Origin: a virus
DNA length: 36,866 nt
Direction: 5' to 3' (one strand)
IMG/VR virus record: IMGVR_UViG_3300042691_010128
Span: 1-36,866 of that record
Part shown: piece by piece, positions 1 through 36,866 of the stretch
How the letters are laid out: each line of letters opens with the position of its first letter
Position numbering within the stretch: position 1 is the first letter of the stretch
Made by a program: the position numbers and the translations under genes
Notes under the pieces: model-generated
What the model was told of the DNA's origin: nothing
The model's database searches: none
The model's input: only the letters and a program-made list of their open reading frames with translations

Positions 1-69
1 TGGATGACGTTTTAATTAGAGGGGAATAGTATGCCTTTTTTTGATCTTTTAGGTAGTTATGTTCAAGGC
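1..69. repeat. Direct terminal repeat, left copy (69 bp)
   Basis: Bases 1-69 are identical to 36798-36866. The copy covers the last codons of the cupin gene, the ribosome-binding site and the first 13 codons of the first ejection-type gene (second ATG at 36828). It therefore joins the two ends of the window in the middle of continuous coding sequence. The simplest reading is the overlap left when a circular or circularly permuted genome is assembled. A true short physical terminal repeat is less likely because it lies inside genes rather than near the terminase genes. Confidence 0.95.
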
Positions 70-1080
70 GAGGCCACCAAAGACGCAGCAAATACGTCTG
101 CTAAAGCACAATTAGAAGCCGCTCGAATTGCTGCTGAAGAATCGCGTTTTCGTCCTATTGGCGTAACTACGCGATTTGGCTCTAGTCAGTTCACGATGGA
201 TCCGACAACTGGCCGCTTATCCGCCGCTGGTTATACGGTATCGCCTGAACTTAGGGCGTATCAAGATCGCTTGATGGGGTTGAGTAATCAAGCATTGACT
301 GACGCTGAAGCCGCTAGAGGGCAATACATGCCTTTAACTGATGCTGCGTCTAGTCTCTTTAACCTTGGCAACCAATACTTAGCGCAGTCGCCTGAAGAAG
401 TTGCTGCTAATTATATACAAGGTCAGCAAAATTTACTCGCACCTAGCCGTGAGCGTCAATACGCGCAGCTACAAAATCAATTGTTTAATACTGGCCGCAC
501 TGGTTTAGCCGTCGGCGCAACTGGTATGCGTCCTGATGGCAGCGCTGGCCTTGGCGCTAGTAACCCAGAATTAGAAGCGTATTACAACGCGATAGCGCAG
601 CAAGATGCCGCTTTGGCCGCCGATGCTCAACAAAAAGGTCAACAGCAACTAGCATTCGGTACAGGTTTGTTCAACCAAGGCGCTAATTTTTTAGGTCAAT
701 TCCAACAGGGTCAGATTGGTGCTTTATCACCGTTTACCACTTATTTTGGCGGCGTAAGTAATTTAGAAGGTTTGGGTCAGCAACCATTGGATATCGGCGC
801 GAAATTAGGTGGCGGGAATGCAGTCGGCGCGCAAGCATTGTTTGAAGGTGGGTCAAATGCTGCAAGAACTATGCAGGGGCCTAATTCATATAGCCTTTTA
901 GCGGATGCTTTGCAGGGCGCAGGAGATAGTCCATATATCCAGCAAGGTGTGCGCAGTTTATTTGGCGGTGGTGGTTCACCAAATGCGCTAATTGAAGATA
1001 GGTCATATGGCGTGGGTATGGGCGGCGGCCCTATAGGTGGTGGCGCCGGCACGGGTTCTAACTATAGTTGGGCATATTAA
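31..1080 (+). CDS. Putative internal virion / ejection protein (small)
   Basis: The 349-residue protein has an Ala/Gln-rich N-terminal half that should be helical and a Gly-rich C-terminal tail (about 310-345). There is no signal peptide and no enzymatic motif. An AGGGG ribosome-binding site lies 6-7 bases before the ATG. The gene is the first of three consecutive large Ala/Gln-rich genes that follow the tail and cupin genes across the circle join. In short-tailed phages this position, just before lysis, holds the proteins packed in the capsid and ejected to form the DNA channel (T7 gp14/15/16, P22 gp7/20/16). The role is inferred from composition and position. It could instead be a minor tail structural protein. 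Confidence 0.6.
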   Translation: MPFFDLLGSYVQGEATKDAANTSAKAQLEAARIAAEESRFRPIGVTTRFGSSQFTMDPTTGRLSAAGYTVSPELRAYQDRLMGLSNQALTDAEAARGQYMPLTDAASSLFNLGNQYLAQSPEEVAANYIQGQQNLLAPSRERQYAQLQNQLFNTGRTGLAVGATGMRPDGSAGLGASNPELEAYYNAIAQQDAALAADAQQKGQQQLAFGTGLFNQGANFLGQFQQGQIGALSPFTTYFGGVSNLEGLGQQPLDIGAKLGGGNAVGAQALFEGGSNAARTMQGPNSYSLLADALQGAGDSPYIQQGVRSLFGGGGSPNALIEDRSYGVGMGGGPIGGGAGTGSNYSWAY

Positions 1081-1089
1081 GGGGTCATT

Positions 1090-2436
1090 ATGGCAAGCGA
1101 AATATTAGGGCTGTTTACATCGCCAGAGCAATACAACATGATGCAGCAACAGGCACAGCAAAATCGTGCAGCTCAGTTTGCTCAACTTACTCCAATGGAA
1201 AAAGCTAGTTATGGCGCGTATAAAGGTGGCCGAGGATTAGCCGACTTCGGCGTTCGTTTATTTGGTGTCGAAGACCCACAACTGCGTATGATTTCGCAGC
1301 GTCAGATGTTGTCTAGAGAGATCGATCCATCTGATCCTGAGTCTATATTGCGTGCAGCTCAAAAAGCTGGGCAAATGGGCGATCAACAGTTTGCATTGAC
1401 GCTATCTGATTACGCTCGTAAAGCACAGAGTGAGATGGCGCAAGCGCGACAACGCACTGCTGCCGCTGAAAGAGAACGTCAGCAAGCTATACCTGCGGAT
1501 ATAGCTTTGGCATCAGCTAAAGGTGATCTTGATATTGCTATTAATCGCATGACAAAAATGGATCAAACACCTGAGGTTGTTGAAGCGTTAGCTAACGCAA
1601 AAATTTTACGTGCTGCGTATGACAAAGACGCGCCTACTACAAACGAAATGAAAAATGCAGCTGCGTTTGCGTTACGTAAAGGCCCAGTAGGTTCGGACTT
1701 GTACAACGCAGAATACGATAGCAGACTTGAAAAATTTACCTCAAGAGCTGACAAAGTAACTCCGTATGGCGCAGATAGAAATGCTACAGCGCAAGGCGAA
1801 TTTGGAGAAGATTTTGCTGATTTAACCCAAGCGCAGAAAAAAATAGTGAATGATATTGTAGAGAGAGATAAACGAAAATTAGCTGAATCGGGCGCGCCTA
1901 TAGTACCAGGGCGAAAAGATGTTAAGGATATACCAGGATTTAGAGACAAAGTAATTCAAACTATTGACCCGTTTCGTAAAACAATTACGTCTACCGATCA
2001 AGGCTTACAATCAATTAATGATTCGCTTAAAACAGGAAACTTTATTTCCTTTAAAGCCGCTCGTACTCAATTAGCTAAATCGTTAGACAACAGCACATTA
2101 AGCCGTAAAGACATTGAGGATGCTGGTGGCGATCCATCTATTCTTGGCGGCGCAATTGATTGGGCGTCAACCAAAATAACGGCTACCCCAAGCGCAGACA
2201 CGCAAAATAGAATGAAAGCTACTTTAACGGCTATAAATAAACTTGCACGTCAAAAAGGCCAAGCTGAACTTGACGTACAAAGAAAAATAGCTACAAGAGC
2301 TGGGTTTGACCAACAAGACTCCGAACTTATCTTTGATATACCTGAGTTTCGCTCTAAAGGCGCGGCGCCAGCAAAAGGGCAAAAACAAACGATTACTACT
2401 AAGCGCGGCACGCTTGTCACTGTAGAAACGGAATAA
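1090..2436 (+). CDS. Putative internal virion / ejection protein (medium)
   Basis: This 448-residue protein is very rich in Gln, Ala, Lys and charged helical segments. The stretches at about 15-35 and 100-140 look like amphipathic helix or coiled coil. No catalytic motif or membrane segment is evident. It starts 9 bases after the previous stop and ends two bases before the next ATG, so the three genes form a translationally linked block. By order and composition it is the middle member of an ejection-protein trio as in T7 or P22. I recognise no specific family, so only the virion-internal role is offered, by inference. Confidence 0.6.
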   Translation: MASEILGLFTSPEQYNMMQQQAQQNRAAQFAQLTPMEKASYGAYKGGRGLADFGVRLFGVEDPQLRMISQRQMLSREIDPSDPESILRAAQKAGQMGDQQFALTLSDYARKAQSEMAQARQRTAAAERERQQAIPADIALASAKGDLDIAINRMTKMDQTPEVVEALANAKILRAAYDKDAPTTNEMKNAAAFALRKGPVGSDLYNAEYDSRLEKFTSRADKVTPYGADRNATAQGEFGEDFADLTQAQKKIVNDIVERDKRKLAESGAPIVPGRKDVKDIPGFRDKVIQTIDPFRKTITSTDQGLQSINDSLKTGNFISFKAARTQLAKSLDNSTLSRKDIEDAGGDPSILGGAIDWASTKITATPSADTQNRMKATLTAINKLARQKGQAELDVQRKIATRAGFDQQDSELIFDIPEFRSKGAAPAKGQKQTITTKRGTLVTVETE

Positions 2437-2438
2437 TC

Positions 2439-5174
2439 ATGGCGTATAAATACACTATCGATGGAAAAGTGTACCGTAGCGAAACACCGCTATCGGAAGA
2501 CGAAATAGATGAGTTGTCTGGCGGCGCAGCTCCTGCTGCTGCGGCAGCGCCAAAAGGTGACTATCGCGTTGAAGCGGCGCGTAAGGGCTTTGCAAGTTCA
2601 GTCGGCGCGCTAACTGGTTTAAGCCGCGCATTGAATGACCAACTAACATCATTGGGAATCAACCCTATTGAGTTAGGCTCTAAAGCCGCTGGTCTTCCGC
2701 CATCAAAAATGTCACCTAGCGCAACGCAATCCTTTCAAGCTGGCCGTGCTTCAACCTATGATCCACTAATGCGTTTGTTAGGTAGCACCGGCGCAGAGCC
2801 AACTACAACTGGACAAGCGATTACAGCAAGAGGTATTGAAGCAGTAACGTCACCAGAATCGTATTTGTTTCCTGGCCTAACCGCAGTACAACGTGCTGGC
2901 CCATTAGTTAGAGGTATGGTTCTCCCAGCGGAGCAATTCTTATTTGGCGCCGGCGCTGAAACAGGCGCTATGGCGGGCGAAGCCGCCGGTCTGAAATTTG
3001 ACGCGCCAACAGCCGGTCGAATAGTAGGTGGGTTGTTAGGCGGCGTTGCTACTGGGTCAGCACTAGGTACGTCTACGCGCTTAGTTAACGTTGGTGATAA
3101 AGCATGGACAGCGGCTAAAGGTAAGTGGGATCAGCTGCGCGGTAAGACGCCAGAGAATGAAATCCTGCGTGAAGTCGATAACCGTATCAGTAACATATTA
3201 ATCGCTGCTATGGCGGCTGACCCTAGCATGATGAGCAAGGTAGAAGCGGCCGTTAAAGCGCAAGGTAACGTATCGCTTAAAGCGCCAGGCGCGCCAAAAG
3301 TAGAGCTGCCTACGTCGTCATTGATTGCTGATAACCCAGTTATTGTTAGCATCATTCAAAATCTATCGTCGCGCGATCCAGAGTTTCGTACTAAATACGG
3401 TTTGCAGTTTGAGAAAGCGGTTAACGATCTTCGTAAAAATCAGATTAGTTTGTTTGGTGATCCAACAAAAATTGCGGCTGAAGCGGCTACTCGCGCTGAA
3501 GCTGGTAGGCCGTTGGCCGCTGGTTACGACATCGGTAAATCACAACAGCGCAAGTTGCGTTCATTAGATGAGCAGATAGCCGATGCGTATACCCGACAAG
3601 ACCTTGACCCAACTGCGTTTGGTACAAAAGTTGAACAGTTAATTGGCCAGAAAGAAAAAGATGCTCGCGTATCAACTAAGCCGTTGTATGCGGAAGCGTT
3701 TAAGATTGCTGATGATAAAGGGGTTAAACTGCCAGCAAGCGCGGTAGACGATATCTACGGTTTTGTTGTGGCCGGTCAGAACTCAGATATTTTTGCTAGA
3801 TTCCCCTCGATATACAAAAGCGTAAAAGCTAAATTCCGTCCTGCGGTGACTGAGCCTAGCGCCGTATTGACCGCTGAAGGTGTACCTGCTGTACCAGGCG
3901 GCACTAAGTTTGCGGCCGCAAGTGCTGAAGATTTGGATTCACTAAAGCGCGAAATTAATAAGCAGTTGCGCGGCAGCCGTGATGAAAACAACGTGCGTCT
4001 GTTAAACGAGTTGAAAGCGCGCGTTAACGGTCATATTGACAGTCTTGACCCTGATTTTGTTAACGCATATAAGAATGCAGACAAAGCATATCTAGAGCGC
4101 GTTGGCTTACCATTTAACGCTGAAACAATTAAATCAGTCGATCGTAAAAAGTTTGTTGAACAGATCGCGCCAGCGTTAATTGGTAACCGCACTAACGTCG
4201 ATGATTTCTTGCGCGTAACGGGCGCTGAAGGTCAACAGCTTGTTAAAGATGCGTTCTACGACAGCTTTACTAAGTCGGCGTTAAAGAACGACGTTATTGA
4301 TCCAAAAGCGGCTAACCAATGGTTGCAAAAGAATAGCCCGAAAATGGCCGCTATCCCTGGTCTTGAAGATGAGTTGCGCGCAGCAGTTAATAACGTGCAA
4401 GCACTGCGCGCTCAACAGGCTAGATTAGATGGTGAATTTCGTCGCGTTGCAGGTCAACAGATTTTGGGTAAAGAAGGCATTAGCGACCCAACTGACTTGG
4501 TTAGAAAAATGTACGGCAGCGTGGACTTCACTAATAAGTTCATGCGCCAGTATGGCGCTAACAAAGATGCTGTTAACGCTGCGCGTGCGTACATGTTGGA
4601 CGACATTGTGGCCAAAGGTGGTAACGCAGTTGATTTCTTAAACAGCCGCGATAACGCCGCTATATTTAACCGAGTGTTTGGGCCAGGCTACTCTAAGAAA
4701 GTATCTGACTTTGCGGCGGTGTCTGAGCGGTTGAATAAAGACTTAACGCAAGTAGCTTTCCGTCCTGAGACAGTACCAAAAACGCCGGTTGAGCAAGCTA
4801 CGGGTATTCCGTTAGAGCAAATTATTTCGCGGTTCTTTAACCCCGTATCGGGCGCCCGTTACGCAGTGACGTCTTTGTTTAGTAAGTATTGGGCAAAACA
4901 GGCTGCAACTAAAACTGAAGAAAAACTTAAAGAATTGCTGTTAAACCCAACCGATTTTGTAAAAGTCGCTAAAGCAGTTCAGCCGCGCGCTGAAGGTATC
5001 AACGCAGAGCAGCTTAAAACACTAGTAGATGTCGGTAAGAAGTACGGCATTAACTGGGTACAAGACGCTGCAAACGATGCAAGAGCGGGCGCATTACGTG
5101 GCGCAAGGGCCGGTATGCAAGAGCCGATTCAAATGCCGCAAACTGAAATGACTACCGAAGATGTAGAGGAATAA
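2439..5174 (+). CDS. Large internal virion / ejection protein
   Basis: This 911-residue protein is the largest in the genome. A short N-terminal segment (residues 1-30) is followed by Ala-rich linkers. Gly/Ala-rich, moderately hydrophobic stretches at about 150-205 could insert into a membrane. The rest is a long helical, charged region with Lys/Arg/Gln-rich segments, and the C-terminus is acidic. I see no lytic transglycosylase signature of the kind found in T7 gp16. Large size, helical composition, final position in the trio and placement just before lysis genes fit the ejection protein that spans the envelope (T7 gp16 or P22 gp16 class). That assignment rests on context. Confidence 0.6.
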   Translation: MAYKYTIDGKVYRSETPLSEDEIDELSGGAAPAAAAAPKGDYRVEAARKGFASSVGALTGLSRALNDQLTSLGINPIELGSKAAGLPPSKMSPSATQSFQAGRASTYDPLMRLLGSTGAEPTTTGQAITARGIEAVTSPESYLFPGLTAVQRAGPLVRGMVLPAEQFLFGAGAETGAMAGEAAGLKFDAPTAGRIVGGLLGGVATGSALGTSTRLVNVGDKAWTAAKGKWDQLRGKTPENEILREVDNRISNILIAAMAADPSMMSKVEAAVKAQGNVSLKAPGAPKVELPTSSLIADNPVIVSIIQNLSSRDPEFRTKYGLQFEKAVNDLRKNQISLFGDPTKIAAEAATRAEAGRPLAAGYDIGKSQQRKLRSLDEQIADAYTRQDLDPTAFGTKVEQLIGQKEKDARVSTKPLYAEAFKIADDKGVKLPASAVDDIYGFVVAGQNSDIFARFPSIYKSVKAKFRPAVTEPSAVLTAEGVPAVPGGTKFAAASAEDLDSLKREINKQLRGSRDENNVRLLNELKARVNGHIDSLDPDFVNAYKNADKAYLERVGLPFNAETIKSVDRKKFVEQIAPALIGNRTNVDDFLRVTGAEGQQLVKDAFYDSFTKSALKNDVIDPKAANQWLQKNSPKMAAIPGLEDELRAAVNNVQALRAQQARLDGEFRRVAGQQILGKEGISDPTDLVRKMYGSVDFTNKFMRQYGANKDAVNAARAYMLDDIVAKGGNAVDFLNSRDNAAIFNRVFGPGYSKKVSDFAAVSERLNKDLTQVAFRPETVPKTPVEQATGIPLEQIISRFFNPVSGARYAVTSLFSKYWAKQAATKTEEKLKELLLNPTDFVKVAKAVQPRAEGINAEQLKTLVDVGKKYGINWVQDAANDARAGALRGARAGMQEPIQMPQTEMTTEDVEE

Positions 5175-5211
5175 ATGCCAATTACGCGCATTTTTTTAAG
5201 AGGGAATTGCG

Positions 5212-5823
5212 ATTGACCCGCTTACCATTCTTGCGGCTGCAAAATTGGCTGCAAGTGCGATTAAGCAAGGATGCGAATTGTATCAGTCTGCAAAAGCCGA
5301 TGGCATGGAGCTGGTCGATGCCTACGGTAAAGTCAAGGACGTTGTTGCCGACATTAGCGGCCACCTCGGAAACTTTTTTAAAGCGCACGAACAGTTAGAG
5401 AAGCACGTACACGAAGAAGAATTAAAGACTAAGAAAGTTCGCGATCCTGAGCTATCAATAAATCAGGAAGCATTTAACAGAGTCATGGCTGTAAAAGAAA
5501 TGCAAAGGCTAGAAACCGAATTACGCGAAACTCTCGTGTACCAAGCGCCCAAAGAACTCGGTGCTATCTGGTCATCTTTTGAGGCTATGCGCGATAAGGT
5601 TAAGGCAGAACGTGCCGAGGTACAGCGGCAAGAGTTACTAAAGCAACAGGTGGCGGCATGGCGACGGGCAAGTATAAAAAGAAAAATCGCGGCGCAGATG
5701 ACGTCAATTCTCGCGGTCGTGTTCATAACATTGTGGTTCCTATGGCTAATGATACTTCTAAGGACGAGCGCGACGTACCGTGGTCTCTACTCATCGCCGT
5801 CATTGTTTTGTGTTTTGTGTTAG
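5212..5823 (+). CDS. Conserved podovirus membrane-anchored protein, apparent AUU start
   Basis: The reading frame encodes about 203 residues: a short N-terminal hydrophobic stretch (IDPLTILAAAKLAASAI), a long charged helical region, a basic patch, and one membrane segment near the end (about 168-188, SILAVVFITLWFLWLMILL). Related phage proteins, as I remember them, begin Met-Ile-Asp-Pro. Here no ATG, GTG or TTG exists at that point. The first codon before GAC-CCG is ATT at 5212, 7 bases after an AGAGGGA ribosome-binding site (5199-5205). The next standard start, TTG at 5245, has no such site and would delete the hydrophobic head. AUU initiation is therefore inferred; a G-to-T sequencing error is the alternative. 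The 3' end overlaps the next gene by 166 bases in another frame. Function unknown; it lies immediately upstream of lysis genes. Confidence 0.65.
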   Translation: MDPLTILAAAKLAASAIKQGCELYQSAKADGMELVDAYGKVKDVVADISGHLGNFFKAHEQLEKHVHEEELKTKKVRDPELSINQEAFNRVMAVKEMQRLETELRETLVYQAPKELGAIWSSFEAMRDKVKAERAEVQRQELLKQQVAAWRRASIKRKIAAQMTSILAVVFITLWFLWLMILLRTSATYRGLYSSPSLFCVLC

Positions 5824-5951
5824 TAATTGCGCTCCCGATTATGGGAGTAATGTACATGGATATGAACAACGCCACTGCAATGGCGATGGAAGAGGCAAGA
5901 AAAATGCGCGAGTTGCGCGTCAAAATACTTTTAGAAATGCGGAGTGAATAA
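5658..5951 (+). CDS. Small single-pass membrane protein in the lysis cassette
   Basis: The 97-residue protein has a basic N-terminus (KYKKKNRG), one membrane segment at about 44-65 (SLLIAVIVLCFVLVIALPIM), and a charged helical C-terminus rich in Met, Glu and Arg. An AGGTGG site precedes the ATG. The first 166 bases overlap the C-terminal coding region of the upstream gene in a different frame, and the stop overlaps the holin start as TAATG. Topology and place next to holin and endolysin would suit an inner-membrane spanin or accessory lysis protein. I see no Rz1-like lipobox partner, so this is only a possibility. An internal ATG at 5742 could give a shorter, membrane-only product. Confidence 0.6.
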   Translation: MATGKYKKKNRGADDVNSRGRVHNIVVPMANDTSKDERDVPWSLLIAVIVLCFVLVIALPIMGVMYMDMNNATAMAMEEARKMRELRVKILLEMRSE

Positions 5952-6466
5952 TGCTTACAATCTTTTCGACTTTTGTATCCTTTTTGATGGGCGGTTTACC
6001 TAAACTGCTTGACTTCTTTCAAGACCGCTCAGACAAATCCCATGAGCTAAAACTAGCGCAGATGCAAACTGAGCGCGAGCTGCAACTAGCCGCTGCCGGT
6101 TTTATTGCGCAAGAAAAAATAGAAGCCATTAAGCTAGACGAGATCAAAACCCAGACACAATCTGCGGAAAAAGTCTCGCTAATCGACGCACAAAAAGCGG
6201 AGATGAATGCCATCTATGTCCACGACGCCGCACTTAGCGAAGGCACAAGCAAGTGGATGAAAGACCTGCGCGCAAGTGTTCGTCCTGTGATTACGTATGG
6301 CTTCTTTTTCTTGTTAGTCGGTATTGATGCCGTTATTGCGTACAAGGGTCTGACAACTGGCGTGGAGTTTACAGCGTTAGCCGACCAGTTATGGGATAAC
6401 GAGACGCAAGCGTTGTTTGCTAGCATCATAGCGTTCCACTTTGGCGGCAGGGCTTTTGGCAAATGA
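5951..6466 (+). CDS. Holin (3-TM type)
   Basis: This 171-residue protein has a hydrophobic N-terminal segment (about 1-20), a long charged helical region (about 25-95, Gln/Glu/Lys-rich), and two membrane segments near the C-terminus (about 112-132 and 148-165). The arrangement matches the 'holin of 3TMs' family known from gene transfer agents and podoviruses. The ATG overlaps the upstream stop (TAATG), and its own TGA overlaps the lysozyme ATG (ATGA at 6463-6466), so holin and endolysin are translationally coupled. The expected job is timed permeabilisation of the inner membrane to release the endolysin. The family call comes from layout and context, not from a search. Confidence 0.75.
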   Translation: MLTIFSTFVSFLMGGLPKLLDFFQDRSDKSHELKLAQMQTERELQLAAAGFIAQEKIEAIKLDEIKTQTQSAEKVSLIDAQKAEMNAIYVHDAALSEGTSKWMKDLRASVRPVITYGFFFLLVGIDAVIAYKGLTTGVEFTALADQLWDNETQALFASIIAFHFGGRAFGK

Positions 6467-6939
6467 TAAGCCATAAAGCACTTGAAATGATTAAGCACCA
6501 CGAAGGGGTAAGGATTAAACCTTACCGGTGCCCAGCGCTATTGTGGACAATCGGCGTGGGTCATGTAATTGACCCTAATCATACGAAATTGTCGGTAGAT
6601 GATAGGAAGTTCCTACCTTGTCCTACGGAGTGGAACCGCACGTTTACGATGGAGGAAGTTGATGCCATTCTTCAAAAAGACCTTAATCGTTTTGTTGCGG
6701 GAGTTCTGCGCTATTGCCCTAGCAGTGTTAATAATCAAGGCTGGCTTGACGCTCTTGTGAGTTTTAGCTTTAACCTAGGCTTAGGCACACTTCAACGCAG
6801 TACACTGCGCCAAAAACACAACCGCGGCGATTATGTTGGCGCAGCGGATGAGTTCCTGAAGTATTGCAAAGCTAGCGGAAAAGTTTTACGTGGTCTTGAA
6901 AACCGACGCAAGGATGAGCGCGCTATATATCTAACGTAA
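6463..6939 (+). CDS. Endolysin: T4/P22-type lysozyme (GH24)
   Basis: The 158-residue protein is the usual length for family 24 glycoside hydrolases, which cut the MurNAc-GlcNAc bond of peptidoglycan. The catalytic segment is near the N-terminus: Glu14 in HHEG, then Cys23 and Thr29 in LWTIGVGH, giving the Glu-8-Cys-5-Thr spacing. T4 lysozyme has Asp20 where this protein has Cys23, a natural variant seen in other phage lysozymes and compatible with activity. The later ALVSFSFNLG and RRKDERAIYL segments also fit the family. There is no signal-arrest N-terminal helix, so export should depend on the holin just upstream. Confidence 0.92.
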   Translation: MISHKALEMIKHHEGVRIKPYRCPALLWTIGVGHVIDPNHTKLSVDDRKFLPCPTEWNRTFTMEEVDAILQKDLNRFVAGVLRYCPSSVNNQGWLDALVSFSFNLGLGTLQRSTLRQKHNRGDYVGAADEFLKYCKASGKVLRGLENRRKDERAIYLT

Positions 6940-6940
6940 T

Positions 6941-6969
6941 TTGTAACGTTATCTTAACAAATATATGAT
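6941..6969 (+). promoter_or_regulatory. Candidate sigma70-type promoter
   Basis: TTGTAA (6941-6946) is followed by a 17-base spacer and TATGAT (6964-6969). The predicted transcription start (about 6976) is only 5 bases before the ATG at 6981, so the transcript would be almost leaderless, and no ribosome-binding site is visible. The spacer contains the palindrome TAACGTTA. It lies in the 41-base gap after the lysozyme gene and could re-start transcription for the next genes. Confidence 0.4.
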
Positions 6970-6980
6970 ATATAGCAGAA

Positions 6981-7181
6981 ATGCCTAAAAAATCACTTCC
7001 CGCCGATTGTATGCCAGCGTGCGTTTCGTGCGCTTTTTTTATGTGCGAACTAAAGGAAGAACTAGGCTTTTGTAGACGCTATCCTCCCATGATTATTGAA
7101 GCGGAAGATGGTTACGATAGTTGCATACCTGTTACCGCTCGCGCTGATTGGTGCGGCGAATTTATACGCAAGGTGAATTAA
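6981..7181 (+). CDS. Small Cys-rich protein (CRRYPP...WCGEF type)
   Basis: This 66-residue protein has seven Cys: C10, C14, C17, C22, C31, C47 and C58. The motifs CRRYPP and DWCGEF are shared by many small phage and bacterial proteins of unknown function in which the Cys residues probably bind a metal ion or cluster. No ribosome-binding site is seen; a candidate promoter lies directly upstream. The stop overlaps the phosphoesterase ATG (TAATG), so the two are likely co-translated. No function can be assigned. Confidence 0.7.
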   Translation: MPKKSLPADCMPACVSCAFFMCELKEELGFCRRYPPMIIEAEDGYDSCIPVTARADWCGEFIRKVN

Positions 7182-8143
7182 TGGCCACTAAAATATCGGA
7201 TGATGATTTTATTGCGACATGGCGTCGGCTGCAATCAGTGACCGATATGGCTAACGAGACAGGCCTAACAATTCGTGCGGTAAATGCGCGTCGTCGCAAA
7301 CTAGAGAAAAATTACGGCACTATTTTGAGCGCAGCAAGCCCGCGCAGTCCTGATTTTAAGATTTCGATACCTGAAAACGGTATTCGGGTTAATTTTGAAC
7401 TTGATAGCGGCACGATTATGGTTGCTAGTGATTGCCACTACTGGCCTGGCATCATATCAACGGCGCATCGTGCGTTCGTATTGTTTGCGAAAGAATTAAA
7501 GCCTAAAGCGATTGTGATGAACGGCGACGTTTTTGACGGCGCGTCAATCAGCCGTCATCCACCTGGCGGCACTTGGGAAGCCACACCCACGGTTAGGCAA
7601 GAACTCGAAGCTTGTCAAGAGCGTTTAGCTGAGATCGAGGCAGCATCATTAAACAGTAAGTTACATTGGACGTGGGGAAACCACGACCAACGCTTTAACG
7701 CCAGATTAGCAGCCCAAGTAGGCGACGGTTTCAAAGGCATAGTTGGCATGAACCTGACTGACCACTTTCCGCGCTGGCGCTTTTCAACGTCTGTTATGGT
7801 TAATGGTAATTGCATGATAAAACATAGGTGGCATAACGGAATCCATGCTATTTATAACAACACCCTTAAGGCGGGTACCTCAATCGTTACCGGCCATCTT
7901 CACTCCTTAAAATGCACGCCTTTCACCGACTACACTGGCACGCGCTACGGCGTCGATACAGGGTCGCTTGCCGACGTCAACGGCCAACAGTTTAGTTACT
8001 CAGAAGATAACGCTCGCAACCATCGGTCGGGCTATGCCGTGCTTACTTTCTATAACGGCAAGCTGTTGCCGCCAGAGTTATGCGAAGTATTAGATGAGGA
8101 AGAAGGCATCATTTATTTCCGTGGAAACGTCTTTAAAGTGTAA
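7181..8143 (+). CDS. Calcineurin-like metallophosphoesterase with N-terminal HTH
   Basis: The 320-residue protein starts at the ATG overlapping the upstream stop (AGGTG 6 bases before); the upstream GTG at 7148 is less likely. Residues 8-45 look like a helix-turn-helix. The phosphoesterase motifs follow in order: D84-x-H86, GDVFD (115-119), GNHD (166-169) and GHLH (238-241). These are the two-metal ligands of the calcineurin/Mre11-like superfamily, so the active site seems complete. The substrate cannot be read from sequence; nucleic acid or nucleotide phosphoesters are plausible given the DNA-binding-like N-terminus. It lies downstream of lysis genes, with the acidic-protein gene next. Confidence 0.88.
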   Translation: MATKISDDDFIATWRRLQSVTDMANETGLTIRAVNARRRKLEKNYGTILSAASPRSPDFKISIPENGIRVNFELDSGTIMVASDCHYWPGIISTAHRAFVLFAKELKPKAIVMNGDVFDGASISRHPPGGTWEATPTVRQELEACQERLAEIEAASLNSKLHWTWGNHDQRFNARLAAQVGDGFKGIVGMNLTDHFPRWRFSTSVMVNGNCMIKHRWHNGIHAIYNNTLKAGTSIVTGHLHSLKCTPFTDYTGTRYGVDTGSLADVNGQQFSYSEDNARNHRSGYAVLTFYNGKLLPPELCEVLDEEEGIIYFRGNVFKV

Positions 8144-8160
8144 AAATCAGCGCGTAATAT
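8132..8160 (+). promoter_or_regulatory. Weak candidate promoter for the acidic-protein gene
   Basis: TTTAAA (8132-8137), a 17-base spacer and TAATAT (8155-8160) overlap the end of the phosphoesterase gene. The predicted start near 8167 gives a leader of about 35 bases before the ATG at 8202. With the strong terminator at 8452-8479 this would let the acidic-protein gene form its own short transcript. The -35 match is modest (4 of 6). Confidence 0.3.
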
Positions 8161-8201
8161 AGCTTTGTGGCCGTGGGGGCTGCATTTAATTGGGAGTTAT
8201 T

Positions 8202-8429
8202 ATGTCTGCTACAATCTTGGTAATTTTGGAAGATGATGAGCTTCAGTTTGCTTACGACGAAGATGGCGCGCTCTGCTACTACGACGAAGAGTTAGACGAT
8301 TGGGTCGAAGATACTGATGTTGACTACGACGACGCCGGCTACGCTTACTACTTCAACGACGAACTGGAAGCATGGTTGTACTTCGATGATGAAGAAGATG
8401 CTTGGCTTGAGTTCGATATCGCAGCTTAA
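8202..8429 (+). CDS. Extremely acidic, aromatic-rich small protein; possible DNA mimic
   Basis: With the ATG at 8202 (GGGA site 6 bases upstream; an in-frame TTG at 8190 is less likely) the product has 75 residues. Of these 28 are Asp or Glu, 15 are aromatic, and none is Lys, Arg or His. A motif of two Tyr, an acidic run and Trp recurs: YYDEELDDW (26-34), YYFNDELEAW (49-58) and a shorter FDDEEDAW (61-68). Net charge near -28 on 75 residues is in the range of phage DNA-mimic proteins such as Ocr that block restriction enzymes or other DNA-binding host factors, though this is no visible homologue. Function is an inference from charge. It is bounded by a candidate promoter and a strong terminator. 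Confidence 0.75.
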   Translation: MSATILVILEDDELQFAYDEDGALCYYDEELDDWVEDTDVDYDDAGYAYYFNDELEAWLYFDDEEDAWLEFDIAA

Positions 8430-8451
8430 TTTCTAGTTTTGTTTTGTAGTT

Positions 8452-8479
8452 AGCCCAGGCTCGTTGCCTGGGCTTTTTT
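8452..8479 (+). terminator. Rho-independent terminator, rightward
   Basis: A perfect 9-bp stem (AGCCCAGGC at 8452-8460, GCCTGGGCT at 8466-8474) with loop TCGTT is followed by a run of T to 8479. It closes the rightward late block just before the convergent leftward genes. On the other strand the stem is not followed by T, so it works in one direction. Confidence 0.93.
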
Positions 8480-8488
8480 ATTGCTTGG

Positions 8489-8677
8489 TTAACGGTTGAC
8501 TATTTGTTCAATGCCTTGAACACAGCGCATACGAAAATCAGCCCATTTCTTCATAAATCTTGGGTCTTCCGATGGCGGTGTCCAGTTGTAAATAGCGCGC
8601 CAACGGATAGTTACATCCGTAGTTGATGGCGTGTAAATGTAATGATCGCTTATGCTTATGTGATTACGTCTCTTCAT
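8489..8677 (-). CDS. Small hypothetical protein, last gene of leftward block
   Basis: I place the start at 8677 (62 residues, beginning MKRRNHIS) because an AAGGAG site lies 6 bases upstream. An in-frame ATG at 8698 lacks such a site. The protein has four Trp and several Tyr and Arg, and no recognisable domain. The start overlaps the end of the zinc-ribbon gene by 14 bases in another frame. It is the last gene before the convergent terminator region. I recognise no family. Confidence 0.6.
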   Translation of the reverse strand: MKRRNHISISDHYIYTPSTTDVTIRWRAIYNWTPPSEDPRFMKKWADFRMRCVQGIEQIVNR

Positions 8678-8915
8678 TATTTCTCCTTCTGTCTTCATTT
8701 TTTCTTCGGGCTAAAACTTCGCGTTTCTTCATTGCTGCAATTTCCTCTTTAGTGAAAAGAGATTTTGATTCTGGCTTCGGTAAAAGTGCTAACCATACTT
8801 CACCGGTATAAGCAGAAAACCCGCATTTGTGGCATTTACGCAAACGCCTAACGCCACCAGGCTGTTTTTGCGTCCACGTTACATTAGTTCGGCCACCGCA
8901 ATCTTTACAGTTCAT
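8664..8915 (-). CDS. Zinc-ribbon small protein
   Basis: The 83-residue protein has two CxxC knuckles, C3-x2-C6 in CKDCGG and C28-x2-C31 in CHKCG, the arrangement of a zinc ribbon. A very basic, Glu-rich helical tail follows (Lys/Arg/Asn/Glu-rich to the end). Such proteins often bind DNA, RNA or polymerase, and in phages some act as transcription activators (Ogr/Delta are zinc-finger examples, but not evidently related). Its ATG overlaps the upstream stop as ATGA. Function is not assignable beyond metal binding. Confidence 0.7.
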   Translation of the reverse strand: MNCKDCGGRTNVTWTQKQPGGVRRLRKCHKCGFSAYTGEVWLALLPKPESKSLFTKEEIAAMKKREVLARRKNEDRRRNNEET

Positions 8916-9103
8916 GCGGCGGCCTTTGCTAGTATTTCTTTACGTTCTCTAGCGTCGCGTAGCGCGCAATAGCGTTGATGCAGACGATTTAGATACGATG
9001 CCCTGCGGTACGTATCCAGTTCAGTTTGCAGCATTACATATACTTGTTTTTCGCTAAGAGACGCTAGCTTGCTATTCATCTCAGCCCAATTTGGTTTTTT
9101 CAT
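8912..9103 (-). CDS. Small helical hypothetical protein
   Basis: This 63-residue, mostly helical, basic protein (many Arg, Lys, Leu, Tyr and Ala) has an AAAGG site 8 bases before the ATG. It follows the helicase gene by a 24-base gap and overlaps the zinc-ribbon gene by ATGA. No motif is recognised. Coupling to both neighbours supports it as a real gene rather than a chance frame. Confidence 0.6.
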   Translation of the reverse strand: MKKPNWAEMNSKLASLSEKQVYVMLQTELDTYRRASYLNRLHQRYCALRDARERKEILAKAAA

Positions 9104-9127
9104 TTTGTTACCTTTCTATGAGTTTTT

Positions 9128-10465
9128 TCATTTCAATTCCTCCAATGCAACATCAGATATGGCGCGCTTGTCACGTAACGCGCCGATTATTTTTTCATCG
9201 ATTGTCTTTTCCGCCATAAAGACGTAGACCCATACTGCTCGCAGTTGACCGGAGCGGTGAAGTCGTCCAATGGTTTGCTCGTAGAGTTCCAAACTCCACG
9301 GCAACGACAAAAAGACCATGTGACACCCTCCGTGCTGTAAGTTAAGCCCATGTCCTGCTGATTTTGGATGCACAGCGAGCAACTCCACGTCGCCTCGGTT
9401 CCACCGCTCGATCGCGTTTTCTTCATCCAACGTAACCACCTTGGGATAGCGCCTCTTAATTTCTGCAAGCTCTTCCTGATACATATACGCAATGATCGTA
9501 TTCGCATGTTGGTTTTCCTCTAATAGTTCCTCTAGTCGGTCAAATTTATGTGTGCTAAACCAAATGGCAGTTTTTGTAGTAGCAAACTTGCCTGGTTGAA
9601 TTAATGCTTGTTTTTCTGTCTGGTAAACAAATCCAGACGCCATCTGTTGCAATTTTCCTGTAACTACTGCTGCGTTTGCTGCTATTGCTCTATCGTCGCC
9701 GCCAAACTCAACTACAAAATCGCGCTTCATTTTTGAGTAGTGCGTCATGTCCATCGTGCTGCGTATCTCTACAATATTTAACGGCGGTAACGTGTCGCTG
9801 TACTCGCCAGGCTCTAGCAGATACGTTGCCGGTTTAATCTTCTGCATCACCGCTTGCAAGCCGCCGCGCTTGGGCATCCACTCACCATAATCGCGGTTAA
9901 CCAAAATAAAGTGCTGCTGCATAAACGCGCCCTTACTGCGGCCTAATAACTTTTCATTGATGATTTTGCACTGCCCGAATACGTCTTCTAATCCATTGCT
10001 AGTAAACGATCCGGTCAAGCCCCAACGAATAGCAAACTGATCGATTACTTTATGCAGCGCTTTAAACCTGGCGCCGGATGGATTCTTTAAACGTGTCAGC
10101 TCATCAAACACAATGGCGTCAAAACCCGACACACCGTAATCAGCTAGCCATTGCAAGTTGTCGTAATTAATGACAACGATATCTGACGGATTATCGACAG
10201 CACGCAGCCGCTCTAAGGGGGAACCGACAGCTAGGTTAAGTTTTAAAGTTGGCGCCCACTTCGGTAATTCGACAGGCCACACATCAGTACAAACGCGCTT
10301 GGGCGCCACAACTAAAAATCGTTTTGCGTGGCCGTCTTTAATCATCGCCGCCATTGCTGTTAACGTAATTGCAGTCTTACCGGCGCCGACGGGCGCCAAG
10401 ATCATTGCCTTATCATTCTCATAGAGAAAGTCAGCGGCTTCATCTTGGTACGGTCTGAGTTTCAT
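9128..10465 (-). CDS. SNF2/DEAD-family (SF2) DNA helicase
   Basis: The 445-residue protein is a compact two-RecA-domain ATPase. Motif I is APVGAGKT (24-31), the motif II DExx box is DELT (121-124), motif III is LTGS (150-153), and motif VI is QTIGRLHRSGQ (about 397-407), the Q-x-x-G-R-x-x-R signature of SNF2-like enzymes. It should be an ATP-driven DNA translocase or helicase acting in phage replication or recombination. Its ATG overlaps the methyltransferase stop (ATGA at 10462-10465). Compact SNF2 helicases encoded with VRR-NUC and Cas4-like nucleases are a recurring phage replication set. Confidence 0.92.
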   Translation of the reverse strand: MKLRPYQDEAADFLYENDKAMILAPVGAGKTAITLTAMAAMIKDGHAKRFLVVAPKRVCTDVWPVELPKWAPTLKLNLAVGSPLERLRAVDNPSDIVVINYDNLQWLADYGVSGFDAIVFDELTRLKNPSGARFKALHKVIDQFAIRWGLTGSFTSNGLEDVFGQCKIINEKLLGRSKGAFMQQHFILVNRDYGEWMPKRGGLQAVMQKIKPATYLLEPGEYSDTLPPLNIVEIRSTMDMTHYSKMKRDFVVEFGGDDRAIAANAAVVTGKLQQMASGFVYQTEKQALIQPGKFATTKTAIWFSTHKFDRLEELLEENQHANTIIAYMYQEELAEIKRRYPKVVTLDEENAIERWNRGDVELLAVHPKSAGHGLNLQHGGCHMVFLSLPWSLELYEQTIGRLHRSGQLRAVWVYVFMAEKTIDEKIIGALRDKRAISDVALEELK

Positions 10466-11190
10466 GGTTTTTTAAACACTAAAAGATTTTCATGAACGCG
10501 TACTGAATAACCCAACCGTTTAGCTTGCGGTAGCATAATTTTTATCTTACTGACTTTACTTCGGCTAACTACAATTTTATCTACAACTGTGGCACCAAAC
10601 TGGTCAAACATATCGCATACTTTCCATTCCAAATCGTAATATTTATGTTGTTTGCGCCAATCACCTACCATTACGCAGAAAATTGTACCGTTAGCTGCTG
10701 CTGCGTAACATCTTTGAAACACAGTAAATAGCGCGTCTAAAAATGCGTCCCATTCTTTAATTCGATCTATGCCATTTTCACTGGCATATGTCTCTAAATT
10801 CCAATATGGGGGGCAAGTAAATAAACCATCAAAAGCAGGAATCGGTGCCGTCAATGAATCGCACAAATTGTTTGTTACATCGTATTCGGCAACCGCTTTG
10901 TCAATAGCTTCTTGTGATACGTCATATCCAATATAAGTTTTGTTTGTTTTTTTAACCGCCGCTCCGCGTTCACCCCATCCAGCAAATGGATCAAAAACAA
11001 TTGTTGCGTCACGAAGAAAAAATTCCGCGCACAACGTAGCTATTTCAATTGGAAAAGGGCTATAGTTAGCTCTACTACTTGTCGAATTATGGTTTTCATT
11101 TTTACGTTTCCCTTGCGCGGCTATGTCTATTACAGACACGGGCATGATTGTAAGAAAATCAGCGGGGGTATCTGTGGTTAATCCACTCAT
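10462..11190 (-). CDS. DNA methyltransferase (N4-cytosine / N6-adenine class)
   Basis: In this 242-residue protein a SAM-binding motif I, FDPFAGWGERG (66-76), is followed by an acidic motif II residue (D90 in YIGYD) and the catalytic motif IV TCPPYW (125-130). The SPFPIE segment at 44-49 is in the place of motif X. The order X-I-IV and the PPYW loop are typical of enzymes methylating an exocyclic amino group on adenine or cytosine. The Cys before PPY leaves the base uncertain. No cognate restriction enzyme is nearby, so protection of phage DNA from host restriction is the likely use. The ATG has AAGGAG 8 bases upstream and lies 32 bases inside the VRR-NUC gene. Confidence 0.88.
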   Translation of the reverse strand: MSGLTTDTPADFLTIMPVSVIDIAAQGKRKNENHNSTSSRANYSPFPIEIATLCAEFFLRDATIVFDPFAGWGERGAAVKKTNKTYIGYDVSQEAIDKAVAEYDVTNNLCDSLTAPIPAFDGLFTCPPYWNLETYASENGIDRIKEWDAFLDALFTVFQRCYAAAANGTIFCVMVGDWRKQHKYYDLEWKVCDMFDQFGATVVDKIVVSRSKVSKIKIMLPQAKRLGYSVRVHENLLVFKKP

Positions 11191-11443
11191 CTATCATCTC
11201 CTTAGTATTTAGTAACGCGTATTTCTGATGCAAATCTAATACGTCATCGCGAAATATCACTTGTAGCGGCGATAGTTTGCCGCCCTTGGGTCGTTTCAAT
11301 TCTACAAACCACGTTGATCCATCAGGCATACACGCCAAGCGATCACTTACGCCGCGCTGTGTTGGCGACTTGAACTTATAGGTTCTGCCGCCAGCGTGTT
11401 CGACCGTCCAGACAAAGTAATTCTCGATTTCTTTTTCTAACAT
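11159..11443 (-). CDS. VRR-NUC domain nuclease
   Basis: From the ATG at 11443 the product has 94 residues and consists of a single VRR-NUC (PD-(D/E)xK) fold: GVSDRL with Asp34, then FVELKRP with Glu48 and Lys50, then Gln61. Stand-alone VRR-NUC proteins are common in phage replication modules and are thought to cut branched DNA. An in-frame GTG at 11461 would add MRYIPH, but those bases form a palindrome holding the -10 box, and the predicted transcription start falls on the ATG itself. No ribosome-binding site is seen, so leaderless translation is likely. It is the first gene of the leftward block. Confidence 0.9.
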   Translation of the reverse strand: MLEKEIENYFVWTVEHAGGRTYKFKSPTQRGVSDRLACMPDGSTWFVELKRPKGGKLSPLQVIFRDDVLDLHQKYALLNTKEMIDEWINHRYPR

Positions 11444-11462
11444 GTGCGGAATATACCGCACA
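11443..11462. promoter_or_regulatory. Palindromic operator candidate
   Basis: TGTGCGG (11443-11449) and CCGCACA (11456-11462) form a perfect 7-bp inverted repeat around a 6-base AATATA centre. On the leftward strand the centre reads TATATT and serves as the -10 box. A dimeric repressor bound here would cover the -10 and the start codon of the VRR-NUC gene. The binding protein is unknown. Confidence 0.6.
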
Positions 11463-11478
11463 AAAAAAGTGTTGACAA
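11450..11478 (-). promoter_or_regulatory. Leftward sigma70-type promoter
   Basis: Read leftward: TTGTCA (11478-11473), a 17-base spacer, and TATATT (11455-11450), each one mismatch from consensus. The predicted +1 is 11443, the A of the VRR-NUC ATG, which implies a leaderless message. The -35 hexamer overlaps the rightward -35 by five bases, so two polymerases could not bind at once. Confidence 0.7.
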
Positions 11479-11501
11479 GGGATTCTTTAATGTTTTATTC
11501 T
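11472..11501 (+). promoter_or_regulatory. Rightward sigma70-type promoter of the replication block
   Basis: A consensus TTGACA at 11472-11477 is followed by an 18-base spacer and TATTCT (11496-11501); TTTATT at 11494-11499 with 16 bases is an alternative -10. The predicted start near 11508 gives a leader of about 20 bases containing the AAGGAGAG site before the GTG at 11530. It drives nuclease, ssDNA-binding protein, polymerase and primase genes. Confidence 0.65.
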
Positions 11502-11529
11502 TTGGCTTCAAACAGTCAAGGAGAGTAAA

Positions 11530-12657
11530 GTGCAACATTCCAATATCGTAGGTGGCAGCACCGCCAAGCGCGTCATAGCATGCCCAGCATCAGTTAAACT
11601 GGTTCAGCAAATACCATCGAAAGACATCCCGAACGAACACGCCGATCGCGGTACGCTACTGCATAACGTGATTGCTGATGTGCTTGAATTTAATGAAGCG
11701 CCTGAAAAATATCTTGGTACTAAATACAAAGAGCAAACACTCACACAGGAGTTGATCGATGAGAAACTTAACCCTGCGCTCGCGGCGCTCAAAGAAATCG
11801 ACGCAGATAGACGAATGGAATATATGGTCGAAACTCGCGTTGGTTTTGGCGATTTTTTGCCTGGAGTATTTGGTAGCACTGATCTTTTGGGGCGGATCGA
11901 TAATCGCGCTATTGTTCTTGATTGGAAGTTTGGCGACGGTGTGTTGGTTACTGCTGAAGAAAACTACCAACTCTTGTTCTACGCAGCCGCCGCAATGCGA
12001 ACCGAAGAAGCTAAATGGATTTTTGAGGGCGCCACTGAAATTGAATGTATCATCGTTCAGCCGCCAGAAATCCGACGCTGGGTAACGACACCGCAACGCG
12101 TTGCATTATTTGAGCAAGAGTTGCGTCGTGCGGTACACGCTAGCCAAAGCGAAGCGCCGACGTTTGATACGGGTGACCATTGCCGGTGGTGTGCAGCTAA
12201 ACCAATCTGCCCTAAGATGACAGGACAAGTTGAGCGCGTATTGCAAAACAAATTGCAATCGCTGCCTATCGATCAAATTGCTTTGCAGTTATCGCAAGCT
12301 GATATGATTGAAGACTACATCAAAGATTTACGTGCATTAGCAACGCAAATGTTAGAGAATGGTCAACCGGTGCCAGGCTTTAAACTGGTGGCCAAGCGCG
12401 GTACACGTCAATGGGTTGATGAGGATAAGGTTGTTAAGTGGGCAGACGAAAACAAACTCGACATTGCTGATGTTTGGGAATCTAAATTAAAGTCGCCGGC
12501 ACAACTAGAAAAAGTTTTAAAGAAAAACAAAATTGAATTACCGTCGGAGTTAGTTGTATCGGTTTCGTCGGGTAGTACGTTGGCGCCAGAATCTGATTCG
12601 AGGCCAGCGGTGTTGCAAATCGGGAAGCAGTTAGCTGCGGCTCTTTCTAAAATCTAG
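11530..12657 (+). CDS. Cas4/RecB-like PD-(D/E)xK nuclease (DUF2800 type)
   Basis: This 375-residue protein starts at a GTG with AAGGAGAG 4-5 bases upstream. Nuclease motifs in order: RGTLLH (40-45), Glu101, GSTD with Asp118, DWK with Asp131 and Lys133, and NYQLLFYA with Gln147 and Tyr151. Cys18 near the N-terminus and three clustered Cys (C218, C221, C227) match the 1+3 layout that holds an iron-sulphur cluster in Cas4 and AddB. The family (DUF2800) is a regular partner of phage polymerases and probably processes DNA ends during replication or recombination. Residues beyond about 240 form a C-terminal extension of unknown role. First gene of the rightward replication block. Confidence 0.88.
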   Translation: MQHSNIVGGSTAKRVIACPASVKLVQQIPSKDIPNEHADRGTLLHNVIADVLEFNEAPEKYLGTKYKEQTLTQELIDEKLNPALAALKEIDADRRMEYMVETRVGFGDFLPGVFGSTDLLGRIDNRAIVLDWKFGDGVLVTAEENYQLLFYAAAAMRTEEAKWIFEGATEIECIIVQPPEIRRWVTTPQRVALFEQELRRAVHASQSEAPTFDTGDHCRWCAAKPICPKMTGQVERVLQNKLQSLPIDQIALQLSQADMIEDYIKDLRALATQMLENGQPVPGFKLVAKRGTRQWVDEDKVVKWADENKLDIADVWESKLKSPAQLEKVLKKNKIELPSELVVSVSSGSTLAPESDSRPAVLQIGKQLAAALSKI

Positions 12658-12675
12658 TTCATTAAAGGAATTAAA

Positions 12676-13299
12676 ATGAGTACATTCGCTGTTGCAAATC
12701 TTCCAAACGTAGCGTCATTGACCACAGCATTAAAGACGCTTGAAACTGAAGTCGGCCCAACCTCTTTCGCCATTCTAAAGATGGACAAAGGTGGTAACTG
12801 GGTATTCGGCGCAGATCAAACTGAAGTTGAAGCTGGGTCAACATGGGCCATCAACCCATTCTCTTTTGTCCACGGCTTTATCGCTTGGGGTGATCGCGAA
12901 GTGTTGGCTGAAAAACTTGTGCCTGTTACACAACCACTACCTCAATTAGATGTAGCGCCCACGGGCTGCAAAAAGGGTTGGGAAAAGCAATTAGGCTTTG
13001 CCCTGCGTTGTGTGTCAGGTAAAGACAAAGGTTTGGAAGCACGTTACACAACAACTAGTCATGGTGGCTTGCGTTCAGTTGCTGCATTGGGCGCGCATAT
13101 CACTACGCAAGTTGATTCTGATCAAACCAAGCCAGTACCTGTAGTTCAATTGAAGAAGTCGTTCTACACGCACAAGTCTTACGGCAAAATCTATACACCT
13201 GACTTTGATGTGGTAGATTGGGTTTCAATGGAAGGCGCTTCTGGTGGAGAAGAGTCTGCCGAGGAAGCAGCGCCGGCTCGTCGCCGTCGTTCGGCCTAA
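12676..13299 (+). CDS. Putative ssDNA-binding / replication accessory protein
   Basis: The 207-residue protein (AAGGA site 8 bases upstream) looks beta-rich through about residue 185 and ends in a Glu/Ala-rich linker and a basic tail (RRRR). The segments WVFGADQTEV and INPFSFVHGFIAWG are ones I associate with a conserved phage family always found between the Cas4-like nuclease and the polymerase. Position and an OB-like composition suggest single-stranded DNA binding, as proposed for DUF2815-type neighbours. The basic C-terminus differs from the acidic tip of bacterial SSB. Role inferred, not proven. Confidence 0.65.
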   Translation: MSTFAVANLPNVASLTTALKTLETEVGPTSFAILKMDKGGNWVFGADQTEVEAGSTWAINPFSFVHGFIAWGDREVLAEKLVPVTQPLPQLDVAPTGCKKGWEKQLGFALRCVSGKDKGLEARYTTTSHGGLRSVAALGAHITTQVDSDQTKPVPVVQLKKSFYTHKSYGKIYTPDFDVVDWVSMEGASGGEESAEEAAPARRRRSA

Positions 13300-13406
13300 G
13301 TAATACGGGGGAAAGTGGTACTAGATAAGTGGAGCGGGGATACTTTGTTTTGTCCAGCGCCATGAGTACCCCACCTAATTCTATGAAAATACTACGGTAA
13401 ACTAAA
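13300..13406 (+). other. Non-coding gap with possible hairpin and polymerase-start remnant
   Basis: This 107-base gap separates the ssDNA-binding gene from the AT-rich methyltransferase-like gene. GGGGATACT and AGTACCCC can pair with one bulged base. At 13383 a dead mini-frame ATG-AAA-ATA-CTA-CGG-TAA copies the first 11 bases of the polymerase gene. No clear promoter is seen. Confidence 0.4.
13383..13393 (+). repeat. 11-bp copy of the polymerase gene start (upstream copy)
   Basis: ATGAAAATACT is identical to 14024-14034, the first bases of the DNA polymerase gene. The two copies bracket the AT-rich gene at 13407-14027. After the 11 bases the upstream copy diverges and hits a stop codon. It may be the scar of an insertion that rebuilt the polymerase start, or a chance match in AT-rich sequence. 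Confidence 0.5.
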
Positions 13407-14027
13407 ATGAACTCGGAAAAAACATATCGAGCAATACGACACGATGTAGTTAGAAAAAAACAAGCCGAAAATAGCCGCGAAGTCCATCATCCGGATGAAA
13501 AAATTAATCAAATTGAATGGGTGTTAAACAATTTAAACTTTCAAAAAGGTCATAAGATTTTAGAGTTATTTTCTGGCCAAGGTAATTTAACAAAAATTTA
13601 CGAAAATTATGGCGATGTAACGGTTTGCGATAAAAAATATCAAAAAACTGGCGACAGCTATCTTTTGTATCATAAGTTTATATACGAGAAGAAAAAGTTT
13701 TCTGTAATTGATTTAGACCCTTACGGATTTCCAAATAGACTTTTTCCTGATATTTTTTTATTGATGGACAACGGCATTTTATTTGTAACTATGCCTAAAC
13801 CATACGTAAATATTCTTAATGGCATAACCCGAACGCATTTAATTAGCTATTACGGTGAACACAACCCAAGTGAAGACGTAATTATTGAGCAAATAGTTTT
13901 GTGGGGGCTATGTCATTGGAGAAAAGTAGAGTTAATTGATTCTATTGATTGTAAAAGCGTTTGGCGGTTTGCTTTTAATGTTGAAAAAGTTAAAGCAACA
14001 GACTATACCGGCGTCAGAAATAGATGA
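13407..14027 (+). CDS. Methyltransferase-like protein with Trm1-type DLDPYG motif
   Basis: This 206-residue protein has a Rossmann SAM-binding motif I (ILELFSGQGNLT, 51-62), an acidic residue for the ribose (D75), and a motif IV reading DLDPYGFP (102-109). The D-x-D-P-Y-G form is characteristic of Trm1 tRNA guanine-26 methyltransferases rather than of DNA methylases, which have (D/N/S)PPY. The protein is far shorter than Trm1, so an RNA or DNA target are both possible. It is conspicuously richer in A and T and in Lys, Asn and Ile than its neighbours, which suggests recent acquisition. Its stop overlaps the polymerase ATG (ATGA at 14024-14027), and an 11-base copy of the polymerase start lies upstream. 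Confidence 0.7.
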   Translation: MNSEKTYRAIRHDVVRKKQAENSREVHHPDEKINQIEWVLNNLNFQKGHKILELFSGQGNLTKIYENYGDVTVCDKKYQKTGDSYLLYHKFIYEKKKFSVIDLDPYGFPNRLFPDIFLLMDNGILFVTMPKPYVNILNGITRTHLISYYGEHNPSEDVIIEQIVLWGLCHWRKVELIDSIDCKSVWRFAFNVEKVKATDYTGVRNR

Positions 14028-15970
14028 AAATACTTTGGATTGATTTTGAGACGCGCAGTCGTTGCGATCTGCCCTCCCGTGGAGTTTATAACTATGCACA
14101 AGACGCATCAACAGATGTACTTTGTATGTCCTACGCCTTTGATGATGATGAGGTTGTCACCTGGACTCCAGGCCAACCATTCCCAGACATGGTACGTAAG
14201 CACACAGGGAAAATATTCGCCCATAACGCCGCATTCGAAAGGCTTATTTTCTGGTATGTCTTACAAATTAACTTCAAACTCGAACAGTTCTACTGCACCG
14301 CTACGCAAGCGCGTGCTAACTGCCTACCTGGAAGCCTCGAAGACGTCGGACGCGCACTCAGCAGCAATATGCGAAAAGACCACCGAGGAAATCAGCTTAT
14401 CCGCGCACTTTCCATCCCTCGCCCTGATGGATCGTTTAAAGATTCGCCCGAATTAATGGCCGAGATGGTCGCGTACTGCGAACAAGACGTTCGCGCTATG
14501 CGTGCCGTCTCGCAAGCCATGCGCCCACTATCAGATCAAGAGCTGGCCGACTATCACGTTAACGAGCGCATCAACGATCGCGGCGTTAAGCTCGATCTAC
14601 CGTTGGCGCACGCTGCGATTAACTACGCATCGACCGAGCTTGAAGAGATCGAGGGCATCGTCGAAGAGATCACCGAAAAAGAAATCACCTCGGTGCGCAG
14701 CCCGAAAATGAAACAGTGGGTGATGGCCAGAATCGGGCCGCAAGCGCTGAAGCTGATGGAAACCTACAAGGATGACGAACTGAAGTACAGTATCGATAAA
14801 TCAGTTCGAGCTAACTTACTAGTTTTTGCAAAGGAGAATCCTGATGAGATTCCGGCCGCTGTCGCTGAAGTCATCCAATGCGCAGATGATCTTTGGGCGT
14901 CATCTGTTGCGAAGTTCAGCCGCCTTTCGGGCCTTGCTGACGTCGAAGATCACCGTGTCCGTGGGGCCTTCGTCTTCGCTGGAGGAAGCGCTACTGGACG
15001 AGCTTCGTCGTATGGCGCCCAAGTCCATAACTTCACGCGAAAATGCGCAAACGACCCCGACGGAGTGCGCCACGCTATGGTACGTGGACAGTCAATCGTC
15101 CCAAGATTTGGAAAACGGGTTACTGATGTTCTCAAAGGCATGCTCCGGCCCGCATTAATACCTGAAGACGGCCATTCGTTTGTCGTGTCTGATTGGTCGG
15201 CAGTTGAAGCCCGTGTAACAGCCTGGGCGTCGAACGATCCAAACGCCGAAGACGTCCTAGACGTTTTCCGTGACGGCCGTGACATCTACATACGCGAAGC
15301 CGCCGGTATCTACCGAGTACCGGAAGACCAGATAACCAAAGACCAGCGCCAGATCGGCAAGGTCGCCATTCTGTCGCTAGGATTTGCCGGCGGCATCGGC
15401 GCCTTCGCTGCTATGGGTCGCGCTTACGGGCTGCACGTACCTGAGACGGATGCCAAGCGTATCGTTGACGCATGGCGCCGATCTAACCAGTGGGCAGTGA
15501 ACTACTGGGCGAAGTTAGAGAGCGCTTACATGCGCGCTATGCGAAACCCAGGACGAGAATTCTCAGCAGGTCGGGTGACGTACATGTTCGATAAACGACA
15601 CTTGTGGTACGCGCTGCCGTCTGGTCGTGTGCTGTGTTATCCATTTGCCAAACTGGAAGCCGACGGCGTAAGTTACGTGAAAGCTGCATGGAAACCGGCA
15701 GCCGATGCCAAAGAATGGCCAAGAGCGAGGTTGTGGAAAGGGCTAGCTTGTGAGAATATTACACAAGCAATCGCCAACGACTTGCTACGGCATTCTTTAC
15801 GCCAATTGGATGACGTAGTCCTACACGTACACGATGAAATCGTTCTCGAATCCACTACACCAGAATCGTCAGCTGCAAAACTCCGTGAAGTTATGTGTAC
15901 CCCGCCTGATTGGGCGACAGGGCTACCATTGAACGCGGAAACCGAAATCATGGCCAGATACGGCAAATAA
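14024..15970 (+). CDS. Family A DNA polymerase with 3'-5' exonuclease domain
   Basis: This 648-residue polymerase has an N-terminal proofreading domain: WIDFET with D7 and E9, AHNAAFE (66-72), and YCEQD with D155. The polymerase motifs follow: A, SDWSAVEARV with D390 and E395; B, R442-x3-K446 through LGFAGG; C, HVHDE (601-605). Counting from K446 (E. coli Lys758), the residue matching E. coli Phe762 is Leu450 and that matching Tyr766 is Phe454. The 5' nuclease domain of Pol I is absent, as in other phage PolA. It is the phage replicase, in one block with nuclease and primase-helicase. Confidence 0.97.
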   Translation: MKILWIDFETRSRCDLPSRGVYNYAQDASTDVLCMSYAFDDDEVVTWTPGQPFPDMVRKHTGKIFAHNAAFERLIFWYVLQINFKLEQFYCTATQARANCLPGSLEDVGRALSSNMRKDHRGNQLIRALSIPRPDGSFKDSPELMAEMVAYCEQDVRAMRAVSQAMRPLSDQELADYHVNERINDRGVKLDLPLAHAAINYASTELEEIEGIVEEITEKEITSVRSPKMKQWVMARIGPQALKLMETYKDDELKYSIDKSVRANLLVFAKENPDEIPAAVAEVIQCADDLWASSVAKFSRLSGLADVEDHRVRGAFVFAGGSATGRASSYGAQVHNFTRKCANDPDGVRHAMVRGQSIVPRFGKRVTDVLKGMLRPALIPEDGHSFVVSDWSAVEARVTAWASNDPNAEDVLDVFRDGRDIYIREAAGIYRVPEDQITKDQRQIGKVAILSLGFAGGIGAFAAMGRAYGLHVPETDAKRIVDAWRRSNQWAVNYWAKLESAYMRAMRNPGREFSAGRVTYMFDKRHLWYALPSGRVLCYPFAKLEADGVSYVKAAWKPAADAKEWPRARLWKGLACENITQAIANDLLRHSLRQLDDVVLHVHDEIVLESTTPESSAAKLREVMCTPPDWATGLPLNAETEIMARYGK

Positions 15971-15996
15971 AAAAAAGGCCGCCTGGCAGGGCGACC
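15968..15996 (-). terminator. Leftward-reading terminator inside the rightward block
   Basis: Read leftward, GGTCGCC (15996-15990) pairs with GGCGGCC (15983-15977), 7 bp including one G-U, with a 6-base loop, followed by at least eight T. On the rightward strand the wobble becomes a C-A mismatch and no T-run follows, so only antisense transcription should stop here. It lies in the 47-base gap between polymerase and primase genes. Confidence 0.55.
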
Positions 15997-16017
15997 CTAA
16001 TACAACGGAGGAGAAAG

Positions 16018-18297
16018 ATGTTGTTCCTAGATTATCTCATGAGTTTAGCGCCAGAGGGTGAAACGGCGTTGTTTGTACGACAAAAACCAATCCTAACTGA
16101 AGGTCAAATACAGTTACATGCTGACGGTGCTATCAAGGCCACATGGCCGTCGTTCTTACCAAACCCAAGCCTAGTTAAAGAAGGTCAAGCGTGGTTCGGC
16201 AATACCGGATCGTTCATTATCGACCGGCTAGACAAAAACAAACCGTCGGCGTCTAAGCACCACGTTGAATACGTGCTGGCAATGATGCTGGACGACATCG
16301 GTACCAAATCCAAAACCCCACCCTTGGCGCCTACGTGGATCATCGAGACGTCTGAAGGCAACTATCAGTGGGGTTACGCATTCTCAGAGCAGCCGCCAAA
16401 GGGCGAATTCTGCGCAGCCGTTAACGCATTGGCAGCCGCCGGTTACACCGACCCAGGCGCTAATAATCCGGTGCGCAACTTCCGGTTACCTGGCGCTGTT
16501 AATTTTAAGCGGGGCAATTTCGTTGCGCGCTTAGTTGAATTCCATCCTGAGCGCGAATATACCTTGGAAGATATATGCGCCGCCTGTAACGTGGTGCCAA
16601 GCCAAGCTGTTAGCGATGGCCCGTCGGCTATCCGCTTAACCGACGACGGCAACGACGACGTGATGGCATGGCTGTCAACGCAGGGTATGGTCTATTCCAA
16701 AACTAATTCCGAGGGTTGGCTGTCCGTACATTGTCCGAATGCCGGTGAGCATTCCGACGGTAATCCTGAAGCCCGCTACATGCCGGCTAACCGCGCGTTT
16801 TGTTGCTATCACGGCCACTGTCAGGGTTTTGGCTCAAAAGCATTTCTGGATTGGGTAGCAGCAAACGGAGGGCCAGCTCACGCGCCAGGCTTACGTGAGG
16901 AACTACTGGTTAAAGCAATGGACGTCGCATTAGCTAAACTGGAGCCTACCGACGACTTCCCTGATGCTGCTGAGATAATCATCGCTGAATCAGATCGCAA
17001 ACAGAGCGCCAGAGACGAGAAGGCCGCATGGTTTGAGCGCTACGCTTACGTTCAAGAGGATGACGCCTATTTTGACTTATTAACGCGCCGCGAACTAGCC
17101 AGAAGTACCTTTAATGCACTTTACCGGCACATCGGCTGCAACTCGATACACAACAATGGCAAGATCGAAGCGTCTACCTGCTTTGATGAGAACCGAGCCG
17201 GCAAGGGCGCGCTTGCGCTTGAAGGTATAACCTACGCCGCCGGTGAGCCGGTGGTCGTTAACGGAACTCACGGTAACCGGTGGGTAAACGCAAGGCCAGA
17301 GGGCAAAACCGGAGACGTAAACCTATGGTTAGCTCACGTTAACCGGATGATACCTATTGAGTTTGAGCGTGAGCATTTCCTAAATGCGCTGGCGTACAAA
17401 GTGCAAAACCCGAACCGGAAAATCAATCACGCGATTCTGATCGGCGGGCATCCTGGCAGCGGCAAAGATACTATGCTAGCGCCTTTCTTTTGGGCGATCG
17501 GTGGTGAAGCTAAACTGAACTGTAGCCTAGTGCGTAATGAAGACCTGAATTCACAATGGGGTTATGCGCTTGAATGCGAAGTAATGGAGATCGCTGAACT
17601 GCGCCAGAGCGAAGCGAAGGATCGCCGCGCATTGGAAAACGCACTAAAACCAATTATCGCGGCGCCTCCTGAATACCTGAGTATTAACCGAAAAGGCTTA
17701 CACCCTTATCAGGCCCTGAATCGCGTGTTCGTTGTCGCATTCTCAAACGAGAGGGCAGCTATTAGCATACCTTCGGATGATCGCCGGTGGTTTTGTGTTT
17801 GGTCTGATGCCGGCCGCTTACCTGAACCTGATGCGCTAGCCTTATGGCAGTGGTATCAAACCGGCGGCGGGTTTGCTGCGATCGCTGACTACTTAGTTAA
17901 ACGCGACGTCAGCGCGTTTAATCCGGCCGCAACGCCGCCAATGACAGAAGCGAAAGCGATCATGATCGATCAGGGCCGATCAATGGCCGAATCTTATTTG
18001 GTTGATCTAATATCAAACCGGCTTGGCGAATTCGCTTCCGGCGTGATCGCTTCGCCGTTTTTCCCGCTATGCGATCGCTTGGCCGGCGGCGCGCCGTCCG
18101 GTGTACGGATACCGCCGGCGGCGCTATTGCATGCGTTACGCGAAGCCGGCTGGATTGACTGCGGCCGTATTAATACCCGTGAGCTGACGACTAAGCGCCA
18201 AATATACGCGGCGCCTGACATGGCCGGTAAACCGAAAGCCGAATTGCGGCGCCTGGTAGAAGAGGCGCCTCAGCCGAAATTAGTTAGCGTTAAATAA
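16018..18297 (+). CDS. Primase-helicase (RepB-like primase N-terminus, SF3-type helicase C-terminus)
   Basis: The start at 16018 is set by a GGAGGAG site; the frame is open to 15910 but that overlaps the polymerase. The 759-residue protein has an N-terminal primase-like domain with acidic pair D92-D93, WIIETSEGNYQWGY (107-120) and RNFRLPGAVNFK (153-164), all typical of RepB-type primases. A Cys/His zinc cluster follows (C239, H245, C263, C268). The C-terminal ATPase has Walker A GHPGSGKD (477-484) and a later NRVFVVAFSNE segment and DDRRWF, fitting superfamily 3 helicases. It should unwind the fork and make primers for the polymerase just upstream. The last 450 bases look richer in G and C than the rest of the gene. 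Confidence 0.9.
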   Translation: MLFLDYLMSLAPEGETALFVRQKPILTEGQIQLHADGAIKATWPSFLPNPSLVKEGQAWFGNTGSFIIDRLDKNKPSASKHHVEYVLAMMLDDIGTKSKTPPLAPTWIIETSEGNYQWGYAFSEQPPKGEFCAAVNALAAAGYTDPGANNPVRNFRLPGAVNFKRGNFVARLVEFHPEREYTLEDICAACNVVPSQAVSDGPSAIRLTDDGNDDVMAWLSTQGMVYSKTNSEGWLSVHCPNAGEHSDGNPEARYMPANRAFCCYHGHCQGFGSKAFLDWVAANGGPAHAPGLREELLVKAMDVALAKLEPTDDFPDAAEIIIAESDRKQSARDEKAAWFERYAYVQEDDAYFDLLTRRELARSTFNALYRHIGCNSIHNNGKIEASTCFDENRAGKGALALEGITYAAGEPVVVNGTHGNRWVNARPEGKTGDVNLWLAHVNRMIPIEFEREHFLNALAYKVQNPNRKINHAILIGGHPGSGKDTMLAPFFWAIGGEAKLNCSLVRNEDLNSQWGYALECEVMEIAELRQSEAKDRRALENALKPIIAAPPEYLSINRKGLHPYQALNRVFVVAFSNERAAISIPSDDRRWFCVWSDAGRLPEPDALALWQWYQTGGGFAAIADYLVKRDVSAFNPAATPPMTEAKAIMIDQGRSMAESYLVDLISNRLGEFASGVIASPFFPLCDRLAGGAPSGVRIPPAALLHALREAGWIDCGRINTRELTTKRQIYAAPDMAGKPKAELRRLVEEAPQPKLVSVK

Positions 18298-18322
18298 AAA
18301 AAAAGGCCCGCGAAAGCGGGCC
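18296..18322 (-). terminator. Leftward rho-independent terminator
   Basis: GGCCCGC (18305-18311), loop GAAA and GCGGGCC (18316-18322) form a perfect 7-bp stem. Read leftward it is followed by nine T (A-run 18296-18304). It ends the leftward block from 20440 and sits right against the end of the primase-helicase gene. Rightward, the stem is followed by AAAAAGGG, so termination in that direction would be weak. Confidence 0.85.
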
Positions 18323-18376
18323 AAAAAGGGTTTTCAATAGTCTACAGTCTACGGGCCAAAATCACTAAAACGGATA

Positions 18377-18637
18377 TCACCTTTGCGATAATGATGAGCA
18401 CGCTAGCCCCTCGATCTCTTTAATTATGGTGTCTTTTAGCAGGCCGATTACGTCAACCCCGCCGGCATAAGCGTGAACTAGCCAGGCGCTCCCGTTATAT
18501 CCTACGCCGGCGTCCGGCGCACTATAGTCTAGGAAACAAAGTAATTGCCCCAAATCGTACTCGTACTCATAAGTTTCATAATTTTGCGGCCAATGAAACC
18601 CTTGGGTATCAATCAGCGAATTTTTAAGTTTTCCCAT
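18377..18637 (-). CDS. Hypothetical protein, last gene of leftward block
   Basis: This 86-residue acidic protein has many Tyr and Gly in its centre (YETYEYEYD, then VGYNGSAWLVHAYAGG). Its ATG overlaps the upstream stop (TAATG), with GAGGTG upstream. No domain is recognised. It is the final gene before the terminator at 18296-18322. I cannot assign a function. Confidence 0.6.
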   Translation of the reverse strand: MGKLKNSLIDTQGFHWPQNYETYEYEYDLGQLLCFLDYSAPDAGVGYNGSAWLVHAYAGGVDVIGLLKDTIIKEIEGLACSSLSQR

Positions 18638-18774
18638 TAATACACCTCAAATAATTCGTCTACGGCCGCCGCTTTTGCGTCTTTTTTGGTATAAAAATGC
18701 CCGAAATAAATATAAGCGCCGCCGTGTTTTTGGTATGCTTTCCAACCAAAAGCCGTTTTTTCAAACCTGAACAT
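18637..18774 (-). CDS. Very small hypothetical protein (45 aa)
   Basis: The ATG at 18774 follows AGGAGG by 7 bases, which decides it over longer in-frame starts. The product is 45 residues, basic and aromatic (FRFEKTAFGWKAYQKHGGAY, then YFGHFYTKKDAKAAA), and looks like a small beta-hairpin plus helix, the shape of many short phage DNA-binding or host-interfering proteins. It overlaps the upstream gene by 14 bases and the downstream gene by TAATG. No family recognised. Confidence 0.6.
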   Translation of the reverse strand: MFRFEKTAFGWKAYQKHGGAYIYFGHFYTKKDAKAAAVDELFEVY

Positions 18775-19066
18775 AATCAGCCTCCTGATCCGGTAATATT
18801 TCGAATAATGGAATCGATGGATCGTATTCGGCCGTTCCGTATTCATTGGCGCCGATATAGTCTACTTTGCGTAGCATATTAAGCCCGTCGAATTGTTTAA
18901 TATAAACGGCCGTTGACATGTTCGGAAGCCAGGTAGGAAACTTGCGTATGTTCTTAGGTTTTGCCGGTTTATAGGGTTTACGGGCGCGTTTAGTCAATTC
19001 AAGCGGGTCAGTAGTGGAATTTATGTAATACGTCGTTCCGTCGACGACTAGCGTTATCGTGTGCAT
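18761..19066 (-). CDS. Hypothetical protein with Lys/Pro-rich centre
   Basis: The 101-residue protein begins with a short beta-type segment (TITLVVDGTTYYINS), then a Lys/Arg/Pro-rich stretch (about 26-42), then an acidic C-terminal half. GAGGTAG lies before the ATG. The start lies inside the end of the upstream gene (13-base overlap) and the end overlaps the 45-residue gene. No recognised domain. Tight overlaps and ribosome-binding sites support it as real. Confidence 0.6.
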   Translation of the reverse strand: MHTITLVVDGTTYYINSTTDPLELTKRARKPYKPAKPKNIRKFPTWLPNMSTAVYIKQFDGLNMLRKVDYIGANEYGTAEYDPSIPLFEILPDQEADYVQV

Positions 19067-19203
19067 GTGTCTACCTCATATAAATAAGTTTTTAGAAGTG
19101 CTATCGCCCGTTCAGCGCTTGCCAAGCCGGCGGCGTCGTCGTCGTTTTCAACGGCGTCAATCACGGCGATAAGCGCCGCTTCAATTAATTGTCTGTAAGT
19201 CAT
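19054..19203 (-). CDS. Small helical hypothetical protein (49 aa)
   Basis: The ATG at 19203 is chosen over a longer frame from 19251 because a GAGGGA site lies just upstream. The 49-residue product is Ala/Leu/Glu-rich and almost certainly helical (RQLIEAALIAVIDAVEN, then a second helix). It may be a dimerising or adaptor peptide. No family recognised. Confidence 0.55.
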   Translation of the reverse strand: MTYRQLIEAALIAVIDAVENDDDAAGLASAERAIALLKTYLYEVDTCTR

Positions 19204-19216
19204 AATTTTCCCTCGT

Positions 19217-19441
19217 TTATATTGTGCAGCATCCGCAACACGGCGCGTCAATGCACCGGCCGCGCGCGTTGCGGTAAAAAGTTTTCGTACCCTGGTCGCC
19301 GATCAACGTTATAGCGTTGACGCCGGCCGCCCGCTCTAATAGCACGCTACCGGCTTTCGACCATTGGATTAGATCGCCGGCCAGAATACGGGCGCCGGTT
19401 TTCTTGCAATATCCTGGAAACTTCGCGATTATTGTTTTCAT
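19217..19441 (-). CDS. Small Cys-rich protein with CKKTG / GDLI motif
   Basis: The start is set at the ATG at 19441, overlapping the upstream stop as TGATG; a GTG at 19444 is possible. The 74-residue protein has a segment FPGYCKKTGARILAGDLIQW that resembles short phage and plasmid proteins with a single treble-clef-like knuckle, and a Cys-dense C-terminus (CIDAPCCGCC). Metal binding is plausible. Function unknown. Confidence 0.6.
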   Translation of the reverse strand: MKTIIAKFPGYCKKTGARILAGDLIQWSKAGSVLLERAAGVNAITLIGDQGTKTFYRNARGRCIDAPCCGCCTI

Positions 19442-20085
19442 CACGCCGCCTTTTTTAACATAATTACTTTATTCATTTTGCGGCCGTGCGCCGGATACGC
19501 AATTACTTTGACGCGCTTGTCATAGCATGCGCGACAAGGCCCGCATTGACCATTGTTATCATAAGCACCGCACAATTTAACGCCGCGCTTTGCATCGGCC
19601 GGCGTAGGAACTATCACGGATCCGTGCAGGCCTTTGGTATATTCGCCCGTTACGCTATCGGATGAAAAGCGCACGGATACATTCTTAAGCGCTTGCATGT
19701 CCGTTAATACCTGGCGAAATTTCGGAAACTTATGCATGCGCGTTGGGAGCCAGTGCTTGACCCATGGCGTGCGGCGCATAACTTCGAGAATTTTCTCTGC
19801 AAGCGCTAATGTGTACATGTCACCGCTATCAAACCAACGGAAAAATCTATCGTTTTTTAATTCGTTGACCATGTCATCCGTCCAGGCCAAGCGCGGCCAA
19901 TCTTTTTTATTGTGCGCGCGCGGCGCTTTAACATTGGCAAAACGATAGTTGCCCGTCGTCGCATAACATCCGGCGCATGCGTCAACTAGTTGGCCAGGCG
20001 CCGCGATTGATCCTGGACAAGTCTCGAGCGCCTCAAGCGACCATGAACGCACGCCGTCAAGTTTTGAAGTTACTGAAATTTTCAT
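19441..20085 (-). CDS. GP88-family protein
   Basis: The start at 20085 is fixed by GGAGG 7 bases upstream; the longer frame to 20127 has no site. The 214-residue protein carries CPGS...DACAGCYA (C23, C37, C40), FRWFDSGDMYT with D86 and D89, WLPTRMHKF, and a C-terminal four-Cys cluster (C172, C181, C184, C187). I recognise the pattern as the 'gene product 88' phage family, whose biochemical role is, to my knowledge, not firmly settled. The Cys sets suggest zinc or iron-sulphur binding. A link to tRNA-guanine-transglycosylase-like DNA modification enzymes has crossed my mind but I cannot support it from this sequence. It is the largest gene in a block of otherwise tiny genes. Confidence 0.75.
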   Translation of the reverse strand: MKISVTSKLDGVRSWSLEALETCPGSIAAPGQLVDACAGCYATTGNYRFANVKAPRAHNKKDWPRLAWTDDMVNELKNDRFFRWFDSGDMYTLALAEKILEVMRRTPWVKHWLPTRMHKFPKFRQVLTDMQALKNVSVRFSSDSVTGEYTKGLHGSVIVPTPADAKRGVKLCGAYDNNGQCGPCRACYDKRVKVIAYPAHGRKMNKVIMLKKAA

Positions 20086-20087
20086 TG

Positions 20088-20243
20088 TTACGCCTCCGCT
20101 ATCGAATAGACAAAAGCGGCGCAGCATACGGCGCCGCCGATTAATACTTCAGTTAAATTAAAAATATTTTCAGCGGCGCCAATAAACAGTAGGCCGAATC
20201 CAACGCCGGCAAGAGCGGCCGCGATTAAGTTTAATTTTTTCAT
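20088..20243 (-). CDS. Small two-TM membrane protein
   Basis: The 51-residue product starts at the ATG at 20243 overlapping the upstream stop (TAATG). It has two hydrophobic segments (about 6-22, LIAAALAGVGFGLLFIG, and 33-48, VLIGGAVCCAAFVYSI) separated by a short polar turn. Such a hairpin fits an inner-membrane protein with both ends in the cytoplasm. In an early-type block this could be a superinfection-exclusion or host-takeover membrane peptide, but no family is recognised. Confidence 0.6.
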   Translation of the reverse strand: MKKLNLIAAALAGVGFGLLFIGAAENIFNLTEVLIGGAVCCAAFVYSIAEA

Positions 20244-20440
20244 TATTGGCCCCGCGATTGTTTTGCGTAATCGTACATTGACCAATTGTCGCGATTCGAC
20301 CAATGTTGCAATTCGTCGCTATCGGCAACTATTTGCGCCACAATTTGCAGCACAGTTTTATTGTGCGTTTCGTCTTCAATACGTGAAAACTGATAGTTCA
20401 ACCACTTATCAAAAAACGCCATGTATTCGCTGTGGTTCAT
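20243..20440 (-). CDS. Hypothetical protein, first gene of leftward block
   Basis: This 65-residue acidic protein has several Trp and His and is likely helical. AGGGG lies before the ATG. It is the first gene behind the leftward promoter at 20484-20511, with a leader of about 37 bases, and its stop overlaps the next ATG. No family recognised. Confidence 0.6.
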   Translation of the reverse strand: MNHSEYMAFFDKWLNYQFSRIEDETHNKTVLQIVAQIVADSDELQHWSNRDNWSMYDYAKQSRGQ

Positions 20441-20483
20441 TTTTAACCCCTATAAAAGTTTATTTTATTTTTGCTGCCCGATT

Positions 20484-20511
20484 AAAATACCATAAAAATG
20501 GAGCCTGTAAA
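20484..20511 (-). promoter_or_regulatory. Leftward promoter (extended -10 type)
   Basis: Read leftward: TTTACA (20511-20506), a 16-base spacer, and TATTTT (20489-20484), preceded directly by TGG, which gives an extended -10. The predicted start is near 20477. It would drive the leftward block to 18377. The tandem palindromes at 20548-20566 lie about 35-55 bases upstream of its -35, a position suited to an activator or repressor. Confidence 0.55.
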
Positions 20512-20546
20512 ACAATATTTTATATACCCCTATAAGTTAGTGGGTC

Positions 20547-20789
20547 TTGACAGTCATTGACAGTCATTGTGCACGTCATTCAGCGAAGGGCATAAAACGG
20601 CTCAGATAGCGCATGGATACTAGGTTTTTTGCTTTATGCACGTCAGCCAGTCATCAAATATCACAATTCATTATCTACTCTATACAGTACTGTGTATCCA
20701 TGCATGTATATGTACAGGCGCCGCTAAAAACTACTGTACAAAAGGGGTCGAGCGATTCAAAATCGCGTTTTCGATGACGTGCGTGACGT
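20547..20789. promoter_or_regulatory. Repeat-dense control region between divergent blocks (operators or origin)
   Basis: The 359-base gap between the leftward gene at 20440 and the rightward gene at 20800 holds: two tandem copies of the near-palindrome TGACAGTCA (20548-20556, 20558-20566); four TGACGT/ACGTCA sites (20573, 20640, 20775, 20784; two in each orientation); a 7-bp inverted repeat GCATAAA (20590) / TTTATGC (20633); a 10-bp inverted repeat GCATGGATAC (20611) / GTATCCATGC (20694); the palindrome ACAGTACTGT (20683-20692); and a hairpin GCGATT-CAA-AATCGC (20752-20766). No convincing rightward promoter was found. The density fits a regulator-binding region or replication origin. Confidence 0.6.
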
Positions 20790-20799
20790 TCATACTATT

Positions 20800-21030
20800 A
20801 TGACAACTAATAAGGCCGGAAGGCCCGCTTCAATCCGTACCCGTAAATTCTGCCGGTATTTGACGCCGGAAGACGCCGCTATTTTGGCCGCCGCCGGCTC
20901 CGGCGATATATCCGCTGGCTTTCGTAATTTGCTGGCTCTGTATCAGGAAGTGTACGAAATGGGCGCAACTAATACAGATGAAGTTGTTATAGCTTTTAGT
21001 AATTACCGCAAAAATATCGATAGTTTTTAG
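20800..21030 (+). CDS. Small ribbon-helix-helix-like regulator
   Basis: The ATG at 20800 is preferred (76 residues); a GTG at 20779 is in frame but lies inside a TGACGT site. The basic N-terminus (GRPASIRTRKFCRYL) could form the DNA-contacting strand, followed by two helices (TPEDAAILAAAG and SAGFRNLLALYQEV), the layout of Arc/CopG-type regulators. Two TGACGT sites end 11-20 bases before the start, consistent with autoregulation. No ribosome-binding site is seen. Assignment is by layout, moderate confidence. Confidence 0.6.
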   Translation: MTTNKAGRPASIRTRKFCRYLTPEDAAILAAAGSGDISAGFRNLLALYQEVYEMGATNTDEVVIAFSNYRKNIDSF

Positions 21031-21360
21031 CTATAAAATATAGTTGTGCGGATTGTGAACTAAAGGCCCCGTACTTAGACACATTTCACCCCCGCCACGT
21101 GGTTAATTAGGGTCAGACCCCCTGCCCATATAGATTTTGCCTATTAGCTAGGATATTTTCTGGCCATAATGTCGCTGAACTAGCATTATGTAAAATGCGC
21201 CTGATAGCCGTTCGCTATGATTTCGTTATCATTTTGACATGGGGGGAGGGGGGGGTGGCCGGCTTGTAATATTTACGGGTGCCCCCTACCCACAAAAAAA
21301 AGCAAAATAGCAAAAAAGGCTATACAATCCGATTGCTTCCAATTAAAGGAGAAAAGCACT
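21031..21360. other. 330-base non-coding segment before the terminase genes; candidate packaging/promoter region
   Basis: No gene is seen here. It holds GGGTCAGACCCC (near 21109), an inverted repeat CATAATG (21165-21171) / CATTATG (21184-21190), two small hairpins around ATAGC-CGTTC-GCTAT and ATGAT-TTCGTT-ATCAT, TTGACA at 21234-21239 with no -10 at proper spacing, the G-tract at 21241-21258, and an A-rich stretch. TATACAAT at 21321-21328 is a possible -10 for the late genes but has no -35. Packaging sites commonly lie next to the small terminase gene, so a pac or cos site is the obvious guess. Confidence 0.5.
21241..21258 (+). repeat. G-tract (16 of 18 bases G)
   Basis: Six G, one A, eight G, one T, two G. 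It is the only such run I saw in the genome and could form a quadruplex on the top strand or slip in length during replication. It lies 100 bases upstream of the small terminase gene and just after a TTGACA. Confidence 0.9.
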
Positions 21361-21687
21361 ATGCCAGCACCGATTAAAGACCCGCCTTACGTCCTGCCTA
21401 CGTCGCTTGCCAAGACTGACACGCAGCGCATCAAAGAGTTAAAGCGCATGCTGATCGAAGGCCAAGGTGAGCATGTTGTCCAAAAGGTATTGGACATCGC
21501 GCTAGAAGACGGACACCCAGGGCAGATGGCTGCACTTAAGATGTGCATGGACAGGGCGCTACCCGCCAGCCTGTTTGAGAAGACTGCCGCACAGCGCAGC
21601 GCCATTAACATTACAATATCAACGCTAGGCGCGCCACAGCCGATAGACAACAGCAACGTAATAGACGTAGAGGCCAACGATGGATGA
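21361..21687 (+). CDS. Terminase small subunit (putative)
   Basis: The 108-residue protein (AAAGGAG site upstream) has a helical core with HPGQMAALKMCMDRALP (about 52-68), similar to DUF5681-type and podovirus small terminases where an 'xxALKLCxDRxLP' helix is recurrent. Its end overlaps the next gene by 8 bases, and the large terminase follows one gene later. The small subunit recognises phage DNA and loads the motor. No obvious N-terminal HTH is seen. Assignment is from position plus this motif. Confidence 0.75.
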   Translation: MPAPIKDPPYVLPTSLAKTDTQRIKELKRMLIEGQGEHVVQKVLDIALEDGHPGQMAALKMCMDRALPASLFEKTAAQRSAINITISTLGAPQPIDNSNVIDVEANDG

Positions 21688-22081
21688 CTATCTAAATAGC
21701 TTAGGACTATCTCCGCAAGAACTAAACAAAGTGATGTACCACCGGTCTAACATGGCCAAGCCTGGCGTTGATGCCGAAGGCAATCCGATTACCATTTATG
21801 CGACCGGCATTCAAATACCGTCTGGCAAGTACAAAGGCCAGTTTGCATCGATCCCAGGCTATGTCGGCGGTAAGGTGATTGAAGACGAAGGTGAGTTGTG
21901 GAAGACATGGAAGAAGGATATTGAAGCCGGTAAGTGGCCGATCTATCCGACTAGCAAAGCATTAAATGAGCGCGACGCATGGTTGCATCAGGTAATGGAT
22001 CGAGACATGGCGCTTGAGAGAGCCAAACAAACGCCCGCCGAATCGCTGTTTTACAAAGACCCATTCGGAGCACCTGACTAA
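21680..22081 (+). CDS. Conserved hypothetical between the terminase genes
   Basis: This 133-residue protein has a mixed alpha/beta composition with a Gly/Tyr-rich middle (IPSGKYKGQFASIPGYVGG) and an acidic, helical C-terminal part. It overlaps the small terminase by 8 bases and the large terminase by TAATG, so all three are translated together. Its place between the terminases suggests a packaging accessory, but no family function is known to me. Confidence 0.7.
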   Translation: MDDYLNSLGLSPQELNKVMYHRSNMAKPGVDAEGNPITIYATGIQIPSGKYKGQFASIPGYVGGKVIEDEGELWKTWKKDIEAGKWPIYPTSKALNERDAWLHQVMDRDMALERAKQTPAESLFYKDPFGAPD

Positions 22082-23340
22082 TGTCTGACGTACATTTCCA
22101 GTTCTTGCCGTGGCAGGAGCAAGTCTTTGCCGACCCAACCCGATTCAAAGTGATCGCTGCCGGACGCCGTTGCGGCAAATCTAGGTTAGCGGCCACTACC
22201 CTGCTGTTGGAAGGATTGAAGTGCCCAGCCGGCTCGGCCGTGCTGTACGTGGCGCCGACCAACGGCCAGGCTAGGCAGATTATCTGGAACGTACTGATGG
22301 ACTTAGGCAAGGATGTGATTGCTAATAGTCACATCAACAACCAAGACATCACGCTAATCAACGGCGCAACTATCTATGTCAGGGGCGCCGACCGTCCCGA
22401 TACGTTGCGCGGTGTGTCGTTGACCTATGCTGTGCTGGACGAAGTGGCTGACATTAAGCCCGAAGCGTGGGAGCAGGTTATTCGTGCGTCGTTATCAGAT
22501 AAAAAAGGCCGTGGGATGTTCATCGGAACGCCCAAGGGCAGGAACTGGTTCTATGATCTGTTTCAGCTAGGCGAAGACAACACCGACCCCGATTGGAAAA
22601 GCTGGCACTTCACCACCAAAGACAACCCGCTAATTGACCCCGACGAGATCGAGTCGGCTAAGAAGACGCTATCCAGCTTTGCGTTTAAGCAAGAATACAT
22701 GGCCAGTTTCAGTAACGCTGGTTCAAATATATTCAAAGAAGAGTGGATCAAGTACGGTGAAGAGCCGTCGCACGGCAGCTACTTCATTGCGGTGGACTTG
22801 GCTGGCTTTGAAGAAGTGGCCAAGCAAGCGGCCAATTCTAAGAAGCGGCTGGATGAGTCGGCCATTGCGATTGTCAAGGTGACGGATGAGGGTAAGTGGT
22901 GGATCAAGAAGATCGAACACGGTCGATGGGACATCCGCGAGACAGCGGCCAAGATACTGATGGCCATGCGCGACTACCGACCGCTGTCGATTGGTATTGA
23001 GCGGGGGGCGTTAAAAAACGCCGTGCTACCATATTTAAGTGACTTAATGCGCAAAAATAATGTATATTCGCACATAATTGACCTAACGCATGGTAACCGG
23101 AAAAAGACTGACCGGATAATCTGGAGTCTCCAAGGGCGTTTTGAGCATGGCAGGATTGTGCTTAACTCAGACGAGGATTGGGATGTATTCCTAGATCAGC
23201 TTCTTATGTTCCCCGCGCAGGGGGTACACGATGATTTGCCTGACGCCTTGTCCTATATAGACCAATTGGCTGTGACATCCTACATGGAAGAGGATGATTC
23301 GGACGATTGGGAACCGGTGGACATTATTTCAGGAGTGTAG
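22081..23340 (+). CDS. Terminase large subunit
   Basis: The 419-residue packaging motor has Walker A AAGRRCGKS (26-34), Walker B YAVLDE (116-121), coupling motif GTPKG (149-153), and a RNase H-like nuclease domain starting with AVDLAG (D239) and ending with HDDLPDALSY (about 383-392), whose Asp residues complete the metal site. The length is on the short side for large terminases but both domains seem complete. It cuts and pumps DNA into the procapsid through the portal, whose gene lies two positions downstream. Confidence 0.97.
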   Translation: MSDVHFQFLPWQEQVFADPTRFKVIAAGRRCGKSRLAATTLLLEGLKCPAGSAVLYVAPTNGQARQIIWNVLMDLGKDVIANSHINNQDITLINGATIYVRGADRPDTLRGVSLTYAVLDEVADIKPEAWEQVIRASLSDKKGRGMFIGTPKGRNWFYDLFQLGEDNTDPDWKSWHFTTKDNPLIDPDEIESAKKTLSSFAFKQEYMASFSNAGSNIFKEEWIKYGEEPSHGSYFIAVDLAGFEEVAKQAANSKKRLDESAIAIVKVTDEGKWWIKKIEHGRWDIRETAAKILMAMRDYRPLSIGIERGALKNAVLPYLSDLMRKNNVYSHIIDLTHGNRKKTDRIIWSLQGRFEHGRIVLNSDEDWDVFLDQLLMFPAQGVHDDLPDALSYIDQLAVTSYMEEDDSDDWEPVDIISGV

Positions 23341-23341
23341 G

Positions 23342-23977
23342 ATGCCTTTTAATTTTATGTATAACCCAACTGGCTTATTTGGCCGTATGGGCATGGGCTA
23401 TCAACAGCCGCAGCAAAATCCTTTTGCTCAAAGACAAATGCCGCAGATGGGCATGCCACAAATGGGCGCGCGACCAATGGGTATGCCACAGATGAACATG
23501 GGTATGCCCTCATACATGCCGCCTTATCTGGCGCAGTATATGCAGCGATACGGTATGCAAGGCATGCCTCAAGGTATGCCGCAACAGATGATGCCTCAAA
23601 CAATGGGCGGCATAAGCCCCCAACAGATACAACAGATACAGCAAATGCAACGGATGCAAAGTATGGTTCAACCGCAGCCAATGCCGATGCAAGGTAACCC
23701 TAATAGCCCTTATGAGAACCAGTTGCCATTAGGTCAAAACCCATATCAAACTAATATAACGCAAGGCCGTCGTGCGGTAGCAGTGCAGCCACCAATGACT
23801 ATGGGTGGTTCAGGGCCTATTGGGCGTATGCCTCCACCTAGTGGGGGGTTGGACACGGCTGTGCCAGGGCTAAGTGCTAGTAGACTACAAGACCCAATTA
23901 ATGGCCTTAGAGCATTAAACGCTAGAGTACAAGACCCAATTAATGGCCTTAGAGCATTAAACGCTAGACGTCGATAA
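23342..23977 (+). CDS. Met/Gln/Pro-rich disordered protein
   Basis: The start at 23342 follows AGGAG by 7 bases; the longer frame from 23294 is not needed. The 211-residue protein is low-complexity: residues 20-120 are mainly Met, Gln, Pro and Gly in motifs like MGMPQM and QQIQQIQQMQ. The C-terminus holds two copies of a 14-residue unit (LQDPINGLRALNAR / VQDPINGLRALNAR). It should be intrinsically disordered. Placement between terminase and portal suggests an assembly or virion role, but no family function is known to me. Confidence 0.65.
   Translation: MPFNFMYNPTGLFGRMGMGYQQPQQNPFAQRQMPQMGMPQMGARPMGMPQMNMGMPSYMPPYLAQYMQRYGMQGMPQGMPQQMMPQTMGGISPQQIQQIQQMQRMQSMVQPQPMPMQGNPNSPYENQLPLGQNPYQTNITQGRRAVAVQPPMTMGGSGPIGRMPPPSGGLDTAVPGLSASRLQDPINGLRALNARVQDPINGLRALNARRR
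23886..23969 (+). repeat. 42-bp tandem duplication
   Basis: Two head-to-tail copies (23886-23927 and 23928-23969) differ only at the last base. The unit is 42 bases, so the frame is kept and 14 residues are duplicated at the protein's C-terminus. The near identity, including silent positions, points to a recent event. Confidence 0.95.
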
Positions 23978-23996
23978 AATTATTTTGGGTGTATAA

Positions 23997-26036
23997 ATGG
24001 ATCAAAACGACTTCGACCAACCCACAGAAAACGATAAAGAGCTAGTCAGTTTTGTGGTGGAGCATTGCGATAGGTGGCGCACTTATCGCGATATTAATTT
24101 CCTTCCCGATTGGGAAGAGTACGAGCGCATCTTCCGTGGCCAATGGGCGTCCGAAGACAAGACAAGAGAGTCAGAGCGCTCACGCATCGTCACCCCAGCC
24201 ACCCAGCAAGCGGTTGAGACTCGCCACGCAGAGATCATGGAGGCGATCTTTGGCTCTGGCGAGTTCTTTGACATTAAAGATGATATCCAAGATATCAACG
24301 GCAATCCAATGGATGTCGAGTTCTTGAAGAACCAGATGATGGAAGACTTCAAGCGTGATAAGTTGAGAAAGCACATCGACCAAGTGGTTCTGTTGGCTGA
24401 GATGTATGGCACTGGCGTCGCCGAGATCGTGACGTCAATGGAAAAGGAACTGGTTCCTGCCACGATGCCAATGCCAGGCCAAGAGCAAGCGGCCATCGGA
24501 ACTGTTGAGAAGATGCGTGTGTCAGTCAAGCCAATGCCGGTCAACCCTAAGAATTTCCTATGGGATCCAAACGGTACGACGGTAGATGACTGCATGGGTG
24601 TGGCCATCGAGAAATACGTATCAATTCATAAGATCGTGCGTGGTATCGAGCGTGGTATCTACCGCAAAGTCAACATTACGCCGACCTATGAAGATACGGA
24701 TTTAGAGCCAACCCAAGAGATTAGCCAGTACCAAGATGAAAAGGTATTGCTGCTGACCTACTATGGCTTGGTGCCAAGAGAGTATCTACAAAAAGTTGAA
24801 AACGAAGATATCGTTGAGCTGTTCCCTGATGACTCAGCGGCTGAAGACTATCAAGATATGGTTGAGGCAATCATTGTTATCGCCAACGACGGCCTATTAT
24901 TGAAGGCTGAAGAAAGCCCTTACATGATGAAAGATCGGCCAGTGATTACGTATCAGGCCGATACGGTGCCAAATAGATTGCCAGGCCGTGGGACAATCGA
25001 AAAAGCCTACAACATGCAGAAATCCATTGATGCGCAAGTGCGTACTCACTTGGATTCCTTGGCCTTGACAGCTTCACCAATGATGGCGGTCGATGCAACG
25101 CGACTGCCAAGAGGCGCGAAGCTGACAATTATGCCAGGCAAGGCGATCTATACCAACGGCAACCCGAACGAGATTCTGTATCCGTTCAAGTTTGGCCAGA
25201 CGGATGGCTCAAGCATTACGACAGCGGAGAAGTTTCAGCAAATGTTGCTGCAATCGACCGGTACCTTGGACTCGAACGGTATGGTCTCTGCTGTTGGCCG
25301 CGATGCGGCGGGTACTGGTATGTCGATGGCCGTTGCTTCGATCATCAAGAAGTACAAACGCACGTTAGTGAACTTCCAAGAAGACTTTTTGATTCCGTTT
25401 ATCAATAAAGCGGCGTACCGCTTTATGCAATTTGACCCCGAGCGCTATCCGTCGGTCGATATGGTCTTCATTCCGACGGCAACGCTGGGCATTATTGCGC
25501 GCGAGTACGAGCAAGCGCAGTTTATTAGCCTGTTGCAGACACTTGGCCCTGATACACCGGTGCTGCCAATCATTTTGAAGGGCATTGTCGCTAATAGTTC
25601 GTTGTCGAACCGCGCTGAATTGATGTCACGCTTGGATCAGATGGGTCAAGTTGACCCACAAGCACAGGAAAAGCAGCTGGTTCAGGAACAATTGGCCTTG
25701 CAAGCAGCACAAGCGCAGATTGCGGTCAATACGACGCAAGCTGAACAAAATCGTGCTGAAGCAACCAAGACAATTATCGAGACAAAGCTAAAACCGCTGG
25801 AAGTTCAAGCGAAAATTCAGCAAGGATTAACAGCGAATCTGCCAAATCAGGACGATATGGCATCAAAAGAGTTCGATAAGCGCGTAAAAGTGGCTGAATT
25901 GATGCTGAAAGAGGCGGATATTAAGAACAAATCCAAGATTGTTGAGTTACAAATGGCTGATAAGCAGAATAAAATCAGCGGAATGGAAGAAGATTTCCTC
26001 GCCCAGCTAACTCAGGAGTTGTCCGGTGGACGTTGA
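23997..26036 (+). CDS. Portal protein
   Basis: The 679-residue protein is of the size of podovirus portals (T7 gp8 about 536, P22 gp1 725). It has an acidic N-terminus with the segment FLPDWEEYERIFRGQWA, a long alpha/beta middle with VNPKNFLWDP and LPGRGTIEKAYNMQ, and a C-terminal helical, Gln/Ala-rich barrel-like region (about 560-650). It forms the twelve-fold ring through which DNA is packaged and to which the tail binds. The gene lies just after the terminases and overlaps the fibre gene by 11 bases. Confidence 0.88.
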   Translation: MDQNDFDQPTENDKELVSFVVEHCDRWRTYRDINFLPDWEEYERIFRGQWASEDKTRESERSRIVTPATQQAVETRHAEIMEAIFGSGEFFDIKDDIQDINGNPMDVEFLKNQMMEDFKRDKLRKHIDQVVLLAEMYGTGVAEIVTSMEKELVPATMPMPGQEQAAIGTVEKMRVSVKPMPVNPKNFLWDPNGTTVDDCMGVAIEKYVSIHKIVRGIERGIYRKVNITPTYEDTDLEPTQEISQYQDEKVLLLTYYGLVPREYLQKVENEDIVELFPDDSAAEDYQDMVEAIIVIANDGLLLKAEESPYMMKDRPVITYQADTVPNRLPGRGTIEKAYNMQKSIDAQVRTHLDSLALTASPMMAVDATRLPRGAKLTIMPGKAIYTNGNPNEILYPFKFGQTDGSSITTAEKFQQMLLQSTGTLDSNGMVSAVGRDAAGTGMSMAVASIIKKYKRTLVNFQEDFLIPFINKAAYRFMQFDPERYPSVDMVFIPTATLGIIAREYEQAQFISLLQTLGPDTPVLPIILKGIVANSSLSNRAELMSRLDQMGQVDPQAQEKQLVQEQLALQAAQAQIAVNTTQAEQNRAEATKTIIETKLKPLEVQAKIQQGLTANLPNQDDMASKEFDKRVKVAELMLKEADIKNKSKIVELQMADKQNKISGMEEDFLAQLTQELSGGR

Positions 26037-28116
26037 AAGCCTAGCCAAGCAGTTAATTCTTAAAAACATGACTCCAGAACAGCAAACGGCTGTTTTGGAT
26101 TCTATACGTGCATCACTTCAAGAGGCTAGAAACAACCAAAAAAAGCGCGTCGGCGAAAATGTTGGTGTGGTTATTGACGCGCTGAAGAAAATAGAGAAAG
26201 ACTTAGACGCTAAATACGACAGCTTGGGTCAAGACATAACTAATCGCGTAAATTCGATTAAAGATGGCCAAGATGGAGCAGCTGGCGTTGATGGACGTCC
26301 AGGTCGTGATGGTGCGGCGGGTAAAGATGGCCGCGACGGTCGTGATGGCGTTGATGGTGCCAAAGGTGAGGACGGTGTTGCGGGTCAGGACGGCGTATCT
26401 GTAACCAACGCCTATATTGACTTTGATAATAGCCTAGTCATTGAATTATCCAATGGTCGAAGCATTAACGCTGGCGAGATACTTCCTCCCGATATTGCTG
26501 ACAAGCTAAAAATTATCGTTAATGCGGGTACAGGTGGAGTTGGATTACCCGAGCAAACAGGCAATAGCGGAAAGTATTTAACAACAGACGGTTTCAATAC
26601 GTCGTGGGACACTGTTGGCGGTGGTGGTAGCGGGGATGTGGTTGGCCCAGCGTCTTCAGTTGATTCTGAGCTTGTACTGTTTAACAGCACAACCGGCAAA
26701 CTAATTAAACGTGCAACGCTAACCGGCCTTGTCAAAGCGACGTCAGGTGTAGCAAGCGCCGCAACAGCTGGCACGGATTACATTGCGCCAGGCGGTGCTT
26801 TAGGTACGCCAAGTAGTGGCACATTAACTAATGTTACCGGTCTTCCATTATCTACCGGCGTAACAGGTACGTTGCCAGTTGCTAATGGTGGTACAGGCCA
26901 GACAACATTTACCGATGGCCAACTGTTGATTGGTAACTCGACCGGCAACACGCTAACTAAAGCAACATTAACGGCTGGAACGAATGTAACCATTACGAAT
27001 TCCGCAGGGGCAATTACGATTGCTGCGGCAGGTGGTGGTAGCGGTAGCCCTGCTGGATCAAATACTCAAATTCAGTTTAACAATGCTGGAGCGTTTGGCG
27101 CGTCAGCTGGGTTAACTTTTAACGGCACAAACTTAACGACTACAGGTAGTGCAATTGCCGCTAGATTTGTCCCGACTGGCAATACTAGCGCGGGCGGCGT
27201 TACTAGCAGTATTTGGGCACCGGATAGCTCCACAGTTGCAATTAGCCCTTTTAATAACCCAACGTATAGATTAACTACCTACGGAATGAGCATAGGGAAT
27301 GCCACAACCCCAACAGCTACTTTACACGTAGATAACCCAGGAGGTTCTAATTGGACACCTTCAGCAACCAGTGCGGTAGGTATTTATTACGCAGGTGGTA
27401 CAGCTCCAGGGAATTTTTACTCCGCTATTACACAAGCTAACTCCGTTTCTTTAAGGAGTACGCTTTTTAGTTATGGCGATGATATAGACAATGTGCCTAT
27501 CACAACAGCCGTAACCTTGAATATTGAGGGCGCTCCCACTGGTGGAACGTATTCCCCTATTACTAATTCCTACGCCTTACGAATAGCGTCTGGTCAATCT
27601 TATTTTGGCAATAATATAAAAGTTGGTTCTGATGCTAATCGCGGAACTACTGCTGGCACTAATCAAATTGCTTTATTTAATGGCACTGCTCCTGTTGGAA
27701 CTTTGACTAACGGCGTTTCTTTGTATTCATCATCTGGCGATCTGAACTTTATGGATTCAGCAGGTGCTGCGTACAAGGTAGGATTTAGAAATGTCCCAGT
27801 TAACAGTCAAATTGCTAACTATACAGCTATATTATCTGATTCTGGTAAGTTTATATTTAAGCCATCAGGAAGTGCGGCCACATTTACTATTCCTGCGGTT
27901 GGTAATGTTAACTATGATGTAGGCACGGTATTAACTTTTGTGAATATGTCTTCCAATCCGTTAACTATTGCCATTACTACCGACACAATGCACTTGGCTG
28001 GAGCAGGCACAACTGGGCCTAGAACATTAGCGCAATATGGCATGGCTACTGCTATTAAGATGACTACAGGTGTTGGCACAACCTTTTGGTTAATTTCTGG
28101 AACTGGTCTAACTTAA
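26026..28116 (+). CDS. Tail fibre with collagen-like segment
   Basis: The start is a GTG at 26026 with AGGAG 7 bases upstream. In the 696-residue protein residues 1-80 are helical with coiled-coil character. Residues 81-125 contain 15 uninterrupted Gly-x-y triplets with GRDGRDGVDG, a phage collagen-like trimer. The rest is Thr/Ser/Gly-rich beta structure with the GTLPVANGGTGQTTF motif common in tail fibres. It should be a trimeric fibre or spike involved in host attachment. The gene overlaps the portal gene and is followed by the adhesin with TAATG coupling. Confidence 0.85.
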   Translation: MDVESLAKQLILKNMTPEQQTAVLDSIRASLQEARNNQKKRVGENVGVVIDALKKIEKDLDAKYDSLGQDITNRVNSIKDGQDGAAGVDGRPGRDGAAGKDGRDGRDGVDGAKGEDGVAGQDGVSVTNAYIDFDNSLVIELSNGRSINAGEILPPDIADKLKIIVNAGTGGVGLPEQTGNSGKYLTTDGFNTSWDTVGGGGSGDVVGPASSVDSELVLFNSTTGKLIKRATLTGLVKATSGVASAATAGTDYIAPGGALGTPSSGTLTNVTGLPLSTGVTGTLPVANGGTGQTTFTDGQLLIGNSTGNTLTKATLTAGTNVTITNSAGAITIAAAGGGSGSPAGSNTQIQFNNAGAFGASAGLTFNGTNLTTTGSAIAARFVPTGNTSAGGVTSSIWAPDSSTVAISPFNNPTYRLTTYGMSIGNATTPTATLHVDNPGGSNWTPSATSAVGIYYAGGTAPGNFYSAITQANSVSLRSTLFSYGDDIDNVPITTAVTLNIEGAPTGGTYSPITNSYALRIASGQSYFGNNIKVGSDANRGTTAGTNQIALFNGTAPVGTLTNGVSLYSSSGDLNFMDSAGAAYKVGFRNVPVNSQIANYTAILSDSGKFIFKPSGSAATFTIPAVGNVNYDVGTVLTFVNMSSNPLTIAITTDTMHLAGAGTTGPRTLAQYGMATAIKMTTGVGTTFWLISGTGLT

Positions 28117-28973
28117 TGGCTGGAATTCTTAATTTATTACTAGCGAATTCCCCTCCCATAAACGTAACATATCTTGTGGTTGCAGGCGGTGCTGGTAGCG
28201 GAATAGCGGCGCTTGGCGGTGCTGGTGGAGCGGGAGGTTTTTTAACTGGGGTTTTAACTGTAGATAAAAAAAGTAGCTATCTAGTAACTATTGGCAGCGG
28301 AGGGGCAGCGGGATCAAACGGAACAGATTCAGTTTTTTCGTCTATAACATCAACTGGCGGTGGGCGAGGCGGTAGAAATGTAAACGGGGGCACTAACGGA
28401 TCGACAGGCGGCTCAGGCGGGGGTGGCGCTGGCTCAGGTTTTACGGGGCGCACTGGCGGCTCTGGTACATCAGGGCAAGGCAACACGGGCGGCAATGGTG
28501 TATTCTTTGGTAGTAGTTCGGGCGGTGGTTCTGGCGGCGGCGGCGGTAAAGGCGCAGCAGGGGCTAATGGTTCTGGAAATAACGGTGGTAACGGCGGCGT
28601 TGGTTTAGCTAATCCAATAACAGGGTCTACTACAGGCCAAAATGTATCTGGCACTTACTATTTATCAGGCGGTGGTGGGGGAACAAGTAGAAGCACAACA
28701 TTGGGCACTGCGGGAGTTGGCGGTAATGGCGGCGGCGGCTCAGGCAGCACAAGCACTAACGGCACAAACGGAACTACTAATACAGGCGGCGGCGGGGGCG
28801 GTGGGCAAGGCGCAAGCGGAAGCTCTGGCGGTTCTGGTGTTGTAATTATTAGTTATCCAAATTCTATTTCTGATTTAACTTCTATTGACGTAGGGTTAAC
28901 ATCCACAAAAACGACAGTTGGCGGGAACACGATCTATACGTTTACTAATGGAACTGGAAATATTTCTTGGTGA
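28116..28973 (+). CDS. Glycine-rich tail tip adhesin
   Basis: The start is set at the ATG overlapping the fibre stop; a frame from 28086 would overlap more. The 285-residue protein begins with a hydrophobic stretch and VTYLVVAGGAGSG, then has a very Gly/Ser-rich body (runs such as GGSGGGGAGSG and GGGGGGGQG), and ends with GVVIISYP. This matches the glycine-rich adhesins capped on fibres in some tailed phages, where Gly-rich loops and polyglycine helices bind the receptor. The base composition here differs from neighbours because of Gly codons. Receptor unknown. Confidence 0.75.
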   Translation: MAGILNLLLANSPPINVTYLVVAGGAGSGIAALGGAGGAGGFLTGVLTVDKKSSYLVTIGSGGAAGSNGTDSVFSSITSTGGGRGGRNVNGGTNGSTGGSGGGGAGSGFTGRTGGSGTSGQGNTGGNGVFFGSSSGGGSGGGGGKGAAGANGSGNNGGNGGVGLANPITGSTTGQNVSGTYYLSGGGGGTSRSTTLGTAGVGGNGGGGSGSTSTNGTNGTTNTGGGGGGGQGASGSSGGSGVVIISYPNSISDLTSIDVGLTSTKTTVGGNTIYTFTNGTGNISW

Positions 28974-28978
28974 TTAAC

Positions 28979-29350
28979 ATGGCGCATTACGCATTTCTGG
29001 ATGAAAATAATATTGTCACTCAAGTCATACCTGGCAAAAATGAGGGTGAAGGCGGTATTAACTGGGAACAATGGTATGGCGAGTTTCGCGGTCAGATTTG
29101 CAAACGCACAAGTTATAATACGTATGGCAATGTTCACTATAACGGTGGAGTCCCATTTAGAGGAAATTTTGCTGGTGTAGGACATACATATCGGGAAGAT
29201 ATTGATGCTTTTGTCCCGCCGCAACCGTTTCCTAGTTGGACGTTAGATTCTGATGTCACTTGGCAGCCACCAGTGGCTATGCCAACGGATGAGCAAGCGT
29301 ATTTATGGGATGAGGAAACTACTTCATGGATAGTAATTAATGACGCCTGA
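28979..29350 (+). CDS. Conserved aquatic-phage structural protein
   Basis: The 123-residue protein starts at the ATG at 28979. It opens MAHYAFLDENNIVTQV and has YREDIDAFVPPQPFPSW in the middle, a pattern frequent in cyanophage and marine podovirus/myovirus proteins near fibres. It is beta-rich with no catalytic motif. Likely a small fibre-associated or tail-tip component. Its end overlaps the next gene by 11 bases. Confidence 0.65.
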   Translation: MAHYAFLDENNIVTQVIPGKNEGEGGINWEQWYGEFRGQICKRTSYNTYGNVHYNGGVPFRGNFAGVGHTYREDIDAFVPPQPFPSWTLDSDVTWQPPVAMPTDEQAYLWDEETTSWIVINDA

Positions 29351-29579
29351 ACTGCAAAAATACTACGAAGACCGATTTTCTATGATGGCCACCCAAGGGT
29401 GGGTTGATTTAATAGAAGATATTGACGGAATGGTAAATTCACTGAATAATATTTCTGCTGTTGAAGACGAAAAAAGTTTACAATTCAAGAAGGGCGAGCT
29501 TTCTATCTTGCTATGGCTGAAAAACTTGCGACAAGTCAGCTCTGATGCTTATGAGGAATTAAATGCGCCGAATGTATGA
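29340..29579 (+). CDS. Small conserved helical phage protein
   Basis: This 79-residue acidic, helical protein starts MTPELQKYYEDRF and has QGWVDLIEDIDGM. The pattern is one I associate with a small phage protein family in structural regions of aquatic phages, function unknown. It overlaps both neighbours (11 and 17 bases), so it is translationally coupled between the fibre-linked protein and the zinc-ribbon protein. A chaperone or assembly role is possible but unsupported. Confidence 0.65.
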   Translation: MTPELQKYYEDRFSMMATQGWVDLIEDIDGMVNSLNNISAVEDEKSLQFKKGELSILLWLKNLRQVSSDAYEELNAPNV

Positions 29580-29790
29580 ATTTGCCTGTGAAAATGGGCA
29601 TCGTATTGAGAAATTGACTAGTTATGAGCTGGTTCAAGTTCAATGCGAGTGCGGTGGTAACGCCCACCGCGTAATATCCGCTCCAGCGTTTTTATTGGAG
29701 GGTTGGTCAGGATCATTCCCGACCGCCGCAGCCCAATTTGACCGTAAGCATCGAGAAAAACTCGCTGCGGAGCAAAAAGCGAACAGATAA
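29563..29790 (+). CDS. FmdB-like zinc-ribbon protein
   Basis: The 75-residue protein begins MRRMYEFACENGH and continues with VQCECGG, giving Cys pairs C9...H13 and C28-x-C30, similar to the FmdB-type putative regulatory zinc ribbon (YEF-x-C-x2-G-H ... C-x-CG). A C-terminal helical, basic tail follows. GAGGA lies 7 bases before the ATG. Metal binding is likely; the role in a structural gene cluster is unclear. Confidence 0.7.
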   Translation: MRRMYEFACENGHRIEKLTSYELVQVQCECGGNAHRVISAPAFLLEGWSGSFPTAAAQFDRKHREKLAAEQKANR

Positions 29791-29854
29791 CCAGATTCTG
29801 GCCTGTTTATTATCATCCTGAGAACCAAAAGATGGCAGGAAAAGGAAACCTAAT

Positions 29855-30613
29855 ATGTTAGTTGATCCAGAAAATGAGTTGCCAAGTGAGTTAGAGACAG
29901 AAGAGGCCAAGCTAGACTCTACGTTTGTAAATGATAAGCCGGAACTTCCTGAGCGGTATCGAAATAAGTCTCTTGAAGACGTTATGAAGATGCACCAAGA
30001 AGCGGAAAAAGTCATTGGGCGACAAGCGCAGGAAGTCGGTGAAGTTCGGAAACTGGCTGATGAACTTATTAAGCAGAATCTCAGTTCTAGGCAACAACCT
30101 ATTGCAGAGGCAGAGCCGGAAGTGGACTTCTATGAAGACCCACAAAAGGCAGTTCGTAATACGATTGATAGGCACCCTGACATCATTGAGGCTCGTAAAG
30201 CCGCAGCTGAATTAAGGGCGCTACAGACTCAGCAAAAGTTAGCTCAAGCACATCCTGATTTCGAGCAAGTTGTTCGAGATGATGGGTTTGTGAATTGGGT
30301 TAAATCGTCGAATATTCGCTTGGATTTATTCAAGCGCGCTGACGCAGAGTTTGATTTTGATTCGGCTAACGAATTGCTGTCCACTTATAAAGAGCTGCGC
30401 GGTATTCAGACGAAGCAAGCGACCCAACAAGCATCAACGGATCGCCAGAAAACGATGAAATCTGTACAGGTCGATAGCGGTGGAAGCGGTGAGAGTTCGA
30501 AAAGAGTTTACCGTCGTGCTGACCTAATTCGGCTAAAAATGAACGATCCAGCCCGATATGACGCACTTTCAGATGAAATTATGCTGGCATATCAAGAGGG
30601 CAGGGTTAAATAA
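29855..30613 (+). CDS. Scaffolding protein
   Basis: The 252-residue protein is highly charged, helical and Gln/Glu-rich, acidic at the N-terminus and basic near the C-terminus (SSKRVYRRADLIRLK). It lies immediately upstream of the coat gene (24-base gap). Podovirus scaffolds have this composition, position and size (P22 gp8 303 residues), with a basic C-terminus contacting the coat. No protease gene is seen, so the scaffold is probably released rather than cut. Position-based, strong context. Confidence 0.8.
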   Translation: MLVDPENELPSELETEEAKLDSTFVNDKPELPERYRNKSLEDVMKMHQEAEKVIGRQAQEVGEVRKLADELIKQNLSSRQQPIAEAEPEVDFYEDPQKAVRNTIDRHPDIIEARKAAAELRALQTQQKLAQAHPDFEQVVRDDGFVNWVKSSNIRLDLFKRADAEFDFDSANELLSTYKELRGIQTKQATQQASTDRQKTMKSVQVDSGGSGESSKRVYRRADLIRLKMNDPARYDALSDEIMLAYQEGRVK

Positions 30614-30637
30614 AACTTTTGATCTAGGAGTAATAAA

Positions 30638-31612
30638 ATGGCAAATACAGCATTTTCCCCAACCAATAGCGTAACCGTATCGAGCGCCGGTACCTTCGTT
30701 CCAGAAATTTGGAGTGATGAGATTGTTGCCAGTTATAAGAAGAACCTCGTTCTGGCCAATCTGGTCATGAAGATGAACTTCCGTGGCAAAAAAGGCGATG
30801 TGATCCACATCCCAGCACCAACACGCGGTTCGGCATCGTTAAAAGTAGCTACCGACGCAGTGACATTGATTGCTGCCAGCAACACTGAAGTGCAAGTGAC
30901 TATCGACAAGCATTATGAGTACAGCCGTTTGATCGAGGACATCGCTGAAATTCAAGCGCTGAACTCAATGCGTCAGTTCTACACTGCCGATGCTGGTTAT
31001 GCACTGGCGCGTCAAGTAGATACCAACTTGGTTCAATTGGGTCGTGCATTCAATGGCGCGACAATAGGCACTGATGACTATGCAACATCGGCAGCATCGA
31101 CTAAAGCCTTCATCGGATCAAACGGTACAACTGCATACAACTCAACATCGTCGAACGCAGCCGCTTTGACTGATGCAGCTATCCGTCGCACAATCCAGCG
31201 TTTGGACGACAACGACACACCAATGGATGGCCGTTTCTTCCTGATCCCACCATCAAGCCGCAACACACTGATGGGTCTGGCTCGCTACACTGAGCAAGCA
31301 TTTGTTGGTGATGGCAATGCAATCCGTAACGGCGAAATCGGCAACCTGTACGGTATCCCTGTGTTTGTTTCGTCAAACGCTGATACTGGCGCTGGCAACA
31401 GCACTACAGACCGTATCTGCTTGATGGGCCACAAGGATGCAATGGTTTTGGTTGAGCAAATTGCGGTTCGCTCGCAGACTCAGTACAAACAAGAGTATTT
31501 GGGCACTCTGTTTACTGCTGACACTCTGTATGGTGTTAAAGCAATGCGTACTGCGGCCACTGTTGGTGGAGCTTTATCGTCCTCGGCATTTGCCTTGGCC
31601 GTACCTGCCTAA
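30638..31612 (+). CDS. Major capsid (coat) protein
   Basis: The 324-residue protein has AGGAG before the ATG and starts ANTAFSPTNSV. It fits HK97-fold podovirus coats: an N-terminal arm, FVPEIWSDEIVASYKKNLVL and FRGKKGDVIHIPAPTRG (the 'G-D-x-V/I-x-I-P' E-loop entry), GRFFLIPPSSRN, and GIPVFVSSN in the A-domain. The gene follows scaffold and is followed by a terminator, as expected for the most highly expressed product. It should build the icosahedral shell. Confidence 0.92.
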   Translation: MANTAFSPTNSVTVSSAGTFVPEIWSDEIVASYKKNLVLANLVMKMNFRGKKGDVIHIPAPTRGSASLKVATDAVTLIAASNTEVQVTIDKHYEYSRLIEDIAEIQALNSMRQFYTADAGYALARQVDTNLVQLGRAFNGATIGTDDYATSAASTKAFIGSNGTTAYNSTSSNAAALTDAAIRRTIQRLDDNDTPMDGRFFLIPPSSRNTLMGLARYTEQAFVGDGNAIRNGEIGNLYGIPVFVSSNADTGAGNSTTDRICLMGHKDAMVLVEQIAVRSQTQYKQEYLGTLFTADTLYGVKAMRTAATVGGALSSSAFALAVPA

Positions 31613-31617
31613 TTAAA

Positions 31618-31643
31618 CTCCCCACTTTCGGGTGGGGGTTTTT
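31618..31643 (+). terminator. Terminator after the coat gene
   Basis: CCCCAC (31620-31625), loop TTTCGG, and GTGGGG (31632-31637) form a 6-bp GC-rich stem followed by G and five T. It would trim or attenuate late transcription right after the coat gene, before the small structural genes. Confidence 0.8.
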
Positions 31644-31663
31644 AACCTAATTAGGAGAACATT

Positions 31664-31990
31664 ATGGCAACAGCATCATCAGTAACTGTACGTGCAGGTA
31701 ACGATCAATTTCGTGGCCTGTTTTCTGATACGTGGCTGGTAACAGCTACACTTGACGCCGGTTCATTGGTTGACGGCGCTGGCGAAACTGATGACGTAAC
31801 CGTTCCAGGCGTTGCCTTGGGCGATATGGTCATTGGCGCATCATTGGGCGTGGATTTGGTTGGTTTGACTGTTACTGGCTACGTTAGCGCAGCCAATACT
31901 GTTAAATTCCGCATCCAAAATGAGTCAGGCTCTACCGCTGACTTAGCATCTTCAACATTGCGCATCGTTGTAGTTCGTTCATTAGCATAA
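31664..31990 (+). CDS. Small beta-rich capsid decoration-like protein
   Basis: This 108-residue, Val/Thr/Ala-rich beta protein (VTVPGVALGDMVIGASL, VTGYVSAANTVKFRIQN) resembles small decoration or head-fibre proteins of aquatic podoviruses, with the AANTVxxRIxN segment recurrent there. It sits between two terminators directly after the coat gene. Capsid surface binding is inferred from position and fold type. Confidence 0.65.
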   Translation: MATASSVTVRAGNDQFRGLFSDTWLVTATLDAGSLVDGAGETDDVTVPGVALGDMVIGASLGVDLVGLTVTGYVSAANTVKFRIQNESGSTADLASSTLRIVVVRSLA

Positions 31991-31993
31991 GAC

Positions 31994-32019
31994 TCAGGGG
32001 CTTCGGCCCCTGATTTTTT
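31994..32019 (+). terminator. Strong terminator
   Basis: TCAGGGGC (31994-32001), loop TTCG, and GCCCCTGA (32006-32013) form a perfect 8-bp stem with a stable UUCG tetraloop, followed by six T (32014-32019). It ends the coat/decoration transcripts. Later genes need read-through or a new promoter. Confidence 0.95.
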
Positions 32020-32029
32020 AAGGGTTGTT

Positions 32030-32233
32030 ATGGCTACATTTAGATGCCTTCAAAGTGGTCAAATGGTTACGTTTAACCAGCCGCACGATATTGACAGCAT
32101 GAAAGGCCATGCGGGATATCAACGCATTGATGAGCCTGAAATTTCAGGCGACAACGACGAACATTTAATACTTATGCAGCCACCTGAGGCGCAAAAACGG
32201 CCTGGGAGGCCAAGGAAAGTAGATAATGCGTGA
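32030..32233 (+). CDS. Small conserved podovirus protein with basic tail
   Basis: The 67-residue protein starts MATFRCLQSGQMVTF and has PHDIDSMKGHAGYQRID, a motif I associate with a small podovirus family in head gene clusters. The C-terminus KRPGRPRK is an AT-hook-like basic patch that could touch DNA. Its stop overlaps the next start by 8 bases. Function unknown; a minor virion protein is plausible. Confidence 0.65.
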   Translation: MATFRCLQSGQMVTFNQPHDIDSMKGHAGYQRIDEPEISGDNDEHLILMQPPEAQKRPGRPRKVDNA

Positions 32234-32432
32234 TATTGATCTGCGTGAATTTGGCAAGCTGGAAGCTCAAGTTGAAGTGCTTCAGGCTGAAGTTAGCGCA
32301 CTGCGCGAAGACGTCAAAAAGCTATTGGCTATGGCCAACAAGTCTAAAGGCGGGTTTTGGGTCGGTATGGCAATCGCGTCGGCCATAAGTGGTGGCGCTG
32401 CGTTTATCTTGGATCGGGTATTTTTCAGATAG
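32226..32432 (+). CDS. XhlA-like coiled-coil / membrane protein
   Basis: The 68-residue protein has a charged coiled-coil N-terminal half (residues 5-42, with VEVLQAEVSALREDVKKLL) and one membrane segment (about 43-64, WVGMAIASAISGGAAFIL). This is the layout of XhlA-type haemolysin/holin-associated proteins, though here it lies far from the lysis cassette among head and tail genes. It could act in membrane attachment during assembly or entry. Role inferred from layout. Confidence 0.6.
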   Translation: MRDIDLREFGKLEAQVEVLQAEVSALREDVKKLLAMANKSKGGFWVGMAIASAISGGAAFILDRVFFR

Positions 32433-32444
32433 GGGATAGTCATT

Positions 32445-32603
32445 ATGTATGGGTCAAAAAAAGATAGTAAGTCAATGAGCGGCTACAAAACAGCAACGGT
32501 AAAGGCTAGTAAGCCTAACAAGCAATCTTCGTCTACAGGCATGGCTCAAACAAAGATGCCAGTTCGTGGAATGCGCACAGCCAAGAACAAGGCTAAAAAG
32601 TAA
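32445..32603 (+). CDS. Tiny basic protein (52 aa)
   Basis: From the ATG at 32445 (AGGGGA upstream) the frame encodes 52 residues rich in Lys, Ser, Met and Thr and almost without acidic residues (opens MYGSKKDSKSMSGYK). The stop overlaps the next start (TAATG). The composition suggests a nucleic-acid-binding or virion-packed peptide. No family recognised; coupling and coding-like codons support reality. Confidence 0.55.
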   Translation: MYGSKKDSKSMSGYKTATVKASKPNKQSSSTGMAQTKMPVRGMRTAKNKAKK

Positions 32604-32752
32604 TGAAGGGCGTACCGCACTATTTGCCCAGCGGCAAACTTTATACTGGCGCAACGCATAAGTCCGGCAAAACTTTAATGACGGGCGAAAAGCACACAAA
32701 AACCAGTAAGGTTTTGACGCACACTAAGCCTAAGCAAAAGGGGCAAAAATGA
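32603..32752 (+). CDS. Tiny basic protein (49 aa)
   Basis: The frame from the TAATG overlap encodes 49 residues (opens MKGVPHYLPSGKLYTG) rich in Lys, Thr, His and Gly. The start resembles small phage proteins with a 'HYxPDGKxYxG' opening near head genes. It ends in ATGA overlapping another small start. Function unknown; a DNA-condensing or minor virion peptide is possible. Confidence 0.55.
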   Translation: MKGVPHYLPSGKLYTGATHKSGKTLMTGEKHTKTSKVLTHTKPKQKGQK

Positions 32753-32778
32753 AGTCTAGAATCTATGCCACGCTATAA
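32749..32778 (+). pseudogene. 9-codon remnant resembling the 50-aa basic gene start
   Basis: A start overlapping the previous stop (ATGA) gives MKSRIYATL and then TAA. The intact gene at 33107 begins MKNGLYANI, with the same MK..xYA pattern and the same ATGA entry. It may be the decayed start of a duplicated copy, or a short leader. Too short to be sure. Confidence 0.3.
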
Positions 32779-32792
32779 CTAAGGATTAAACT

Positions 32793-33110
32793 ATGTCAAC
32801 ATTCCAGTTAGACCCTAATCAAGTAGCCTTGGGCGTAGGTAGTATGGGCACCACCCAAGCAGCTACAGTAACAACTAGCAGCGTACAGATGACTGCATTT
32901 GGCGCGAATACTACATTGATTCGTATTGCTTGCGCTCTTGGTCACTGCCATTTTGCAATTGGAACTAACCCAACGGCGTCACTTACAACAAGCCCTTTGA
33001 TTGGAAATAATCAGTCAGAAATTGTTGCGGTAACGCCAGGACAAAAAATTGCTTTTATTAAAGATGCGGCGGTAACTACTTCTACAGTAACTGTTACGGA
33101 ACTAATATGA
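32793..33110 (+). CDS. Small beta-rich structural protein
   Basis: The 105-residue protein is Thr/Ala/Val/Ile-rich with alternating beta character (MTAFGANTTLIRIACALGH, FAIGTNPTASLTTS, VAVTPGQKIAFIKDA). It resembles small phage proteins with a single beta-sandwich that sit on capsids or tails. It overlaps the following basic gene by ATGA. No enzymatic motif. A decoration or tail-completion role is inferred from context only. Confidence 0.6.
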   Translation: MSTFQLDPNQVALGVGSMGTTQAATVTTSSVQMTAFGANTTLIRIACALGHCHFAIGTNPTASLTTSPLIGNNQSEIVAVTPGQKIAFIKDAAVTTSTVTVTELI

Positions 33111-33259
33111 AAAACGGACTCTATGCCAACATCAATGCCAAGCAAGCCAGAATTAAAGCTGGATCGGGCGAGAAGATGCGCAAGGTTGGCAGCAAAGGCG
33201 CGCCAACAAAAGCTGATTTTGTACAGTCGGCCAAGACAGCGAAAAAGCCTAAAAAATGA
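33107..33259 (+). CDS. Tiny basic conserved phage protein (50 aa)
   Basis: The ATGA overlap gives a 50-residue product with IKAGSGEKMRKVGSKGAPT and a Lys-rich tail, a pattern recurrent in aquatic phages ('MKxGLYANIxAKxxRIxxGSGEKMRKxGxxGxPT'). Basic, with only two acidic residues. It overlaps the next gene by ATGA as well. Function unknown; likely a virion or DNA-associated peptide. Confidence 0.7.
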   Translation: MKNGLYANINAKQARIKAGSGEKMRKVGSKGAPTKADFVQSAKTAKKPKK

Positions 33260-33507
33260 TTAAGCGCGGCAAAGAGGAATTTGCTGGCTATAACAAGCCT
33301 AAAGCGACTCCTAACCACCCAAGCAAAAGCCATGCTGTATTGGCTAAGGATGGGGATGAAGTTAAGCTGATTCGTTTTGGCCAGCAGGGTGCTACTGGCA
33401 GTCCAGATGGCACGAAACGCAATGAAGCGTTTAAAGCGCGTCATGCCAAGAATATCGACAAGGGTAAGATGAGCGCGGCTTTTTGGGCTAATAAAGTGAA
33501 ATGGTAG
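33256..33507 (+). CDS. DUF6321-type small protein
   Basis: The 83-residue basic protein has KPKATPNHPSKSHAVLAKDG, LIRFGQQGATGS, and KARHAKNIDKGKMSAAFWA, a conserved series I recognise as the phage family DUF6321. The C-terminal Lys/Arg/His-rich part with WANKVKW resembles a nucleic-acid-binding helix. It is the last of the coupled basic genes before the non-coding gap. Function unknown. Confidence 0.75.
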   Translation: MIKRGKEEFAGYNKPKATPNHPSKSHAVLAKDGDEVKLIRFGQQGATGSPDGTKRNEAFKARHAKNIDKGKMSAAFWANKVKW

Positions 33508-33528
33508 CCAAATATAAAGTAATTTCTT

Positions 33529-33600
33529 TATAATAGGGGCGATGGCTTCTTCCCGCTGGGGATAGGCAAAAGCTGGCTCTGTTAAGTTTTGCGGGGAAGC
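33529..33600 (+). promoter_or_regulatory. TATAAT box and 5' leader hairpin covering the ribosome-binding site
   Basis: A perfect TATAAT lies at 33529-33534 without a recognisable -35. The leader downstream folds: GCTTC (33545-33549) pairs with GAAGC (33596-33600), and CCCGC (33552-33556) with GCGGG (33591-33595), ten base pairs with a two-base bulge and a 34-base loop. The 3' arm contains the GGGGAAG ribosome-binding site of the gene at 33603, so translation should be low while the stem is closed. Confidence 0.5.
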
Positions 33601-33602
33601 GA

Positions 33603-34253
33603 ATGACCTATCTAGAATTAGTTAATGCAGTATTGATACGACTACGTGAGCCGACGGTCGATACCGTCGCTCTGAGTTCGTATTCCAGTTTGATTGGCAA
33701 GTTCGTTAATGACGCGAAGCGCCAAGTTGAGGACGCTTACGATTGGAATGTTCTCGGCCAAGAAAAAACAGTCACCACGGTTGCTGACACATATATCTAT
33801 TCGTTAACCGGCGTAGGTCAAAAATTCCGCGTATCAAGTGACCCCCTAAACACAACCAGCAATGTCGTCATGCAAAATATTAGCGTGGCCGATATGCGTC
33901 AAAAACAGAATTTCACACCGATCGTTACTAACATTCCCGCACAATACTGTTTTGAAGGTGTTGACGGTAATGGCGACGCGCAAGTTCAATTGTATGGCCG
34001 CCCTGATGGCGTCTATACCATCAAGTTTTTTGTAACTATTCCCCAAGCGACATTAACTTCTGACAGCACATCGATATTAGTGCCTGACGTATTAGTTGAG
34101 CAAAATGCGTATGCCAGAGCATTGGTTGAGCGAGGCGAAGATGGTGGATTAAATTCGTCAGAGGCGTATAACCTGTATCGCTCCATGTTGGCTGATTACA
34201 TTGCTTTGGAAGCGACACGCTTCCCTGAAACGCAGGAGTTTGTCTCAATATGA
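33603..34253 (+). CDS. Head-tail adaptor / tail tubular protein A-like
   Basis: The 216-residue protein opens MTYLELVNAVLIRLREP, has VNDAKRQVEDAYDWNVL at about 33-50, and a mixed beta middle with a helical C-terminus. This matches the adaptor class that docks on the portal in short-tailed phages (T7 gp11-like). The ATG has GGGGAAG, inside the leader hairpin described separately. Stop and next start overlap (ATGA). It should link the head to the tail hub encoded next. Confidence 0.75.
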   Translation: MTYLELVNAVLIRLREPTVDTVALSSYSSLIGKFVNDAKRQVEDAYDWNVLGQEKTVTTVADTYIYSLTGVGQKFRVSSDPLNTTSNVVMQNISVADMRQKQNFTPIVTNIPAQYCFEGVDGNGDAQVQLYGRPDGVYTIKFFVTIPQATLTSDSTSILVPDVLVEQNAYARALVERGEDGGLNSSEAYNLYRSMLADYIALEATRFPETQEFVSI

Positions 34254-35812
34254 GTCAGCAACTTGAGCGCTTTAGCATTAGTGCGCCAGGCTTCTATGGC
34301 CTGAATACGCAAGATTCGCCGCTTGATTTAGCGGCTGGTTTTGCGTTGACTGCGACCAACTGTATCCTTGATCAGTACGGTCGAATCGGCGCGCGAAAAG
34401 GCTGGACAAGACAAAATACTAGCTCAGGAAACCTTGGCGCTAATGACGTTGGCGTCATTCATGAGTTGGTGCAAACTGATGGGTCGGTTACGACTTTATT
34501 TGCTGGAAACAATAAGTTATTCAAATTAAGCGGTTCAACAGCTACCGAGCTAACTTATGGCGGTGGCGGTACTGCTCCGACTATCACGGCAAATAATTGG
34601 CAGTGCGCATCATTAAATGGAATAACGTATTTTTTCCAATCTGGATATGATCCATTAATTTACGACCCAGCGGTTAGCACAACAACGTATCGTCGGGTAA
34701 GCGAAAAAACTGGTTATGCTGGTACCGTTCCACAAGGAAATATCTGCATATCTGCGTATGGCCGCTTGTGGATAGCCAACACAGCGACCAATAAAACAAC
34801 GCTCACATTTTCAGATTTGATTGCTGGCCATATTTATACCGGTGGCTCATCGGGTACGTTAAACATAAATAACGTATGGGCAAATGGTGCTGACGAGATA
34901 ACTGGCCTAGCAGCGCATAACGGTTTTCTGTTTATCTTTGGTAAGCGCCAGATTCTGGTGTACCAAGGTGCAACAACACCTAGCACGATGTCGCTGTACG
35001 ACACGGTGGTAGGTATCGGCTGCCAATACCGTGATTCGATTCAAAGTACAAACACCGATGTCGTATTTTTGTCAAACAGCGGTGTGCGCTCTGTGCTTAG
35101 AACCATTCAGGAAAAGTCAGCGCCATTTCGTGACCTGAGCAAGAATGTTCGTAATGACTTAATGCAGTTAGTGGCGGGTGAAACACCGGCAAATATTAAA
35201 GCAGTTTATTCTGAAGTCGATGCGTTTTATTTACTGACATTCCCAACAGCAAAACAAGTCTATGTGTTTGACACCAGAAATGTGATGCAAGATGGTTCGT
35301 CGCGAGTAACTACATGGACTCAGATTGAACCGACGGCTTTGTGCGCATTGCGAAACGGCGATTTGTTAATCGGCAAAAAAGGCTATGTCGGTAAATACAC
35401 AGGCTATCTTGATGATGCTGCTACGTACCGAATGTTCTACTACACCAATCACGCTGACTTGGGTGATGTAACGGTAACATCGATTGTTAAGCGTATCTCA
35501 ATTGTGGTTATTGGTGGCTCAAATCAAGTAGTCACCATTAAATGGGGATACGATTTTTCTGAGAATTATTTATCGGAAAACGTCACTATCCCAACACAAG
35601 GCGTTTCTGAATACGGCGTTGCTGAATATGGAACTCCAACGGATAGTACGCCGATTGCGTATTACGCTGGTGGTATTACGATTCAAACTCTACTGTCTCA
35701 AGCGACAGGCTCTGGAAAAGTAGTTCAGACAGGGTATGAGGCAGAGGTGAATGGTTTTGAACTATCGATTCAAAAAATTGAAATTTTGGCCAAGCGTGGC
35801 CGTATAAGTTAA
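34250..35812 (+). CDS. Tail nozzle / hub protein
   Basis: The 520-residue protein opens with FYGLNTQDSPLDLAAGFA and IGARKGWTRQ, a recurrent opening of podovirus tail proteins. It is beta-rich throughout with repeated blades (LNGITYFFQSGYDP, AHNGFLFIFGKRQILVYQG, VFLSNSGVRSV), suggesting a beta-propeller as in tail tubular protein B (T7 gp12) or P22 gp10. It should form the nozzle distal to the adaptor. It lies between adaptor and receptor-binding genes, coupled to the adaptor by ATGA. Confidence 0.72.
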   Translation: MSQQLERFSISAPGFYGLNTQDSPLDLAAGFALTATNCILDQYGRIGARKGWTRQNTSSGNLGANDVGVIHELVQTDGSVTTLFAGNNKLFKLSGSTATELTYGGGGTAPTITANNWQCASLNGITYFFQSGYDPLIYDPAVSTTTYRRVSEKTGYAGTVPQGNICISAYGRLWIANTATNKTTLTFSDLIAGHIYTGGSSGTLNINNVWANGADEITGLAAHNGFLFIFGKRQILVYQGATTPSTMSLYDTVVGIGCQYRDSIQSTNTDVVFLSNSGVRSVLRTIQEKSAPFRDLSKNVRNDLMQLVAGETPANIKAVYSEVDAFYLLTFPTAKQVYVFDTRNVMQDGSSRVTTWTQIEPTALCALRNGDLLIGKKGYVGKYTGYLDDAATYRMFYYTNHADLGDVTVTSIVKRISIVVIGGSNQVVTIKWGYDFSENYLSENVTIPTQGVSEYGVAEYGTPTDSTPIAYYAGGITIQTLLSQATGSGKVVQTGYEAEVNGFELSIQKIEILAKRGRIS

Positions 35813-35822
35813 GGGGCGGCAC

Positions 35823-36494
35823 ATGTCTAACTATACCAAATCGACCGACTTTGCATCTAAGGACTCATTAGCCTCCGGCAATGCGGCCAAGATTGTTAAA
35901 GGTACGGAGATTGATACCGAGTTTAATAATATCGCCACAGCGATTGCTACTAAAGCAGACTTGGCAAGCCCAGGTTTTAGCGGAACTCCGACAGCGCCGA
36001 CAGCGTCGTCTGGCGATAACACAACCAAGTTGGCAACAACAGCGTTCGTTACTTCCGCTATTTCTACTAGCGCCAGTTCTACACTAGCGTCTGTTTACCC
36101 TGTTGGCTCTATCTATATCAATGCTTCAGTTAGCACTAACCCAGCGACGTTGCTTGGTTTTGGTACATGGACAGCGTTCGGCGCTGGTCGTGTCATGGTT
36201 GGTTTAAATGCTGGCGATGCTTCATTTGATACTGCTGAAGAAACAGGCGGCTCTAAAGATTCAGTTGTTGTTAGCCATACTCACTCGGTAACTGATCCTG
36301 GCCACAGCCATACCGTTGGCATACAGACTAAAACATTAGATCAAAATGCTGGCTCGGCTAGTTTGGCTGGTGCAGGAACAACAACAACAAGCACCGCAAG
36401 TACAGGTATCTCTATTCAATCAACTGGTTCAAGTGGCACTAACGCTAACTTGCAACCTTACATAGTTGTATATATGTGGAAGCGTACTGTATGA
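35823..36494 (+). CDS. Short tail fibre / receptor-binding protein
   Basis: The 223-residue protein has an N-terminal trimerisation-like region with TAPTASSGDNTTKLATTAFV, then YPVGSIYIN and LGFGTWTAFGAGRVMVG, typical of T4 gp10/gp12-type fibre ends. A His-rich segment SHTHSVTDPGHSHTVG may bind iron or zinc along a trimer axis, as in T4 gp37. It ends with NLQPYIVVYMWKR, the common fibre terminus. It likely contacts the host surface. Its stop overlaps the cupin start (ATGA). Confidence 0.8.
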   Translation: MSNYTKSTDFASKDSLASGNAAKIVKGTEIDTEFNNIATAIATKADLASPGFSGTPTAPTASSGDNTTKLATTAFVTSAISTSASSTLASVYPVGSIYINASVSTNPATLLGFGTWTAFGAGRVMVGLNAGDASFDTAEETGGSKDSVVVSHTHSVTDPGHSHTVGIQTKTLDQNAGSASLAGAGTTTTSTASTGISIQSTGSSGTNANLQPYIVVYMWKRTV

Positions 36495-36826
36495 GCGCTG
36501 TTGAAAAAAAACTTGAGAATTTGGGTGGTGAAATTACTCACCACTTTTCGGATGGCTTGTATGCCAAAGAGGCGTTTGTCCCTGCTGGCACGGCCATACT
36601 GAAGCACACGCATAACTTTAGCCATCTATCTATTTTGGCTAAAGGTAAAGTAGCGGTTATGAAGGGCGACGTTATTGAAATAATTGATGCGCCAGCGTGT
36701 ATAGAAGTTAAAGCAAACGTAGTTCACGGCATTAAGGCTGTGAGCGATTGTGTCTGGTTTTGTATCCATGCGACGGATGAAAAAGACCCGTCTAAGGTGG
36801 ATGACGTTTTAATTAGAGGGGAATAG
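36491..36826 (+). CDS. Cupin-fold small protein
   Basis: The start is set at 36491 (ATGA overlap). The 111-residue product has GTAILKHTHNFSHLSILAKG followed by VAVMKGDVIEI, the G-x5-HxH-x3-H-x6-G first motif of cupins, and VHGIKA for the second His. Metal binding by three His is likely. Small cupins sit next to fibre genes in several aquatic phages; whether it is a virion enzyme or a structural protein is unknown. It is the last gene before the circle join and runs on into the ejection genes. Confidence 0.7.
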   Translation: MSAVEKKLENLGGEITHHFSDGLYAKEAFVPAGTAILKHTHNFSHLSILAKGKVAVMKGDVIEIIDAPACIEVKANVVHGIKAVSDCVWFCIHATDEKDPSKVDDVLIRGE

Positions 36827-36866
36827 TATGCCTTTTTTTGATCTTTTAGGTAGTTATGTTCAAGGC
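36798..36866. repeat. Direct terminal repeat, right copy (69 bp)
   Basis: Exact copy of bases 1-69. It contains the end of the cupin gene (TAG at 36824-36826) and a partial copy of the first ejection-type gene from 36828 to the window edge. That partial gene is complete at the left end and should not be counted twice. Confidence 0.95.

Follow-up and report, generated by a model that had tools for sequence, protein, structure and literature searches.

A moron-like cassette encoding a hyper-acidic tandem-repeat protein in aquatic phages

Introduction

The gene at positions 8202–8429 (plus strand) of a virus record encodes a protein of extreme negative charge, which raises the question of what such a protein does and how its gene came to stand at this locus. 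The window, that is, the whole stretch of DNA that was analyzed, comprises positions 1 to 36,866 of the 36,866-base record. It belongs to a tailed phage in which terminase, portal, polymerase, and endolysin are recognizable, and its capsid protein is ~27% identical to the capsid protein of cyanophage A-4L. No near relative of window bases 1–24000 was found among named phages. The phage looks lytic because no lysogeny genes were recognized among the proteins searched. A sequence-only reading of this DNA had proposed that the acidic protein may be a new DNA mimic, which is possible. The main finding lies beyond that reading: the gene is part of a family of mobile, moron-like cassettes that feature a conserved promoter-like block and a 5' hairpin and occur in several phage lineages.

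The acidic gene and its product

The gene features an ATG start, a TAA stop, and 75 codons for amino acids. A residue count bears out the composition first read from the DNA, with 28 Asp/Glu, 15 Phe/Trp/Tyr, and no Lys, Arg, or His, and the tandem Tyr/acidic/Trp unit that had been described is present in three copies, YYDEELDDW (residues 26–34), YYFNDELEAW (49–58), and YFDDEEDAW (60–68). The net charge per residue is −0.35, compared to −0.09 for the next most acidic of the window ORFs of at least 40 aa, so that this product stands well apart from all others of the window in acidity, and chance does not account for it. Proteins that are 91–100% identical to it are encoded at 10 loci. The differences among these loci are mostly synonymous, with dN/dS values of 0.06–0.28, and for this reason ORF 8202–8429 is a real, conserved gene under purifying selection. 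The diverged relatives retain its composition. A self-propagating or neutral low-complexity gene that is carried along with useful neighbors would account for the gene traveling near a phosphoesterase, an HNH endonuclease, and a 67-aa gene; however, the dN/dS values and the almost complete exclusion of Lys and Arg from 30 diverged members make this explanation extremely improbable.

A family of hyper-acidic repeat proteins

Further members were sought with a degenerate DNA pattern for Y-F-D-[DE]-[DE]-x-[DE]-x-W, which found ~20 additional proteins in other phages. Thirty diverse members share the composition and the repeat, and these make up alignment A5 (2,767 residues in all). Over these residues there are a total of 4 Lys/Arg and 11 His, and the net charge of the members ranges from −28 to −56. 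The unit common to the 30 proteins is a strand/turn unit of the type DEDGxAWxYDEExDxxYYFDEDxDDWxEY, of which each protein has one or two full copies, preceded by N-terminal pieces that vary. The architecture is thus that of a ~10-residue repeat of aromatic strand and acidic turn in variable copy number, and the autocorrelation of the aromatic residues peaks at a lag of 10, as does that of the acidic residues.

The family has no name in the libraries used (Pfam, NCBIfam, and PHROGs), and it has been overlooked partly because low-complexity filters hide such sequences. A tblastn search of named phages with the window protein and two relatives found nothing, a result that is not counted as absence because the BLAST low-complexity filter masks these queries. 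In bacterial genomes a protein-based scan found no family member, and a scan with the DNA pattern found one near-copy of the window protein together with other matches that look like unrelated motifs. The near-copy is encoded on a contig (L223) of a proteobacterial metagenome bin, perhaps a phage contig that was binned together with its host. That the hyper-acidic proteins form a previously unrecognized family, encoded in a cassette of their own, is considered very probable.

Two further features were observed in these sequences. A second type of protein consists of a single repeat unit (DDDGVIWKYDREACVWMYFDEDADEWLLFDEE) followed by a tail that is far less acidic, and it occurs in L030, L053, L064, L115, L118, L119, L127, L129, L143, L159, L178, L182, and L190; in the first three of these it lies ~6–8 kb from the phosphoesterase gene on the opposite strand. 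Additionally, several of the proteins from L136, L138, L170, L179, L098, L103, L112, L183, L161, and L133 have a C-terminal (A/S)(A/S)W or a similar ending behind the acidic tail. Single-strand-binding proteins have acidic-aromatic tails, of which these C-termini are reminiscent.

Expression signals of the cassette

The sequence-only reading had placed the gene between a promoter and a strong terminator. The promoter part of this claim is supported in one respect and not in another. A generic sigma-70 scan of the window found no consensus promoter for the gene, while comparison of relatives revealed a conserved, ungapped promoter-like block of 30 bases at 8131–8160 (plus strand), with a −10 element, TAATAT, at 8155–8160. 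The block overlaps the 3' end of the upstream phosphoesterase gene. The upstream regions of phosphoesterase-, capsid-, and polymerase-linked members align over these 30 bases free of gaps and with constant spacing, with the consensus TTTTGATTTGTNATAATCGTNNTG-TANNAT. Across ~190 loci, every block match that scores at least 21 lies upstream of an acidic gene, and a phage-wide promoter was rejected on the grounds that high-scoring copies occur only there. A matrix was trained only on capsid- and polymerase-linked members and then applied to the window, where the block at 8131–8160 ranks second among ~73,700 positions. Its score of 11.4 is not significant genome-wide, as the top five of 20 shuffles had maxima of 12.8–17.5, and since the matrix score alone is not significant, the case for the window block is carried by its position and conservation. 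These comparisons support a candidate dedicated promoter ahead of the acidic gene, which would permit expression apart from the late operon. Given this block, the idea that expression depends solely on the capsid or lysis operon was set aside.

The 5' hairpin, TGTGGCC-GTGGG-GGCTGCA, is located at 8166–8184 (plus strand), five bases past the −10 element and thus at, or close to, the position where the transcript is expected to start. The arms differ by subgroup (GTGGCC/GGCTGC, GCAGCC/GGTTGC, or ACGGC/GCCGT) and the place does not change. Single-sequence folding gives modest scores with a mean z of about −1, so the hairpin is a prediction supported by the comparison of relatives; its arms are misaligned in alignment A6. 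The hairpin probably stabilizes the transcript. It is followed by a Shine-Dalgarno site, GGGAG, at 8192–8196 (plus strand), and relatives also feature a GGAG-type site. The terminator claim is borne out by a predicted intrinsic terminator at 8452–8480 (plus strand) that consists of a 9-bp stem, a 5-nt loop, and a T-run, and in 33 of 38 relatives an intrinsic terminator likewise lies a short distance past the stop codon. Another terminator-like hairpin with a T-run is found at 7016–7034, within the conserved ORF 6981–7181; its sequence is altered in several relatives, and it is for that reason perhaps a coding coincidence.

The order in the main group is promoter-like block, 5' hairpin, Shine-Dalgarno site, ORF, and intrinsic terminator. 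The block and the hairpin are absent from the L111/L156/L164 and L117/L151 subgroups, which still have the protein. A host-type promoter, a 5' hairpin, and an intrinsic terminator would let the cassette function at any landing site. With signals as portable as these, expression of the cassette need not follow the operon upstream.

Genomic settings and mobility

In the window the cassette follows a metallophosphoesterase gene (7181–8143, plus strand), which is the anchor of the insertion site and was used as the anchor for a comparison of 80 loci. An acidic ORF is found within ~310 bases behind the phosphoesterase gene at 22 of the 80 loci, including diverged forms of 72–115 aa. It is missing at the other 58, of which ~54 have enough sequence for it to be seen, and most of the 58 are collinear with unchanged upstream order. 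In L014, L020, L022, and L023 the pair formed by the phosphoesterase and acidic genes is next to a primase homologue, at a convergent junction that differs from that of the window. Other members are found in other settings: behind a DNA polymerase gene (L091/L101), ahead of the terminase gene (L111/L156/L164), directly or nearly directly behind the capsid gene (L161, L170, L136, L145, L191, and others), and behind a capsid gene of another type (L151/L117).

The position behind the capsid gene would be expected if the protein were an abundant accessory of the virion or of head assembly, such as a decoration, internal, or scaffold-like protein. This role is quite unlikely, however, as elsewhere the gene sits behind lysis, polymerase, or phosphoesterase genes, it has its own promoter-like block, and it is missing from most of the collinear phosphoesterase loci as well as from named phages with a related capsid. 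In eight such named phages, most of them isolates, no acidic gene was found near the capsid gene.

Judged from these comparisons, the gene appears to be a mobile cassette among several, unrelated phage lineages and behaves like a moron. The pid gene of phage P22 was called a moron on its presence or absence at one site, its Rho-independent terminator, and its separate regulation (PMC3573128). Like pid, the acidic gene is a small accessory gene with what appears to be its own regulation and a predicted Rho-independent terminator at its 3' end, here at 8452–8480 and in the 33 relatives. At the same site relatives have nothing or another insert, and 58 of the 80 phosphoesterase loci are without the acidic gene. 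Unlike pid, the gene is co-directional with the upstream operon and its phage looks lytic. The cassette is moron-like cargo of apparently lytic aquatic phages.

Two neighbors recur beside the cassette. A companion gene of ~67 aa (FIQKQIxxSERLYxMMLxDHKxRFEKIA) often adjoins the acidic gene and is also found without it; it is located at 9442–9657 in L161, past the phosphoesterase gene in L034, and past the terminator in L014, and it has no PHROG match. An HNH endonuclease gene (L109, 4560–5042, minus strand) lies convergent right behind the cassette, and similar convergent genes trail the cassette in other capsid-linked phages. These convergent neighbors could indicate a site at which cargo is exchanged.

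Predicted fold and distant resemblances

AlphaFold models are of moderate confidence (mean pLDDT 71–74, pTM <0.5). The window protein is modeled with a mean pLDDT of 71 and six short strands, and L136, a two-unit relative, with a mean pLDDT of 73.6, values of 86–88 across most of the repeats, and seven strands. In the window model acidic residues occupy 21 of the 34 turn positions. In the L136 model the turns comprise 29 residues, 19 of them acidic, and the strands contain 13 of the 14 core aromatics. The fold predicted for the family is an antiparallel meander whose short strands are linked by acidic turns, regularly spaced at ~10 residues in these models. This regular meander with its acids concentrated in the turns would provide the elongated charged face on which the mimic proposal depends.

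Regularly recurring DEDG-type acidic turns could also belong to an acidic buffer that binds metal or polyamines, or to a calcium-binding repeat protein. This is very unlikely, since it leaves the conserved aromatic rows unexplained and the Pfam matches, listed up to E 10, include no EF-hand, dockerin, or RTX family.

The expected fold resemblance to DNA mimics fared less well than the extended acidic meander itself: the nearest folds, at weak scores, are TCP and OCRE domains, and no known DNA mimic is among the fold matches listed. Fold searches gave no significant match. The best PDB matches are the TCP domains of CPAP/SAS-4 (Z 4.5, rmsd 5.8, 70 aligned), at a Z score too low to indicate more than a commonly found arrangement, and the OCRE domain of RBM10 is a lower match (Z 3.0, rmsd 4.1, 64 aligned). 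The viral matches are headed by unnamed proteins from uncultured phages. As had been noted from the sequence, the window protein is dissimilar to known mimics; neither it nor its relatives have a convincing Pfam or NCBIfam match, and Ocr, ArdA, Arn, UGI, and other DNA-mimic families are not among the matches listed up to E 10. With the A3 profile the best PDB sequence matches are the OCRE domains of RBM5 (E 0.06) and RBM10 (E 0.27), both below significance, and the OCRE match was not repeated in a second profile search with A5. Among the weak Pfam matches OCRE recurs most often, in 10 of 30 members with a best E of 0.01, and the cut-off of 24.7 bits for PF17780 was not reached (11.2 bits for L136). 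A genome search for OCRE found it in none of six records.

The TCP domain forms a single-layer sheet that lacks a core, has PDG turns, and binds prolines through its aromatics (PMC3776556), and the OCRE domain, a small sheet rich in Tyr, presents a negative surface and binds an arginine-flanked proline-rich tail (PMC5127646). The family resembles the TCP (G-box) domain in its antiparallel-strand meander with x-D-G turns, and OCRE in its tandem aromatic repeat, short antiparallel strands, and negative surface. It differs from TCP in that no sequence similarity is seen and hyper-acidity is not a stated TCP feature. OCRE has a repeat period of 8 rather than ~10 and is far less acidic, and its context is eukaryotic splicing whereas the family is found in phages. 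The resemblances are weak leads and do not assign the family to either domain.

Because of the conserved aromatic rows and this weak likeness, the main rival to a decoy function is an aromatic β-sheet peptide binder, OCRE- or TCP-like, that acts as an adaptor or competitor and not as a DNA mimic. Its exposed Tyr/Trp rows and acidic turns would grip a host or phage protein by a proline/arginine-rich tail. The top TCP match, the additional RBM10 match, and the OCRE profile and Pfam matches all favor this role, which is nevertheless somewhat unlikely, given that every match falls under significance or a curated cut-off, that the repeat period is not 8, and that the charge is far beyond what the recognition of one peptide needs.

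A possible decoy for a basic host protein

The preferred reading, which is tentative, is that the acidic protein is a polyanionic decoy. It would be a free-standing or nearly core-less β-meander in which Asp/Glu-rich turns join aromatic strands, so that two acidic edges flank an aromatic ribbon in the predicted fold. Inside the infected cell its partner would be a basic host protein, probably one that binds nucleic acids, for which the candidates are a nucleoid, restriction, nuclease, or transcription factor. Binding through charge and aromatic contacts would benefit the phage.

The charge, the conservation, and the accessory status all fit a decoy. Phage proteins of comparable charge that act as inhibitors include Ocr (PMC7261183) and gp5.9 (PMC9836394, PMC7617805), and the known inhibitor SPO1 Gp44 features an acidic region free of Lys, Arg, and His (PMC8208478). 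The window protein, with 28 of 75 residues acidic and none basic, is like Ocr of T7, gp5.9, and Gp44 in its extreme negative charge, which is kept in the 30 members, and like Gp44 in its acidic stretch without Lys, Arg, or His. It is unlike all three in lacking a sequence or fold match to them and in being built as a tandem repeat of aromatic strand and acidic turn. Several points speak against a decoy. Known DNA mimics were not matched by sequence or by fold, the conserved aromatic pattern exceeds the needs of pure charge mimicry, the weak OCRE/TCP resemblance points to peptide binding instead, and the capsid-adjacent position in many phages suits a virion-related role. A stronger version of the decoy reading is unlikely. 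It would make the protein a nucleic-acid mimic of a new structural class, a core-less β-sheet ladder with aromatic rungs and two rails of acidic turns that is extended by repeats, delivered as a promoter-hairpin-gene-terminator cassette, and able to disarm a basic host protein.

Significance

The family couples a strict composition rule, with almost no positive residues per hundred or so, to an expression cassette that is portable and occurs in several aquatic phage lineages. Should the protein prove to be an inhibitor, its scaffold would be both short and extendable, and its target could be tested. Should it prove to be a TCP/OCRE-like binder, phages would supply an instance of a fold that has so far been described in eukaryotes. 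Under either reading, the family marks cargo exchange among phages that are known mainly from metagenomes.
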